Translations under genes and position numbers: made by a program | The notes under the pieces: generated by a model | What the model was told of the DNA's origin: nothing | The model's database searches: none | What the model saw: only the letters and a program-made list of their open reading frames with translations | Origin: Fundidesulfovibrio magnetotacticus | Lineage (GTDB): Bacteria; Desulfobacterota; Desulfovibrionia; Desulfovibrionales; Desulfovibrionaceae | Length of the DNA stretch: 64,000 bases | NCBI RefSeq assembly: GCF_013019105.1 | Contig: NZ_BLTE01000009.1 | Location: forward strand, 1-64,000 | Reading direction: 5' to 3' | Shown here: positions 1 to 64,000 of the stretch, one piece after another | Layout: the number at the start of each line of letters is the position of its first letter | Position numbering within the stretch: position 1 is the stretch's first letter

Positions 1-319
1 GGTCGGTCCGTCATGCAACGCTTCAAACGATGCGTCGCCGTCCCTTACTCATACTTGGCTGATAAAGATCGTTTCCGTCTCCGCCCGTCGTGAACGTTGC
101 TCCCGTCAGGCAGAAGGGGGCTTTTACGGGCCACAGGGGCAAACGTCAACGACTTTTTGAGACTTCCTGTGCATTTTCTCACCATCATCGGCTAACATGC
201 TGTTATTTATAATATTAAGTTGAGACGTCGCGATGCTTAACGGCTGCTTTCCAACCGTTCTTTCCCGCTTCAGACGCTCTTTCGACGATACGGTCCTCGG
301 GCATCGCCTCCAGACACCT
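1..319. other. gene-free window edge
   Basis: No open frame here has the codon bias of the neighbouring genes, and I recognise no product. A perfect TATAAT lies at 208-213 on the plus strand, but no good -35 hexamer stands 16-18 bases upstream. A terminator-like hairpin follows at 320-358, so a short untranslated transcript of roughly 140 nt is possible. The far left could be the tail of a feature lying outside the window. Confidence 0.4.
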
Positions 320-358
320 CGCCCGACACAGGCGCACGGGGTCGTCGGGCGCCTTATT
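320..358 (+). terminator. terminator-like hairpin
   Basis: An 8-bp perfect stem (CGCCCGAC at 320-327 with GTCGGGCG at 344-351) is followed by CCTTATTTT on the plus strand. The only upstream plus-strand candidate is the possible short transcript starting near 220. It could instead end a gene that begins outside the window. Confidence 0.45.
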
Positions 359-399
359 TTCACCTGGAGACGCCCTCCTCCCCCCTGCCCGGCCCACGC

Positions 400-440
400 A
401 AAACGCCCGGGAGCGGCTTGTTGCCGGTCCCGGGCGTCTG
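400..440 (-). terminator. asnS rho-independent terminator
   Basis: Read on the minus strand, a 9-bp perfect stem (404-412 with 428-436, CGCCCGGGA/TCCCGGGCG) is followed at once by TTTT (403-400). It lies about 20 bases past the asnS stop codon, where a terminator would be expected. Confidence 0.75.
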
Positions 441-457
441 AACAGGGATGCGTGTCC

Positions 458-1834
<1,377 letters not shown>

Positions 1835-1932
1835 GACTTTCGCTTATCCCAAATTCCGGCTTGCGGGCAAGCATTTCCGCAAGAGGACTACTGGTCCGCT
1901 AGGCGGAACGCCGAAGGACTCCGGATGGCCAC

Positions 1933-1962
1933 TTGAAGAAACGACCCATTCCAGAGTATAAG
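1933..1962 (+). promoter_or_regulatory. candidate sigma-70 promoter of ftsY
   Basis: TTGAAG at 1933-1938 and TATAAG at 1957-1962 are separated by 18 bases, about 70 bases upstream of the ftsY start. The -10 matches five of six consensus bases. Confidence 0.45.
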
Positions 1963-2034
1963 GAAGGGATTTCAAGCTCAAAGGCTCTCCGGCCACCGCC
2001 GGGGTCGCCGTCACCCTCTTCATCAAGGAACACC

Positions 2035-3453
2035 ATGGGCTTCTTCTCCAAGATCACCTCCTGGCTGGGCGGCAAGAAGAGCGAACTGCCCGCCGAGGCC
2101 GCAGCCCCCGAGCAGACCGGGGATGACGCCGCCCCGCAGCCCGACGTCCAGCCGGACGCCTCGCGGCCGGCCGACGCCGAACCCGCCCAGGCCGAGGCGT
2201 CGGCACCCCGGCCGGCCGTCGATTCCGACGCCCCTCCCACCGCGCACCTGGTCAGCGAGGACTGGCAGAAGGAACTCACCCTCGCCCTGCGCCAGGCCGA
2301 GCCCAGGCTCTCCGTCTGGCTCGCCATCGTCCTGCAGGACGTGAACGGGGCGGGGCCCGAACTGTGGCAGCGCCTGCGCTTCCTCTTCACCTGCCTGGAG
2401 GCCCCTGCCGCCGAAGCCGACGATTTCATCGCCCGCTTCGAAAAGTGGCTCGCCAACATGGGCTATGAAGAAGTGGAGGAGTTCCGCTCCGAACTCCAGT
2501 ACCGCCTCGCCCTGGCCCTGGAACTTGAAGATGAGGAGGACGAACGCTCACGACTCTTCCTCAAGCTCTCCGAAGGCCTGGCCAAGACCCGCGAGCAGAT
2601 CGCCGCGCGCATCGACGGCCTGCTTTCCTCCCACGACAAGATGGACGAAGACTTCTGGGAAGAGCTGGAGGAAATCCTCATCATGGCCGACGTGGGCTTC
2701 GAGCCGGCGGGCAAGCTCCTGGCACAGCTCAAGAACCGCGCCCGCAAGGCCGGCGTCACCGAGCCCTCCGGCTTCAAGGAGATCCTGCGCGAAGAGCTCG
2801 CCCAGATCTTCCGCGCCCCCAGGACCATCAAGGCCGTCAACCCGCCCGAAGTGGTGATGATCGTGGGCGTCAACGGCGTGGGCAAGACCACCACCATCGC
2901 CAAGCTGGCCTACCGCGCCCAGATGCAGGGCCGCAAGGTGCTCATCGCCGCGGGCGACACCTTCCGCGCCGCCGCCATCGAACAGCTTCAGATCTGGGCC
3001 AATCGCGTGGGCGCGTCCTTCTTCTCCAAGGGCGAAAGCGCCGACCCCGCCGCAGTCGCCTTCGAAGCCATGGAACGCTGTCTGGCCGAAGGCTGCGACC
3101 TCATGCTCCTGGACACGGCCGGGCGTCTGCACACCAAGGCCAACCTCATGGAAGAACTCAAGAAGATAGAACGCGTCCTGGGCAAGAAACACCCCGGCGC
3201 GCCCCACCGCACCATCCTGGTGGTGGACGCCACCACCGGCCAGAACGCCCTCTCCCAGACCAAGCTCTTCAACGAAGCCGTGGGCGTGGACGAAATCGTC
3301 CTTACCAAGCTCGACGGCACCGCCAAGGGCGGCGTGGTGGTGGGCATCGCCCTGGAACACTCCATCCCCATCACCTTCGTGGGACTCGGCGAGAAAATGG
3401 AAGACCTGCGGCCCTTCTCCGGCGAAGACTTCGCCAAAGCCCTTCTGGCCTGA
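2035..3453 (+). CDS. ftsY: signal recognition particle receptor FtsY
   Basis: This is the membrane-associated SRP receptor GTPase, which docks ribosome-nascent chain complexes carrying Ffh at the Sec translocon. The order is an acidic, alanine/proline-rich A domain (first about 130 residues), a helical N domain, then the G domain. The G domain shows the P-loop GVNGVGKTTT, DTFRAAAIEQL, DTAGR, TKLDGTAKGG and the closing GLGEKMEDLRPF. I chose the ATG at 2035 (472 residues) because AAGGA lies five bases upstream and the protein then begins MGFFSKITSWLGG, a typical FtsY amphipathic start. The frame is open further upstream but has no better start. The HD gene follows after 9 bases, so the two are probably cotranscribed. 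Confidence 0.95.
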   Translation: MGFFSKITSWLGGKKSELPAEAAAPEQTGDDAAPQPDVQPDASRPADAEPAQAEASAPRPAVDSDAPPTAHLVSEDWQKELTLALRQAEPRLSVWLAIVLQDVNGAGPELWQRLRFLFTCLEAPAAEADDFIARFEKWLANMGYEEVEEFRSELQYRLALALELEDEEDERSRLFLKLSEGLAKTREQIAARIDGLLSSHDKMDEDFWEELEEILIMADVGFEPAGKLLAQLKNRARKAGVTEPSGFKEILREELAQIFRAPRTIKAVNPPEVVMIVGVNGVGKTTTIAKLAYRAQMQGRKVLIAAGDTFRAAAIEQLQIWANRVGASFFSKGESADPAAVAFEAMERCLAEGCDLMLLDTAGRLHTKANLMEELKKIERVLGKKHPGAPHRTILVVDATTGQNALSQTKLFNEAVGVDEIVLTKLDGTAKGGVVVGIALEHSIPITFVGLGEKMEDLRPFSGEDFAKALLA

Positions 3454-3462
3454 GCCATCACC

Positions 3463-3984
3463 ATGCGCATCCCCAACCGCAACGACTCCCTCGAACTGCT
3501 CCAGAGCCACCAGTGCGACAACCCGCAGCGCGTGGCGCACTCCCTGGCCGTGGCCCAACTGGCCATGGCCATCGGACAAAACCTCAACGCGCGCGGCCTC
3601 GCCCTCGACCTGGAACTCATCGAGGCCGCCGCCATCCTCCACGACATCCGCAAGGGACACCCCGACCACGACCGCTCCGGCGCGGAACTCCTGCGCGCCC
3701 TGGACTACCACTCCACCGCCGCCGTGGTGGAAGTGCACACCCGCCTGGGCGGACGCACCCCAGCCCCGGACGAGCCCATCACCGAGGCCGAGGTGGTCTA
3801 CATCGCGGACAAGAGCTACCGCCGCACCAACCGCGTCTCCATCGAGGACCGCTACAGCATCTGGAAGAACACCTGGAAGGACAACCCCGAACGCCTGGAG
3901 AGCCTCACACGCGGCGAGAACCGCGCCAAGGCCGTGCGGGAGAGGATCGAAAAGGCGCTGGGACAGCCGCTGCAGGACGTTTAG
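3463..3984 (+). CDS. HD-domain phosphohydrolase
   Basis: This 173-residue protein has an HD-superfamily metal site: a first histidine in NPQRVAHSLAVA, the doublet in AAAILHDIRKGH, a later histidine in VEVHTRLGG and an aspartate in VYIADKSY. HD enzymes hydrolyse phosphoester bonds of nucleotides or similar substrates; nothing here identifies the substrate. It follows ftsY by 9 bases and probably shares its transcript. A GC-rich repeat separates it from recQ. Confidence 0.75.
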   Translation: MRIPNRNDSLELLQSHQCDNPQRVAHSLAVAQLAMAIGQNLNARGLALDLELIEAAAILHDIRKGHPDHDRSGAELLRALDYHSTAAVVEVHTRLGGRTPAPDEPITEAEVVYIADKSYRRTNRVSIEDRYSIWKNTWKDNPERLESLTRGENRAKAVRERIEKALGQPLQDV

Positions 3985-4020
3985 ACGGGCGGGCGCCGAG
4001 GCGAGCGACAGGTTGGCCGT

Positions 4021-4240
4021 TGAAGAAGCCTTCGGCGGCCAAAGGGCTACGCCCTTATGGAATCCCGCTCCGCTTCGCGGGCTTCACCGGGCGCGACGGC
4101 GTAGCCGGTGAAGCCCGCGAAGCAATTGCGGGGTCTGGGGGGATCATCCCCCCAGCGGGTCCAGGGCGGAGCCCCGGCGGGAGAGGTCTGGAGAGGGCAG
4201 CGCCCTCTCCAGCCGCCGGAGGCCTCCCTCCCCCGCTCGC
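4021..4240. repeat. GC-rich intergenic hairpin repeat (copy 1)
   Basis: The gap between the HD gene and recQ is filled by nested inverted repeats. A perfect 19-bp inverted repeat (4073-4091 with 4106-4124) has a 14-base loop. Shorter perfect dyads follow: GGGGGGATCATCCCCCC near 4137-4154, and GGAGAGGGC with GCCCTCTCC near 4192-4212. The block opens with CTTCGGCGGCCAAAGGGCT and ends with CCGCCGGAGGC. A related block lies at 8345-8470. This looks like a dispersed non-coding repeat family rather than a gene. Confidence 0.7.
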
Positions 4241-4280
4241 ACGCCCGCTGCTCCACCTCAACAGCCACGAGGACACGCCC

Positions 4281-6239
4281 ATGCCTGCCTCCTCCCCTCC
4301 CCTGCCGCCAGCCGCGCTGACGCTCCTGCGGGAGTCGTTCGGGTTCGAGAGCCTGCGCCCGGGCCAGGCCGAGGCGGTCGCCCGGCTGTTGTCCGGCCGC
4401 AGCGTGCTGGCGATCTTCCCCACGGGTGGCGGCAAGAGCCTCTGCTACCAGTTGCCGGCGTTGCTGCTGCCGGGCGTGACGCTGGTGGTGTCGCCGTTGC
4501 TGGCGCTGATGAAGGACCAGATGGACTTCCTCACGTCTCGGGGCCTCCCGGCGGCGCGCTACGACTCGAGCCTGGACGCGCAGCAGGCGCGGGACGTGCT
4601 GGGCAGGTTGCGCGCCGGGGAGTTGAAGCTCCTCTACATCTCGCCGGAGCGGCTTTCCAACGAACGGTTCCTTGGCGTGATCCGGCGGGTGCGGGTGTCG
4701 CTCCTGGCGGTGGACGAGGCCCATTGCATCAGCCAATGGGGACACAATTTCCGCCCGGAATACCTGAAGATCGCGCGGACGGCCCGGGAGCTGGGAGTGG
4801 AGCGGGTGCTGGCGCTCACCGCCACGGCGGACCGGGAGACGGCGGCGGACATCGCGCGCGGCTTCGCGGTGGACCCGGCGGACGTGGTCCACACGGGGTT
4901 CTACCGCCCCAACCTGGAGCTTCGCGCCACGGCGGCCACGCCGTCCACGCGGCGTCAGCTGCTCCTGGAGCGGTTGCGCGGCAGACCCAGGGGCGCGGCC
5001 CTGGTGTACGTCACCTTGCAGAAGACGGCCGAGACCGTGGCGCAGTGGCTGCGGGAGCACGGCGTGGAGGCCCGGGCCTACCATGCGGGCATGGCCCAGG
5101 AGGAGCGGGAGGCCGTGCAGGAGGCCTTCATGGCCTCGGGGGACCTGACCGTGGTGGCCACCATCGCCTTCGGAATGGGCGTGGACAAGGCCGATCTGCG
5201 CTACGTCTACCACTACAACCTGCCCAAAGGCGTGGAGAGCTACGCTCAGGAGGTTGGCAGGGCCGGGCGCGACGGGCTGCCATCAGTCTGCGAGCTGCTG
5301 GTGTGCCCGCGAGACACCCTGGTGCTGGAAAATTTCGCCCTGGGCGACACGCCCGACGAGGAATCGGCGGCGACGCTTCTGGGCGAGCTGTTCGGGGGCG
5401 AGGACGAGCTGCTGCTGTCGCCCGCTGGCCTGGCCAATCGGCACGACATCCGGGAACTGGTGGTGCGCACGCTGCTCACCTACCTGGAGTTGGACGGCTT
5501 CGTGCGCGCCCTGGGCCACATCTTCACGGACTACTCGCTCACGCCCAACAAGCCGTCCTCGGAGATGCTGGCCCCTTTCGACGCGCCGCGCCAGGCGTTC
5601 CTGCGCTCGGTGCTCTCGTGCTGCCGAAAGAAGCGCGGCGGCAGTTTCGCCCTGGACGTGGAGGACGCGGCGACCCGGACGGGAGAGCCCCGGGAGCGCA
5701 TCGTGGCGGCCCTGGAATACCTGCACAATCGTGGCGACATCGACCTCAAGGCCAGCGGCACGCGTCAGCGCTACCGGGTGGTCCGGCGTCCCGAGTCCCG
5801 GGAGGAGCTGGTGCGCGACCTGATGCGCCGCTTCGGGGAGCGCGAGAACCGCGAACTGACCCGCGTGCGCCAGATGATGGACCTGGCCGGGGAGCCCAAT
5901 TGCCTCACGCGGGCGCTGCTGGGCTATTTCGGTGAGGAACGCGGCCCCTGCGGCCACTGCGGGCCGTGCCTGGGCGAGCCTCCGTGCCGGCCGCCCGCCT
6001 TCGTGCCGCGCGCGCCGCGCAAGCGCTCCCTGGCCAAGCTGGAGGAGTTGCTGGAGGAGCGGCTGGACCGCCTGGACACGCCCCGGCGTCTGGCGCGCTT
6101 CCTCTGCGGCCTGGCGAGCCCGGCCACGGTCCGGCTCAAGGAGCATCAGGCTTTCGGCCTTTTCGAACGCGTGCCCTTCCGCATGGTGCTCGGCCTGGCG
6201 GAAGAGGTCCTGCGGGATCGGCGCGCCGCCGGAGCCTGA
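4281..6239 (+). CDS. recQ: RecQ-family ATP-dependent DNA helicase
   Basis: This superfamily 2 DNA helicase of 652 residues unwinds 3'-tailed DNA in recombination and repair. Seen in order are the FESLRPGQAEAV element (motif 0), motif I TGGGKS, motif II DEAHCISQWGHNFRPEY (with the RecQ aromatic-rich loop), motif III LTATA, and the motif V/VI block with FGMGVDKADLRYVYHYNLP and QEVGRAGRDG. Cysteines in CGHCGPCLGEPPC near residue 560 suggest the RecQ zinc site, but its spacing differs from E. coli RecQ and no clear HRDC domain follows. The ATG at 4281 has GAGGA seven bases upstream; the frame runs open further upstream through the repeat, where I see no start signal. Confidence 0.88.
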   Translation: MPASSPPLPPAALTLLRESFGFESLRPGQAEAVARLLSGRSVLAIFPTGGGKSLCYQLPALLLPGVTLVVSPLLALMKDQMDFLTSRGLPAARYDSSLDAQQARDVLGRLRAGELKLLYISPERLSNERFLGVIRRVRVSLLAVDEAHCISQWGHNFRPEYLKIARTARELGVERVLALTATADRETAADIARGFAVDPADVVHTGFYRPNLELRATAATPSTRRQLLLERLRGRPRGAALVYVTLQKTAETVAQWLREHGVEARAYHAGMAQEEREAVQEAFMASGDLTVVATIAFGMGVDKADLRYVYHYNLPKGVESYAQEVGRAGRDGLPSVCELLVCPRDTLVLENFALGDTPDEESAATLLGELFGGEDELLLSPAGLANRHDIRELVVRTLLTYLELDGFVRALGHIFTDYSLTPNKPSSEMLAPFDAPRQAFLRSVLSCCRKKRGGSFALDVEDAATRTGEPRERIVAALEYLHNRGDIDLKASGTRQRYRVVRRPESREELVRDLMRRFGERENRELTRVRQMMDLAGEPNCLTRALLGYFGEERGPCGHCGPCLGEPPCRPPAFVPRAPRKRSLAKLEELLEERLDRLDTPRRLARFLCGLASPATVRLKEHQAFGLFERVPFRMVLGLAEEVLRDRRAAGA

Positions 6240-6287
6240 TCCGGCGGCCTTGTTTCTCGCGGTGTTCCGGGCTATCAGCCGGGTGAA

Positions 6288-7949
6288 ATGAACGTCTCGA
6301 CCCTCATTCGTTACACGCCCCTGGCCTCGGCCAACCGCCTGCGCATCATCGTCTCGGTGCTGGCGCGTCACGGCTTCGAGGAATTGCTCGACCGCCTGGG
6401 CCTTCGGCGCGCGCCCTTCTGGCGCAAGCGCCGCCCCCGCACCGTGCCGTTGCCCGTGTGGAAGCGCCTCAAGCTCATCACCGAAGAACTGGGGCCCACG
6501 GCGGTGAAGATCGGCCAGATTCTCTCCATGCGCCCGGACATGATCCCCACGGAGCTGTGCGACGAGCTCAAGACCCTCCAGGAAAACCTGCCCCCCGCCT
6601 CGTTCCCGATGATCCGGGCCGCCGTGGAAGAGGCCTTCGGCCGCCCCCTGGCAAATCTGTTCCGCGATTTCGAACACCTGCCCGTGGCCACGGCCTCGGT
6701 CTCCCAGGTGCACCGCGCCCGCCGCGCCGACGACGGGGCCCTGGTGGCCGTGAAGGTGCGCCTGCCCGGCGTGGCCGACACCCTCAGGGCGGACCTGGAC
6801 ATCCTGGAGTTCCTGGCCGAACTCCTGGAGGAGCGCGCCCCGGCCGTACGCCCGTTCCGCCCGGTCGAAGTGGTGCGCGAACTGCGCAAGAACGTGCGCC
6901 GCGAGCTGGATTTCACCAATGAAGCCGTGAACATGTTGGCCTTCAACGAGCTCTTCCGCGACAATCCCCGCGTCTTCGCCCCGAGGCCGCACACCGACAT
7001 GGTGCGCCCCGACGTTCTGGTGATGGACTTCGTGGAGGGCGAACGGCTCGACGTCTTCCTGGGCACGCCCGAGGAACGGCGCGAACTGGCGGAACTGGGC
7101 CTGGAGGCGGCCGTGCGCCAGATCATGCTGGAGGGCTTCTTCCACGGCGACCCGCACCTGGGCAACCTGCGCGTGGTGGGGCGAGCGCGCCTGTGCTACC
7201 TGGATTTCGGCATGTGCGGACGACTGGCCCCCGCCCTGCGCTCCGCCCTGGGCGACTGCGTGATCGCCCTTGCCGGAAACGACCCCGCCCGGCTGGCCCG
7301 CGTGGTCGAAGAGATGTCCTACGCCGCTCCACCCGACCTGGACGTGTTGAGCCTGGAATCCGACCTGATGTTCGTGATGCAGAAGTTCCGCACCCCCTGC
7401 GGCGGCGGTCTTTTGGGCAGCCACATGCTGGAGGTCACCAACGTCTGCCGCGAGCACGGCCTCTCCCCCCGGCCGGACTTCGTGCTGGTGGCACGGGCCA
7501 TGCTGGCCACCGAGGCCGCCCTCAAGTGCCTCTGGCCGCAGCTGGACCCCGCCGCCAACCTCTCCGGCCTCGCCAAGGCCCAGACCCTGCGCCGACTGAT
7601 CCCAGGCCTCTCGGACCGCTCCCTCTGGACCGAACTGGAGGAAGCCGGACGCATTCTGGCCGCCTTCCCGCGCCGGGCAGACGCCGTGCTGCGCAAACTC
7701 GGGGCCGGACAGCTGAGCGTGGAACTCAAGCAGCACGATTTCGGCAGGATGCCCGCCACCTTCCGGCAGATCGGCAACCGCCTGGGCGGGGCGCTGGTCA
7801 CTGCGGCCCTGGCCGTCAGCTCGGCCCTGGTGTTCGATTCGGGCCTCGGCCCGCAGGTGTGGGGCATGCCCGCCTTCGGCCTGGCCGGTTTCGCCCTGTC
7901 CGGGCTGCTGGGCGTGTTCATCACCTTCAAGATGTTCCGCGACACCTAG
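6288..7949 (+). CDS. UbiB/AarF (ABC1) family atypical kinase
   Basis: This 553-residue member of the protein-kinase-like ADCK/UbiB family is linked in other organisms to isoprenoid quinone metabolism. Signature elements are the KxGQ motif in LGPTAVKIGQILSMRPDMIP (about residue 75), the nucleotide lysine in VAVKVRLPG, the catalytic loop FFHGDPHLGNL and the metal site YLDFGMCGRL. Two hydrophobic segments close the protein (about residues 500-548), as in UbiB. Sulfate reducers of this type make menaquinone, so any quinone role would concern that pathway; this is inference. The small phasin-like gene follows after 17 bases, an arrangement that suggests joint expression. Confidence 0.85.
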   Translation: MNVSTLIRYTPLASANRLRIIVSVLARHGFEELLDRLGLRRAPFWRKRRPRTVPLPVWKRLKLITEELGPTAVKIGQILSMRPDMIPTELCDELKTLQENLPPASFPMIRAAVEEAFGRPLANLFRDFEHLPVATASVSQVHRARRADDGALVAVKVRLPGVADTLRADLDILEFLAELLEERAPAVRPFRPVEVVRELRKNVRRELDFTNEAVNMLAFNELFRDNPRVFAPRPHTDMVRPDVLVMDFVEGERLDVFLGTPEERRELAELGLEAAVRQIMLEGFFHGDPHLGNLRVVGRARLCYLDFGMCGRLAPALRSALGDCVIALAGNDPARLARVVEEMSYAAPPDLDVLSLESDLMFVMQKFRTPCGGGLLGSHMLEVTNVCREHGLSPRPDFVLVARAMLATEAALKCLWPQLDPAANLSGLAKAQTLRRLIPGLSDRSLWTELEEAGRILAAFPRRADAVLRKLGAGQLSVELKQHDFGRMPATFRQIGNRLGGALVTAALAVSSALVFDSGLGPQVWGMPAFGLAGFALSGLLGVFITFKMFRDT

Positions 7950-7966
7950 CGGGAACGGAGACCACC

Positions 7967-8305
7967 ATGAAAGACCTTCTGAAGAAAGGCTTCTACACCG
8001 GACTCGGCGCCGGGCTGCTCCTCAAGGACGAGATCATGGAAGCCCTCACCCCGCCCGTCGCCTCCGACGGCCTCCCCCTGGAAGAACTCCGCGAGCACCT
8101 GCGCGGCGTACTCACCCGCGTGGCCCAGGGCGCGCAAGCAGGGGCCAAGGAAGCCGCAGACGCTGGCGAAGCCGAACTGGACGCCCTGCTGGAACGCCTT
8201 GGGCTTGCCCGCGTGGAAGACGTCGAGACGCTCCAGCGGCGCGTGGCCGACCTGGAAGCAACGCTGGCAGCGCACAAGCACGGCAAACCCGGCAAAGGGA
8301 AATGA
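7967..8305 (+). CDS. small phasin-like / coiled-coil protein
   Basis: The protein has 112 residues. It begins MKDLLKKGFYTGLGAGLLLKDE, then has an acidic helical middle and a C-terminal coiled coil (VEDVETLQRRVADLEATLAAH). This layout resembles the polyhydroxyalkanoate granule-associated (phasin-like) family, whose members often sit next to UbiB-family kinases. No PHA synthesis gene is visible here, so a granule role is unproven. The ATG at 7967 has CGGAG six bases upstream. Confidence 0.6.
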   Translation: MKDLLKKGFYTGLGAGLLLKDEIMEALTPPVASDGLPLEELREHLRGVLTRVAQGAQAGAKEAADAGEAELDALLERLGLARVEDVETLQRRVADLEATLAAHKHGKPGKGK

Positions 8306-8344
8306 CGCGGCCCGGCCCGGGCGGTTGTGGCGGGGTGGGTGGTG

Positions 8345-8470
8345 CGCCCGGAGGAATAGCCTCCGGCGGCCAAAGGGCTTGCCTACAAGACTGTCGTCGC
8401 TGGTGAGGTCCGCGAAGCGGAGTGGGAGTGCAGAGGGCGGAGCCCTCTTTGCCCGCCGGAGGCTTGGGGA
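8345..8470. repeat. GC-rich intergenic hairpin repeat (copy 2)
   Basis: It shares its opening (GCCTCCGGCGGCCAAAGGGCT) and its closing (GCCCGCCGGAGGC) with the block at 4021-4240, while the middle has diverged. It contains a perfect AGAGGGC-GGA-GCCCTCT hairpin at 8432-8448. It lies between the convergent phasin-like and carB-operon genes and may also help stop transcription from either side. Confidence 0.6.
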
Positions 8471-8479
8471 GAGGCGATC

Positions 8480-8815
8480 TTACAAGTGTTGCTTCAACAA
8501 ATCGTAGGGGGTGTCTTCCGGCAGCAGGACGCGTTTCTGGGGTAGGAGGGCTTCCACGAGGGCGCGCAGCCAGTCGCGGTTGGCCCGGAGGCTGGCGTAG
8601 CCGATGAACACCCTGCCCCCTTCCTGGTGCAGGCGGTAGCCGTGAAGTTCCGCGCGGACGGGGGCGGATTCGCCCTTGGGCAGCCCTTCGAAGACCATCA
8701 CCTTGTTCTTGGTGTCCACTGTGGCCTTGAAACCGGTGCAGTAGACTTCCACGAGCGGGGCCAGGTTGCTGGTCACCGCGCTGGACACGGCCATATCCTT
8801 AAGTGCTCCGAACAT
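8480..8815 (-). CDS. small conserved-looking protein downstream of purF
   Basis: I do not recognise this 111-residue protein. It starts MFGALKDMAVSSAVTSNLAPL and has alternating hydrophobic strands (VEVYCTGFKATVD, VMVFEGLPKG). A helical tail with a basic patch ends in DLLKQHL. No signal peptide or membrane segment is evident. It starts 7 bases after the purF stop on the same strand, so it is probably the third gene of carB-purF. Codon use is like its neighbours, so it is likely a real gene. Confidence 0.65.
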   Translation of the reverse strand: MFGALKDMAVSSAVTSNLAPLVEVYCTGFKATVDTKNKVMVFEGLPKGESAPVRAELHGYRLHQEGGRVFIGYASLRANRDWLRALVEALLPQKRVLLPEDTPYDLLKQHL

Positions 8816-8822
8816 TTGGGTC

Positions 8823-10238
8823 CTACCAGCTGAGGGCGTTGGATTCGTCCAAGCAGTGCTTGCCGCCCTCGGAACAGGGGGGGATCACGTACTCCCCGTT
8901 GAAACAGGCCAGGCAGTACTGCGGATCGGCCGCGTCAGCGCCTACGGCCTGGAGCAGGCCTTCGATGGTCAAATAGTGCAAGGAATCGAGGCCTATGTAG
9001 CGGGCGATGTCCTGTGTCGAGTTGTTGGCGGCGATGAGTTCTCCCTTGGAGGAGAAGTCGATGCCGTAGAAGCATGGGAAGCGGATGGGGGGGCAGCTCA
9101 CGCGCATGTGGATCTCGCGTGCGCCCAGTTCGCGCAGCTTCTTCACCCGGGTGCGGATGGTGGTGCCGCGCACGATGGAATCCTCGACGATGATGATGCG
9201 CTTGTTCTTGATGAGCGAGCGCACGGGGTTGAGCTTCACGCGCACGGAGAAGTCGCGCATGTTCTGGGAGGGCTGGATGAAGGTGCGCCCCACATAGTGG
9301 TTGCGCACCATGGCCACCTCGAAGGGTAGCCCGGACTGTTGGGAATAGCCCACGGCCGCGTAGACGCCGGAGTCCGGGAAGGGCATCACGTAGTCGGCGT
9401 CCACGGGGGCTTCCTGGGCGAGGATCTGGCCCATGAGCTTGCGCCGGGAGTAGACCACCTCGCCGAAGACCACGGAATCGGGCCGGGCGAAGTAGACCAG
9501 CTCGAAGATGCAGCGCCGCACGGGCTTGGGCTCGCAGAGGCGGTAGGAGCGCAGGCACTTGTCCTGAATGACGAGCATTTCGCCGGGCTCGATGGGGCGC
9601 AGGTATTCGGCCTCGATGAGGTCGAAGGCGCAGGTCTCGGAGGAGATGACGTAGGTGTCGTCCAGGCGACCCAGGGTGAGGGGGCGGATGCCGTGGGGGT
9701 CGCGCAGGGCGATCATCTTGTCGTTGGCCAGGATGATCAATGAATAGGAGCCCTTGACGCGCTCACAGGCCTTGATCACGGCCTCCTCGATAGTGCCGCC
9801 GTTGAGGTGCTTGGCGATGAGGTGGACGAAGACCTCGGAGTCGATGGTGGTCTGGAAGATGGATCCGGAGGCTTCCAGTTCCGCGCGCAACTCCATGGTG
9901 TTCACGAGGTTGCCGTTGTGGGCGATGGCCAGACGCCAGTCCCCGAAGCGCACCAGGAAGGGCTGGGCGTTGCGCAGGAGCGAGGCGCCGGTGGTGGAGT
10001 AGCGGATGTGCCCCACGGCGATGGAGCCCTTGAGCTCCTTGCCCAGGTGGCGTTCGTTGAACACGTCGGCCACCAGGCCCATGCCCCGCTGCTCGCGGAT
10101 CTTCAGGCCGTCCCAGGTGACGATGCCCGCGGACTCCTGCCCCCTGTGCTGGAGGGCGTAGAGGCCGAAGTAGGTCATGCGCGCGGCCTCGGGATGGCCG
10201 TAAATGCCGAACAAACCGCAGAATTCTTTCTTTTCCAT
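8823..10238 (-). CDS. purF: amidophosphoribosyltransferase
   Basis: PurF makes phosphoribosylamine from PRPP and glutamine, the first committed step of purine synthesis. The 471 residues have a short propeptide (MEKKEF) before the Ntn glutaminase nucleophile cysteine in FCGLFGIYGH, then ALQHRGQESAGI. The phosphoribosyltransferase domain has the PRPP loop IIIVEDSIVRGTT. Cysteines near CIFELVYFARPDS and in PQYCLACFNGEY fit the Bacillus-type [4Fe-4S] enzyme. It lies 36 bases downstream of carB, linking purine and pyrimidine/arginine supply in one transcript. Confidence 0.95.
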   Translation of the reverse strand: MEKKEFCGLFGIYGHPEAARMTYFGLYALQHRGQESAGIVTWDGLKIREQRGMGLVADVFNERHLGKELKGSIAVGHIRYSTTGASLLRNAQPFLVRFGDWRLAIAHNGNLVNTMELRAELEASGSIFQTTIDSEVFVHLIAKHLNGGTIEEAVIKACERVKGSYSLIILANDKMIALRDPHGIRPLTLGRLDDTYVISSETCAFDLIEAEYLRPIEPGEMLVIQDKCLRSYRLCEPKPVRRCIFELVYFARPDSVVFGEVVYSRRKLMGQILAQEAPVDADYVMPFPDSGVYAAVGYSQQSGLPFEVAMVRNHYVGRTFIQPSQNMRDFSVRVKLNPVRSLIKNKRIIIVEDSIVRGTTIRTRVKKLRELGAREIHMRVSCPPIRFPCFYGIDFSSKGELIAANNSTQDIARYIGLDSLHYLTIEGLLQAVGADAADPQYCLACFNGEYVIPPCSEGGKHCLDESNALSW

Positions 10239-10274
10239 CTCACCGGTCTCCGGAGCGGGGCCTTGGGGCCTCGC

Positions 10275-13505
<3,231 letters not shown>

Positions 13506-13559
13506 GTTTCGGGCGGGGTTGGGGTTTGGAAGGGAGGAGCGTCGCGCCTGGCGCGAAAT

Positions 13560-13586
13560 TGTCAAAAAGCGGGGTTCGCCCCGCGC
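13560..13586 (-). promoter_or_regulatory. terminator hairpin in the carB leader (possible attenuator)
   Basis: On the minus strand a perfect GCGGGG/CCCCGC stem (13569-13574 with 13579-13584, tetraloop CGAA) is followed directly by TTTTT (13568-13564). It lies about 60 bases upstream of the carB start and downstream of any carB promoter in the lspA-carB gap. No minus-strand gene precedes it that would need terminating. A second dyad (TCGCGC/GCGCGA, 13542-13556) follows, so the leader could switch between structures. Confidence 0.55.
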
Positions 13587-13641
13587 GAGGGTTTACGCAA
13601 CTTCCCCATCGCCTGCAAGACAATTGAGGCCTCCGGGTCGA

Positions 13642-13669
13642 TTGACTTCCGGGCCAGCTTGCTTAAAGG
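13642..13669 (+). promoter_or_regulatory. candidate promoter of the lspA operon
   Basis: TTGACT (13642-13647) and TAAAGG (13664-13669) are 16 bases apart, about 30 bases upstream of the lspA GTG. The -10 is weak, so this is tentative. Confidence 0.35.
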
Positions 13670-13699
13670 AATTGCCGGACCAACCGGAGGAAACCCGTC

Positions 13700-14185
13700 G
13701 TGAAGCCCCAATACGTCCTGGCCGGAAGCCTGGCCGCCGTGGTGACCCTGCTCGACCAGCTCACCAAGTTCCAGGTTCAGAAGGCCCTGCCCCTCTTCGC
13801 CACGCGCGAGGTGCTGCCCGGCTTTTTCAATCTGGTGCACATCCTCAACAAGGGAGCGGCCTTCGGCTTCCTCAACGACCCCGACACCTCCTGGCAGACC
13901 TATTTCTTCATCGCCGTGGTGGCGCTGGCCGTGGTGATCGTGCTCAACCTGCTCTCCAAGGCCGACAACGAGCCGCGACTCTTCGTGGTTTCCCTGGGTC
14001 TCATCCTGGGAGGCGCGCTGGGCAACCTGGCCGACCGCGTGCGCCTGGGAGAGGTGGTGGACTTCCTCGACTTCCACCTGGGCGGCTACCACTGGCCCGC
14101 CTTCAACGTGGCGGACATCGCCATCACCCTGGGGTCGCTGGCGCTCATCTTCTCCTGCTACCTGCGCGGGAAGAAACCCCGGTGA
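13700..14185 (+). CDS. lspA: lipoprotein signal peptidase
   Basis: LspA is an inner-membrane aspartyl protease that removes signal peptides from prolipoproteins after lipid attachment. The 161 residues have four hydrophobic segments. The family boxes NKGAAFGFL and GALGNLADRVRLGEVVDFLDF carry the conserved asparagine and aspartates, including the catalytic pair. The GTG start at 13700 has GGAGG nine bases upstream. It leads a six-gene plus-strand run that includes a predicted lipoprotein at 14455, a likely substrate. Confidence 0.93.
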   Translation: MKPQYVLAGSLAAVVTLLDQLTKFQVQKALPLFATREVLPGFFNLVHILNKGAAFGFLNDPDTSWQTYFFIAVVALAVVIVLNLLSKADNEPRLFVVSLGLILGGALGNLADRVRLGEVVDFLDFHLGGYHWPAFNVADIAITLGSLALIFSCYLRGKKPR

Positions 14186-14236
14186 GGCCCCGCAGCCTTG
14201 CCAAACGCCGCGCCCGGAGATAGCTAGGAGCCACTT

Positions 14237-14458
14237 ATGGACTTGACCGCCACCATCGCGGGGTATCCCCTCTGGTTCTTTCTCGTGCTTGCATTGCCCG
14301 TTTTCATCAACTTCTGGGCCATCTCGCACGCGTTCTACCGCAACTTCCCCACCGTCCAGGAAAAGATGGTCTGGCTCTGCCTGGCCGTCTTCGTGCCGGT
14401 CCTGGGCGGCATCGCCTACATCGTGGCCGGCCGCAAGAGAGGTACGAAACCGTCATGA
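14237..14458 (+). CDS. PLDc_N-domain small membrane protein
   Basis: The protein has 73 residues and two transmembrane helices, the second ending in a GxxYIVAGR-type turn (VPVLGGIAYIVAGRKRG). This is the pattern of the phospholipase D N-terminal (PLDc_N) family, here as a stand-alone protein without nuclease motifs. Its function is unknown. Its stop codon overlaps the next start (ATGA at 14455-14458), so translation is probably coupled. Confidence 0.65.
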   Translation: MDLTATIAGYPLWFFLVLALPVFINFWAISHAFYRNFPTVQEKMVWLCLAVFVPVLGGIAYIVAGRKRGTKPS

Positions 14459-15285
14459 CCATGCGCAAACGCCTCGCGGCCCTGGCCGCACTGGCGCTGC
14501 TCTCCGGCTGCGCCGGCACCGACGCCGCGCCCGGCCCCGTCAAGGGCAAGCCCATCGACCCGGCCGCCCAGGCCCAGGCCAACTTCGTGGCAGAGTTCGA
14601 GGGACTCAAATCCCAGGTGCAGCGCCTCAACGCCGAGGTTGAGGACCTGAACCTCCAAATCCGCACCCTCACCGACGGCGACGGCAGCGGCGGCGGCGGA
14701 GCAACCCTCCCCGAGCTCTCCAAGCGCATCGCCAAGGTGGAGGGCAACCTCAAGATGATGGGCTCCCAGCTGGGCGTGGAAGTGGACGGGCAGCAGCCCG
14801 CCGCCGGACAGCAGCCCGGCCAGGGACAGGCCCCGGGACAGCCCCCCGCCGTGCAGCAGCCCGGCCCCCAGGCCCAGGCCCAGCCCCCCGCCCGGACCGA
14901 CGTGGCCCCCGCTTCCGGCGCCGACCCCGCCGAGGCCCTCTACACCAAGGGCATGCAGTCCTTCCAGGCCAAGGACTACGACCGGGCCATCGGCCTCTGG
15001 CACGACGTGGCCAAGACCTATTCCAAACACGCCCTGGCCCCCAACGCCTACTTCTGGCTGGGCGAGGCCTACTTCCAGAAGAACGACTGGACCCAGGCCG
15101 TGCTCAACTACAACGAGGTGGTCGAGAAGTTCCCCAAGAGCAACAAGACCCCCTCGGCCATGCTCAAGATGGGCATGGCGTTCCAGAAGCTCAACAAGAA
15201 GGACGCCGCCCGGCTCATGTTCCAGGATCTCATCAAGAAGTTCCCGGATTCCGCCGAGGCGCGCCGCGCCAAAACCCTTCTCTAA
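14455..15285 (+). CDS. YbgF/CpoB-like TPR lipoprotein
   Basis: This 276-residue envelope protein has a lipoprotein signal ending in the lipobox LLSGC (cysteine at about 21). A short coiled coil follows (about residues 45-90), then a low-complexity glutamine/proline/alanine linker (about residues 105-145), then C-terminal tetratricopeptide repeats. The repeat block beginning EALYTKGMQSFQAKDYDRAI is typical of YbgF/CpoB, the periplasmic partner of TolA that coordinates envelope constriction. No tol or pal gene is visible in the window. It overlaps the preceding gene by 4 bases and precedes the ferredoxin by 12. Confidence 0.75.
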   Translation: MTMRKRLAALAALALLSGCAGTDAAPGPVKGKPIDPAAQAQANFVAEFEGLKSQVQRLNAEVEDLNLQIRTLTDGDGSGGGGATLPELSKRIAKVEGNLKMMGSQLGVEVDGQQPAAGQQPGQGQAPGQPPAVQQPGPQAQAQPPARTDVAPASGADPAEALYTKGMQSFQAKDYDRAIGLWHDVAKTYSKHALAPNAYFWLGEAYFQKNDWTQAVLNYNEVVEKFPKSNKTPSAMLKMGMAFQKLNKKDAARLMFQDLIKKFPDSAEARRAKTLL

Positions 15286-15297
15286 AGGTTCCGCAGC

Positions 15298-15726
15298 ATG
15301 AGCGACACCCGCCGCATCTTCCACCTGAGCTTCCCCCCGGACACCTCGGGGCAGCCCATCGTCTGCAACATCATCAAGCTCTTCGACCTGTGCTTCAACA
15401 TCCTCAAGGCCCAGATCAACCCGCGCGAGGTGGGCGAAATGGTCCTGGAGATCCACGGCCTGGAGCAGGCCGTGCGCGACGGCATCGAATATCTTGAAGA
15501 GCACGGCGTCAAGGTGACCCCCGTGGCCCAGAAGGTGCGCAAGGACGAAGACCTCTGCGTTCACTGCGGCGTGTGCACCGCCCTGTGCCGCCCCAAGGCC
15601 CTGGAGATCGACCGGACAACCTGGCGCGTGCGCCTGGATTCCGAAAAGTGCGTGGCTTGCGGGCTGTGCGTGAAGGTCTGCCCCGTCAAGGCCATGGAGA
15701 CCCAGTTGGAGAACGGCGTCCTCTAA
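15298..15726 (+). CDS. NIL-domain 2[4Fe-4S] ferredoxin
   Basis: The protein has 142 residues. The first 75 or so match the NIL domain first described in methionine ABC transporters, starting RRIFHLSFPPDTSGQPIV. The rest is a two-cluster ferredoxin with CVHCGVCTALCRP and CVACGLCVKVCPV, all eight cysteines present. Such fusions are common in anaerobes and are thought to serve sulfur or methionine metabolism; the partner is unknown. It lies within the lspA-cheZ run and is read in the same direction. Confidence 0.8.
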   Translation: MSDTRRIFHLSFPPDTSGQPIVCNIIKLFDLCFNILKAQINPREVGEMVLEIHGLEQAVRDGIEYLEEHGVKVTPVAQKVRKDEDLCVHCGVCTALCRPKALEIDRTTWRVRLDSEKCVACGLCVKVCPVKAMETQLENGVL

Positions 15727-15741
15727 CCCCACGGAGCGTCC

Positions 15742-16275
15742 ATGGCCGAGGAACAACGCACGTACCTGCGCATCCCCACCAACCTGCGCGGCAGGTTGCG
15801 CCTGCTTTCAACGGGGACCGAGCTGCCCCTGTTCCGTGAGGCTCCCATCGCCAACTTAAGCGTCTCGGCCCACGAGCTCAAGAGCTCCGGCCTGAGCGAG
15901 GCGCTGGTGAACACCCTGATGGCCATGGACCGCAAGCTGGACCTGATCATCGGCATCCACGCCCAGGACAGCCTCCAGGCGGACTTCCCCTGCCCCGTGG
16001 ACGCCGTGGAGATCTCCGGCGCAGGGGTCAAGGTTGCCTCCGCGGAGCCCCTGCACCTCAAGACGGGCCAGCACGTGGAAGTGGTGCTCACCCTCACCCA
16101 GCTGCCCGTGCGCATGGCCGGGGCCATAGCCCAGGTGGTGCGCGAGGAGGAGGTGGACGGCCGCACGATCTGGGCGCTCGATTTCACCAAAATCCGTGAC
16201 AGGGACCTGGAAACCATCGTACAGTTCGTCTTCCAGACCCAGCGGGACGAACTGCGCCTGAAAAAGTGGGAGTAA
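15742..16275 (+). CDS. PilZ-like c-di-GMP-binding domain protein
   Basis: This 177-residue cytoplasmic protein has an N-terminal segment rich in arginine (YLRIPTNLRGRLR), a helical region (MAMDRKLDLIIGI), then a beta-rich C-terminal half with VEISGAGVKV, which resembles the PilZ (D/N)xSxxG motif. The aspartate/asparagine is glutamate here, so c-di-GMP binding is uncertain. It ends 4 bases before the cheZ start, which suggests a shared motility or signalling role. Confidence 0.6.
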   Translation: MAEEQRTYLRIPTNLRGRLRLLSTGTELPLFREAPIANLSVSAHELKSSGLSEALVNTLMAMDRKLDLIIGIHAQDSLQADFPCPVDAVEISGAGVKVASAEPLHLKTGQHVEVVLTLTQLPVRMAGAIAQVVREEEVDGRTIWALDFTKIRDRDLETIVQFVFQTQRDELRLKKWE

Positions 16276-16279
16276 GCCG

Positions 16280-17017
16280 GTGACAGCCAAGCACGAGACC
16301 ATGATCGAAGAGGTGATGGACCGCTACATGGACGAGATGGTGGAGAACCTCAAATCCGCCATCACCCAGGCCGTGGAAAAGGAACTCTCGCGCTCGCTGA
16401 CCCGGTCGCTCCTCCAGAGCGAATTCTACAAGCGCCTCAGCGAGGACATGCGCGGCGGCCTCCAGTCCATCTACAAGGAGCTGGCCAGCGCCCGCCAGGA
16501 GAACGGCGGCCCGGAGATCGCCAAGGAGAAGAAGCGCGCGGACCAGCTCTTCAGCGAGGCCGCGCAACAGCTCGACGACATCCTGGCCACCACCGAGAAG
16601 GCCACCGGCGACATCATGGACATCGTCGAGAAGCACATGGAGACCCAGGCCAAGTCCAACCAGATCCTGCACTCGCTCAAGTCCGGCGGCGTCACTAAGG
16701 AGCATCTCAAAGAGCTGCGCGACATGAGCGACGAGCTCAACGCCGACCTCATGAGCATCATGACCGCCCTCTCCTTCCAGGACCTCACCGGCCAGCGCAT
16801 CAAGCGCATCATCGGGGCCATCAAGAACGTGGAGTCCATCGTGCTGGACCTCTACCTCTCCACGGGCCTCAAGGTGCGCGCCCACGAGCAGGAGCCCGAG
16901 AAGACCATCGAGGAGATCGACGCCCAGGCCACCCGCCAGGTGAACGAGCTCAAAGGGCCGCAGCTGGAGTCCAACCAGGCCTCCGTGGACGACCTGCTGG
17001 CCTCGCTGGGGATGTAG
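16280..17017 (+). CDS. cheZ: CheZ-type CheY-P phosphatase
   Basis: CheZ dephosphorylates CheY-P. The 245-residue protein is almost all helix and coiled coil. It carries the catalytic segment FQDLTGQRIKRI with D168 and Q172 at the same D-x3-Q spacing as the E. coli catalytic pair. Its last residues, VDDLLASLGM, match the C-terminal CheY-binding peptide of CheZ. I chose the GTG at 16280, which has GGGAG seven bases upstream. It ends its operon just before a strong terminator. No cheY or cheA is in the window. Confidence 0.85.
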   Translation: MTAKHETMIEEVMDRYMDEMVENLKSAITQAVEKELSRSLTRSLLQSEFYKRLSEDMRGGLQSIYKELASARQENGGPEIAKEKKRADQLFSEAAQQLDDILATTEKATGDIMDIVEKHMETQAKSNQILHSLKSGGVTKEHLKELRDMSDELNADLMSIMTALSFQDLTGQRIKRIIGAIKNVESIVLDLYLSTGLKVRAHEQEPEKTIEEIDAQATRQVNELKGPQLESNQASVDDLLASLGM

Positions 17018-17066
17018 GGGAAGAGACGGCCCGTCGAGCCGGGCGAACGGGCAAGATTTTTCTTTG

Positions 17067-17092
17067 CGGGGGCTGCGGCCCCCGTTTTATTT
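17067..17092 (+). terminator. terminator of the lspA-cheZ operon
   Basis: A perfect 7-bp stem (CGGGGGC at 17067-17073, GCCCCCG at 17078-17084) with loop TGCG is followed by TTTTATTT. It lies 50 bases past the cheZ stop and overlaps the end of the convergent small gene. Confidence 0.85.
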
Positions 17093-17314
17093 GTGGGAAT
17101 GAAGGCCGTTATCGCGCTCGTCTTCCAGGTTCGCCAACGGTTCAGGGAGTCTTTCGGGTTGGCCTGGATATGTTATCACGATCCTGCCGTCCTCAATGAC
17201 CACGATGGCCGTACCCCAGCGCGCGGCGTCCTCTCTGGCACGCTGCCCGGCCCTAATGAGCGCTTTCTCGATGTCCTTTGTATCAAGTGATTTAAACCCT
17301 TGTTTCTGGGACAC
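17087..17314 (-). CDS. small protein of the AT-rich islet
   Basis: The protein has 75 residues. A helix rich in charged residues (KDIEKALIRAGQRAREDAARWG) is followed by a strand pair (TAIVVIEDGRIVITYPG) and a polar tail. I do not recognise it with confidence. Small proteins of this shape are often encoded beside larger effectors and some act as antitoxins. It starts 12 bases after the stop of the zinc-ribbon gene on the same strand. Its GC content is clearly below the chromosomal norm, like its partner's. Confidence 0.55.
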   Translation of the reverse strand: MSQKQGFKSLDTKDIEKALIRAGQRAREDAARWGTAIVVIEDGRIVITYPGQPERLPEPLANLEDERDNGLHSHK

Positions 17315-17326
17315 AAACGATTTCTC

Positions 17327-18295
17327 TTATGGCTTTCGACCAAATGAATTATTAACTATTTCCACAACAGCCTTCACCGATGAATAACAATTTAGAGCTT
17401 GCGTCCTGCCAACTACTTCTGCATGCGCAAACTTGTTCGCAAGACTGATTGCAGCTTTAGCCATAGAGCGCTCTTCCTTTTTCTTGCCGCCCACCAACAA
17501 TTCACCAACAACAAGCTCAATCTTTGTCAGCGCATTTGAATATGAAGACTTATCAGGCTGAAAAGCACCATGTTTAGATTCATCATAAATTTCGCCTGCC
17601 AGTTTTACCAAGGACTCTCTGCACGAATGAGCACAATTTTGAAAATATGATGTGCTTTCACCGAGATGTAGATTTGTATGAGCAGCATCCAATGCTTGAT
17701 TAACGGAATCCCACGGCGTCCGGGCACACTTAACAACTGCAGATGACTTAAACTCTCGTAATTTATCACGACCATCGATCTCTAACCGTACACAATATGC
17801 CCAAGCATCACCCAACTCTCCATCATCGCAATACGTGACATAACCAACTCTAACCAAGTATTTCATGTAGTAACGAAATGCATCCTCGTCACCACCATTG
17901 ACAATTGGAAAATCGTAATGATCAACAATGAGAACAGTTTTTCCAGGAGACTTTGTTTTATGATTAATATATTTTAGAACCCTGACAATACTATCTTCCT
18001 CGGAAATCTGTCGATGCAAATTGCTTTCCAACTTTATGCGATACGAATCGACAGTTGGCACCTCTCCATAATATTCATTGCGTTCTCTTGTCCACGACGA
18101 CAAAAATGGAAGGGACTTTTGCCATTTTTCATATTGAACCATGGTGTTTGCCGTACCTGTGATATTATATTTACCACATCTCGGACAATCGAACGCTACG
18201 CTGTCCCCACTTTCCCCAGTGTCGCTATATATATCATTCCCATCATAACGACAAATTGGACAGGTATGTATGCCTTTTGTACTTTGATTCATCAT
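17327..18295 (-). CDS. zinc-ribbon protein of an AT-rich islet, possible defence effector
   Basis: The protein has 322 residues if started at the tandem ATG at 18295 (MMNQSTKG); the frame is open upstream into the end of the next gene, where no good start is seen. An N-terminal zinc ribbon has CPICR and CPRCGKYNITGTA. The middle (EDAFRYYMKYLVRVGYVTY) looks like a winged helix. The C-terminal helices (CAHSCRESLVKLAGEIYDE and LANKFAHAEVVGRTQALNCY) recall DUF4145/HEPN-like domains, though no clear RxxxxH motif is present. Codon use is strongly AT-rich, unlike everything around it, so it is probably acquired. Function is unknown. Confidence 0.6.
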   Translation of the reverse strand: MMNQSTKGIHTCPICRYDGNDIYSDTGESGDSVAFDCPRCGKYNITGTANTMVQYEKWQKSLPFLSSWTRERNEYYGEVPTVDSYRIKLESNLHRQISEEDSIVRVLKYINHKTKSPGKTVLIVDHYDFPIVNGGDEDAFRYYMKYLVRVGYVTYCDDGELGDAWAYCVRLEIDGRDKLREFKSSAVVKCARTPWDSVNQALDAAHTNLHLGESTSYFQNCAHSCRESLVKLAGEIYDESKHGAFQPDKSSYSNALTKIELVVGELLVGGKKKEERSMAKAAISLANKFAHAEVVGRTQALNCYSSVKAVVEIVNNSFGRKP

Positions 18296-18333
18296 ATTCA
18301 CGCCCAACGTTAGAGATGATTGACTATTGACAG

Positions 18334-19608
18334 CTATTCCTTCTTGCCCCCGTACTGCTTGCGCCATTCGTCCAAAAAGAGAATGGCCGTCTCCACGGCG
18401 TCCAGCTTCCCGGCCCTGGCGCGAAGCGCCCAGACCAGATCCTTGAAGGGCACGTCCTCGGAGAGCCCCAGGCTGGCCAGCAGCTCCCGGGCCCTTCCGG
18501 CGTAGGCCTCCGGCAGGGCGTCCAGGGCCGATTCCTCGTTTCGCGGGGCGGGCCAGCCCTCAAGGCGCTCCTCCAGGAAGGCCAGGAGCGTTCGCATGCG
18601 CGCCTGATAGGTGTGATCCCTGAGCGCCCTGGCGCGAGCGCGCTCCGCCCAGGCCCTGCGCTCCTCCGGGGCGCGCAGGAAGTGCTCCAGGCGCTCCTTC
18701 AGCTCCTCCATGCTCCCGAAGGTGGCCAGTTCGTCCGGGCCGAAGAGCTCCGGCAGCAGCTCGCGGCGGTCCACCAGCTGAAAGGCCCCGCACATGGCCA
18801 GCTCGAAGGTGCGCGGGTTCACGAAATCGCCGCCCGAGACCAGTTCCTTGGCGCTCACGCTGGAGTGCAGGTTCAGGTTCACGGCCGTGGCGTTGAACAC
18901 CTTCACGGCGTCCTCGGGGCTCACCCGCTCGCCCCCGCGCTGCACCAGGGGGGCCAGGACCTCGTCGCCGTCCCAGTCCGAGCCCCAGATCTTCAGGCCA
19001 TGGCCCATCAGCTCCCGGAAGGCCAGGCGGCGGTTGGGGTAGCCCGCGCCCAGGAAGGAGACCTCGGCCCCGTAGATGCGCCGCTCCACCGGGGTGGGTT
19101 CCAGGGGCTTGTGGAAGGCCGGGTCGGCGGCCAGGGGCAAATAGAGGCTGTTGGGCTGCCCGGCCTGGGCCAGCTTCTCGGGAAAATCGCCCTTCTGGAT
19201 CACGGCGAAGGCATCGTAGTGGCGCGCGTAGGACTCCCAGTAGGTGAAGAGCCGGTGGTCCTCCACGAACCACATCACCGTGGGCGTGCCCGCCTGCTTC
19301 AGACGCTTGAGCACCTGGCGAGAGAGAGGGGCCTGGGCCATGGCAAGCACCAGGTCGGGCTGGAAGGTCTCGGCCTTGGCCAGGATGGCCTGGCCCACCA
19401 CCTGGAGGAAGGCGTGCTCCAGGTAGTCCAGGCGCTCGGTGGTGACCCGCAGGGTCTTGAGGGCCGAGAAGGCCCCGTGGAACGCCGGCGCGTCGAACAT
19501 CTCCACGCTGTGGCCCAGGGAGGCCAGGGCGTCGCGACAATAACGCCCGACCGGCAGGGAGCCGCCGTAGAGCGGCAGGACCACGAGCACGCGCAGGGGT
19601 CGGTTCAT
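18334..19608 (-). CDS. CgeB-like family 1 glycosyltransferase
   Basis: This 424-residue GT-B glycosyltransferase resembles the CgeB/DUF3880 group. The N-terminal Rossmann half begins LRVLVVLPLYGGSLPVGRY and includes TPTVMWFVEDHRLFTYW. The C-terminal half has EVSFLGAGYPNRR and the donor-site block GGDFVNPRTFELAMCGAFQL, then a helical tail. It overlaps the heptosyltransferase-like gene by 4 bases (ATGA), so the pair is translationally coupled and probably acts in surface polysaccharide or flagellin glycosylation. The acceptor is unknown. Confidence 0.75.
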   Translation of the reverse strand: MNRPLRVLVVLPLYGGSLPVGRYCRDALASLGHSVEMFDAPAFHGAFSALKTLRVTTERLDYLEHAFLQVVGQAILAKAETFQPDLVLAMAQAPLSRQVLKRLKQAGTPTVMWFVEDHRLFTYWESYARHYDAFAVIQKGDFPEKLAQAGQPNSLYLPLAADPAFHKPLEPTPVERRIYGAEVSFLGAGYPNRRLAFRELMGHGLKIWGSDWDGDEVLAPLVQRGGERVSPEDAVKVFNATAVNLNLHSSVSAKELVSGGDFVNPRTFELAMCGAFQLVDRRELLPELFGPDELATFGSMEELKERLEHFLRAPEERRAWAERARARALRDHTYQARMRTLLAFLEERLEGWPAPRNEESALDALPEAYAGRARELLASLGLSEDVPFKDLVWALRARAGKLDAVETAILFLDEWRKQYGGKKE

Positions 19609-20831
19609 AAAAGCTCATGTAACGGTTGAGGTTTGTCCAGCAGCCAGTCAGGCTCCTCTTCCAGGCGCTCGGCCAGTTCGGGCTCGGGAGGCAGCGTCCG
19701 ACCTCCCGCAAGGCCCAGGTGGCGGGCCACGAAGCCGCGCAGCCGCGCGCGCCCGTCCTCCATGCCGTCCGTGCCCGCGAAGGGCTCGCAGAGCGCGCCC
19801 AGGGCGTCGAAGCCCGTGCGCAAGCCCACGAGCCCGGGCGGCGGATCGCCCGCGAGCCTGCCCGAGACGAGGCGCAGGAACTCCCGGCGGCGGAAGGCCT
19901 CCAGGCAGGCCCAGCCGTTGGGGCACGGGACGGACTCCCGGCAGGGCGAGCAGGGCTGCACGGCCTGCCAGACCGTGTGCCCGGGGCCGTAGGGACCCGT
20001 CTCGTGGCACCAGGCCGAGGAGAGGAAGAAGGCCGTCACGGGCACGCCCAGGTGCGCGGCCAGGTGCATGGCCCCGGTGTCCGGGGTGAGCACGCGGTCC
20101 AGCCCCTCGACGCGGCCAGCCAGTTCCGTGAGCGAGGTGCGCCCCGTGAGGTCCTGGACGCGCGCCGCCAGCTTCGGCGGCAGCAGGGAGGCCAGGGCCT
20201 TGGCCGCCGGACGCTCGGCGGCGGTGCCCAGCAGCAGGATGTCCTCTCCGGTCACGGCGGGCAGCACGGCCTGCACTACACCGGCCAGGACGTCGGGCGG
20301 CAGGGAGCGTCGAGATTCGCGCCCGGCCAGCACCACGCCCAGCCCCCCTCCCCGCCCCTCGGGCGCGGGGTTCACGGCCTCGGGAGCGGCCATGGGCAGG
20401 GCGAAGGCGGCCCAATAATCTTCCAGGTTCACCCCGCCGTGGCGGCGGTTTCGGGTCCAGCGCAGGGCCATGGAGGCCCAGGGATCGCGCAGGGGCTGGC
20501 CCTGGTGGAGCTTGTGGCCGCGCACGACGCCGGGGTCGAAAAGGGCCGATACGGCCAGGCTCATGCCCGAGTGGTTGAGGTTGTGGACGCGGTAAAAGTC
20601 CACGCACGCCAGTTCCGCCAGGACGCGCTCCGCGGCGGCCGGGTCCGGGCGGGAGTGGGCGTCCAGGGCGTGCACCGCAGCCCGCGGGTAGACCAGCCGT
20701 GCCAGGGCGTCCAGGGAGCGGTCCACCAGCAGGTGGACCACGCGCCCGGCGGCCTCCAGGCCCAGCACGAGGCGCTTGGTCTGGAGCAGGTCGCCGAAGC
20801 GCGCCAGTTGGATCACCAGGGCCGGTTTCAT
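19605..20831 (-). CDS. GT9 heptosyltransferase-like protein
   Basis: This 408-residue member of glycosyltransferase family 9 (ADP-heptose:LPS heptosyltransferase type) opens with VIQLARFGDLLQTKRL and has the donor-site block LTPDTGAMHLAAHLGVPVTAFF. The cysteine-rich stretch PCSPCRESVPCPNGWAC (about residue 305) is common in this branch. It transfers sugars during lipopolysaccharide core or related glycan assembly. I chose ATG 20831, preceded by AAAGG; the open frame extends 81 bases further but lacks family sequence. It is divergent from the siroheme gene and coupled to the CgeB-like gene. Confidence 0.78.
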   Translation of the reverse strand: MKPALVIQLARFGDLLQTKRLVLGLEAAGRVVHLLVDRSLDALARLVYPRAAVHALDAHSRPDPAAAERVLAELACVDFYRVHNLNHSGMSLAVSALFDPGVVRGHKLHQGQPLRDPWASMALRWTRNRRHGGVNLEDYWAAFALPMAAPEAVNPAPEGRGGGLGVVLAGRESRRSLPPDVLAGVVQAVLPAVTGEDILLLGTAAERPAAKALASLLPPKLAARVQDLTGRTSLTELAGRVEGLDRVLTPDTGAMHLAAHLGVPVTAFFLSSAWCHETGPYGPGHTVWQAVQPCSPCRESVPCPNGWACLEAFRRREFLRLVSGRLAGDPPPGLVGLRTGFDALGALCEPFAGTDGMEDGRARLRGFVARHLGLAGGRTLPPEPELAERLEEEPDWLLDKPQPLHELL

Positions 20832-20910
20832 GGTCCTTTGGGTTATCCCAAGGCCGGGGGGAAAGAAAGTGGCTTTGCGGTCCGGGCGGGATTTGTTATG
20901 GTGCCCCGCC

Positions 20911-21588
20911 ATGCGATATTATCCACTCTTCGCGGACCTCTCCCGCAAGCGCTGCCTCGTGGTCGGCGCCGGCGAGGTGGGGCAGCGCAAAATCGGCGCG
21001 TTGGCCTCCTGCGGGGCCAGCGAGATCCTCGTGCTGGACACGCGCGAGCCCGACGCCTCCATGGGCGAGGTGCTCGCCCTGCCCGGCGTCTCCTTCGAGC
21101 AACGCTCCTTCAAGGACGAGGACCTGGACGGCCGCTTCCTGGTGATCGCCTCCACGTCCGACGAGGAGCTCAACTGGCGCATCAGCCGCGCCTGCGAGGC
21201 CAGGGGCATCCTCTGCAACATCGTGGACCAGCCCGAGAAGTGCAGCTTCATCGTGCCGGCCCTCTTCACCCAGGGTGACCTCACGGTGGCCATCTCCACC
21301 GGGGGGGCCTCCCCGGCCCTGGCGCGCAAGATCCGCAAGGGCCTGGGCGAGTTCCTGGGCACGGAATACGGTGCGGCGCTCCTGCTCATGAGCAGGCTGC
21401 GCCCCCTGGTGCTGGAACTGGGGCTCGGCTCGCCGCGCAACGGGGCCATCTTCCGGGGCCTGGTGGACTCCGGCCTTCTGGAGGCCCTGGAGGCCAGGGA
21501 CCAGGCCACGGCCGCCGACCTGTTGGAACGGCACATTCCGACGCAGCTTGCCCCCCGCATCCCGGAGCTCCTGGATGGACTTTGCTGA
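20911..21588 (+). CDS. precorrin-2 dehydrogenase / sirohydrochlorin ferrochelatase-like
   Basis: This 225-residue homologue of the CysG N-terminal/Met8p module oxidises precorrin-2 to sirohydrochlorin with NAD, toward siroheme and the alternative heme route. The Rossmann motif is CLVVGAGEVGQRKIGAL; further family blocks are NIVDQPEKCSFIVPA and ISTGGASPALARKIR. The start ATG 20911 gives MRYYPLFADLSRKRC, the typical opening. It overlaps the CcsA-like gene by 14 bases. Siroheme is needed by dissimilatory sulfite reductase, in keeping with a sulfate reducer. Confidence 0.88.
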   Translation: MRYYPLFADLSRKRCLVVGAGEVGQRKIGALASCGASEILVLDTREPDASMGEVLALPGVSFEQRSFKDEDLDGRFLVIASTSDEELNWRISRACEARGILCNIVDQPEKCSFIVPALFTQGDLTVAISTGGASPALARKIRKGLGEFLGTEYGAALLLMSRLRPLVLELGLGSPRNGAIFRGLVDSGLLEALEARDQATAADLLERHIPTQLAPRIPELLDGLC

Positions 21589-22399
21589 CATTGTCTTCTA
21601 CGCCGTGCTGGCCCTCTACCTGACGGGCAGCGCAAGCCACATCTGCGGCGTCTTCTCCCGCGCGCGCGCCCAGCGCCTGGTGGGCGGGGCGGCCAGCGGC
21701 GCGGGCTTCGCCCTGCACGGCCTGTGGCTGGCGCTCCTTCTGGCTCGAGACCCGGCACTGGCACTGGCCAGCGGCGAGTTCTACCTGAGCCTCTTTTCCT
21801 GGTGCCTGGTGCTCACGCTGTTTATCCTGTGGATCAGGCTGGGCATGTCTTTCCTGGGGCTCATCGCCACGCCGCTGGCCCTGGTGCTGCTGCTGGGCTC
21901 CCAGGCGGTCACGACGGCGCGCCTGCCGCTGCCCACGTCCCTGGCGGGGCTCTTCTTCGGCCTGCACATCGGCACGCTCTTCGGGTCCATGGGGCTCATG
22001 GCCATGGCCGGGGCGGCCGGGGCGGCCTATCTCAAGCTGGAGCGGCGCATCAAGGCCAAGGAAAAGCTCACGGGCGTGTGGGCCGCGCTGCCCTCCCTGG
22101 ACCGGCTCGACGCCGCCAACCGCCTGGCCGTGGTGGCGGGCTTCCCGCTCTACACCGTGGGCCTGCTCTCGGGCTTCCTGTGGGCCGGGCTCACCTGGAA
22201 GCGCTTCTTCTCGTGGGACCCCAAGGAACTCACGGCGGTGTTCATCTGGCTTCTGTTCGCCTACCTCTTCCACCAGCGCCAGGCCCTGGGCTGGCGGGGC
22301 CGCAAGACGGCCTGGCTGGCCATCTGGGTGTGCGGACTCACCTTTCTCTCCATGCTGGGGATCAACTTCTTCGTCAAGACGCACCACAGTTTCGCCTGA
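21575..22399 (+). CDS. CcsA/HemX-like cytochrome c assembly membrane protein
   Basis: This 274-residue protein has about eight transmembrane helices and the tryptophan-rich WD signature region FFSWDPKELTAVFIWLL of the CcsA/CcmC heme-handling superfamily. Conserved histidines include GLHIGTLFG and VKTHHSFA. Placed between precorrin-2 dehydrogenase and hemA, it resembles HemX-like proteins that influence glutamyl-tRNA reductase level in other bacteria. A direct role in cytochrome c maturation is less likely, since a full ccm operon lies at 45-50 kb. The ATG at 21575 has GGAG eight bases upstream. Confidence 0.78.
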   Translation: MDFADIVFYAVLALYLTGSASHICGVFSRARAQRLVGGAASGAGFALHGLWLALLLARDPALALASGEFYLSLFSWCLVLTLFILWIRLGMSFLGLIATPLALVLLLGSQAVTTARLPLPTSLAGLFFGLHIGTLFGSMGLMAMAGAAGAAYLKLERRIKAKEKLTGVWAALPSLDRLDAANRLAVVAGFPLYTVGLLSGFLWAGLTWKRFFSWDPKELTAVFIWLLFAYLFHQRQALGWRGRKTAWLAIWVCGLTFLSMLGINFFVKTHHSFA

Positions 22400-23724
22400 T
22401 GCAGCACGACATCCATCTCTTCGGACTCAACCACCGCACCGCCGGAGTGGACGTGCGGGAGTGTTTCGCCCTCAAGGACCAGGAAGCCTTCGAAGCCTGC
22501 GTGCACGCCCTGGGCCGTGCCGTGGACGAGGTCATGGTGCTCTCCACCTGCAACCGCGTGGAGCTCCTCGTGGTGGCGAAGCCCGGTTCCGGCGCGGCGC
22601 AAAAGGTGCTGGACTGCTGGGCGGAGTCCAGCGGGCGCGAATCGCCGGACCTTGCCCCCCACGTCTACGCCCACAAGGGCCTGGACGCCGTGGAGCACCT
22701 CTTCCGCGTGGCCTCGGGGCTCGACTCCATGGTGCTGGGCGAGCCCCAGATTCTGGGGCAGCTCAAACAGGCCTACAAGGCCAGCGTGGAGAAAAACCAG
22801 GCCAAGGTGGTGGTGAACCGCCTGCTGCACAAGGCCTTCTCCGTGGCCAAGCGCGTGCGCACCGAGACGGGCATCGGGGCCAGCGCCGTGTCCATCAGCT
22901 ACGCCGCCGTGGAGCTGGCCAAGCGCATCTTCGGCGACATGGCCGACAAGAAGGCCATGCTCGTGGGCGCGGGCGAGATGGCGGAACTCGCCGCCACCCA
23001 CCTGGCCGGGGCCGGGGTGCGCGAGCTGCGCGTGGTCAACCGCACCTTCGCGCGCGCCGAAGAGCTGGCCCAGCGCTTCAAGGGCAAGGCCCACGTCTTC
23101 TCGGAACTGATCGGCCGCCTGCCCGAGGTGGACATCGTAATCACCTCCACGGGGTCGGCCGAGCCCATCATCCGGGCGCGCGACATCAAGGACGTGCTCA
23201 AGAAGCGCAGGCAGCGGCCCATGTTCTTCATCGACATCGCCGTGCCACGCGACATCGACCCCGACGTCAACAGCCTGGACAACGTCTACCTCTACGACAT
23301 CGACGATCTCAAGGAAGTGGTGGAGGAGAACAAGGCCCAGCGCCAGGCCGAGGCCGAAAAGGCCCGCGAGATCATCGCCGTGGAAACGGCCAAGTTCGGC
23401 ACATGGCTCGATTCGCTGGACCTCCAGCCCACCATCGTGGACCTGCTCGGGCGCGGCGAGGACCTCGCCCGCAAGGAGCTGGCCAAGACCCTCCGGCGGC
23501 TCGGCCCCGACTGCCCCGAGGAGACCCGCGCGGCCGTGGAAACCCTGGCGCTGACCCTGGCCCGCAAGCTCTACCATGACCCCCTGGTCTTCCTGAAGCG
23601 CCGATCCCAGGAGGATGGAGGCGGGGAACGCTTCCTGGACATCACCCGGCGCATGTTCAACCTGGATGGGGAGGCCGTCCCCCCGGACGCCCACCTGGAC
23701 CGAAAACAAGGCGAGGAGAACTAA
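22399..23724 (+). CDS. hemA: glutamyl-tRNA reductase
   Basis: HemA reduces glutamyl-tRNA to glutamate-1-semialdehyde with NADPH, the first step of C5 tetrapyrrole synthesis. The 441 residues show GLNHRTAGVDVRE, the catalytic cysteine in VLSTCNRVELL, GEPQILGQLKQAY, the NADPH-binding MLVGAGEMAELAATHL, and a C-terminal dimerisation helix bundle. The start overlaps the stop of the preceding gene (TGATG), giving tight coupling. Siroheme, heme and c-type cytochromes all depend on this enzyme. Confidence 0.95.
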   Translation: MQHDIHLFGLNHRTAGVDVRECFALKDQEAFEACVHALGRAVDEVMVLSTCNRVELLVVAKPGSGAAQKVLDCWAESSGRESPDLAPHVYAHKGLDAVEHLFRVASGLDSMVLGEPQILGQLKQAYKASVEKNQAKVVVNRLLHKAFSVAKRVRTETGIGASAVSISYAAVELAKRIFGDMADKKAMLVGAGEMAELAATHLAGAGVRELRVVNRTFARAEELAQRFKGKAHVFSELIGRLPEVDIVITSTGSAEPIIRARDIKDVLKKRRQRPMFFIDIAVPRDIDPDVNSLDNVYLYDIDDLKEVVEENKAQRQAEAEKAREIIAVETAKFGTWLDSLDLQPTIVDLLGRGEDLARKELAKTLRRLGPDCPEETRAAVETLALTLARKLYHDPLVFLKRRSQEDGGGERFLDITRRMFNLDGEAVPPDAHLDRKQGEEN

Positions 23725-23728
23725 CGGC

Positions 23729-24064
23729 ATGCGCGCCTATACCGTGGACGAACTTTCTCCCGAGGACGTGGAGAAAATCGAGGAGGCTCTGGCCCGCAAG
23801 GGCTGGACGGGATCCATTAAAGGCATGTATTATATTCCCGTTCCGGATGACCGGCTCGGCCCGGAACAGCGTGAGCACGCCCCGTCCTGCGGTCCGTTCT
23901 TCCTGCCCCTGGAAACCGGCGACGGCTGGGTGCGCCTGGAAATGCTGGTGCGATCGCGCCAGATCCTGCGCTGCTCCTGCGTGGCCTACGCCTGCAGGGA
24001 ACTGCGCGAACACATGATCGACCTCGTCGACGGCCTGATCCGCGAACTGGACATCGCCGTCTAG
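23729..24064 (+). CDS. small cysteine-containing protein after hemA
   Basis: I do not recognise this 111-residue protein. It begins MRAYTVDELSPEDVEKIEEAL, a helix that reads like a short regulatory or adaptor element. Later it has beta-strand segments and four cysteines (APSCGPFFL and ILRCSCVAYACREL). These could bind a metal or cluster, but no standard motif is evident. It lies 4 bases after hemA with GAGGAG ten bases upstream of the ATG, so it is part of the heme operon. Codon use is normal for the genome. Confidence 0.65.
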   Translation: MRAYTVDELSPEDVEKIEEALARKGWTGSIKGMYYIPVPDDRLGPEQREHAPSCGPFFLPLETGDGWVRLEMLVRSRQILRCSCVAYACRELREHMIDLVDGLIRELDIAV

Positions 24065-24072
24065 GAGCCCCC

Positions 24073-24477
24073 ATGCGCCCCATCGTCTGGAACGAAAGCC
24101 TCTCGGTGCACATCCAGGAGATCGACCTGCAGCACCGCCACCTCATCGGGCTGGTGGCAGGTCTCCAGAATGCCCTGGAAGCCGGTGAACGCGACGCCCT
24201 GTCCGGCGTCCTGCGCGAACTCAACACCTACGTTCGCGAGCACTTCACCGCCGAAGAGCGCTGGATGGCCCGCTACGACTTCCCCGGCCTGGCCGCCCAC
24301 GCCGACGCCCACGAGGCGTTCGTGGAAAATCTCCTGCGCTTCGAGCTGGATCATTTGGCGGGGCAGGCACAGGTTTCCGATGAATTGCTGGATTACCTGA
24401 TGGCCTGGATCGTGGACCACGTCATGGGCATGGACCAGCGCTACGCCCGCTTTTTCGCCGAAAAAGGGGTGCTCTGA
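24073..24477 (+). CDS. bacteriohemerythrin
   Basis: This 134-residue single-domain hemerythrin is a four-helix bundle with a diiron oxygen-binding site. The ligand set is visible: a histidine in VHIQEIDLQH and its neighbour HRHLIG, HFTAEERWM, a histidine pair in LAAHADAHEAF, and the last histidine/aspartate in WIVDHVMGMDQRY. In anaerobes these proteins bind or sense oxygen. It is read after the hemA-linked gene with an 8-base gap and precedes tilS by 4. Confidence 0.9.
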   Translation: MRPIVWNESLSVHIQEIDLQHRHLIGLVAGLQNALEAGERDALSGVLRELNTYVREHFTAEERWMARYDFPGLAAHADAHEAFVENLLRFELDHLAGQAQVSDELLDYLMAWIVDHVMGMDQRYARFFAEKGVL

Positions 24478-24481
24478 GCCC

Positions 24482-25690
24482 ATGACCGCGCCCACGGGCC
24501 TCCAGGCGCTGCCGCCCTGGTGCGCCCGACTCTGCCTGGGCGTGGAACGCTTCCTCTCGGAACAAGCCCCCGCGGCCCTGGACCGGGGACATCTGCTGGT
24601 GGCCGTGTCGGCAGGGGCCGATTCCACGGCCCTGGCGCGCATCCTGGCCGCCCTGGCCCCCCGCCTGGGCGTGGTCCCCGTCGCCGTCCACCTGAACCAC
24701 AGCCTGCGGCCCGAATCCCCCGACGACGACGCCTTCTGCCGCGCCCTTGCCCGGGAACTCGGCATGGACTACCGCGCCGCGTCCCGGAACGTGCGCGATC
24801 TGGCCGTCAGCCAGGGCCTGGGCCTGGAAGACGCCGGACGCACGGCCCGCTACGACTTCTTCGAGGAATCCCTCGCGCGCACGGGCGCCTGCGTCGTGGC
24901 CCTGGCCCATCACCTGGACGACCTGGCGGAAGACCAACTCCTGCGCCTGACCCGGGGCGCGGGCTGGCCCGCCCTGGGCGGCATGCCCGCCTGGGACCCG
25001 GCTCGGCGCGTGCTGCGCCCGCTGCTGCTCACCCCCAAGGCGCACCTGCGGCGCTTCCTGGAGGAAACCGGCTCTCCCTGGCGGGAAGACCCCTCCAACG
25101 CCGACCCCGCCTTCACACGCAACCGCATCCGCCACGAGGTGCTCCCCCTGCTCGCTCGTGAAAATCCGGACTACCTCGGCCGCGCGGCCGAACTCTGGCG
25201 GCAGGCCCGCCAGGACGAGGCCCACTGGGGCCGCCTGACCGCCATGGCCCTGGCGGAAGCCGCTCGCCCCAGTGCCCCGGCTGCCTCCAGCCATGCCGCC
25301 GCGCCCTCCCCCGCCCAGGCGGAGAGAGCGAGTCCATGCGGCGCAAGGCACGCGAGCCCCCTTGAGGACGCGATTCCCGGCGAGACGGGATTCGCCGGAC
25401 CGCGCCCCGCCGACGCGCCGGACGCCATCGGCTTCCTGCCCGCACGCGTGCTCGGGGGGGCCACCCAGGCTCTGCGCCTGCGCCTCTACAAGCGCGCCGT
25501 GGAGTCCCTGGGGCCGGGCCAACCCCTGGGCGCGGCCCTGCGCAGGCTGGACGAGGCCTGGCTGGCCCGGGCCACGGGCAAGCGCATCCAGTTCCCGGGG
25601 GGCAAGGAGGCTCGCGTGGAACGCTCGGGCGTGCGCTTTTGCCCCGCTCAAACGCGCACCGACGTTGACACTTCCGGAGACCAGAGGTAG
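24482..25690 (+). CDS. tilS: tRNA(Ile)-lysidine synthase
   Basis: TilS converts C34 of the AUA-reading tRNA-Ile to lysidine, using ATP and lysine. The 402 residues start with the N-type ATP pyrophosphatase domain. Its loop reads AVSAGADSTAL, where most TilS have SGGxDS. Also seen are VHLNHSLRPES, the histidine-rich ALAHHLDDLAEDQLLRLTRG and TRNRIRHEVLPLL. A proline/alanine-rich insertion (about residues 262-318) separates it from a short C-terminal part (LRLRLYKRAVESLG). The protein ends just before the candidate adk promoter. Confidence 0.88.
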   Translation: MTAPTGLQALPPWCARLCLGVERFLSEQAPAALDRGHLLVAVSAGADSTALARILAALAPRLGVVPVAVHLNHSLRPESPDDDAFCRALARELGMDYRAASRNVRDLAVSQGLGLEDAGRTARYDFFEESLARTGACVVALAHHLDDLAEDQLLRLTRGAGWPALGGMPAWDPARRVLRPLLLTPKAHLRRFLEETGSPWREDPSNADPAFTRNRIRHEVLPLLARENPDYLGRAAELWRQARQDEAHWGRLTAMALAEAARPSAPAASSHAAAPSPAQAERASPCGARHASPLEDAIPGETGFAGPRPADAPDAIGFLPARVLGGATQALRLRLYKRAVESLGPGQPLGAALRRLDEAWLARATGKRIQFPGGKEARVERSGVRFCPAQTRTDVDTSGDQR

Positions 25691-25693
25691 GAA
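25665..25693 (+). promoter_or_regulatory. candidate promoter of adk
   Basis: A perfect TTGACA (25665-25670) is followed after 17 bases by TAGGAA (25688-25693), 37 bases upstream of the adk start. The same -10 hexamer is seen before the ccm operon. Confidence 0.5.
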
Positions 25694-25729
25694 GCACCGA
25701 TTGTTATTTTTTAAACAAGGAGGCGGCGC

Positions 25730-26401
25730 GTGAATATCCTGATCTTCGGGCCCAACGGCAGCGGCAAAGGCACTCAGGGTGCCCTGGTTCAGAAGAAGTA
25801 CAACCTGGCCCACATCGAGTCGGGCGGCATCTTCCGCGAGCACATCAAGGGCGGAACCGACCTCGGCAAGAAGGCCCAGGAGTACATCAACCGCGGCGAT
25901 CTGGTGCCCGACGAAATCACCATCCCCATGGTCCTGGAGACCCTGAAGGCCAAGGGCGCGGGCGGCTGGCTCCTCGACGGCTTCCCCCGCAACACCGTGC
26001 AGGCCCAGAAGCTCTGGGAAGCCCTGCAGCAGGAAGGCATGAAGATCGACTACGTCATCGAGATCCTCCTGCCCCGCGAAGTGGCCAAGAACCGCATCAT
26101 GGGCCGCCGCATCTGCAAGAACGACCCCAACCACCCCAACAACATCTTCATCGACGCCATCAAGCCCAACGGCGACGTCTGCCGCGTCTGCGGCGGCGAG
26201 CTCTCCGCCCGCGCCGACGACCAGGACGAAGGCGCCATCGGCAAGCGCCACGACATCTACTACGACACCAACACCGGCACCCTGGCCTCGGCCTATTTCT
26301 ACAGGGACCTGGCCCCCAAGGCCGGCTTCAAGTACATCGTGCTCAACGGCGAGGGCTCCATCGACTCCATCAAGGAAACCCTGCTCGCCCAGCTGGCCTA
26401 G
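25730..26401 (+). CDS. adk: adenylate kinase
   Basis: Adk interconverts ATP+AMP and 2 ADP. The 223 residues carry the P-loop GPNGSGKGTQ, the AMP-binding LLDGFPRN and a LID region with cysteines (RRICKNDPNH and CRVCGGEL). This is a zinc-binding LID, of the type known from Desulfovibrio adenylate kinases. The GTG start at 25730 is supported by AAGGAGG six bases upstream. It has its own promoter candidate and a strong terminator, so it is probably expressed as a single gene. Confidence 0.95.
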   Translation: MNILIFGPNGSGKGTQGALVQKKYNLAHIESGGIFREHIKGGTDLGKKAQEYINRGDLVPDEITIPMVLETLKAKGAGGWLLDGFPRNTVQAQKLWEALQQEGMKIDYVIEILLPREVAKNRIMGRRICKNDPNHPNNIFIDAIKPNGDVCRVCGGELSARADDQDEGAIGKRHDIYYDTNTGTLASAYFYRDLAPKAGFKYIVLNGEGSIDSIKETLLAQLA

Positions 26402-26425
26402 CCCGCGCGCCTCTATCGCAAGACG

Positions 26426-26458
26426 AGCCCCGGAGCCTCACGGTTCCGGGGCTTTTTC
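26426..26458 (+). terminator. adk terminator
   Basis: A perfect 9-bp stem (AGCCCCGGA at 26426-26434 with TCCGGGGCT at 26445-26453) is followed by TTTTT, 25 bases past the adk stop. Confidence 0.9.
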
Positions 26459-26549
26459 ATTGCGCGCCCCGCGGGGGAACACTCCCAGGAAACGCCGGGG
26501 TGAAGGGCGGATGGCCCGCGGCAGACCGGCAAGGGGATCACGCGGGCCT

Positions 26550-27446
26550 TCAGAAATCGATGTTGTACTCCCGGCGCAGCAAGGTGCGGGCCTTTTCCTC
26601 GTTGGCCCGGTAGACGCCCGGGTCCAGCATGGAGTGGTGGCCGCAGCCGTGGAGAAGGTATTCCTCAACAGGGAAATGCGCGGCGCGCAGACCCAGCACG
26701 TGCATGTCGTGGAACCACTCGGCCCCGGTGTCCAGGGCGTATTCCCCCATGGCGGTGATGGCCCCCAGGGGCGAGCCGCTTCCCAGGGGCATGGTGAGGG
26801 GCCGCGCGGCCTTGAGGTCCACCAGGGCGCACCATTCGTTCACGCGGCAGGGCGGGAGGGGCCAGGGATGGCTGCGGAATTTCTCGTTGAACAGGCTCTC
26901 GTGCATGGGCGAGACGTGGTGCGGACCGGAGTAGTCGTGCGCCGCGTAAAGGGCCGTGAGTTCCTCCAGCCCAGGGCGGTAGTCCAAGTGGCGGCCCTTG
27001 CCGCACTTTCCGGCATAGTGGGCCGGACAGCCCATGCAGGCCCCCACGTCGCCGATGGCCACGGCGTCGCCCATGGCCTCCAGCATCGCCCCCACCACGT
27101 CGCCCCGGAAGTGGCAGTCGTTGTGGATCACAAGCAGGCGGTCCTTGTCGCTGTGCTCCCAGGCGTACTGGTAGCGCACGGCCAGGCGCACGTCGTCGTC
27201 GGCCAGTTTCTCGGGGTCCACGGAGCGGATCCAATGGCAATACCGGGGGTTGAACACCGTCAGCTTGGCGCGCAGCTTCTCCTTCACGTAGGAAAGCCCC
27301 TCGCTCTGCCCCGGCGAGTTGGCCGCCTCCTCCGCCAGATAGATGCGGTCGATGTGCTTCCAGGAATGGCGCAGCAGGGAAACGAGGGTCAGGGTGGTCT
27401 GGTAGGGCTTGCCCAGCACGTTGATGGCGACGTCGATCTTGGCCAT
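26550..27446 (-). CDS. uncharacterised protein, glycosyltransferase-like N terminus
   Basis: This 298-residue protein starting at the ATG at 27446 (MAKIDVAINVLGKPYQTTL) begins like a GT-A nucleotide-sugar transferase. It has strand-helix alternation (LTLVSLLRHSWKHIDRIYLAEEA) and a possible metal-site aspartate in LLVIHNDCHFRGDVVGAM. A cysteine cluster follows (ACMGCPAHYAGKCGKGR), and histidines are abundant. The fold call is weak and the acceptor unknown. The open frame continues upstream to 27908, but that part is shadow of the region opposite the kinase promoter. Confidence 0.5.
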   Translation of the reverse strand: MAKIDVAINVLGKPYQTTLTLVSLLRHSWKHIDRIYLAEEAANSPGQSEGLSYVKEKLRAKLTVFNPRYCHWIRSVDPEKLADDDVRLAVRYQYAWEHSDKDRLLVIHNDCHFRGDVVGAMLEAMGDAVAIGDVGACMGCPAHYAGKCGKGRHLDYRPGLEELTALYAAHDYSGPHHVSPMHESLFNEKFRSHPWPLPPCRVNEWCALVDLKAARPLTMPLGSGSPLGAITAMGEYALDTGAEWFHDMHVLGLRAAHFPVEEYLLHGCGHHSMLDPGVYRANEEKARTLLRREYNIDF

Positions 27447-27717
27447 GGCTCCCAGTCCGGGATTGCGCCCCGGCGGCGCGGCGTGGCCGGGGCAGGTGCA
27501 GGTCTTGAGCCCGGGACCGGTGCGGCGATCCGCTCCGGGGGCCGTGCCGGCCAGCGTCTTGGGTATCCCACACGCTCCCACGGGGCAAGCAGCGTCTGTT
27601 CCTGATCGCACGGCGCGACGGCCGTGTCCCGCACGCCCGTGCCGGGCAAGCTCCACGCGCCTTCCGGGGCGACTCGCGCGCCCGGAATCACCCCGATGCT
27701 CCCTGGATGCAAACGCG
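27447..27717. other. divergent intergenic region
   Basis: This is a GC-rich spacer of about 270 bases between the orphan transferase and the kinase promoter region. I see no gene with normal codon bias, no repeat of the 4 kb type and no clear terminator in it. Confidence 0.4.
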
Positions 27718-27735
27718 TGTAGGACGCGTCCTACC
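27718..27735. promoter_or_regulatory. palindromic operator upstream of the kinase gene
   Basis: TGTAGGACGCGTCCTACC contains a perfect 16-base dyad (27719-27734). It has the 18-base layout of known GacA/UvrY response-regulator boxes (TGTAAG, six bases, CTTACA). A close copy lies at 29674-29691 beyond the regulator gene, and both end exactly 25 bases before a candidate -10. It is probably a binding site for the regulator encoded at 29046. Confidence 0.6.
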
Positions 27736-27737
27736 GG

Positions 27738-27766
27738 TTCGCAAGCGGCGCGGTTCCTGGTAGTCT
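27738..27766 (+). promoter_or_regulatory. candidate promoter of the kinase/regulator operon
   Basis: A weak -35 TTCGCA (27738-27743) and -10 TAGTCT (27761-27766) are 17 bases apart. The palindrome ends two bases upstream of the -35, an activator-like position. Confidence 0.4.
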
Positions 27767-27804
27767 GAGGCCATGCCCTGCACGCCCGCCACGAGGGAGC
27801 GCCC

Positions 27805-29049
27805 GTGAAGCGTCTTCCCGCCCGCCTCGCAACACGCCTGCGGCTCTCGGTCGGCGCGCGCCGACTGCGCGAGCGCCTGGCGGTCTTCCGCACGGTGGCC
27901 GACGGCACCTACGACTGGGAACTCTGGATCGGCCCGGCCGGGGACGTGCGCTACGTCTCGCCCTCCTGCCTGCGGGTCACGGGCAGGCCCGCCGAGGCCG
28001 TGCGCGCCGAGCCGGACTTCTTCCGGCGATCGATCCACCCCGAGGACTATCCGGCCTGGCGCCGACTCATGGAGCAGAGCCTCCAACGCGACGTGCCTTC
28101 CCTGGATTTCCGCATCCGACGCCCCGACGGGGCGCTGGTCTGGCTGGCCCAGGAGACCACCCGCGTCTTTGGTCCTGACGGCTCCTTCAAAGGCCTGCGC
28201 CTGAGCCTGCGCGACGTGACCGACCGCGTGAGCGCCCAGCAGGCGCTGCGCGAGGCCCACGAACGGCTGGAGGAGCGCGTGCTCGAACGCACGGCCGAGC
28301 TGGACCGGGCCAACCGGGAGCTGCGCACCGAGATCCGCCGGGGCAACCGCACCCGCAGGGAACTTGAGCGCTCCCGCGAGCGTTTCCGCAGCCTCTCCAC
28401 CTACCTCCAGCAACGCATCGAGGAGGAGCGCACGCGCATCGCCCGCGAAATCCACGACGAACTGGGACAAAACCTCACGGCCTTGAACATGGGCCTCTTC
28501 AGCCTGGAAACGCCTCAGGCACGTACCGACCCGCAACGCATCGCCGCCCTTCGCGCGATCGTGGCCGGAACGGTGGAGAGCGTGCAGCGCATCGCCCGGG
28601 AGTTGCGCCCGGCCATTCTGGACGAGCTGGGTCTGGCCGAGGCCGTGGCCTGGCGCGCGCGCACCTTCCAGGAGAGCTCGGGCATCGCCGTGGGCGTGGA
28701 GACAGGCCCCGGCATCACGGGGGTGACGCCCGAGGTCTCCACGGCTCTCTACCGTGTCTTTCAGGAGGGGCTCACCAACGTGGCCCGTCACGCCGGGGCC
28801 ACGCGTGTGCGCGTGCGCCTGACGCGCTCCCGGGGACGCCTGCGCCTGGAAGTGGCCGACAACGGCCGGGGCCTGGACCCCAAGGCCCTGGACGCGCCCG
28901 GCTCCCTTGGGCTCACGGGCATGCGCGAGCGCGTCCGCGCGGTGGGGGGGCGCATGGACATCGGGGCCGCGCCCGGCGGAGGCACGCTCCTCTGCGCCAA
29001 CGTGCCCGAGAGGGTGCCCCGCGCCGGAAGGCGCAAGGTTTCCCCATGA
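27805..29049 (+). CDS. PAS-domain sensor histidine kinase (HisKA_3)
   Basis: This 414-residue kinase of the NarX/DesK type has a PAS domain (about residues 28-145, with DWELWIGPAGDVRYVSPSCL and the PAC-like LRLSLRDVTD). A long charged coiled coil follows (about residues 150-205), then HisKA_3 with the phospho-accepting H217 in AREIHDELGQNL, and a HATPase with VFQEGLTNVARHA, VADNGRGL and GLTGMRERVRAVGG. No membrane segment is seen, so it probably senses a cytoplasmic signal through PAS; the ligand is unknown. The GTG start has GAGGGAG five bases upstream. It overlaps the regulator gene by 4 bases. Confidence 0.88.
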   Translation: MKRLPARLATRLRLSVGARRLRERLAVFRTVADGTYDWELWIGPAGDVRYVSPSCLRVTGRPAEAVRAEPDFFRRSIHPEDYPAWRRLMEQSLQRDVPSLDFRIRRPDGALVWLAQETTRVFGPDGSFKGLRLSLRDVTDRVSAQQALREAHERLEERVLERTAELDRANRELRTEIRRGNRTRRELERSRERFRSLSTYLQQRIEEERTRIAREIHDELGQNLTALNMGLFSLETPQARTDPQRIAALRAIVAGTVESVQRIARELRPAILDELGLAEAVAWRARTFQESSGIAVGVETGPGITGVTPEVSTALYRVFQEGLTNVARHAGATRVRVRLTRSRGRLRLEVADNGRGLDPKALDAPGSLGLTGMRERVRAVGGRMDIGAAPGGGTLLCANVPERVPRAGRRKVSP

Positions 29050-29666
29050 CTCGACCGCGCCGCGTGCTGGTGGTGGACGACCACGCCGTGGTGCGCCGGG
29101 GCGTGGTGGACATCCTGGCCGCCGCCCTGCCCGGCTGCTCCTTCGCCGAGGCCTCTGGCGTGGCCCTGGCCCTGGCCGCCCTGGAGGACCCGTACGACCT
29201 GGCCGTGCTGGACATCTCCCTGCCCGACGGCAGCGGGCTGGATCTCCTGGAGTGGATCGCCGTCAACCGGCCGGGGCTGCCCGTGCTGGTGCTCAGCATG
29301 CACCAGGAGGCCGAGTACGCCCGCCGCGCCCTGGCCCTGGGGGCCAGGGGCTACCTGGGCAAGAACTCCGCCCCTCGGGAGCTTACCGAGGCCCTGGCCT
29401 GCGTCCTGGAGGGCCAGACCTACGTGAGCCCGGGCCTCTCCCCCGGCCTCGCGCCGCGTCAGGACCCCCTCGCCGCCCTTTCCCGGCGCGAGCGCGAGGT
29501 AATGCGCCTTCTGGCCCAGGGCCGCACCGTGAGCGACATCGCCCGCGACCTGAACCTCTCGGTGAAGACCGCCAGCACCTACCGAAGCAGGATCATGCGC
29601 AAGCTGGGCCTGCGCACCGCCGCTGACTTCTACCGCCGCGCCCTCACCATGGGGCTCATGGACTGA
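29046..29666 (+). CDS. LuxR/NarL-family response regulator
   Basis: This 206-residue regulator has a receiver domain with the acidic pair DD11-12, phospho-acceptor D56 in VLDISLPDGSG and K106 in GYLGKN. It is followed by a LuxR-type helix-turn-helix beginning LSRREREVMRLLAQGRTVSDIA and including LSVKTASTYRSRIMRKL. It is encoded 4 bases inside the kinase gene's end and is almost surely its partner. The two palindromes flanking this gene pair have the shape of sites bound by GacA/UvrY regulators, so autoregulation and control of the genes at 29762 onward is likely. Confidence 0.9.
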   Translation: MTRPRRVLVVDDHAVVRRGVVDILAAALPGCSFAEASGVALALAALEDPYDLAVLDISLPDGSGLDLLEWIAVNRPGLPVLVLSMHQEAEYARRALALGARGYLGKNSAPRELTEALACVLEGQTYVSPGLSPGLAPRQDPLAALSRREREVMRLLAQGRTVSDIARDLNLSVKTASTYRSRIMRKLGLRTAADFYRRALTMGLMD

Positions 29667-29673
29667 CCCCGCC

Positions 29674-29691
29674 TGTCGGACGGTTCCGACA
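29674..29691. promoter_or_regulatory. palindromic operator downstream of the regulator gene
   Basis: TGTCGGACGGTTCCGACA has perfect 7-base arms around four bases. It differs from the box at 27718-27735 at five of eighteen positions and keeps its symmetry. It begins 7 bases after the regulator stop codon and ends 3 bases before a candidate -35. Confidence 0.6.
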
Positions 29692-29694
29692 AAG

Positions 29695-29722
29695 TTGTCC
29701 GCGCCGGACGAGCCGCTATGGT
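29695..29722 (+). promoter_or_regulatory. candidate activated promoter of the 48-residue gene
   Basis: TTGTCC (29695-29700) and TATGGT (29717-29722) are 16 bases apart. The predicted start near 29729 would place the palindrome centre at about -46, the usual position for an activator touching RNA polymerase. Confidence 0.45.
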
Positions 29723-29761
29723 CACCGCAAGCCCACGGGACATTTCCCTGGAGGTGACCCC

Positions 29762-29908
29762 ATGATCGCAACCCTGACCGCACTGCTGGCCATCGCCGCC
29801 CTGCTCGCCGGACTGGCCATGGGCCGCGTCGTGCGCCGGTCGGCCCGGCGCGAACGGCTCCCGCGCGACTTCGATTTCGGCCTCTACAAGCGCACGGAGC
29901 CCAAATGA
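29762..29908 (+). CDS. 48-residue single-pass membrane protein
   Basis: The short gene encodes an N-terminal transmembrane helix (TLTALLAIAALLAGLAMG), then a strongly basic stretch (RVVRRSARRERLPR) and a polar end (DFGLYKRTEPK). The positive residues after the helix predict a cytoplasmic C terminus. GGAGGT lies about six bases upstream of the ATG. Its stop overlaps the next start (ATGA, 29905-29908), so the two are coupled. It is the first gene after the second palindrome and its promoter. I do not recognise the family. Confidence 0.6.
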   Translation: MIATLTALLAIAALLAGLAMGRVVRRSARRERLPRDFDFGLYKRTEPK

Positions 29909-30435
29909 ACACGGTACGTTCCACGTCCAGACCGGCCCCGGATGCCGACATCCTGGCCCGGGATAACCCGGATTTCTTCGACTTGCTCTTCGATCCCGCC
30001 TGGCTGGGCATCCCCGCCGGGACCCCGGCTTCCGGCCGTGCCCTGACGCCCTCGGGGAGCTTCGTGGAGTTTTTCGTATCCGTTGTGGACGGGAGCATCC
30101 GCGAAGCGGGTTTTCTCACGGACTGCCCGCCATCGGCCTCCACCCCCGTCATGGCCTTGGCCTCGCTCTGGTGCGGGAGGGCGCGCGGGCTCACGCCGGA
30201 GCAGGCCGCCCGGCTGGAGGCCGAGGACATCCTGGCGTGCGGCATGGAGCCCCTGGACACGGCCCGTGCAGCGGCCGAAACCTGTCTGGCGGCCGCGCGA
30301 ACGGCGTTGGTCCGGGCAGCCTTGGTCCAGGAATGCGACGACGGGGCCCGCCCCCCCGGATGCTCCCCGGAATGCGCCGCGAAGCGCTCGCATCCCGGAC
30401 GATCCGCCGGACCGGCCTCCCCGCGCGGCGGGTGA
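29905..30435 (+). CDS. IscU/NifU-N-like protein with incomplete cysteine set
   Basis: The protein has 176 residues. About residues 30-135 resemble the iron-sulfur scaffold fold of IscU/NifU. FVEFFVSVVDGSIREAGFLTDC aligns with the IscU strand that ends in its second cluster cysteine, and a helix with ARGLTPEQA follows. The first scaffold cysteine (IscU ACGD region) is replaced by ALTPSG, and no HCS-type third site is clear. It may bind a metal differently or not at all. The last 35 residues are proline/arginine-rich and poorly conserved in appearance. It is coupled to the 48-residue gene by ATGA. Confidence 0.45.
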   Translation: MNTVRSTSRPAPDADILARDNPDFFDLLFDPAWLGIPAGTPASGRALTPSGSFVEFFVSVVDGSIREAGFLTDCPPSASTPVMALASLWCGRARGLTPEQAARLEAEDILACGMEPLDTARAAAETCLAAARTALVRAALVQECDDGARPPGCSPECAAKRSHPGRSAGPASPRGG

Positions 30436-30460
30436 CAAGCCCGGCCCGCTGGTCTATCCT
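30432..30460 (+). promoter_or_regulatory. candidate promoter of the dehydrogenase gene
   Basis: GTGACA (30432-30437) and TATCCT (30455-30460) are 17 bases apart and overlap the stop codon of the preceding gene. The dehydrogenase ATG is 27 bases downstream. Confidence 0.4.
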
Positions 30461-30486
30461 GCGGAAACCACAGGAGGGAACCCGCC

Positions 30487-31425
30487 ATGATCGCCGTCCG
30501 CTTCCACAAGGGAACCATGGAGCTGGCCGACTTGCCGCAACCGCCCCCCGGGCCTGGAGAGGCCCTGGTGCGCGTGCTGGTGGCGGGGATCTGCAATACG
30601 GACCTGGAATTGTTCAAGGGATACATGAACTTTTCCGGGACCCCGGGGCACGAATTCGTCGGCGTGGTCGAGCGCGCCCCGGACGCCCCGCACCTGGAAG
30701 GACGCCGCGTCACGGCCGACATCAACGCCGCGCCGGGGCACGGCGACCACCGCCACGCCTCCGGCAGGCGCGTCCTGGGCATCCTCGGCTGGGATGGAGC
30801 CTTCGCCCAATACATCCTCGCCCCGGTGGACAACCTCCACGCCGTGCCCGACACGCTCTCCGACGAGGCCGCCGTGTTTGCCGAACCCCTGGCCGCGGCC
30901 CTGGAGGTGGGCCAGCAGGTGCACATCCGCGCCACCGACCGACTGGCCGTGCTGGGCGACGGCAAACTCGGGCTGCTCATCGCCATGGCCCTGCGCCACC
31001 TCTGCCCCGGGCTCGTGCTTTCGGGCAAACACCCGGACAAGCTGGCCATCGCGTCCGCACAGGGCGTGCGCACAACCCTAGCGTCCGACATCGCAGGCCC
31101 CTTCGACATCGTTGTGGAAGCCACTGGCCGCACCCAGGGCCTGGAAGCCGCCCTGGACCTCGTGCGCCCCGAAGGGACCGTGGTGCTCAAGTCCACCACC
31201 GAGGCCAAGACGCCAGTGAACCTCGCCCGCGTGGTGGTCCAGGAGATCACCCTCGTGGGCTCGCGCTGCGGCGACACGGCCCTGGCCCTGGACCACCTGG
31301 CCCGGGGCCTGGTGGAACCTTCCGGCCTCGTGGAGGCCGTCTACCCCTTGGAGCGCTTCCGGGAAGCCTTCGAGAGCGCCGCGCGCCCCGGCGCCAGGAA
31401 GGTGCTGGTGCGCGTCTCCCGCTGA
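30487..31425 (+). CDS. zinc-type alcohol dehydrogenase (MDR) lacking the structural-zinc lobe
   Basis: This 312-residue medium-chain dehydrogenase has catalytic-zinc residues in GICNTDLELFKGY and GTPGHEFVGVVE, a nucleotide-binding segment RLAVLGDGKLGLLIAMAL, and a close with PLERFREAFE. The four-cysteine structural-zinc loop usual in this branch is replaced by INAAPGHGDHRHASG, with no cysteine, and the protein is shorter than the roughly 340-residue norm. The substrate is unknown; related enzymes act on alcohols or polyols. AGGAGG lies ten bases upstream of the ATG. Confidence 0.75.
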   Translation: MIAVRFHKGTMELADLPQPPPGPGEALVRVLVAGICNTDLELFKGYMNFSGTPGHEFVGVVERAPDAPHLEGRRVTADINAAPGHGDHRHASGRRVLGILGWDGAFAQYILAPVDNLHAVPDTLSDEAAVFAEPLAAALEVGQQVHIRATDRLAVLGDGKLGLLIAMALRHLCPGLVLSGKHPDKLAIASAQGVRTTLASDIAGPFDIVVEATGRTQGLEAALDLVRPEGTVVLKSTTEAKTPVNLARVVVQEITLVGSRCGDTALALDHLARGLVEPSGLVEAVYPLERFREAFESAARPGARKVLVRVSR

Positions 31426-31486
31426 AGCGTGCGTCCCGGAGAGGCTCCCCCGCGCGGTCAGGCCCGGGTCGGGATCGATACGCCGT

Positions 31487-32107
31487 TCAGCGCGCCCGGA
31501 GCAGGAGCGTCACGCCCCGGATCACGTTGCCGCTACGCGTGGGCGCGGGAGCCTCCGACAGGGCCTCCACCACGCCGCCCGCCCGCTCCGCCAGCGCTTC
31601 CAGCCCTTCGGGCGTAAAGTGCCGGGCCAGATAGAGCAGTCGCCCCCCCTGGCACACGGGGAACGCGCCCTCGGGCAATCCGAGCGCCCTGCCCTCCGCG
31701 TACCGGGATGCATAGAGCGGCTGGTCCTCGGTCATCAGGAAATCCTGCACGCCCACCAGCCCCCGGCTGGCCCGCAGCGCCTGGGCCAGCACGCCCGCAA
31801 GGACCTCGTCGTCCGGGAGCACCGTAAGCACAGCCCGCAACGTCACCAGATCGGCCGCGCCAGCCCTCACCGGCAGACGCCCCGCATCGCCCGACGCCAC
31901 GCGCCGTCCGGCCCTCGCGGCGCGTCCGAGACTGGGCAGGTTCACGTCCAGCCCGATGTAAACGCAGCCCAGGGACTCCACCTCTCCCGCGATGCCCGCC
32001 TCGCCGCAGCCCACGTCCAGCACCAGCGCCCCGGGAACGAGCGCGCGCCGGAACAACTCCGGGAAAGCCAGGGACGAAGGGACCTTGTGCGTTGTGCGCC
32101 AATCCAT
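31487..32107 (-). CDS. class I SAM-dependent methyltransferase
   Basis: The start is taken at ATG 32107 (MDWRTTHKVPSSL), giving 206 residues; a GTG at 32149 in the same frame is possible. The SAM-binding motif I is ALVLDVGCGEAGIAGEV, followed by the acidic YIGLDVN and a motif II-like AADLVTLRAVLTVLPDDEVL. The rest is a variable substrate region. The target could be a small molecule or protein; neighbours give no hint. It is convergent with the dehydrogenase and I see no terminator between them. Confidence 0.7.
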   Translation of the reverse strand: MDWRTTHKVPSSLAFPELFRRALVPGALVLDVGCGEAGIAGEVESLGCVYIGLDVNLPSLGRAARAGRRVASGDAGRLPVRAGAADLVTLRAVLTVLPDDEVLAGVLAQALRASRGLVGVQDFLMTEDQPLYASRYAEGRALGLPEGAFPVCQGGRLLYLARHFTPEGLEALAERAGGVVEALSEAPAPTRSGNVIRGVTLLLRAR

Positions 32108-32149
32108 GTCCACGGCATACGCCCCGGTTCGGGAGCCTGTAAAGCGCAC

Positions 32150-32483
32150 GCCGGTCGATGCGCCGGGCGGCGCTTAGTAGCCTCGCGGCTCATGAACCCG
32201 CGCATCCCAAGGGAGTGAAGGCGCGATGCGCGCCGTCCCACACGAAAAAACCGGCCTTCCCGTGTCTGAACAAGCTGGTGAGCCTGTGCGTGTCCCGGCC
32301 CGGGCCTGGGTTTCGCGGGCCATTCCATGGAGACCGTCCGCGACTGCACGCGCTTCGGAGAGTGTCTGGACTAGCGCCCGTACGGACGGCCTTTCCGGTA
32401 TGCTCCATGAACTGCTGGCCCCCTACGACGCCCACAAGGCCGCCGGAACGCCGTGAGGGACGCCGCGCCGGACGGCCTGCCGG
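32150..32483. other. gene-poor stretch
   Basis: Several short frames are open but none has the third-position GC bias of real genes here. A plus-strand frame ends near 32456 with LHELLAPYDAHKAAGTP, which could be the remnant tail of a decayed gene. No repeat or RNA structure is evident. Confidence 0.35.
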
Positions 32484-33257
32484 TCACTGTGGCGTCAATC
32501 CGGTGATGTGCCCTGCCCGCTCGTAGGCCCAGGTGAAAGGCGCTGTATCGACGTTGACGATGCCCACGAACGGGGTGTTGAGGTCGATGATCGTCGTGAT
32601 GACGAGCATGATCATGATGAACGTGCAGACTTCATAGGCGATCTGGGTCTTCTTGTTGTTGACCCTCGTGAGATAGGCCTTGATGAGCATTACGTAATAC
32701 CCCACCACGATCAGGCAGAAGATCATCGGGTGCAGGTTCTCCTTGGCCTTGACTCTCCGCGTCAGGCGCGACTTGCTTATGTCCGCGAGTTCGCTCAGCA
32801 ACAGGCGGTGGATGGTCTCGTCGTTTTTTGTTCGGAGAGTCGTCTTGTAGGCCTGCTCCCACAACCTGTCGAACGCAGCCGAGGCTTCTCTCGACAGGGT
32901 GCCGGAGCGCATGGCCACGAGATCATGCTCAACGACATCCTTGGCATACCGCACCAGGGATTTCTTCAATTCAACCGCGTCGGAGAGCCCGCCCATCAGC
33001 CGCGCTGCCGAAAGGATCGATTCCACTTCCTTGCGCGTGTCGTCCTGCACGCCGTTGAAGTTGATCAGAAGCGTGACCAGGGCCATGCTCAGGAAGATGG
33101 AATAGAGCGTGTTGAAGAGGCTGTAGTTGGCAATGGTCTCCGACAACTGCCCCGTTGGCTGGTAGTCGAACCATTTGACGAGCAAAAAATAGAGTATTGT
33201 GGGGATGCCCAACACCACCAAGGCCAACCCTTCGTTCACTACAAACATGTTGTCCAT
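32484..33257 (-). CDS. DUF4239 (bestrophin-like) membrane protein
   Basis: The start at ATG 33257 gives 257 residues (MDNMFVVNEGLALVVLGIP). Two N-terminal hydrophobic helices (about residues 8-28 and 48-68) flank a polar loop. A cytoplasmic helical domain follows, then two more helices near residues 180-235. This layout fits the DUF4239 family, whose members resemble bestrophin channels; function is unproven. Base composition is lower in GC than the chromosomal norm. A 12-base G tract lies about 97 bases upstream of the start. Confidence 0.65.
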   Translation of the reverse strand: MDNMFVVNEGLALVVLGIPTILYFLLVKWFDYQPTGQLSETIANYSLFNTLYSIFLSMALVTLLINFNGVQDDTRKEVESILSAARLMGGLSDAVELKKSLVRYAKDVVEHDLVAMRSGTLSREASAAFDRLWEQAYKTTLRTKNDETIHRLLLSELADISKSRLTRRVKAKENLHPMIFCLIVVGYYVMLIKAYLTRVNNKKTQIAYEVCTFIMIMLVITTIIDLNTPFVGIVNVDTAPFTWAYERAGHITGLTPQ

Positions 33258-33353
33258 GGAGACCACTCTAACCTGCCTTTGCGCGATGACGTCAAAACTA
33301 CAACCGTGCAGCAGCATGATACAGCACGTCGCTTCCCCATGCCAGAAGGGTGA

Positions 33354-33365
33354 GGGGGGGGGGGG
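33354..33365. repeat. 12-base homopolymeric G tract
   Basis: Twelve consecutive G residues on the plus strand (C on the minus strand) lie between the DUF4239 gene and the copper chaperone gene. On the minus strand the tract ends nine bases upstream of a poor -35 that precedes TATCAT (33321-33316). Tracts of this length are unstable in replication. Confidence 0.9.
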
Positions 33366-33417
33366 CGGAGTCGGCCTCGGAGCGCGTCGGCCGGCTCCGG
33401 TGTTTGCGTTGCGCGGC

Positions 33418-33630
33418 TTAGCGATACCCTCCGGGGGTGAAGCCAGCGTTGTCGATGGCGGACTTGACCGCCGCGTCGAGGCCATCCTTGGTCTCGGTGT
33501 AGGTGGCAGTTCCGAAGGTGAGGTCCACCTTCACGTCGGTCACGCCGTCCAGGGCCGACAGGGCCTTCGTCACGGACGCCACGCAGTGGTTACAGCTCAT
33601 GCCTTTCACTTCGATGGTCCTGGTTTTCAT
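33418..33630 (-). CDS. copZ: CopZ-like heavy-metal chaperone
   Basis: This 70-residue single HMA domain has the copper-binding loop GMSCNHC (C13 and C16) and the ferredoxin-like fold pattern (VASVTKALSALDGVTDVKVDL). It ends soon after NAGFTPGGY. Such proteins carry Cu(I) to P-type ATPases or to the CueR-type regulators. No copper ATPase is visible in the window, so the partner lies elsewhere. The gene appears to stand alone. Confidence 0.88.
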   Translation of the reverse strand: MKTRTIEVKGMSCNHCVASVTKALSALDGVTDVKVDLTFGTATYTETKDGLDAAVKSAIDNAGFTPGGYR

Positions 33631-34433
33631 GCTTCCCTCGCTTGATGGGTTCGATGGCCGCCACTCTACGCCATCGCCCCCCTGGTCGCCAACCCCGGGG
33701 CCGACCCGAACCTACAGGATCAATAAGAAAACCACGCGACAGCCCCGGCCTTTCTCCCCTGCCAGAAAGAACTGCCCTCCGGCGTCAGGAGACGCCAGCG
33801 CTCCCGCCCGGGCAGCGCCGCCGGGGCGCTTGGGGGACAGTCCAGGGACGTGCTTGAAGGCGTCGCCGCAGGCGCTTTTCGAGACATGGCCCTGGGCAAG
33901 CGCAAAGTTCGGGACCAAGGCGTCCCACCCTCGCCGGGCTTATTCGACCACATGCACCCGCCGCAAGGCGAGGGCTATCAGGGGTATGGCCCCAGAGACC
34001 GCACGGTTTCCCTATGCTCACGCGGGTTCTGCACGAACAGATGCCGTGCAGATGCTCGGCCGCCAGGCCGACGGGGTGTTCAACGCGACCGGGAACCCGA
34101 TCCTGGTCCCCTCCAGACAGCTGAAGTCCGTGGAACAGGGCACTGCGGCCCAGGTCTGGTGCGCCAGGAGCCCCCGGCGGGAGGGCATGGCGGGGTGTGC
34201 TGCGAGAACCGCGAGGTGGCGCGGGTGATGCAAATGGATGCAGGCATCGCGACCATGGCGGACGCTGACCGACCGGGGTGCCGCCCTTCCCGGTGGATCC
34301 GGCCGGAGCCCCGGCGTCTCCGGCGCTTGCGCGATACGCTGCTCGCCTCAGGCGAGGACGACGCCACGCCGTCGCCTAGCAATTGAGCGTCCAGGGCCCC
34401 CGCCTGGACGGGTCCGGTGCCGCGCCCCGGCGC
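33631..34433. other. 800-base stretch without a convincing gene
   Basis: Open frames on both strands have mixed third-position use (GC3 nearer 75 percent in one I counted), and I recognise no product. A minus-strand frame at 33712-33918 (68 codons) and plus-strand frames reaching 34386 are the longest. The region may hold decayed genes. A perfect 8-bp hairpin at 34388-34410, past the hisA stop, may end the his transcript, but it has no T-run. Confidence 0.4.
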
Positions 34434-35168
34434 TTACGCCTGGCCTTCCAGCCAGAGCATGGCCTCGGCGAAATCCAGGGTCCCGGTGTAAAGGGCGCGT
34501 CCGCTGATCACCCCGTCCAGCCCCTTGGCGGCCAGGGGGGCCAGGGCTTTCAGGTCGTCCAGGGTGGCCACGCCGCCCGCCGCGATGACGGGCAGCTTCG
34601 TCTTGGCCAGCAGGGACTCCATGGCCCCAAGGTTCACGCCCGACTGCATGCCGTCGCGGCTGATGTCGGTGTAAACCAGAAAGGCCGCGCCCTGGGCGTG
34701 CAGACGGGGCAGCACGTCGTCCACGGTCTGGCCCGAGTCCTCCACCCAGCCCTTGGTCTTGAGGCGTCCGGCGTCGGCGTCCAGGGAAACGCCGATGCGC
34801 CCGGGGAGGGCTTTACAAAGCTGGCCGAAGCGGTCGGGGTCCGCGAGGGCCATGGTGCCGATGAGCAGGCGCGAGACGCCAGCGTCGGCGTAGGCCTGGG
34901 CGGTGGCGAGATCGCGCACGCCGCCGCCCAGCTGCACCGGGATGTCCCCGGCGAGCTTGCAGATCTCGCCCACCAGGGCCTTGTTGCGCGGCTCGCCCTC
35001 GAAGGCCCCGTCCAGGTCCACCACGTGGAGGGCCTTGGCGCCCATGCCCAGCCAGTGGGCGGCGGCGGTCACGGGGTCCTTGTCGAACACGGTCACCTGG
35101 TCGGCCAGCCCCTGCTTGAGGCGCACGCACTGGCCGTCCTTGATGTCGATGGCGGGATAGAGGATCAC
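34434..35168 (-). CDS. hisA: ProFAR isomerase
   Basis: HisA isomerises ProFAR to PRFAR in histidine synthesis. The 244-residue TIM barrel begins [19 protein letters not shown] with the catalytic aspartate, and has [38 protein letters not shown] with the second catalytic aspartate, and [13 protein letters not shown] chose GTG 35168, overlapping the stop of the lipoprotein gene (GTGA), with AAGGA eight bases upstream. hisH and hisF are at 61-63 kb, hisB is two genes upstream. Confidence 0.93.
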
Positions 35169-35812
35169 AGTCCGAATTCCTTGAGTCCTTGTTCGATGGC
35201 TTCGCGGGCGAGTTCGGCGGCGGTGACCCACTGGCCCTTGCGCTTGAGGAACTTGTCGGCGTCCAGGAGGTTATCCGACAGGGCGCGCTGCTGGTAGTCG
35301 TAGTGGAAGTGGTTGATCAGGCCGCCGGTCTTCACGTTGACCAGGTAAAGATCCAGGATGACCCAGGCCGGGCTGGTGGAGCCGACGGCGGAGCCTTCGC
35401 GCTCCTTCCAGTGGATCACCTTGGGCACCACCAGATACTGCACGTCGGCGCAGCGGCCCACGTCCTGCCAGTATTTGAGGGTGGCCATGCGGTTGGCTTC
35501 CTGGGGCTTCTTGACGGAATCGACGCAGGGCACCACGCGGGCCGCGCCGAAGACGTTGCGGTCGGGGCCGATGGGCAGGGCCTTGGCCATGATGGTGTCG
35601 AGCTGGTCCATGGCGTCGGCCTTGGGGGGGGTGACGCGCTCGGGCAGATAGCCCGCCAGGAGGTCCCAGGGGTTCTGGGCCACGCTGAAGGGGGCCACGG
35701 CCACGTTGAACTGCGGGTTGATCTTGTTGTCCACGCTCGGACGGCGGGCGCAGGCCCCGGCGGCCAGGAGGGCCAGCAACGCGATGAGGACGAGATAACG
35801 GTGAGTGCGCAT
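35165..35812 (-). CDS. putative lipoprotein between hisB and hisA
   Basis: The start at ATG 35812 gives 215 residues with a signal peptide ([16 protein letters not shown]) and a cysteine at about residue 21 that could be lipidated, though the lipobox is not ideal. The mature part has mixed alpha/beta character ([17 protein letters not shown] and [15 protein letters not shown]), reminiscent of outer-membrane-associated lipoproteins of unknown function. It overlaps hisB (TGATG) and hisA (GTGA), so it is cotranslated with histidine genes by position, not by known function. Confidence 0.6.
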
Positions 35813-36393
35813 CAGCCTAGGCTCCCTTTGGTGCTCGGGACGCCCGCCCGGCCCGGCGCGCAGGCCTGGCGCAGGGCCACGCCCAGCGCCTTGAACGCCG
35901 ATTCGAGCAGGTGGTGTCCGTTCTTGCCGTAGAGCATCCGAAGATGCAGGTTCATGTGGGCCTTGCCAGCCAGGGACTTGAAGAACTCCCGCCACACGTC
36001 CTTTTCCTCGCCCGCCACTTGGGCAGGGAGAGGGTCGTCCTCGTAGACCAGATAGGCGCGTCCGGAGAGGTCCACCACGGCTTCGGAGAGGGCCTCGTCC
36101 AGGGGGAAGCGGGCGAAGCCGACGCGGGTGATGCCCGCCTTGTCGCCCAGGGCATCGGCCATGGCCTGGCCGAGGCAGAGGCCCACGTCTTCCAGGGTGT
36201 GGTGGGCGTCCACGTGGAGGTCTCCCTTGCAGAAGACCTTCAGGTCGAAGCCGGACCAGAAGGCCAGCAGGGTGAGCATGTGGTCGGCGAACCCCACGCC
36301 CGTGGAGACCTCGGCCGTGCCCTGGCCGTCCAGGACGAGTTCCAGCTCGATGGAGGTCTCGCGGGTGGTGCGGTTCACCACGGCCCTACGCAC
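35812..36393 (-). CDS. hisB: imidazoleglycerol-phosphate dehydratase
   Basis: HisB removes water from IGP in histidine synthesis. The 193 residues carry [16 protein letters not shown], the metal-binding [33 protein letters not shown] and a second set in [28 protein letters not shown] chose the GTG at 36393, which overlaps the end of tatB and has AAGGAG eight bases upstream. The frame continues upstream only as shadow of tatB. It is the monofunctional dehydratase without a HisB phosphatase domain. Confidence 0.93.
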
Positions 36394-36847
36394 GGCCGGA
36401 CTCCTTGGCCGCATCGGCCGGGGCGGCCGCTGCCGTCTGGGCGGTAGCGGCCGGTGCGCCGGTTTTGGCTTCGGCGGCAGGCTTGGCCTCGGCGCTCTGG
36501 GCGGAGGCCGTCTTGGTTGCATCGGCAGCAGCCGCCGTGGGGGCGGCCTTGTCGTCCGCGCCGGGCTTTGCCGCCGTCTCGACGGGGGACTGCGCGGGCT
36601 TGCCGGCGTCGGCCTCGGAGGGCGCGGCGTCGCCGAAGAGTTCCTTCTTGGTCTCTTCGATGCGCTTGGCCTCGTCGGCCTTTTCGATCTCCCGCTCCAG
36701 GGTGGACTTCACGTCCGTGCTCATGCGCCGGAACTCGGAGATGCCCTTGCCCAGGGACTTCATCAGGTCCGGCAGCTTGGAAGGACCGATGAGCACCAGG
36801 GCGACGATGAGGATGATGACGAGTTCCGTGGAACCGATGCCAAACAT
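36386..36847 (-). CDS. tatB: Sec-independent translocase TatB-like protein
   Basis: This 153-residue TatA/B family protein has a periplasmic stub, one transmembrane helix ([14 protein letters not shown]), the [14 protein letters not shown] hinge and amphipathic helix, then a long alanine/lysine/proline-rich tail. The glutamate after the stub (GSTELV) and the helix ending favour TatB over TatA. It helps recognise twin-arginine substrates, important for periplasmic hydrogenases and dehydrogenases in such organisms. No tatC is seen here. It lies 4 bases after guaA. Confidence 0.82.
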
Positions 36848-36851
36848 GGGT

Positions 36852-38405
36852 CTACTCCCATTCGATGGTCGCGGGCGGCTTGGACGAGATGTCCAGGACC
36901 ACCCGGTTGATGCCCTTCACTTCGTTGATGATGCGGTTGGAGATGCGCGCGAGGATGTCGGTGGGCACGCGGGACCAGTCGGCGGTCATGGCGTCGAGGG
37001 AGTCCACGATGCGCAGTGCGCAGACGTTCTCGTAGGTGCGGTCGTCGCCCATGACGCCCACGGTCTTGAGGGGCAGGAGCACGGCGAAGCCCTGCCAGAC
37101 CTTGCGGTACCAGTCCGAGGCCTTGAGTTCGGCCTGAACGATCTTGTCCGCGCGGCGCAGGATCTCCAGGCGCTCGCGGGTGATGTCCCCGATGATGCGG
37201 ATGGCCAGGCCCGGCCCCGGGAAGGGGTGACGCCAGATGATGGACTCGGGCAGGCCCAGTTCGTAGGCCACCTTGCGCACTTCGTCCTTGAAGAGTTCGC
37301 GCAGGGGCTCCACGAGCTTGAGGTCCATCTTCTCGGGCAGCCCGCCCACGTTGTGGTGGCTTTTGATGACCACGCTGGGCCCGCCCTTGAAGCTCACGGA
37401 CTCGATCACGTCCGGGTAGAGGGTGCCCTGGGCCAGCCACTTCACGCCGGGGATGGCCTTGGCTTCCTTCTCGAAGACCTCGATGAAGCCGTAGCCGATG
37501 ATCTTGCGCTTCTGCTCCGGGTCCTCGACGCCCGCGAGGCGGTCCAGGAAGAGGTCCTGGGCCTGGACGTACTTGAGGTTCAGGTCGAAGTGCTCGCGCA
37601 GATACGTGACCACCTCATCGCCTTCGTTGTGGCGCAGGACGCCGTTGTCCACGAAGATGCAGTGCAGGCGCTTGCCGATGGCCTTGTGCAGCAGCACGGC
37701 CACCACGGTGGAGTCCACGCCGCCGGAGAGGGCGCAGACCACGTGGTCGTCGCCCAGCTTTTCGCGCAGGGCCTTCACCTCGGCCTCCACGAAGCTGGCC
37801 ATGGTCCAGCCGGTGCGCACCTTGGCGATCTTGAACAGGAAGTTGTTCAGGATGGTCGTGCCGTCCTCGGTGTGGGCCACCTCGGGGTGGAACTGGAGGG
37901 CGAAGATGTTGCGGGAGGCGTCCTCCATGGCGGCGGCGGGCACGCTCTGGGTGGATGCCGTCACGGTGAAGCCGTGGGGGACGTCCACCACGTGGTCGCC
38001 GTGGGACATCCAGACCGTGCGGGGCTTGTCGGTCTCCACGCCCTCGAAGAGGATGCCGGGTTTGTCCACGGAGAGTTCGGCCCGTCCGTACTCGCGCTCC
38101 TTGGCGGCGGCCACCTGGCCACCGGGCAGGGAGTGGGCCAGCAGCTGCATGCCGTAGCAGATGCCCAGCACGGGCGCGCCCAGTTCGAGCACGGCGGGAT
38201 CGAGCCTGGGCGAGTCTTCGTCGCGCACGCTGGCGGGGCCGCCCGAGAGGATCACGGCCTTGGGGGCGATGGCCCTGAGCGCCTCGGCGGAGAGGGTGCA
38301 GGGGTGGATTTCCGAATAGACCCCGGCCTCGCGCACGCGCCGCGCGATGAGCTGGGTGTACTGGGAGCCGAAGTCCAGGATGACGACGGTGTCTTGGTGC
38401 TGCAT
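36852..38405 (-). CDS. guaA: GMP synthase (glutamine-hydrolysing)
   Basis: GuaA aminates XMP to GMP. The 517 residues have a class I glutaminase domain with nucleophile cysteine in [17 protein letters not shown] and the histidine-glutamate in [13 protein letters not shown]. An ATP pyrophosphatase domain follows with [18 protein letters not shown], and a C-terminal dimer domain ends PPATIEWE. It starts immediately after guaB, forming the classic guaBA pair within the long minus-strand run. Confidence 0.96.
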
Positions 38406-39863
38406 CTAGTAGCTCTCCACCCTGTAGTTGGGAGACTCCTTGGTGATGATCACGTCGTGCACGTGGGATTCGCGCAGGCCCGCCGGGGAGATGCGGGTGA
38501 AACGGGGCTTCTCCTGGAGGTCCTTGATGTTGTCCACGCCCACATAGCCCATGCCGGAGCGCAGGCCGCCCACCATCTGGTAGATGGATTCGGACACGGG
38601 GCCCTTGAAGGGCACGCGGCCCACGATGCCCTCGGGGACGAGCTTGTTGGACTTGTCCTGGGAGTAGCGGTCGGCGCTGCCCTCGCGCATGGCGTCGATG
38701 GAGCCCATGCCCCGGTAGATCTTGTAGGTGCGGCCCTGGTAGAGCATGGTTTCGCCGGGGCTTTCCTCGGTGCCGGCGAACATGGAGCCCATCATCACGG
38801 TGTCGGCCCCGGCGGCGATGGCCTTGACCACGTCGCCCGAGAACTTGATGCCGCCGTCGGCCACGCAGCAGCGGCCGTGCTCGCGGCAGGCGCGCACGGC
38901 CTCCATGATGGCGGTGATCTGGGGCACGCCCACGCCGGCCACGATGCGCGTGGTGCAGATGGAGCCCGGCCCGATGCCCACCTTCACGGCGTCGGCCCCG
39001 GCCTTGATGAGCGCCAGCGCACCCTCGTAGGTGCCCACGTTGCCCGCCACCAGCTGGCACTTGGGCCACTGGGACTTGATGGCCTCCACGGCGGAGAGGA
39101 TGTTGCGGGTGTGGCCGTGGGCCGAATCGAGCACCAGGAAGTCGCACCCGGCTTCCAGGAGCGCGGCCACGCGCTCGTCGCGGCCGGGCCCCACGCCCAC
39201 GGCGGCCCCGGCGCGCAGGCGTCCCAGGGGGTCTTTGCAGGCGTTGGGGTACTTCTGGATCTTGTCGATGTCCTTGATGGTGATCAGTCCGCGCAGCTTC
39301 TTCTTCTCGTCCACCACCAGGAGCTTCTCGATGCGGTGCTCGTGCAGGTGCTCCTTGGCCACGTGCAGGGGGGTGCCCACGGGCACGGTGACCAGGTTCT
39401 CGCTGGTCATCACGTCGCGCACGGTGGTGACGTCGTCGTCCACGAAGCGCACGTCGCGGTTGGTGACGATGCCCACCAGGCCGTCGTTCTCCACCACGGG
39501 CAGGCCCGAGATGGAGAACTCGGCCATCACCTTGAGGGCGGCGGCCACGGTCATGTCGGGGTGGACGGTCACGGGATCGATGATCATCCCGGACTCGCTC
39601 TTCTTGACCTTCTCCACCTCCAGCTTCTGCTGGGCCACGCTCATGTTCTTGTGGATGACGCCCGCGCCGCCGTTGCGGGCCATGGAGATGGCCATTCGCG
39701 ACTCGGTGACGGTATCCATGGCCGCCGAAAGCAGGGGGATGTTCAGGCGGATCTCGGGGGTCAGCCAGGTGGAGACGTCCACCCTGTCGGGCAGGACCTC
39801 GGAATAGCAAGGGATGAGAAGTACGTCGTCGAACGTGAGGCCCAGGCCGGTGATCTTGTCCAT
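38406..39863 (-). CDS. guaB: IMP dehydrogenase
   Basis: GuaB oxidises IMP to XMP with NAD. The 485-residue barrel opens with [17 protein letters not shown] and holds two CBS domains inserted at about residues 95-210. The catalytic loop is [20 protein letters not shown]. The C-terminal active-site flap includes [16 protein letters not shown], and the end shows NYRVESY. It lies 18 bases past livF and abuts guaA, so guanine nucleotide synthesis may share a transcript with branched-chain amino acid uptake. Confidence 0.96.
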
Positions 39864-39881
39864 ACGCCCTCCGCAGGCGGG

Positions 39882-40581
<700 letters not shown>

Positions 40582-40589
<8 letters not shown>

Positions 40590-41367
40590 GGGCCGCCCCC
40601 CTGCCCAGGTAGGCCTCGATGACCTCCGGGTTCTCCCTGATCTCGCGCGGGCCGCCCTCGGCGATCTTCACGCCGTGGTCGAGCACCACCAGGTGCTGGC
40701 AGATGCTCATGACCAGCTTCATGTCGTGTTCGATGAGCACCACGTCCACGCCCTTGGCCAGGATGGCGTGGATCAGGTCCACCAGGGAGGCCGTCTCCTG
40801 GGGGTTCATGCCCGCAGCGGGCTCGTCCAGCAGCAGGAGCCGGGGCTCGCTGGCCAGGGCGCGGGCGATCTCCAGGCGGCGCTGGTCGCCGTAGGAAAGG
40901 GCGCTGGAGAGGTCCAGGGCCTTGGGGCCCAGGCCCACGAAGTCGAGGTATGACATGCTCTGGTCCACCAGGCGCTTTTCCTCGGCCTTCTGCGCCCTGG
41001 TGCGCAACACCGCTCCCCAGAAGCCCTGGGCGGCTCGACAGTGGCGGCCGATGCGCACGTTGTCCAGCACCGAGAGCGAGGCGAAGAGCCGGATGTTCTG
41101 GAAGGTGCGGGCCACGCCCATCTGGGTCATCTGCTCGGGGCGCGAACCGCCCACTTCCACGTGGCGGCCTTCCCTCTCGAAGAGGATGGACCCCTCTGTG
41201 GGCTTGTAGATGCCCGCGATGCAGTTGAACATGGTGGTCTTGCCCGCGCCGTTGGGTCCGATGAGGCCGAGAATCTGGCCCCTGGTCACCTGGAAGCTCA
41301 CGTCCGAGAGGGCCATGAGGCCCCCGAAGCGCTTGCTCACGCTGTCGATCTTGAGAATGGCGTCCAT
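40582..41367 (-). CDS. livG: branched-chain amino acid ABC transporter ATPase LivG
   Basis: The protein has 261 residues, with Walker A LIGPNGAGKTTMFNC, a signature region LSYGDQRRLEIARAL (LSYGD in place of LSGGQ, as usual for LivG) and Walker B RLLLLDEPAAGMNP. The tail PEVIEAYLGRG is the family ending. It begins 3 bases past livM. Confidence 0.93.
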
Positions 41368-41370
41368 GCC

Positions 41371-42399
41371 CTACCCCGCCCTCCCGGCTTCGAGCCGCGC
41401 CTTGAGGTCCAAAATGAGCCTGCTCTTCTTGCTGGTGGCGGCGATGGTGGGGAAGAAGCCGCCCGGCATGAAGCGCATGATGAGGATCATGATCAGGCCG
41501 TAAACGAGGAAACGCGTCTCGGTGGGCAGCCCGAACTTGGGGAGCACCACGCGCAGAATCTCGCCCAGGGCCACCAGCACCACGGCCCCGGCCACCGCGC
41601 CCTTGATGTTGCCAAGCCCCCCCAGCACGATCATGCAGAGCACCAGGAACGACTCCCAGAACTTGAACACGTCGGGCGAGAGGAACATGGACCACTGGGC
41701 CATGAAGCATCCGGCCAGCGCGCCCACCCCGGCGGAGAAGGCGAAGGCCACGGTCTTGTAGGCCATGAGGTCGATGCCGCAGCTGGCGGCGGCCAGGGGG
41801 TCTTCCTTGATGGCCAGCCAGGCCCGGCCGAGGCGCGAATCCTCGATGCGCCCCATGACCACGTAGACCAGGGCGGTCATGCCCAGGCCCAGGTAGTAGT
41901 AGGGCATCTCGTTGAAGAAGTCGTAGCGCCAGTCGATGCCGAGCCACTCCAGGCTCAGGGCCACGGGGGGGATGCCGGGCATGCCGAGCGGCCCCCGGGT
42001 GAGCCATATCTCGTTGGTGAGGAAGAGCACCACCAGTTCCGTGAAGCCGAAGGTGACGATGGCGAAGTAGTCGCCCGAGAGCCGAAGCGTGGGCGCGCCG
42101 CGCAGCACGCCGCAGAGCGCGCCCAGGGCCACCGCGCCGGGCACGATGATCCAGAAGCTCACGTCGTGGTTGAGCGAGAGGATGCCCGCCGTATAGGCCC
42201 CGATGCCGTAGAAGCCCACGTAGCCCAGGTCCAGCAGGTTGCAGAAGCCGGGCAGCACGTTCAGGCCCATGGCCAGCACGGCGTAGACCATCACCAGCAC
42301 CGCCACGTGGACCACGTAGTCGTCCACCATCGGCAGGAAGGGCAGGGCCAGGACGGCGAGGGCCAGGGCGGCCTTGAGGAAGTTCTTGTTGGCGTTCAT
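41371..42399 (-). CDS. livM: branched-chain amino acid ABC transporter permease LivM
   Basis: This 342-residue inner-membrane permease has about nine transmembrane helices. It starts at ATG 42399 (MNANKNFLKAALALAVLAL) with AGGAG upstream. The permease signature LDLGYVGFYGIGAY and the cytoplasmic coupling region RAWLAIKEDPLAAASCGID identify LivM. The C-terminal tail is basic. It lies 11 bases past livH. Confidence 0.93.
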   Translation of the reverse strand: MNANKNFLKAALALAVLALPFLPMVDDYVVHVAVLVMVYAVLAMGLNVLPGFCNLLDLGYVGFYGIGAYTAGILSLNHDVSFWIIVPGAVALGALCGVLRGAPTLRLSGDYFAIVTFGFTELVVLFLTNEIWLTRGPLGMPGIPPVALSLEWLGIDWRYDFFNEMPYYYLGLGMTALVYVVMGRIEDSRLGRAWLAIKEDPLAAASCGIDLMAYKTVAFAFSAGVGALAGCFMAQWSMFLSPDVFKFWESFLVLCMIVLGGLGNIKGAVAGAVVLVALGEILRVVLPKFGLPTETRFLVYGLIMILIMRFMPGGFFPTIAATSKKSRLILDLKARLEAGRAG

Positions 42400-42410
42400 G
42401 CGCTGCGCTC

Positions 42411-43298
42411 CTAGGCCTTCTGGCCCACGGACTTGCCGAGCAGCCCGGAGGGACGCAAAAGGATCACGGCGATCATCACCGCGTAGCCGATGCCGTCGCG
42501 GTACTGGCTGGAGACGTAGCCCGCGCCCAGGGTTTCGGCGATGCCCAGCACCACCCCGCCCAGCATGGCCCCGGGCACGCTGCCGATGCCGCCCAGCACG
42601 GCGGCGGCGAAGGCCTTGACGCCCGCGTTGTAGCCCATGGTGGCGGAGAGGGTGTTGTAGTACATGCCAACCAGGATGCCGGCCACCGCGCCCAGGGAGG
42701 AGCCCAGGGCGAAGGTGAAGGCGATGATGCGGTTGACGTTGATGCCCATGAGCGCGGCGCTCACCTGGTTCTGGGCCAGGGCGCGCATGGCGGTGCCCAC
42801 GCGGGTCTTGTTGATGATGAGCGTGAGCCCGATCATCATGGCGATGGTGGCGGCGTAGATGAACACCTGCAGGCCCGAGACGCTCACGCTGCCCAGGGTG
42901 AAGGCCGTCTCGCTGAAGGCCCGGGGCACGGCGTCGCGCGGGAAGGGCACGGGGCGCGAGCCCCAGATGATCATGGCGATGTTCTGCAGAAAGATGGAGA
43001 CGCCGATGGCCGTGATGAGCGCGGCCAGGCGCGGCGCTTTGCGCAGGGGCCTGTAGGCGATCCGGTCGATGCTCACGCCGATGAGCGCGCAGCAGGCCAT
43101 GGCCAGGGCGATGGCCGGAAAGAGCGGGATGCCCAGGGCGCTGATGAAGGTGATGCACAGAAATGCGCCGAGCATGTACACTTCGCCGTGGGCGAAGTTG
43201 ATCAGCTCGATGACGCCGTAGACCATGGTGTAGCCCACGGCGATGAGCGCGTAGATGAGCCCCAGGGTCAGTCCATTGAAGAGTTGTTGTTCGAACAC
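42411..43298 (-). CDS. livH: branched-chain amino acid ABC transporter permease LivH
   Basis: This 295-residue permease starts MFEQQLFNGLTLGLIYALIAVG, the common LivH opening. It has ELINFAHGEVYMLGAF and the coupling segment MRALAQNQVSAALMGIN, plus about eight transmembrane helices. It forms the channel with LivM. It follows livJ after a 124-base gap that holds a strong hairpin. Confidence 0.93.
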   Translation of the reverse strand: MFEQQLFNGLTLGLIYALIAVGYTMVYGVIELINFAHGEVYMLGAFLCITFISALGIPLFPAIALAMACCALIGVSIDRIAYRPLRKAPRLAALITAIGVSIFLQNIAMIIWGSRPVPFPRDAVPRAFSETAFTLGSVSVSGLQVFIYAATIAMMIGLTLIINKTRVGTAMRALAQNQVSAALMGINVNRIIAFTFALGSSLGAVAGILVGMYYNTLSATMGYNAGVKAFAAAVLGGIGSVPGAMLGGVVLGIAETLGAGYVSSQYRDGIGYAVMIAVILLRPSGLLGKSVGQKA

Positions 43299-43365
43299 GG
43301 CCTTCTCCGAGTGGGTGTGGGTCGGCCCGGGCGATGGCGCGCCGGCGCTGGAACCTCCGGAAGGA

Positions 43366-43397
43366 AACGAAACAGGCTGGATGGTGGTCCAGCCTGT
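43366..43397 (-). terminator. hairpin between livJ and livH
   Basis: A perfect 10-bp stem (ACAGGCTGGA at 43372-43381 with TCCAGCCTGT at 43388-43397) lies about 25 bases past the livJ stop. On the minus strand it is followed by TTCGTTTCC, a poor T-run. It probably lets livJ message accumulate over the permease genes by partial termination or by stabilising the 3' end. Confidence 0.5.
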
Positions 43398-43422
43398 CTC
43401 GAATCGTTGGTCCTGCTAGCGG

Positions 43423-44583
43423 CTAGTTGGCCATCTGCTTCTCGGCGGGGACGAACTTGCCGTCCTTGACCATCTTCACGAAGGCGGGCTTTTCGCAGTC
43501 GCCCTTGTCGTTGAAGAAGGTCAGGCCGGTGATGCCCTTGTAGCCCTTCTCCTTGGAGTTCATGGAGGCCAGGTACTCGCGGACCTTGGCGCGGTCGGCC
43601 CCGACCTTGGAGATGGCCTCGATGATCATCCCGGCGGCGTCATACGCGTTGGCGCTCATCCAGTCAACATCGCGGTTGTACTTGGCCTTGAAGGCGTCGA
43701 TGAAGGCCTTGGCTTCGGGGCCGGCCTTTTCGGCCAGGAAGGGGGCGGTCAGGTAGGTGTTGTCGGCGGCGGGGCCGGCGAGCTTGATGTAGTCGGCGTT
43801 GTCCAGGCCGTCGGCGCCGAACTTGGGCACGGCGAGGCCCAGCTTCTTGGCCTGGTCGGCGACGAGGGCGCCTTCGTTGTAGTAGCCGGAGATGAACAGG
43901 GCGTCGGGGGCCTGGCCCTTGATCTTGGTGAGCTGGGGGGTGAAGTCGTTGGCGCCCTTCATGTAGGCTTCCTCGCCCACCACGGTGAGGCCAACGGCCT
44001 TGGCCTGCTTCAGGAAGGCGTCCTTGAGGCCGATGCCGTAGTCGCTGTTCTCGTAGAACACGGCCACTTTCTTCAGGCCCAGGGTCTTGGCCATATAGTC
44101 GGCCAGGAACGCGCCCTGGAAGTCGTCGCGGTAGACGTTGCGGAAGCTCCAGACCTGGCCCTTGGCGTCCTTGTTCTTGTCGGAGATGGTCACGTTGGTG
44201 GCCGTGGGGGACATGGCGGCCACGCCCGCGCGCAGGTAGTTGGGCAGAGCGGCCAGGTGAGCGCCGGAGCACAGGTGGCCCACGATGCCGACCAGGGCCT
44301 TGTCGCCGGCGATCTTGGTGCCCACGGTGGCGGCTTCCTTGGGATCGCACTGCTCGTCGAAGAAGACGGCCTCGATCTTCTGGCCGTTCACGCCGCCTTT
44401 GGCGTTGATCTCGTCAACCTTCATGGCCACGCCGGCCTTCACGTTGTCGCCGTAGCCGGCGGCGGGGCCGGTGAAGGGCGAGGGGACGGCGATCTTGATC
44501 ACGTCGGCCGCGAGGGCCAGGTTGGCCATGCCGAAGAAAGCGGCCATGGCAAGCGCCACGACCAGGCCACGTTTGCATTTCAT
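43423..44583 (-). CDS. livJ: branched-chain amino acid-binding protein
   Basis: This 386-residue periplasmic binding protein has a signal peptide ending near LALAADVIKIAV, then the LivJ fold (PFTGPAAGYGDNVKAGVAMKV, IVGHLCSGAHLAALPNYL and VAMMSPTATN-like segment AAMSPTATN). It feeds leucine, isoleucine or valine (or a related solute) to LivHMGF. GGAGG lies about nine bases upstream of the ATG. It is the first gene of the operon. Confidence 0.93.
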   Translation of the reverse strand: MKCKRGLVVALAMAAFFGMANLALAADVIKIAVPSPFTGPAAGYGDNVKAGVAMKVDEINAKGGVNGQKIEAVFFDEQCDPKEAATVGTKIAGDKALVGIVGHLCSGAHLAALPNYLRAGVAAMSPTATNVTISDKNKDAKGQVWSFRNVYRDDFQGAFLADYMAKTLGLKKVAVFYENSDYGIGLKDAFLKQAKAVGLTVVGEEAYMKGANDFTPQLTKIKGQAPDALFISGYYNEGALVADQAKKLGLAVPKFGADGLDNADYIKLAGPAADNTYLTAPFLAEKAGPEAKAFIDAFKAKYNRDVDWMSANAYDAAGMIIEAISKVGADRAKVREYLASMNSKEKGYKGITGLTFFNDKGDCEKPAFVKMVKDGKFVPAEKQMAN

Positions 44584-45059
44584 GCCTGCTCTACCTCCGT
44601 AAACGGGTTATGGGCTTTCGATCCGGGACGCAGCCCGGACGGGTCAACGGGAGACCGGCGGATAAGCCGGAGCGATCATCGACAGATGTATGCGGCAAGG
44701 ACAGGGAAAATGCAACGCTCCCGTCACGTTCCGATGACAGGAACGCCACGGGAACAGCTTCACCCGATTGATCTTTTTCAGGAAGGCCGGCAGCGGCGGC
44801 GCAAATTACTCCCATCCGGTAGGAAAAAGAAGACCGCCCGGCGGACCGGTCGGCCTCTGTCTTTCGACCATCGCCGGAGGCGGGCTTTTCGGGAATCCTT
44901 TGCGAACGGCGCGGCCGCCCTGCCCCAGGACGGTTTGGCGCGCGGCGCCGTCCGCCCAAAGACGCGCGGCCGCCACCTCGGCGTAAAGCCTTTCCAAGGC
45001 GTCGATCCCCGCAACCCATGCGAAAATGCGCCTCAGGGTGCGGACCTTTCGACCGGTTG
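44584..45059. other. liv upstream region and ccm tail
   Basis: This 476-base gap lies between the TPR gene ending the ccm operon and livJ. The livJ promoter should be here, but no convincing -35/-10 pair stands out. A minus-strand frame (44806-45036) reads like protein at its start yet lacks a standard start codon, and it runs into a GACCG/CGGTC hairpin followed by TTCTTTTTCC (about 44823-44852), a possible ccm terminator. Confidence 0.4.
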
Positions 45060-45635
45060 CTACGGCGTCAGCTCCTGCTGGGCCTGGCGCTTGGTCTGCA
45101 TGTCGGCCATGGGGTTGGCCAGCACGGCCTCGAAGAGGGGACGGGCCTTGGCCATGTCCTCCAGGCCGTACTTGTAAACGGCGGCCAGGTTGAACTGCCC
45201 CTGGAAATTGCCTGGCTCCAGGGCCAGCAGGCGCTCGAACTTCTTGGCCGCCTCGGCCGGGCGCTCCAGGCGGAAGAGGGTCACGCCGTGCAGGTTGAGG
45301 ATGTGCTTCTCGTCCGGGGCCTTGACGGCGGCCTTCTCCAGCACGGCGAGGGCCTTGTCCCACATTTCGGCGGCGGCGAAGGCCCCGGCCGCTTCCTCCA
45401 TGGCGTCCACGTCCTCGGGGTTGGCCTGGAGGCGGGACATGGCGGCCATCACGGCCTGCATGGGGTCGCCCTCGCCCCCGTGGGGGTCGCCCCCGCGCAT
45501 CTCCACGCTGGCCACCAGCGCGGGGTGTTCCGCCCGGTAGACGAAGGACCAGACGAACATGCCCGCCAGGCACAAAAGCATCAGGCCCAGCAGGGGTTTG
45601 TTGGGGCGAAAGGCCCCTGCGGCGCTAGTCTTCAT
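45060..45635 (-). CDS. TPR protein at the end of the ccm operon (CcmI/CcmH-C-like)
   Basis: This 191-residue protein has an N-terminal transmembrane anchor (PLLGLMLLCLAGMFVWSFVY) and a periplasmic tetratricopeptide domain (PEDVDAMEEAAGAFAAAEMW and ILNLHGVTLFRLERPAEAA). This is the layout of CcmI, or the TPR part of CcmH, which holds apocytochrome c for heme ligation. It overlaps ccmD by 11 bases and is the last gene of the operon. No CcmH-like CxxC thioreductase domain is present in it. Confidence 0.7.
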   Translation of the reverse strand: MKTSAAGAFRPNKPLLGLMLLCLAGMFVWSFVYRAEHPALVASVEMRGGDPHGGEGDPMQAVMAAMSRLQANPEDVDAMEEAAGAFAAAEMWDKALAVLEKAAVKAPDEKHILNLHGVTLFRLERPAEAAKKFERLLALEPGNFQGQFNLAAVYKYGLEDMAKARPLFEAVLANPMADMQTKRQAQQELTP

Positions 45636-45762
45636 GAAGCGCTTCCAGCTGTTTCAAGCGACGCTCCAGCCGCGCCTGGCGGGTGGCCACGAAGGCCACG
45701 AAGCCGCAGATGCCCAGCCAGACGATCACGTTGGCCGCCAGCAGATAGGTTTGATTGCCCAT
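45625..45762 (-). CDS. ccmD: heme exporter protein CcmD
   Basis: This 45-residue single-pass membrane protein is the small subunit of the CcmABCD complex. It has a helix ANVIVWLGICGFVAFVA and a basic/charged C-terminal segment (RQARLERRLKQLEALHED), typical CcmD. Position between ccmC and the TPR gene, with a 9-base gap after ccmC, supports it. It is short enough to be missed by automatic gene calling. Confidence 0.85.
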   Translation of the reverse strand: MGNQTYLLAANVIVWLGICGFVAFVATRQARLERRLKQLEALHED

Positions 45763-45771
45763 GAAAAAGCC

Positions 45772-46434
45772 TCACTTGGTCTGGTGCAGGAATATCTGGC
45801 GGATGGCCGCCGCCTGCCCGAGTTGCCTGGCGCGCAGCGAAAGGATCGCGGCCCAGAGAATGCCCATGGCCAGGATGGAAGCCACCACGGCCGCCACCAT
45901 CTCCGGTTCGAGGCCCCCGCCCTGGGAGCCGAACACCGTGGGATGGATCGATCGCCACTTGCGGGCCGAATAGAACACCAGGGGCACGTCCAGGAACGCC
46001 ACGATGCCCAGGGCCGCGCGCACCACAGGCCCCCGCTCGCCCCCTGCGCCAGACTGGCGCAGGATGAGGTAGGCGCAGTAGACGAACCACATCACCAGCG
46101 TGGTGGTGAGCCTGGGGTCCCAGGTCCACCAGACGTTCCAGATGGGCTTGCCCCAAAGCGACCCCGTGACCAGGGCCAGGCCGGAAAAGAGCACGCCCAG
46201 CTCGCAGGCGGCTCCGGCCAGGCGGTCCCAACGGGCGTCCTTGCGCACGAGCACCAGCACCGAGGCCGCGAACACCACCAGGAAGCTGATCATGGACCAC
46301 CAGGCCATGGGCAGGTGGATGTAGAAAATCTTCTGCACCACGCCCATGGTCTCTTCCACGGGGGCGTACACCCAGATGAACCACTGCGCTGCGGCCAGAG
46401 CAAGGGCCGCCGCGCCCGCAAGAAGGGCCGTCAT
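45772..46434 (-). CDS. ccmC: heme handling protein CcmC
   Basis: CcmC delivers heme to CcmE from the membrane. The start at ATG 46434 gives 220 residues and six transmembrane helices. The tryptophan-rich WD signature WNVWWTWDPRLTTTLVMW and flanking histidines (FYIHLPMAWW and RSIHPTVF) mark the heme site. The open frame goes on upstream only as shadow of ccmB. It lies 2 bases past the ccmB stop. Confidence 0.93.
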   Translation of the reverse strand: MTALLAGAAALALAAAQWFIWVYAPVEETMGVVQKIFYIHLPMAWWSMISFLVVFAASVLVLVRKDARWDRLAGAACELGVLFSGLALVTGSLWGKPIWNVWWTWDPRLTTTLVMWFVYCAYLILRQSGAGGERGPVVRAALGIVAFLDVPLVFYSARKWRSIHPTVFGSQGGGLEPEMVAAVVASILAMGILWAAILSLRARQLGQAAAIRQIFLHQTK

Positions 46435-46436
46435 GT

Positions 46437-47108
46437 CTATTCCTCGCCCGTATAAATGTAAGGGAACAGCACCAGGGACGCGCCGGAAAACACCGCCGCG
46501 AAGGCCCCCGACAGCCCCATCCAGTCCATGGCCTGCCCCGTGCCCAGAATCACCCCCTCCAGCACCTTGATACCGGCCAGGAGCACCGGGATCACCAGGG
46601 GGAAGAAGATCACCGTGAGCAGCGACTCCCGAGCGCTCCTGCCCGAGGCCAGGGCGCCCATGAACGACCCCAGGGCCGCCAGCCCCGCGTCGGAGAGCAG
46701 CACGCAGCCGAGCCCCGTGAGGGCCGATCCGGCCAGCCCCTGGTCCAGGAACACGGCCACGGCCAGGGCGAACACCACCTGGCACGCGCCCACCAGGGCG
46801 AACCCGGCCAGGGCCTTGCCCAGCCACACGGACTGCACCGGGGCCGGGGCCATGGCCAGGCCCAGACGCGCGCCGCTGCCCTCCTCCAGGGCGTAGAGCC
46901 CGTTGAACACCAGCACCTGGGAGAAGAGCGTGGAGAGCCAGAAGATGGCCGCGGCGGCCAGGGCCGGGACCTCCTCGCCGGGGCGGCGCGAGAGGCTGAA
47001 GACGAAGATGATCAGAAGCCCCAGGAGGGCCGTCTGGGCCAGGCCCTGCGCCCCGCGCAGGGTCAGGCGCAGGTCCTTGGCGGCGATGGCGGCGGAGGCT
47101 TTCAGCAT
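46437..47108 (-). CDS. ccmB: heme ABC exporter permease CcmB
   Basis: This 223-residue membrane protein with six transmembrane helices is of the CcmB family. It opens with AAIAAKDLRLTLRGAQGL and has FWLSTLFSQVLVFNGLYALEE-type elements. It pairs with CcmA to release holo-CcmE from CcmC. It overlaps ccmA by 7 bases. Confidence 0.9.
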   Translation of the reverse strand: MLKASAAIAAKDLRLTLRGAQGLAQTALLGLLIIFVFSLSRRPGEEVPALAAAAIFWLSTLFSQVLVFNGLYALEEGSGARLGLAMAPAPVQSVWLGKALAGFALVGACQVVFALAVAVFLDQGLAGSALTGLGCVLLSDAGLAALGSFMGALASGRSARESLLTVIFFPLVIPVLLAGIKVLEGVILGTGQAMDWMGLSGAFAAVFSGASLVLFPYIYTGEE

Positions 47109-47761
47109 GCGGCGCTCCGGGACAGGACGGAGGCGTCGAAGCCCGCCACGGGCCCCAGGTAGGCCGCCCTGCCCTTCTCCAGGAAGAGCACGTCGTCGGC
47201 TTTGGGCAGGTCGCGCTCCAGGTGGTGGCTCACCCAGACCACGCTGCGGCCCTGCTGGCTGGTCCTGGCGATCTCGGCGTGGAGCACCCCGCGCGAGGCC
47301 TCGTCCAGGCCGGTGTCGGGCTCGTCGAGAAAAAGAAGCCTCGGCGCGATGCAGAACACGCGCGCCAGGTTCAGGCGCTGGGCCATGCCGCGCGAGAAGT
47401 GCCCGGCCCGCTCATGAGCGAAGCGCGCGAGCCCCACGCGCTCCAGGGCGGCCAGGAGGTCCGCCTCGCAGAGGCCAAGGCCGTGCAGTCCCGTCCAGAA
47501 GCTCAGGTTCTCGAGCGCCGTGGCCTCGGCGTAGAGAAAAGTCTGATGGCCCAGGTAGGCCGTCTCTGCCTTGGCGAGCGTTGTGGAGACCTCCCCGGCC
47601 GTGGGGCGCGACAGCCCGGCCATGAGGCGCAACAGCGTGGACTTGCCCGCGCCGTTGGCCCCCACCACCATGAGCGTGCGCCCGGGGTCCACGGTGAGGT
47701 CGATGTTCTTGAAGACCATCCGGTCCCCATAGAACTTGGCCACTCCCCGCAGCGAAAGCAC
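47102..47761 (-). CDS. ccmA: heme ABC exporter ATPase CcmA
   Basis: The protein has 219 residues, with Walker A VVGANGAGKSTLLRL, signature FSRGMAQRLNLARVF (the S-R-G-M form seen in CcmA) and Walker B RLLFLDEPDTGLD. It uses ATP to help free holo-CcmE. The order ccmE-F-A-B-C-D differs from the E. coli ccmABCDEFGH order. Confidence 0.92.
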   Translation of the reverse strand: MLSLRGVAKFYGDRMVFKNIDLTVDPGRTLMVVGANGAGKSTLLRLMAGLSRPTAGEVSTTLAKAETAYLGHQTFLYAEATALENLSFWTGLHGLGLCEADLLAALERVGLARFAHERAGHFSRGMAQRLNLARVFCIAPRLLFLDEPDTGLDEASRGVLHAEIARTSQQGRSVVWVSHHLERDLPKADDVLFLEKGRAAYLGPVAGFDASVLSRSAAC

Positions 47762-47765
47762 CGGC

Positions 47766-49649
<1,884 letters not shown>

Positions 49650-49682
49650 ACAACCTCCCTCGGAAGGCGCTTGATGGGCCGG

Positions 49683-50108
49683 TTAGCCCTTGGATTCCTT
49701 GCGGTTCTCTTTCTGATACTTGGAGGGGCACTTGGTCATGAGGGTTGAGGCCCCGAAGACGCCGCCCGGAGACTTCACGCCTCCCTCCACGATGACTTCG
49801 ACGCCCGGCTTGAAGGTGTCGGGCACGGCCCCCTTGTAGTCCACGGGAATGGTCTTGGCGGGGTCGTCCTTGTCCACCAGGGTGAAGCGTACGCCCAGGC
49901 CGCCGACGGCCGGTTCCACGCCCTGCTCGGCCACGGTGCCGAAGAGCCGGGCCTGGCCCAGTTGTTCGGGCTTCATGGCCAGGGCCTCGCTCACGTTGAG
50001 GAAGTACACGGAACCCTCGTCCAGCCCGGAGTACACAAGCCAGCCCAGCCCTCCCAGGAAGAGGGCCAGGGCCGCCGCGTACACGCCTTTCTTGCTGCCG
50101 CCCGCCAT
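49683..50108 (-). CDS. ccmE: heme chaperone CcmE, CxxxY type
   Basis: CcmE is a periplasmic heme carrier with an N-terminal membrane anchor and OB-fold. The start at ATG 50108 gives 141 residues (VYAAALALFLGGLGWLVYSG). The heme-binding residue is cysteine, not histidine: C127 in KCPSKYQKE, with Y131, matching the CxxxY variant described from Desulfovibrio and archaea. It is the first gene of the operon, with a promoter candidate about 115 bases upstream. The frame is open further upstream, but that part is not CcmE-like. Confidence 0.9.
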   Translation of the reverse strand: MAGGSKKGVYAAALALFLGGLGWLVYSGLDEGSVYFLNVSEALAMKPEQLGQARLFGTVAEQGVEPAVGGLGVRFTLVDKDDPAKTIPVDYKGAVPDTFKPGVEVIVEGGVKSPGGVFGASTLMTKCPSKYQKENRKESKG

Positions 50109-50223
50109 GTTCGCTCCTTGCCGCGCGCGCCGCCGTCCCGGTGGACGGCCGTGCGCCCTCCGGCGCTGGCCTCCGGCAGGCTGCCCCACGCGGCAAGCCG
50201 GACCGGCCGTTAAACAGGAACTA

Positions 50224-50252
50224 TTCCTAGAAAATACCAAGCCGCATGGCAA
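50224..50252 (-). promoter_or_regulatory. candidate promoter of the ccm operon
   Basis: On the minus strand TTGCCA (50252-50247) and TAGGAA (50229-50224) are 17 bases apart. A small dyad AGGAA-TAG-TTCCT overlaps the -10 and could be an operator. The leader to ccmE would be about 110 bases. Confidence 0.45.
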
Positions 50253-50255
50253 GGA

Positions 50256-51302
50256 CTATCGCATGCCTGCCCTGTCGCGCAGCAATTTTTCGCGCCGGGT
50301 GCGCGCGAGGTCCCTCATATCCGCGACCTCGTCGGTCTCGTCAACGATTTCCTTGCCCAGAATCTCTTCCAGAACGTCCTCGAGGGTGATCACGCCGCTC
50401 ACGCCGCCGTATTCGTCGAGAACCACGAAGAGGTGGGTCCGTCCGTCGATGAAGTTCAGCAGCACCTTGTCCAGGCTCATGGTGTCCAGCACGAACTGTA
50501 CGGGCTGCATGATGCTGGCGAGCCTGATGTCGTGCTGGTCGCTGGCCAGGGCCTCGAACACCTGGCGGCGCAGGACCACGCCCACGATGTTTTCGGGGTC
50601 GTCCTCCTCGTAGACGGGCACGCGGCTGTGCGACCACAGGGGGTTTTCCTCGCGGGCCTCGCTGACGGTCATGTCCGAGGGGAGCGAGAAGATCACGGTG
50701 CGCGGGGTCATGGCGTCGCGGACGGTGCGGGTGTCCAGCGCCAGGATGTTGGTGATGGAGCGCTCTTCCAGGGCGTTGATCTTGCCGGCCTTGCTGGTGA
50801 GGCGCACCATGGCGCGGATGTCGTCCTCGGAGGCGTCGGGGCCTTTGGCCCGCCCGGTGACCAGCCGCGTGAGGAAACCGCTGGCCCACACCACGGGCGT
50901 GAGCGCGGCCACCATCAGGCGCAGGGGCTGGGCCAGCACCGCCCCCAGGGGCCGGGCGTAGACCACGCCCACGGTCTTGGGGAGGATTTCCCCGAACACC
51001 AGGATCATCACGGAAAAGGCGGCGGTGAACCAGACAAGGTTCTCTTCGCCCAGCACGCCCACGGCCAGCGCGCCCGACACGGTGGCGCCCGCGGCGCAGG
51101 CCATGGTGTTCACGGTGAGGATGGCGGTGATGGGTTTGTCGATGCTCATGCGCATCTGGTAGAGTAGTTCGCCCGAACGCTTGCCTTCCGCGCGCATGCG
51201 TTCGATCCAGCTCCAGCGCAACGAATAGAGCACCGCTTCCGAAAGCGAGCAGAAACAGGAGAGCACCAGGGCGACGGCGATGGCCAGGACGAGTTCAAAC
51301 AT
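50256..51302 (-). CDS. CNNM-type (DUF21) protein with CBS pair
   Basis: This 348-residue member of the CNNM/CorC (formerly hemolysin-like HlyC) family has a DUF21 membrane domain (about residues 1-160, with LSEAVLYSLRW and FGEILPKTVGVVYARPL). A tandem CBS domain follows (about 180-330, with MTPRTVIFSLPSDM and FVVLDEYGGVSGVITLEDVLEEILG). Relatives move magnesium or other divalent ions. The common C-terminal CorC_HlyC domain is absent; the protein ends soon after the CBS pair. A possible sigma-54 promoter lies upstream. Confidence 0.8.
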   Translation of the reverse strand: MFELVLAIAVALVLSCFCSLSEAVLYSLRWSWIERMRAEGKRSGELLYQMRMSIDKPITAILTVNTMACAAGATVSGALAVGVLGEENLVWFTAAFSVMILVFGEILPKTVGVVYARPLGAVLAQPLRLMVAALTPVVWASGFLTRLVTGRAKGPDASEDDIRAMVRLTSKAGKINALEERSITNILALDTRTVRDAMTPRTVIFSLPSDMTVSEAREENPLWSHSRVPVYEEDDPENIVGVVLRRQVFEALASDQHDIRLASIMQPVQFVLDTMSLDKVLLNFIDGRTHLFVVLDEYGGVSGVITLEDVLEEILGKEIVDETDEVADMRDLARTRREKLLRDRAGMR

Positions 51303-51416
51303 GGCGATCCACCGTCATCGGGGGGAATGGTCGCGGGGGGATGTCCCCGCCGGAGTGGTTCATGGCGTGATCATGGGTCGGTGGCGGCGGGCCGCCGTTA
51401 GGATGGATGTCTTTTG

Positions 51417-51434
51417 AAGCAGGGTCAGAGCCAA
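51417..51434 (-). promoter_or_regulatory. candidate sigma-54 promoter
   Basis: On the minus strand TTGGCTCTGACCCTGCTT has GG and GC ten bases apart, the -24/-12 pattern of sigma-54 promoters (consensus TGGCAC, five bases, TTGC). Transcription would run to the CNNM-type gene about 105 bases downstream. The -24 half matches TGGC but not the following AC. Confidence 0.35.
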
Positions 51435-51468
51435 GTCTAAACATTTTGCCGTTGATGTAAAGTGCGCC

Positions 51469-52347
51469 TCACTGCCCCGAGGCCAGCACATCCGGCTGGT
51501 CCACGGGCAGGGCGCTCTCCCAGTCGGGCTTGCGGGCCAGGGCCACGTGCCCGGCGCGCTCCAGGATGGCCTGGCCTTCGGGGCCGCGCAGATAGTCCGC
51601 GAAGGCCCGGGCGAGGGGCTGGGCGTCCCGGGCCGCGGCCAGGTGCATCACGCGGTAGATGCGCCATCGTCCCTCCAGGAAATTGCGGACCGTGGGGGCC
51701 TGGCCGTCCACGGCCACCGGTTTCATGGCGGCGTCCAGGTCGCGCACGCTGATGAAGCCCAGGATCTCCTTGTTGCGGATGAGCGTGAAGCGCAGCGCCG
51801 GCTGGCTGGAGAGGCTCACTGTGCGCGGCATGGTCAGGGGCCTGCCCTCCTCTTCCGAAGCCTCCATGTAGGCGGCCATCACGGGGAAAGCGCCGCCGCC
51901 CGCGTCGCTCCAGAGGGGCACGAGCCCCGCGAAGAGTTTGCGCAGCGTGGCCGTGTCGAGCGATTCCACGGGGTTGAGAGAGTTGACCACCACGGCCACC
52001 GGGTCCACCCCGTAGGGGATGAACTCCAGCGAGGCCCCGGGGCCGGTGACGGCCCGGGGGCTGCGGTCGAAGAGGCAGATGTCGGCCTGGCGCAGGCGCA
52101 CGCGGGAGAGACCCACGCCCGCCCCGGTCATGGTGAAGCTCACGGTCACGCCGGGATGTGCGGCGGTGATGCGCTCGGCGGCCTCGCGCGCGGCCACGAG
52201 GCCAACGTCGCTGCCGGTTACGCGCAACTCGCCCGAGAGCCCCCTGAAGGCATCGAGGGGGTCCCCGGCGGCACGGGCCGGGCCGGGGAGAAGGCAGGCC
52301 AGGGTCCAGAGGGACAGGCAGACCGCAAGAAGCGCGCGGCGTCTCAT
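51469..52347 (-). CDS. phosphate-ABC-type periplasmic binding protein
   Basis: This 292-residue protein has a signal peptide (LLAVCLSLWTLACLLPGPARA) and a type II binding fold like PstS/ModA relatives. LRVTGSDVGLVAAREAAERI is the phosphate-loop region of this family, and FIPYGVDPVAVVVNSLNP is its second strand block. No permease genes adjoin it, so it may act as a sensor or surface protein rather than a transporter part. It overlaps the AlgX-like gene by 4 bases at the end of the proA-nadD run. Confidence 0.65.
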   Translation of the reverse strand: MRRRALLAVCLSLWTLACLLPGPARAAGDPLDAFRGLSGELRVTGSDVGLVAAREAAERITAAHPGVTVSFTMTGAGVGLSRVRLRQADICLFDRSPRAVTGPGASLEFIPYGVDPVAVVVNSLNPVESLDTATLRKLFAGLVPLWSDAGGGAFPVMAAYMEASEEEGRPLTMPRTVSLSSQPALRFTLIRNKEILGFISVRDLDAAMKPVAVDGQAPTVRNFLEGRWRIYRVMHLAAARDAQPLARAFADYLRGPEGQAILERAGHVALARKPDWESALPVDQPDVLASGQ

Positions 52348-53531
52348 TCCGCTCCCTCCTTGATCTCGCGGGGAGGCATTGTCCCCTGCAGGAAGAACCG
52401 CTCGGCGATCTCCTCCACCACCACGTCGGGTCGCTCCTTTTCGATGAGTTCCTTGTCGAAAAGGCTTTTGGCCCCGCGCAGGCCCGGGCGCACCCAGACG
52501 TAGACGGCCCGGCTGAAGTGCTCGCCAAGGAAGGGCACCAGTTCCCAGAAATAGGAGTCGTGGAAGAAGATGGCGCGCGGCAGGGAGGCGTCTTCACGCA
52601 CGGAGCCCTGGGCGGGCTGCACATAGCCCGGCCGGACGGCCCCGGGGGTGATGCCCCTGGCCTTGAGGGGCTTCCTGGCGAAGAACAGCACTTTGTTGTC
52701 GAGCACGAGGTCCTCCAGCCCCACCATGAAGGAAAGATCGCCCCCCAGGTGGGCGTATTCCTGGACGATGAAGTCCTCCTCCCGCATGGGCTTGAGGACC
52801 GGGAAGCGCGGGGCGAGGCGCTCGATGATCGCCTGGTAGGAGGGGAAGGCCCCGTACGCGTTCCAATGGCTGTCGGTGCGGTAGAACACCTCGCGGCCGA
52901 CCTTGGCCTGCATCAGGGGTTCGCGCAGGTCGAGCAGGTCCACGGAGCCGTCCCGGCGGAAGCGCTCCACGGCCTGTTCCAGGTGGGATGTGCGCCCGGC
53001 CTGATCCCAGGAGGCGGGCAGGTGCTCGGGGTAGACCGAGCTCTTGTTGGGCGCGATCACCACCAGATACGCGATGCCCCGCTCGGCCAGCCAGGCGCGG
53101 CGTTCCGCGTAGACGGCGTGCAGGCGGTCCAGGTCCTCCGCGGTCAGGGGCGCCACGGACCTGTGGTCCGCTTCGAGGTCGATGCCCCTGTCCTTGGCAA
53201 GGTAGAGCCAGCCTTCTTTGCCCACCACCACGGGGGCGTTGCCCGAGAGCGAGCCGAAGAGGCTGGTGGATGTGAAGTTGTGCCAGCGGATGAGCATGCC
53301 CCGGAAGGGGAAGTTCTTGTCGAGCCACCCCCCCGTGAGGGCGCGGCAGACGGCCTGGATGCCTGCGGGGTTCAGGGCGGCCTCGGGAAAAGGCGTGCTG
53401 GTGGCCTCGCCCAGCTTCTCGCGGGGCGCGAAATGCAGGAGCTGGGCCGAGAGCGGCAGTGCGATGGCCAGGCAGAACAGGGCCGAGGAGCACAGGGCGA
53501 TCAGGCGACGGCCCGGGGGGGAGTGGTTCAC
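52344..53531 (-). CDS. AlgX/AlgJ-like SGNH acetyltransferase
   Basis: This 395-residue secreted or membrane-anchored protein has one N-terminal hydrophobic helix (ALCSSALFCLAIALPLSAQ). Its SGNH-type catalytic fold shows GWLYLAKDRGIDL, the catalytic aspartate-histidine TDSHWNAYGAF, and a nucleophile region IFFHDSYFW. Relatives O-acetylate alginate or other polysaccharides. No MBOAT partner (AlgI) is seen in the window. It overlaps nadD and the binding protein by 4 bases each, indicating coupling. Confidence 0.7.
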   Translation of the reverse strand: MNHSPPGRRLIALCSSALFCLAIALPLSAQLLHFAPREKLGEATSTPFPEAALNPAGIQAVCRALTGGWLDKNFPFRGMLIRWHNFTSTSLFGSLSGNAPVVVGKEGWLYLAKDRGIDLEADHRSVAPLTAEDLDRLHAVYAERRAWLAERGIAYLVVIAPNKSSVYPEHLPASWDQAGRTSHLEQAVERFRRDGSVDLLDLREPLMQAKVGREVFYRTDSHWNAYGAFPSYQAIIERLAPRFPVLKPMREEDFIVQEYAHLGGDLSFMVGLEDLVLDNKVLFFARKPLKARGITPGAVRPGYVQPAQGSVREDASLPRAIFFHDSYFWELVPFLGEHFSRAVYVWVRPGLRGAKSLFDKELIEKERPDVVVEEIAERFFLQGTMPPREIKEGAE

Positions 53532-54223
53532 GAATGAGCCTTCACGGATGGAGATGGAGCGCGCTCGCGCCAGATTTCCAACAACCGCGGGCGAAGCCGC
53601 GCAAGCTCCCGCTCCACCGCCGGGGGCAGCAGGAAGCGCAGGTTGGACCCGCGCCGGAAGCGGTCTCTTACAAAGGAGGCGCTGATGTCAAGCCGGGGCA
53701 CGTCCACCAGGACGAGCCGCCTGCCCGAGGCGCGCTCCCAGAGCCCGGGACCGGCCGGGGCATAGCCAAGCTCCGGCCGCGAGGCCAGATAGTCCGCCAC
53801 GGCGTCGCGCCCGTGGCGGTCGCGCCCGGCCACGGCCAGGTGGGCCAGATCGCCCAGGCGGTGGCCGTCGCGCCACTGGTGCAGGGTGAGCAGATCGCCC
53901 GATCCCAGGATGAAGTGAAGCTCGTCCCCGGGACGCCGCCGGGCCAACTCCTCCAGGGTGTGCACGGTGTAGGAGGGACCGGGGCGGCCGGCCTCCATGG
54001 AGTTGGCGCGCACGCCCTCGAGATCCCCCAGGGCCATCTCCAGCAGGCGCAGGCGCAGTTCGAAGGGCAAAAGGCCCTCCTCGGGCTTGTGGGGCGGCCT
54101 GGCGGCGGGCACGATCTCCACGCCGTCCAGCCCGAGCGCCTCGGCCATTTCCAGGGCCAGGCGCACATGCCCTACGTGCACGGGGTTGAACGTGCCGCCC
54201 AGCACCCCCAGGCGAGGGCTCAC
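53528..54223 (-). CDS. nadD: nicotinate-nucleotide adenylyltransferase
   Basis: NadD makes nicotinate adenine dinucleotide from NaMN and ATP. The 231 residues begin LGVLGGTFNPVHVGHVRLAL with the HxGH nucleotidyltransferase site, and include VPAARPPHKPEEG and the ISASFVRDR (ISxTxxR-like) motif. It lies 23 bases past proA. Confidence 0.92.
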   Translation of the reverse strand: MSPRLGVLGGTFNPVHVGHVRLALEMAEALGLDGVEIVPAARPPHKPEEGLLPFELRLRLLEMALGDLEGVRANSMEAGRPGPSYTVHTLEELARRRPGDELHFILGSGDLLTLHQWRDGHRLGDLAHLAVAGRDRHGRDAVADYLASRPELGYAPAGPGLWERASGRRLVLVDVPRLDISASFVRDRFRRGSNLRFLLPPAVERELARLRPRLLEIWRERAPSPSVKAHS

Positions 54224-54246
54224 GTGCGCTCGCCCCTGCGGGTCAT

Positions 54247-55503
54247 CTACGTCCTCACCTGCCCCTGCCCCAGCACCACGAACTTGGAACCCGTGAGTTC
54301 CTTGACGCCCATGGGGCCGTAGGCGTGCAGTTTGGAGGTGCTGATGCCTATCTCAGCGCCGAGGCCCAGCTCTCCGCCGTCGTTGAAGCGCGTGGAGCAG
54401 TTCACGCCCACCATGGAGGCGTCGGCCTCGCGCAGGAAGCGCATGGCCCGGGCGTGGTCCGCGGTGAGGATGCATTCCGTATGGTTGGAGCCGTGGGCGG
54501 CGATGTGGTCCAGGGCTTCGTCCATGCAGCAGACCTGGCGCACGGCGAGCACGTAGTCCAGGAATTCGCAGCCCCAGTCCTCGGGACCGGCGGGCTTGGC
54601 GGAGGGGCCGAGCAGCGGCAGAGAGGCCTCGCAGGCGCGGAACTCCACGTGCGAGCCCAGGGATCGGGCCAGACGGGGCAGCAGCACGGGGGCGGCCTTC
54701 TCGTGCACCAGCAGGCACTCCAGGGCGTTGCACACGCCGGGACGCTGGCATTTGGCGTTTTCCACCACGGCCAGGGCGTTGTCCAGGTCGGCGCATTCGT
54801 CCACATAGAGGTGGCATACGCCCTTGTAGTGCTTGAGCACGGGCATGGTGGCCGCCTCCACCACGGAGCGGATGAGGCTCTCCCCGCCCCGGGGGATCAT
54901 CACGTCGATGTACTGGTCGAGCTTGCACAGGATGGGCACGGCCGCGCGGTCGGTGACGGGCACGATGCCCACCGCGCCGCCGGGCAGCCCGGCCTCAACC
55001 AGGGCGCGGCTCACCAGGGAGGCCAGGGCCATGTTGGAGTGGAAGGCCTCCGAGCCGCCGCGCAGCACCACGGCGTTGCCCGCCTTGAGGCAGAGGATGG
55101 CCGAATCCACCGTGACGTTGGGGCGCGACTCGTAGATCATGCACACCACGCCCAAGGGGATGCGCATCCTGCCCACCATGAGCCCGTTGGGTCGCTGCCA
55201 CATGGTCTCGATGGCGCCCACGGGGTCGGGCATGGCGGCCACGTCGCGGCAGGCGGCGGCCATGGAGGCGAGCACCTTGGGGGTCAGGCGCAGGCGGTCG
55301 AGCTTGGCGGCGTCCATGCCGGAGGCCTCGGCCTTGGCGATGTCCCGGGCGTTCTCGGCCGCGATGGCCGGGGCTTCGGATTCCAACAGCCCCGCCAGGG
55401 CGGTCAGTGCCGCGTCCTTGGCCCTGCCAGGGGCCTTGGCCATGAGGCGCGCGGCCTGCCTGGCCTCGCGGGCCAGGGCCTCCATACGCTCCTGAATGTT
55501 CAT
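54247..55503 (-). CDS. proA: gamma-glutamyl phosphate reductase
   Basis: ProA reduces glutamyl 5-phosphate to the semialdehyde in proline synthesis. This 418-residue aldehyde-dehydrogenase-type protein has MIYESRPNVTVDSAILCLKAG, the nucleophile cysteine in RPGVCNALECLLVHE, and the C-terminal GVKELTGSKFVVLGQGQVR. No proB adjoins it. It leads the run proA-nadD-AlgX-like-binding protein and is divergent from the TPR/ior genes. Confidence 0.95.
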   Translation of the reverse strand: MNIQERMEALAREARQAARLMAKAPGRAKDAALTALAGLLESEAPAIAAENARDIAKAEASGMDAAKLDRLRLTPKVLASMAAACRDVAAMPDPVGAIETMWQRPNGLMVGRMRIPLGVVCMIYESRPNVTVDSAILCLKAGNAVVLRGGSEAFHSNMALASLVSRALVEAGLPGGAVGIVPVTDRAAVPILCKLDQYIDVMIPRGGESLIRSVVEAATMPVLKHYKGVCHLYVDECADLDNALAVVENAKCQRPGVCNALECLLVHEKAAPVLLPRLARSLGSHVEFRACEASLPLLGPSAKPAGPEDWGCEFLDYVLAVRQVCCMDEALDHIAAHGSNHTECILTADHARAMRFLREADASMVGVNCSTRFNDGGELGLGAEIGISTSKLHAYGPMGVKELTGSKFVVLGQGQVRT

Positions 55504-55571
55504 GGTGTCCTCCGGATTTCTTCGACCCGTGAAACTAGCCTCAGGGCCGCCCCTTCGTCAACGCGGGCCTT

Positions 55572-55600
55572 TTGACAGGGCCGGGCTTTGGGATTAGAGG
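55572..55600 (+). promoter_or_regulatory. candidate promoter of the TPR-ior operon
   Basis: A perfect TTGACA (55572-55577) is followed after 17 bases by TAGAGG (55595-55600), about 70 bases upstream of the TPR gene. Confidence 0.45.
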
Positions 55601-55671
55601 GATTGACTTCGGCCCGGCCGGACCGATCCGGCCTTCCTCAATCCTCCAACCACCAACGAAGCGCACACACC

Positions 55672-56301
55672 ATGGCAGACATCTCCTTCGACCGCGGCGG
55701 GCAGGACAACCCCCTGGCCTCCTTCCTGGGCAACAACTGGCGCACCCTGATCGCCGCTGTCGTGGCGGCCCTGCTGGCCGTAGGCGGCTACGCGGCCTAC
55801 ACTTCCTACGCCAAGAAGGCCAAGGCCCAGGCCGAGAACGACCTTGGCGCAATCATCGCCTCCAAGACCGGCCCCGAGCGCCTGAGCGCCCTGGAGGCCT
55901 ACGTGAAGACCGCTCCGGCCTCCACCAAGGACGCCGCGCTTCTGGAACTGGCCCGCACCGCCGCCGAGCAGGGCAACCACGCCAAGGCCGCCGAGGCCTG
56001 GAACCAGCTCGCTCTGGCCGCGCCCGGCGGCGTTAAGGACCTGGCCGTGCTCGGGCAGGCCTCCGCCCTGGCCCAGGCCGGCGACAAGGCCCAGGCCGTG
56101 AAGCTCCTGGCGGACTTCATGCCCAAGGCCCCCAAGGCCTTCCAGCCCCTGGTGGCCCGCCAGCTGGCCGCCGTGGCCGAGGACGCCCAGGCCTGGACCG
56201 AGGCCCTGGCCGCCTACGAACGCCTGCGCGAGGCCGCCGAGGGCGGCAACAAGGCCCTGTTCGAGGCGAAGATCACCGAGATCAAGGCCAAGACCAAATA
56301 A
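55672..56301 (+). CDS. YfgM-like TPR membrane protein
   Basis: The start at ATG 55672 gives 209 residues. A short cytoplasmic stretch (FLGNNWRT) precedes one transmembrane helix (LIAAVVAALLAVGGYAAY), then a periplasmic tetratricopeptide region of alanine-rich helices. This is the layout of YfgM, a chaperone-like partner of the Sec system. It lies 23 bases upstream of iorA, but no functional link to indolepyruvate oxidation is known. Confidence 0.7.
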   Translation: MADISFDRGGQDNPLASFLGNNWRTLIAAVVAALLAVGGYAAYTSYAKKAKAQAENDLGAIIASKTGPERLSALEAYVKTAPASTKDAALLELARTAAEQGNHAKAAEAWNQLALAAPGGVKDLAVLGQASALAQAGDKAQAVKLLADFMPKAPKAFQPLVARQLAAVAEDAQAWTEALAAYERLREAAEGGNKALFEAKITEIKAKTK

Positions 56302-56324
56302 CTCCGTTTCCGAGGTTTCGTTCC

Positions 56325-58166
56325 ATGCCCAGTCCCCTGCTGGCACAGACCCCCGGCGAGACGCTGCTCCTGCTCGGCAACGAGGCCATCGTGCGCGGCG
56401 CGCTCGAAGGCGGCGTCGGCTTCGTGAGCTGCTACCCCGGCACGCCCTCCTCCGAGGTGCCCGACACCTTCTTCCGCATGAGCCGCGACGGCGACTACCG
56501 CTTCGAATACTCCACCAACGAAAAGGTGGCCCTGGAAGTGGGCGCGGGCGCGGCCCTGGCCGGAACGCCCACCCTGGTGACCATGAAGCACGTGGGCGTC
56601 AACGTGGCGGCGGACCCGCTGCTCACGCTCTCCTACATCACAGCGCCGGGGGGCCTGGTGCTCCTCTCCGCCGACGACCCGGGCTGCCACTCCAGCCAGA
56701 ACGAGCAGGACAACCGCCACTACGCCCGTCTGGCGGGACTGCCCTGTTTCGAGCCCGCCACGGCCCAGGAATGCAAGGACATGACCCGCGACGCCCTGCT
56801 CCTGGCCCAGCGCACCGGACAGCCGGTGCTCCTGCGCACCACCACGCGCGTCAACCACGTGCGCGGGCCGGTCACCCTGGGCTCGCTGCCCGCCCAGAAG
56901 ACCCGCAAGGAGTTCGCGCGCAATCTCCAGCAGTACGTGCCCATCCCGGCCCATTCCCGGGTGCAGCACCGCCAGCTCCTGGACCGCCTGGCCGCCATCG
57001 GCCGCGAGGCCGAGGCCTCGCCCTGGAACAAGGTCTCGGGCCAGGGGACTCTGGGCGTCATCGCCTCGGGCGTCACCCGCTGCTACCTGCGCGACGCCCT
57101 CCTTGAGGAGGGCATCGAGGGCTCGGTGAAGGTGCTGGACCTGGGCCTGAGCTACCCCATGCCCGACGGCCTGCTCCTTTCCTTCATGGAAGGGCTCGAA
57201 AAGGTGCTCGTCCTGGAGGAGCTGGACCCGCTGGTGGAAGAGCACGTGCGCGCCCTGGCGCAGCGCAAGGGCATCTCCATCGAGGTGCTGGGCAAGGGCG
57301 AGGCGCTGCCGCTCTGGGGCGAATACTCCACCCAGATGGTGCGCCAGGCCCTGCGCCAGGCGCTGGGACGCCAGAGCCACGCTCCGCAGCACTGCGCCCC
57401 CGAGGGCGGGCTGGCCATGCGCCCGCCCAACCTCTGCGCGGGCTGTTCGCACCGCTCGGCCTACTACACCGTACGCGAGGTCTTCGGGGACGAGGCCTTC
57501 TACTCCTCCGACATCGGCTGCTACACCCTCGGGCTCCTGCCGCCGCTCTCCATGGCCGACTTCCTGCTCTGCATGGGATCGAGCGTCTCCACCGGATCGG
57601 GCTTCGCCTCGGCCTCCGGCAGGACCACCATCGGCTTCATCGGGGACTCCACCTTCTTCCACTCCGGCGTCACCGGCCTGATCAACGCCGTCCACAACGA
57701 CCACGACATCCTCGTGGTGGTCCTTGACAACCGCACCACCGCCATGACCGGCCACCAGCCCCACCCGGGCGTGGACGCCACGGCGCTCGGCCCCAACCCC
57801 CGCAAGGTGGAGATCGAGCCCCTGGTGAAGGCCTGCGGCGTGGAGCACGTGATCACCGTGTCGCCCCTGAACCACAAGGCCTCGCGCAAGGCCCTGGAGG
57901 CCATGAAGGCCCTCAAGGGACCGCGCGTGATCATCTTCCAGGACCCTTGCGTCATCCACGAGCGCCGCACCACCGGCAAGGGCAAGCCCCAGGTGGCCGT
58001 GGCGGCCGAGTCCGGCCAGGGTTGCCTGGACGTGCTGAACTCCCTGGCCTGCCCTGCCTTCGTCAAGGAGGACGGCCAGGTGCGCGTGGACGAAGAACTC
58101 TGCTCGGGCTGCATGTACTGCCTGCAGCTGGACAAATCCTTCAAGGCCAAGAAAAGGGGCGCCTAG
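56325..58166 (+). CDS. iorA: indolepyruvate ferredoxin oxidoreductase alpha subunit
   Basis: IorA is the catalytic subunit that decarboxylates aryl-pyruvates with thiamine pyrophosphate. The 613 residues start with a pyruvate-oxidoreductase domain (LLGNEAIVRGALEGGVGFVSCYPGTP) and have a TPP domain (GCYTLGLLPPLSMADFLLCM and FIGDSTFFHSG). The C-terminal ferredoxin part is shortened: CSGCMYC remains with one earlier CP-type cysteine (LACPAF), while the other usual ligands are lost, so only one cluster seems possible. iorB follows directly. Confidence 0.9.
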   Translation: MPSPLLAQTPGETLLLLGNEAIVRGALEGGVGFVSCYPGTPSSEVPDTFFRMSRDGDYRFEYSTNEKVALEVGAGAALAGTPTLVTMKHVGVNVAADPLLTLSYITAPGGLVLLSADDPGCHSSQNEQDNRHYARLAGLPCFEPATAQECKDMTRDALLLAQRTGQPVLLRTTTRVNHVRGPVTLGSLPAQKTRKEFARNLQQYVPIPAHSRVQHRQLLDRLAAIGREAEASPWNKVSGQGTLGVIASGVTRCYLRDALLEEGIEGSVKVLDLGLSYPMPDGLLLSFMEGLEKVLVLEELDPLVEEHVRALAQRKGISIEVLGKGEALPLWGEYSTQMVRQALRQALGRQSHAPQHCAPEGGLAMRPPNLCAGCSHRSAYYTVREVFGDEAFYSSDIGCYTLGLLPPLSMADFLLCMGSSVSTGSGFASASGRTTIGFIGDSTFFHSGVTGLINAVHNDHDILVVVLDNRTTAMTGHQPHPGVDATALGPNPRKVEIEPLVKACGVEHVITVSPLNHKASRKALEAMKALKGPRVIIFQDPCVIHERRTTGKGKPQVAVAAESGQGCLDVLNSLACPAFVKEDGQVRVDEELCSGCMYCLQLDKSFKAKKRGA

Positions 58167-58754
58167 ATGCAGCGCGCGCGTATCTTCTTCACCGGCGTGG
58201 GCGGACAGGGCACCCTGACCGCCACCAAGCTCGTCTCGCTCACGGCCCTGGACGAGGGCCTGCCCGTCACCAGCGGCGAGATCCACGGCATGGCCCAGCG
58301 CGGCGGCGTGGTGGAATCCACGGTGCTCGTGGGCTACATGAGCCCCAAGATCACCCACGGCGAGGCGGACCTCCTGCTGGGCTTCGAGCTCCTGGAGACC
58401 CTCAGGGCGCTGTGTTACCTCAAGCCCGGCGGCGTGGTGGTCTCCAATTCCCAGGCCCTGCCCCCGCTCTCCGTGGCCACGGGCAAGGCCGCCTATCCGG
58501 AGCTGGAGGCCGTGCGGGCCAAAGCCCAGGCGGCCGCCTCCAAAGCCCTCTTCGTGCCCTGCCGCACGCTGGCCGAACAGGCCGGATCGGCCCAGAGCGC
58601 CAACACGGTGCTCCTGGGCGCGGCCTGCGCCGTGGGCGCGCTGCCCTTCGGCATGGAGGCCCTGGAGCGCTCGGTGCGCAAGTATCTCAAGCCCGCCCTG
58701 GCGGAAACAAACCTCAAAGCCCTGGCGCTGGGGGCCGGGGCCGCGCAGTCCTGA
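58167..58754 (+). CDS. iorB: indolepyruvate ferredoxin oxidoreductase beta subunit
   Basis: This 195-residue gamma-type 2-oxoacid oxidoreductase subunit begins RIFFTGVGGQGTLTATKL, typical of IorB, with MAQRGGVVESTVLVG and NTVLLGAACAVGALPF. It starts at the base after the iorA stop. The pair oxidises aryl-pyruvates from aromatic amino acids and reduces ferredoxin. Confidence 0.92.
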   Translation: MQRARIFFTGVGGQGTLTATKLVSLTALDEGLPVTSGEIHGMAQRGGVVESTVLVGYMSPKITHGEADLLLGFELLETLRALCYLKPGGVVVSNSQALPPLSVATGKAAYPELEAVRAKAQAAASKALFVPCRTLAEQAGSAQSANTVLLGAACAVGALPFGMEALERSVRKYLKPALAETNLKALALGAGAAQS

Positions 58755-58758
58755 TCCC

Positions 58759-60321
58759 ATGGGCCCCCTGAGCTTCCATTCGGGCGAGGGTCTTTCCCAG
58801 AGGTTCCTCACGGCCATGCGCGCCATGCTCGACGAGGCCGTGCCCACAAGGCCCGCCAGGGACTGCCTGGACGCCATGCTGGCCCGGCTCGTGGAGACCA
58901 TGTCCTACCACAGGGCCTACCTGGAGCTGCTCGACGTGCCCATGCCCAACCAGCGCCTCTCGCTCTCGCGGGGGCAGGAGGCCTTCTTCGGCGCGCCCCA
59001 GGGGCCAGGCCCCCTGGCCACGGGGCAGGTGATGGCCACGCGGCAGTCCGTGATCATCGAAAACATGGCCGACCACCCGGACTTCTACGGACGCCCCGCC
59101 AGCGACCTGGAGAACCTCTGCTTCATCTGCGTGCCCGTGCTGGTGCCCGGCAGCCGCAGCGAAGGCCGGGCCGAGTCCATGGGCGCTTTGTGCGCCGACG
59201 TGCCCAAGGCCCCGCCCGTGTTCCTGGAGCGCCAGCGCGACTTCATGATGGCCGCGGCCAGCGTGTTCGCCATCACGGCCCAGCGCCTGCGCGACGAGCT
59301 CTACAAGCCGCGCTCCAAGCCCCGCCCCGAGCCCCAGGCCGTGGCCGAGGCCCAGCGCAAGCACAAGGTGGTAGCCGTCTCCAAAAGCATGCGCCTGGTG
59401 CTGCGCCAGGTGGACCAGGCCGCCCAGAACGACTCCCCCGTGCTGCTCCTGGGCGAAGAGGGCACGGGCAAGGAATACCTGGCCAAGGCCCTGCACAACC
59501 AGAGCGCCCGGCGCAGGCGTCCCTTCCTGCGCCTGGTCTGCTCCGCCGAGCCGCCCGAGGCCATCGAGCGCGCCCTCTACGGCGTCCAGAAGGGCGAGGC
59601 CGCCGGGTCCACCCAGTCGCGGCGCGGCCAGCTGGAGCTTGCCCAGGGCGGCACGCTCTACATCGAGGACGTGGAGGAGCTGACCCTGGCCGCCCAGCAG
59701 CGCCTGCTGCGCTTTCTCCAGGAGGGATCGGCCACCCGCTTCGGGGCCGACCAGCCCCTGAAGCTCGACGTGCGCATCGTGGCCGGAAGCCGCGCCAACC
59801 TGGAAGACATGGTGAGCTCCGGCGAATTCCTGGAAGACCTCTACTACGCCCTGGCCGTGGTCTCCATCTACGTCCCGCCCCTGCGCGACCGCGCGGGCGA
59901 CGTGCTCCCCCTGGCCGAATTCTTCCTGGAGGAGTTCGCCCGTTCCCTGGGCCGGGAGTTCAAGCGCATCTCCACCCCGGCCATCGACCTGATCAGCCAG
60001 TACCACTGGCCCGACAACGTGCGCGAGCTGCACTCCTGCATGGAGCGCGCCTTCCTGCAGACCGAGGACGGCGTGATCCGCGCCTACCACCTGCCCCCCA
60101 CGCTCCAGACCGCCGAAAGCTCCAACACCGAGGCCACCCTCTCCTTCGGCGAGGCCGTGGACCAGTTCGAGCGCGAGCTGCTCATCGAGGCCCTCAAAAA
60201 GGCCAAGGGCAACATGTTCCAGGCCGCCAAGGACCTGCGCGAGAGCTACCGCATCATCAACTACAAGGTGAAGAAGCACGGCATCGACCCCAAGCGCTAC
60301 ACCCCCGGCAAGCGCAAATAG
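58759..60321 (+). CDS. NifA-like AAA+ regulator with degenerate GAFTGA loop
   Basis: The protein has 520 residues. A GAF-like sensor (about residues 20-180) is followed by an AAA+ domain with Walker A GEEGTGKE (about 231-238), a C-terminal Fis-type helix-turn-helix (about 470-515) and the ending KYGIDP-like KKHGIDPKRYTP. The loop that contacts sigma-54, normally GAFTGA, reads GEAAGS (about 279-284), and Walker B is IEDV where LDEI is usual. It therefore may not activate sigma-54 promoters; it could bind DNA or act through GAF. It is 4 bases past iorB and its ligand may be an aryl-pyruvate, by context only. Confidence 0.75.
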   Translation: MGPLSFHSGEGLSQRFLTAMRAMLDEAVPTRPARDCLDAMLARLVETMSYHRAYLELLDVPMPNQRLSLSRGQEAFFGAPQGPGPLATGQVMATRQSVIIENMADHPDFYGRPASDLENLCFICVPVLVPGSRSEGRAESMGALCADVPKAPPVFLERQRDFMMAAASVFAITAQRLRDELYKPRSKPRPEPQAVAEAQRKHKVVAVSKSMRLVLRQVDQAAQNDSPVLLLGEEGTGKEYLAKALHNQSARRRRPFLRLVCSAEPPEAIERALYGVQKGEAAGSTQSRRGQLELAQGGTLYIEDVEELTLAAQQRLLRFLQEGSATRFGADQPLKLDVRIVAGSRANLEDMVSSGEFLEDLYYALAVVSIYVPPLRDRAGDVLPLAEFFLEEFARSLGREFKRISTPAIDLISQYHWPDNVRELHSCMERAFLQTEDGVIRAYHLPPTLQTAESSNTEATLSFGEAVDQFERELLIEALKKAKGNMFQAAKDLRESYRIINYKVKKHGIDPKRYTPGKRK

Positions 60322-60343
60322 CGCTCCGTTCACTCCAGACGGA

Positions 60344-60380
60344 CGCCCCCGGCCCGCTACGGCCCGGGGCGTTTCTGTTT
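60344..60380 (+). terminator. terminator of the ior operon
   Basis: A GC-rich hairpin with outer CGCCCC/GGGGCG pairing (60344-60371), partly extended by CGGCC-type pairs, is followed by TTTCTGTTT. It is about 22 bases past the regulator stop. Confidence 0.65.
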
Positions 60381-60531
60381 CCGGGAACGGCTTTTCCTTC
60401 GCGGACATCAGGAGAAGGCAGGGGCAGCCATCGCCACCTGCCGGAGAGCCGCGCGGGAAAGGCCCGGCGCGAGCGGAGCGTCCGGCCTTCGCCCATCATC
60501 GGCGGCGAACGCCTCTGCCACGCGGGAGAGT

Positions 60532-60559
60532 TTGACCGGAGTCCGCTTTATGCTATGAG
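60532..60559 (+). promoter_or_regulatory. candidate promoter of the 125-residue gene
   Basis: TTGACC (60532-60537) and TATGAG (60554-60559) are 16 bases apart, 37 bases upstream of the ATG at 60597. Confidence 0.5.
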
Positions 60560-60596
60560 GGAACATGCGCGGAGCCTCCGCGCCAAGGAGGTATGG

Positions 60597-60974
60597 ATGA
60601 CCAAGCAGCTGTCCTTCACCCGCCTCGAACAGGCCGCCCTGCCCGGCTACCGCGACCGCCTGGACCGGGCCTCCACCGCCGAGGACGTCCGCCGGACCTT
60701 CTCGGAGACCGTGGCCACGCTCCTGGCCGACGCCCTTGGCGAACCCGGGGCCGTGGGGCCGCAGGGCGTCTCCCTGGACACGGCCCACCCCACGGGCTTC
60801 GCCCTTTCCCCCGCCCTGCTGGAAACCCCGGGCTTCGCCGAGGCCTGGAAGGAGTCCGACCTGCGGCGCATCATCAAGGACATGGCCAAGAGCGCCGTGA
60901 ACCGCCACCAGCACCTGGAGAAGCGCCCGGAGAAAGCCCAGGCCAGGACCCACGTCAAGCAGGGCCGGGGCTGA
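60597..60974 (+). CDS. uncharacterised 125-residue protein
   Basis: The start at ATG 60597 has AAGGAGGT four bases upstream, a strong site that decides it over the out-of-frame ATG at 60593. The protein begins MTKQLSFTRLEQAALPGYRD, is helical with no signal peptide, and ends in a basic tail (KRPEKAQARTHVKQGRG). I do not recognise it. It has its own promoter candidate and normal codon bias, so it is likely a real single gene. Confidence 0.65.
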   Translation: MTKQLSFTRLEQAALPGYRDRLDRASTAEDVRRTFSETVATLLADALGEPGAVGPQGVSLDTAHPTGFALSPALLETPGFAEAWKESDLRRIIKDMAKSAVNRHQHLEKRPEKAQARTHVKQGRG

Positions 60975-60996
60975 GCCGCCCCCTAGCACCGGCGCG

Positions 60997-61326
60997 TCAG
61001 CGGCAGTAGCTCATGGCGCGGCAGACGCCCTCCAGGGTCTCCCCCTTTTTCAGGCGCTCCCGGAAGGCCTTGAGGAACTTGGGGCCCATGGAGGCGTAGA
61101 AGGCCTCGCAGGCAGCGCGATCCGCCGGGGCCAACAGGGAACACTGGCGCGAGGCGTCCACCGCCAGGGCGTCGGCGTCGCCCATGGAGGCCTGCACGAG
61201 GCCAAGCACAAGCTGGCAGGCCGTGCACTCCAGGTAGCCCCCCTGGGCGCGCGCCGACTCCCCGGTCAGAACGAGCGCGGCCGCCAGGGCCAGCGCGAGG
61301 GGAAACATCGGGAAGGCGCGTTTCAT
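60997..61326 (-). CDS. secreted six-cysteine saposin-like protein
   Basis: The start at ATG 61326 gives 109 residues, with a signal peptide (FPLALALAAALVLTGESARA). The mature part has exactly six cysteines (34, 37, 62, 73, 102, 108) in a C-2-C...C-10-C...C-5-C pattern, with long helices between. This is the saposin B spacing, where three disulfides hold a lipid-binding four-helix fold. It is exported by signal peptide and probably periplasmic. No neighbour indicates its lipid or membrane target. It is convergent with the 125-residue gene. Confidence 0.7.
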   Translation of the reverse strand: MKRAFPMFPLALALAAALVLTGESARAQGGYLECTACQLVLGLVQASMGDADALAVDASRQCSLLAPADRAACEAFYASMGPKFLKAFRERLKKGETLEGVCRAMSYCR

Positions 61327-61562
61327 GGGATTCTCCTTTCTCGCGGCCTTTTCGCGCCGCGCGCCGAGAATAGGCCCCCCGGGGGCCTGCCGCAACCCCG
61401 GGAGGGCGCCCCGAAGCGCCGCAGGCCCGCGCGACGCCCCCGCGAACGCCGCCAAAGCCCTCCCCGAGGCCCGGACGCTCCCCCCGCGCCCGGAGCTTCC
61501 TGGCCGCCGCGCCCTTGCCTTGGAGGCGGTTTTCCCTTAGCACCCGGCCACGGGAGGACAAC

Positions 61563-62204
61563 ATGCTGGCCATTCTCGACTACAAGGCAGGCAACCAGAC
61601 CTCGGTGCGCCGCGCCCTGGACTACCTAGGCATCCCTTGCGCCATCACGGCGGACCCCGAGACGCTGCTCTCGGCCACGGGCGTCATCTTCCCCGGAGTG
61701 GGAGCGGCCGGACAGGCCATGGACCACCTCACGAGCACCGGGCTCGACCTGGTGCTCAAGCGCATCGTGGATGCGGGCAGGCCCATGCTGGGCATCTGCG
61801 TGGGCTGCCAGATCCTCCTGGACTACTCCGCAGAAAACGACACCAAGGCACTGGGCATCGTGCCCGGCGAGTGCGCCCTGTTCAACCCGGGCCTCACCGA
61901 GGAGGACGGCCAGCCCATCCGCGTGCCGCACATGGGCTGGAACAAGGTCTCCCTGGCCAAGCCCTGCGAGCTCTTCGCCGGAGTGGACCCGGACGCTGAG
62001 TTCTACTTCGTGCACAGCTACTACCCCGCCCCTGGTCCCGAATACGTGATCGGCAGGACGTTCTACGGCATGGAGTTCTGCTCCGTGCACGGCAGGCCCG
62101 GGCTGTGGGCCGTGCAGTTCCACCCGGAGAAGTCCGGGCGTCCGGGGCTCGCGCTTCTTTCCAACTTCGCCGCCTACTGCAGGGAGAAGTCCAATGCTCA
62201 GTAA
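61563..62204 (+). CDS. hisH: imidazole glycerol phosphate synthase glutaminase subunit
   Basis: HisH releases ammonia from glutamine for HisF. The 213 residues begin [18 protein letters not shown], with the nucleophile cysteine in [12 protein letters not shown] and the histidine-glutamate in [15 protein letters not shown] lies about five bases upstream of the ATG. It overlaps hisF by 11 bases. Some residues differ from common HisH, but the triad is intact. Confidence 0.9.
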
Positions 62205-62973
62205 ACGCGTGATCCCCTGCCTGGACGTGCGCGACGGCAAACTCACCAAGGGCGTAAAGTTCCTGGGCAACGTGGACATCGGCGACCCCGTGGAAACCGC
62301 GCGCGCCTACTACGAGCAGGGCGCGGACGAGATCGTCTTCTACGACATCACCGCATCGGCCGAGGGCCGGGGCATCATGCTCAAGGTGGTGGAGAAGGTG
62401 GCCTCGCAGATCTTCATCCCCTTCTCCGTGGGCGGGGGCATCTCCACCGTGGAGGACATGCGCGCCGTGCTCATGGCGGGCGCGGAGAAGATCTCGGTGA
62501 ACTCGGCGGCCGTGAAGAATCCCGACATCATCAGCGAGGGCGCGGCGGCCTTCGGAGCCCAGTGCATCGTGGTGGGCATGGACGTTCTGCGCGTGGGCGT
62601 TTCGGAACAGATCCCCTCGGGCTACGAGATCGTGATCCATGGCGGGCGCAAACGCATGGGGCTGGACGCCATCGAGTGGGCCAAGACCGTGGAGGCCCTG
62701 GGCGCGGGCGAACTCTGCGTGAACTCCATCGACGCCGACGGCACCAAGGAAGGCTACGAGCTGAACCTCACCCGCACCATCAGCGAGGCCGTGACCATCC
62801 CCGTGATCGCCTCGGGCGGAGCGGGCTCGCCCGCGCACATGCGCGACGCGCTCACGGAAGGCAAGGCCAGCGCGGCGCTCATCGCCTCCATCGTGCACTA
62901 CGGCGAGTACACCATCCGGGAACTCAAGGACTACCTCCACGCCGAGGGCGTGAAGATGCGCATGGTCTGGTAA
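62194..62973 (+). CDS. hisF: imidazole glycerol phosphate synthase cyclase subunit
   Basis: HisF turns PRFAR and ammonia into IGP and AICAR. The 259-residue barrel starts [20 protein letters not shown] with the catalytic aspartate. It also has [17 protein letters not shown], the second aspartate in [13 protein letters not shown] and [12 protein letters not shown]. It overlaps hisH, so the complex is made in balance. Confidence 0.93.
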
Positions 62974-63172
62974 GGCCTCGGCCCCGGTCAAGGGGTGCGG
63001 CCACGACAGGGCCAGACATGCGGACTCCGGCCAGGGTCTCGCGCTTCCGAGAAAGGCGAGAGCCCGTCGGCCCCGGAGTCCCCGCTTACGAGCTGTCAAG
63101 CGCGGAGCACCCGCAGGGCCGACAAGCCCTGCGCGGCTCCCTTGAAGCGGCTTCAACGCCCTGACGGGGTGA

Positions 63173-64000
63173 TCATGCCTGAGCGCCCTGATCCTCGCCG
63201 CCGGGCAGGCCGGGAGGCGCGGCATAGAGCCTCAGGCCCGCCGCCGTGTCCTCGGTGCGGAAACCCAGGGCCTCGATGTCCGCGCGCAGGGCGTCGGCGC
63301 TGGCGAAGTCCTTGGCCTTGCGGGCCTTTTCGCGCTCGCGGTCCAGGCGCGCGGCCTCCTCGGGCCAGTCGGTCCGGGACAGGGGCATCCGGGATTCGTC
63401 CAGCACGCCCAACACCGAGTCCACGGCCTTGAGCCCCTCCAGGCGGGCGGCCGCGTCGGCGGCCTGGGCCTTCTTCCCGGCCGCGGCGCTGTTGGCGGCG
63501 CGGCAGAAGGCGAAGAGCTTGGGCCAGAAATGGTGCAGGGAGAGATCGTCCTCCACGGCCTGGTCCAGCTCGCGGCGCAGGGTTTCCACGGCGGCCAGGG
63601 TCTCGGCCGAGGCCTGTTCCGCGCCGTGGGCCACATGGGCCAGGTTGGCGGCGGTGTCGCGCAGCTTGCGCCAGTTGGCGCTCCACATGGCCAGGGTCTT
63701 GTCCGAGGCGTCCAGGGCGCGGCGGTAGTGCACCGAGAGCAGCCACAGGCGCACGGCCCGGTAGCCGCCCATGACGCGCGCCGTCTCGCGCAGGTCCGGT
63801 TCGGCGGCGTCGCGGCGCACGCTGCCGCAGGCCATCCAGGCCTCGGGGCGGGTGGCGGCGGCCAGGCTCCAGATGGCGCGCAGGTTCTCCAGGTCCGGGA
63901 ACACCTGGCCCTCCCCGGCCAGCACCGCGCTCACGCGCGGCAGCGCGGCCAGGGGGCAGGCGGCCATCTGGAGGAACCAGCTGGGGCGCACGGAGCCCCA
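63173..64000 (-). CDS. C-terminal part of a CysRS-like protein lacking visible catalytic motifs
   Basis: Partial: the frame continues beyond the right edge. The visible 275 residues align with the second half of cysteinyl-tRNA synthetase (LWLLSVHYRRALDASDKTLAMW, then ARKAKDFASADALRADIEALG). But HHENE reads DLENL, the zinc cysteine region IECSAM reads LQMAAC, and no KMSKS is present where RRDAAEPDLRET appears. It is probably a catalytically dead or repurposed paralogue; a normal cysS must lie elsewhere. It is convergent with hisF. Confidence 0.7.
   Translation of the reverse strand, partial: WGSVRPSWFLQMAACPLAALPRVSAVLAGEGQVFPDLENLRAIWSLAAATRPEAWMACGSVRRDAAEPDLRETARVMGGYRAVRLWLLSVHYRRALDASDKTLAMWSANWRKLRDTAANLAHVAHGAEQASAETLAAVETLRRELDQAVEDDLSLHHFWPKLFAFCRAANSAAAGKKAQAADAAARLEGLKAVDSVLGVLDESRMPLSRTDWPEEAARLDREREKARKAKDFASADALRADIEALGFRTEDTAAGLRLYAAPPGLPGGEDQGAQA

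Follow-up and report, generated by a model that had tools for sequence, protein, structure and literature searches.

A conserved palindrome abutting the promoter of a small-protein/IscU-fold operon is a probable site of the adjacent NarL-type response regulator in Fundidesulfovibrio magnetotacticus

Results

Genes and promoter elements at the locus

The window analyzed here is a stretch of 64,000 nucleotides of Fundidesulfovibrio magnetotacticus DNA, to which all coordinates refer. On its forward strand, a gene for a sensor kinase with PAS, HisKA_3 and HATPase_c domains (27805..29049) is followed by one for a NarL-type response regulator with Response_reg and GerE domains (29046..29666). Scores for HisKA_3 and HATPase_c in the kinase and for Response_reg and GerE in the regulator all exceed the Pfam gathering scores, and the pair is a NarL/LuxR-type two-component system. 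Three further genes follow on the same strand. The first (29762..29908) encodes a protein of 48 amino acids that has a conserved C-terminal LPRDFDFxxYKRxE motif and an N-terminus judged by eye to be hydrophobic. Profile search, structure modeling and Foldseek assign the second product (29905..30435) to the IscU/NifU-N fold, with most of the cluster-ligand residues replaced; the start of this gene overlaps the end of the small-protein gene through an ATGA. The third gene (30487..31425) belongs by Pfam to the alcohol dehydrogenase family. Although a preliminary description of this DNA had counted the dehydrogenase among the co-regulated genes, a tblastn search of 20 related loci finds no match for it, and it probably lies outside the regulated unit.

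The same description had reported two matching palindromes at equal distances from two promoters, and both are present, TGTAGGACGCGTCCTACC at 27718-27735 ahead of the kinase promoter and TGTCGGACGGTTCCGACA at 29674-29691 behind the regulator gene, neither being assigned to a strand. Exactly 25 bases separate each dyad from its -10-like hexamer, TAGTCT (27761-27766) upstream and TATGGT (29717-29722) downstream, as had been claimed. The spacing to the -35 elements is likewise borne out, with TTCGCA (27738) starting 2 bases past the upstream dyad and TTGTCC (29695..29700) 3 bases past the downstream dyad, both promoters reading on the forward strand. In the proposed kinase promoter (27738..27766), TTCGCA and TAGTCT are 17 bp apart. 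Provided that the two -10 elements are right, both dyads would be centered at -46.5.

A reading frame of 11 codons (27773-27808) starts with an ATG 6 bp past the putative kinase -10, and its TGA overlaps the GTG start of the kinase gene; in several orthologs the corresponding ATG shares the reading frame of the kinase. When inspected by eye, several orthologs have the kinase ATG 5-6 bases past a -10-like hexamer, which suggests leaderless kinase starts and supports the placement of the kinase -10.

Conservation of the downstream dyad and its promoter geometry

Orthologs of the regulator in relatives are 51-63% identical to the protein in the window. We compared 16 other orthologous kinase/regulator loci, comprising ten larger loci (site exact in 7, with one mismatch in 1) and six that were added, and TGTCGGA-N4-TCCGACA is present at 14 of the 16, exactly in 11 and with one mismatch in 3. 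The regulators of these site-bearing relatives are merely 54-63% identical to that of the window. No site is found at the two exceptions, L123 (genome G074) and L128 (G025), and the IscU-like gene is likewise without a match at both, the L123 contig stopping about 2.2 kb past the regulator. As for chance, in shuffles of the 95-bp region that holds the downstream dyad, an exact match occurs in 0/4000 and a match with at most one mismatch in 2/4000.

A TTG starts 3 bp past the dyad at all 15 regulator-linked sites, the window included. Two genomes, G046 and G134, have a second exact site away from the pair, again with TTG at 3 bp and with TATGGT at 25 bp. All 17 of these sites have the TTG at 3 bp. 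The comparison script demanded both TGTC and TTG, so that these two features carry weight at the 15 linked sites alone; those had been located without the TTG condition, and all 14 from relatives reappear in the comparison. A reverse-orientation match at L119, a palindrome with TTG on its other side too, was left out. The base immediately after the dyad is A at 17/17 sites. A TATNNT lies 25 bp past the dyad in 9/17; in place of a clean TATNNT, the remaining 8/17 show less good matches to a -10 element at 25-27 bp.

Across the 15 loci, the dyad lies between 3 and 259 bp past the regulator stop codon, at 11 of them 3-8 bp past it. This variation, together with the fixed spacing to the TTG, indicates that the dyad is part of the promoter that serves the following genes. 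The same observations bear on whether the dyad might act as RNA, in the form of a hairpin or terminator behind the regulator gene. Its seven-pair stem and four-base loop, lying so close to the stop codon at 11/15 loci, would suit such a role. No T run follows the downstream dyad in the window, however, and its position is tied to the promoter rather than to the stop codon; moreover, the arms are nearly invariant, and at three loci one arm alone is altered, so that a base pair is lost. We therefore regard an RNA element as very improbable. A position that adjoins the -35 at a fixed spacing, as is found here (3 bp at 15/15 linked sites), is that expected of class II activators, and there is strong support for the downstream dyad as a conserved site, probably of class II, at which the neighboring NarL-type regulator would act.

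Co-occurrence of site and regulator across the order

We surveyed 348 genomes of the order for the site followed by NNNTTG with at most one mismatch, and for regulator orthologs with a cut-off of E up to 1e-44. The site pattern occurs in 23 genomes and the regulator ortholog in 17. Fifteen of the 17 genomes with the regulator have the site, compared with 8 of the 331 that are without it. A reversed-pattern control matches 9/348 genomes, so the eight regulator-free genomes correspond to the background level. When the exact palindrome alone is sought, it is found in 11/99 genomes as against 2/99 for the control. Eight of these 11 genomes have it at the kinase/regulator locus and one at a second target (G046); the exact sites in the other two (G084 and G020) overlap reading frames and were taken to be chance matches.

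The preliminary description had placed a regulator site before the small-protein and IscU-like genes, and the conserved sequence, the promoter position and the co-occurrence with the regulator lend it support as a probable site. Because inheritance links the regulator to both the site and the operon, co-occurrence alone is no proof of which protein binds, and this linkage leaves some room for a different DNA-binding protein, such as a LurR/NrfR-like sigma-54 activator, to read the dyad while the adjacent regulator acts elsewhere. In its favor, the quoted LurR sites GTCTGCAATGTCGGAC and GTCCATTTTTTCAGAC, inverted repeats of 16 bp that end in GTC/GAC, share the inner 16-bp frame of the dyad (PMC6456213). 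The string 'tgtcgga' occurs once in that paper, within a LurR site; it is absent from the main text of PMC3333781. The abstract states that LurR and its sites are conserved across the order (PMC6456213), and a site that falls to background wherever the NarL-type regulator is absent would be unexpected for such a factor. On this ground the adjacent NarL-type regulator is tentatively favored over LurR. Furthermore, the quoted LurR sites lie approximately 250-400 bp upstream of the start codon of sigma-54-dependent genes (PMC6456213), whereas the downstream dyad abuts a -35 element, and the g25 genomes, which have distant homologs of the small protein but no regulator ortholog, do not have the site with TTG. 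Reading of the dyad by a LurR-type protein is accordingly given only a small chance.

The sequence VKTASTYR is found in the predicted recognition helix of 12/12 regulators with an exact linked site, and VQTAGTYR in the three loci at which the site reads TGTCTGA. VTTASTYR occurs in G074, where there is no site. The covariation between helix and site, which is based on few lineages, has exceptions; the second site is still exact in G046 and G134, and no site accompanies the VKTASTYK of G025.

Second targets and searches for further sites

Approximately 0.7-0.8 kb downstream of the second sites in G046 and G134 lies a gene for another small protein with FNFDRYK, behind a TraR/DksA-type zinc-finger gene, this assignment being a Pfam match for the G046 copy and a likeness judged by eye for the G134 copy. 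It may thus be the small-protein genes, and not the IscU-like gene, that the targets have in common.

In the F. magnetotacticus genome itself, TGTNGGACGNNTCCNAC with no mismatch finds only the two dyads, and TGTNGGANNNNTCCNACA with no mismatch finds the downstream dyad and C18:77654. With at most one mismatch, TGTNGGANNNNTCCNACA matches 13 places compared with 5 for the reversed-pattern control. A wider regulon in this genome was considered on the basis of these 13 places and rejected; the ten that remain after setting aside the two dyads and C9:32846 were read by eye, with an open reading frame list for the stretch that holds two C18 places only, and they are without the -35/-10 layout and mostly look like coding sequence. 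TGTCGGAN4TCCGACA with 2 mismatches is matched 23 times in this genome and the control 18 times, which is no clear signal. The place at C18:77654 (L176, 3655, in G000) reads TGTGGGACTTTTCCCACA and adjoins a stretch that resembles a tRNA gene by eye, together with an integrase-like frame.

A loose dyad definition applied to 80 loci yields 15 dyads, one of them at L039, the same locus as in G046, against a mononucleotide-shuffle mean of 6.4. Loci of more distant regulators (L050, L057, L060, L066, L084, L091 and L102) have dyads resembling TGTAGGA-N4-TCCTACA or of the TGTAAG/CTTACA type. A preference shared within the family would agree with TGTAAGAAAACTCTTACA in L102 and with the dyads resembling TGTAGGA-N4-TCCTACA that lie close to some betaproteobacterial regulators. 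In G002 (L120, near 2759 and 4693, as reverse-complement offsets), another, AT-rich element, ATATTCATGTTTT...CGACACG, is located near both promoters that flank the pair.

The upstream dyad

When no more than 2 mismatches are allowed, TGTNGGACGNNTCCNACA is matched 6 times in the window (palindromes being counted on both strands) against a shuffle mean of 0.29, an enrichment that is overstated because the pattern was derived from the two dyads themselves. The upstream dyad has 3 mismatches to the ortholog consensus TGTCGGAN4TCCGACA. Among dinucleotide shuffles of the 358-bp upstream region, at most 3 mismatches to this consensus are seen in 58/5000, and in 10/5000 when equal symmetry is also demanded; for the looser form of the motif taken from the preliminary description, a match with at most one mismatch arises in 1/4000 shuffles. 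A chance origin of the upstream dyad is by these measures unlikely.

Its conservation is another matter. The 350 bp before the kinase gene contain no stretch with at most 3 mismatches at any of the 16 orthologous loci, including L128, where the kinase is longer than the query and a rescan of 1501-2500 gave nothing under 5 mismatches. Comparison with relatives, as had been suggested, thus divides the two palindromes, the downstream one being kept at 14 of 16 loci and the upstream one being found at none. The symmetric change that had been noted at inner bases affects the fourth base (C to A), a position that is C in 15/15 regulator-linked sites, and the upstream dyad departs from all of them. 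The proposed autoregulation of the kinase/regulator operon consequently receives no support from conservation.

These observations can be weighed in several ways. It may well be that the upstream palindrome arose by chance or serves another factor, as its absence from relatives would lead one to expect; a perfect 16-bp palindrome occurs in 107/4000 shuffles of the upstream region, and the window has four such palindromes. Its rarity on the looser motif, which nearly all shuffles fail to equal, and a distance to the -10 that is the same as that of the downstream dyad both speak against such an origin. Given that no dyad is present at the 16 orthologous kinase promoters, autoregulation through the upstream dyad would have to be lineage-specific, and we entertain it tentatively, for this genome alone, on the strength of the shared -10 distance. 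The model originally put forward, in which one regulator acts on both dyads to control its own operon and the downstream genes including the dehydrogenase, draws on this same 25-base distance, with the common center at -46.5 that would follow from it, and on the low frequency with which shuffles reproduce the upstream dyad (10/5000). We consider this full model rather unlikely in view of the 0/16 count at orthologous kinase promoters, the altered fourth base, and the missing dehydrogenase matches in related loci.

The small protein and the IscU-fold protein

The wider small-protein family extends to 38/348 genomes at E 0.01, many of the matches being weak. At eight loci of this wider family, no shared dyad is found upstream in seven, the upstream side of the other (L241, in reverse orientation) not being covered. 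In g25 genomes (L239, L240, L243, L244, L245 and L248), the small proteins have FDFDxYK...RGxFDKTxW tails, with several matches per genome in some, and these loci have neither a regulator ortholog nor a shared dyad.

A profile built from 12 IscU-like members finds NifU/IscU structures (best hmmsearch E 3.1e-8). The structure model of the window protein has a mean pLDDT of 80, and its best Foldseek match is the IscU structure 7c8m_A (E 1.8e-8, TM by target 0.80). One ortholog passes the Pfam NifU_N threshold (25.0 vs 22), although the window protein itself has no Pfam match. According to the structure model, the fold is that of IscU. In the HMMER alignment, the first Cys of 7c8m faces Cys in 1/12 members, its Asp faces Asp in 1/12, and its second Cys faces an invariant Pro in 12/12; the His-Cys pair faces other residues, yet 9/12 members have a Cys a few residues further on. 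We take the aligned Cys, Asp, Cys and His-Cys positions of IscU to be the cluster ligands. Most of the ligand residues of IscU/NifU-N are therefore not conserved in this family, and a scaffold function for the IscU-like protein is doubtful. Other residues are invariant in the family (29905-30435 in the window), namely FDP, GFLT and AS..C.

Discussion

We think it likely, on the basis of comparative sequence analysis, that a dedicated kinase/regulator pair activates the small-protein/IscU-fold operon through the downstream dyad. The site itself is observed, as are its conservation, the fixed spacing to the -35, and its tendency to occur in genomes that have the regulator; two genomes also have a further site of like design ahead of a paralogous small-protein gene. 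Kinase and regulator (27805-29666) would together form a two-component system responding to a presumed signal, and the phosphorylated NarL-type regulator would occupy the dyad (29674-29691) as a dimer. Centered at about -46.5 from the predicted transcription start and directly beside the -35 element, the bound regulator would recruit RNA polymerase in a class II-like manner for transcription of the genes for the small membrane protein and the IscU-fold protein.

More speculatively, and with a probability that we put low, this may be a dedicated module of Desulfovibrionaceae and relatives, its sole or main target being a membrane-anchored small protein with the LPRDFDFxxYKR tail together with its IscU-fold partner. 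Instead of serving as a scaffold, the partner could be an adaptor or decoy in Fe-S assembly, with cysteine desulfurase as one conceivable point of action. The analysis provides a precise candidate DNA site and target operon for a NarL-type system that belongs to none of the named families tested, and it links this system to a family of short membrane proteins and to an IscU-fold protein without most of the cluster-ligand residues. It also illustrates that matching dyads by sequence alone can be right at one promoter and unproven at the other.

A literature search of titles and the beginnings of abstracts found no paper on this two-component system. The nearest NCBIfam models for the regulator include MctR, UhpA and UvrY/SirA/GacA, all far below their cut-offs. 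Like GacA/UvrY (SirA), the regulator is of the NarL/LuxR type and is paired with an 18-bp palindrome of the form TGTNNG-N6-CNNACA with TGT/ACA ends (PMC4682653), so that the resemblance to GacA/UvrY sites noted in the preliminary description holds for the 18-bp frame; it does not extend to the regulator family, the score against NF007018 being 106 bits compared with a cut-off of 280, or to the position of the site. The UvrY consensus is given as TGTAAGN6CTTACA, with the csrB site lying approximately 180 bp upstream, at about -183 (PMC4682653), whereas here the inner bases are CG in place of AA and the site adjoins the -35. Moreover, protein-coding genes follow the site instead of a Csr/Rsm sRNA, and the kinase shows just PAS, HisKA_3 and HATPase domains in Pfam, unlike the GacA/UvrY system. 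MctR/MctS and UhpA/UhpB supply the best NCBIfam models for regulator and kinase, but the scores are below the cut-offs (MctR 134/300, UhpA 109/258, MctS 152/700, UhpB 120/408), and there is no transporter among the seven proteins of this locus that were scanned with Pfam. The quoted LurR/NrfR sites of Desulfovibrio resemble the downstream dyad in the frame GTC..G-N6-C..GAC, which corresponds to its inner 16 bp (PMC6456213), and differ in that the dyad is located beside a -35-like element with a NarL-type regulator adjacent to it. Finally, the IscU-like protein shares its fold with the IscU and NifU N-domain scaffolds, from which it is set apart by the replacement of most ligand positions across its family.
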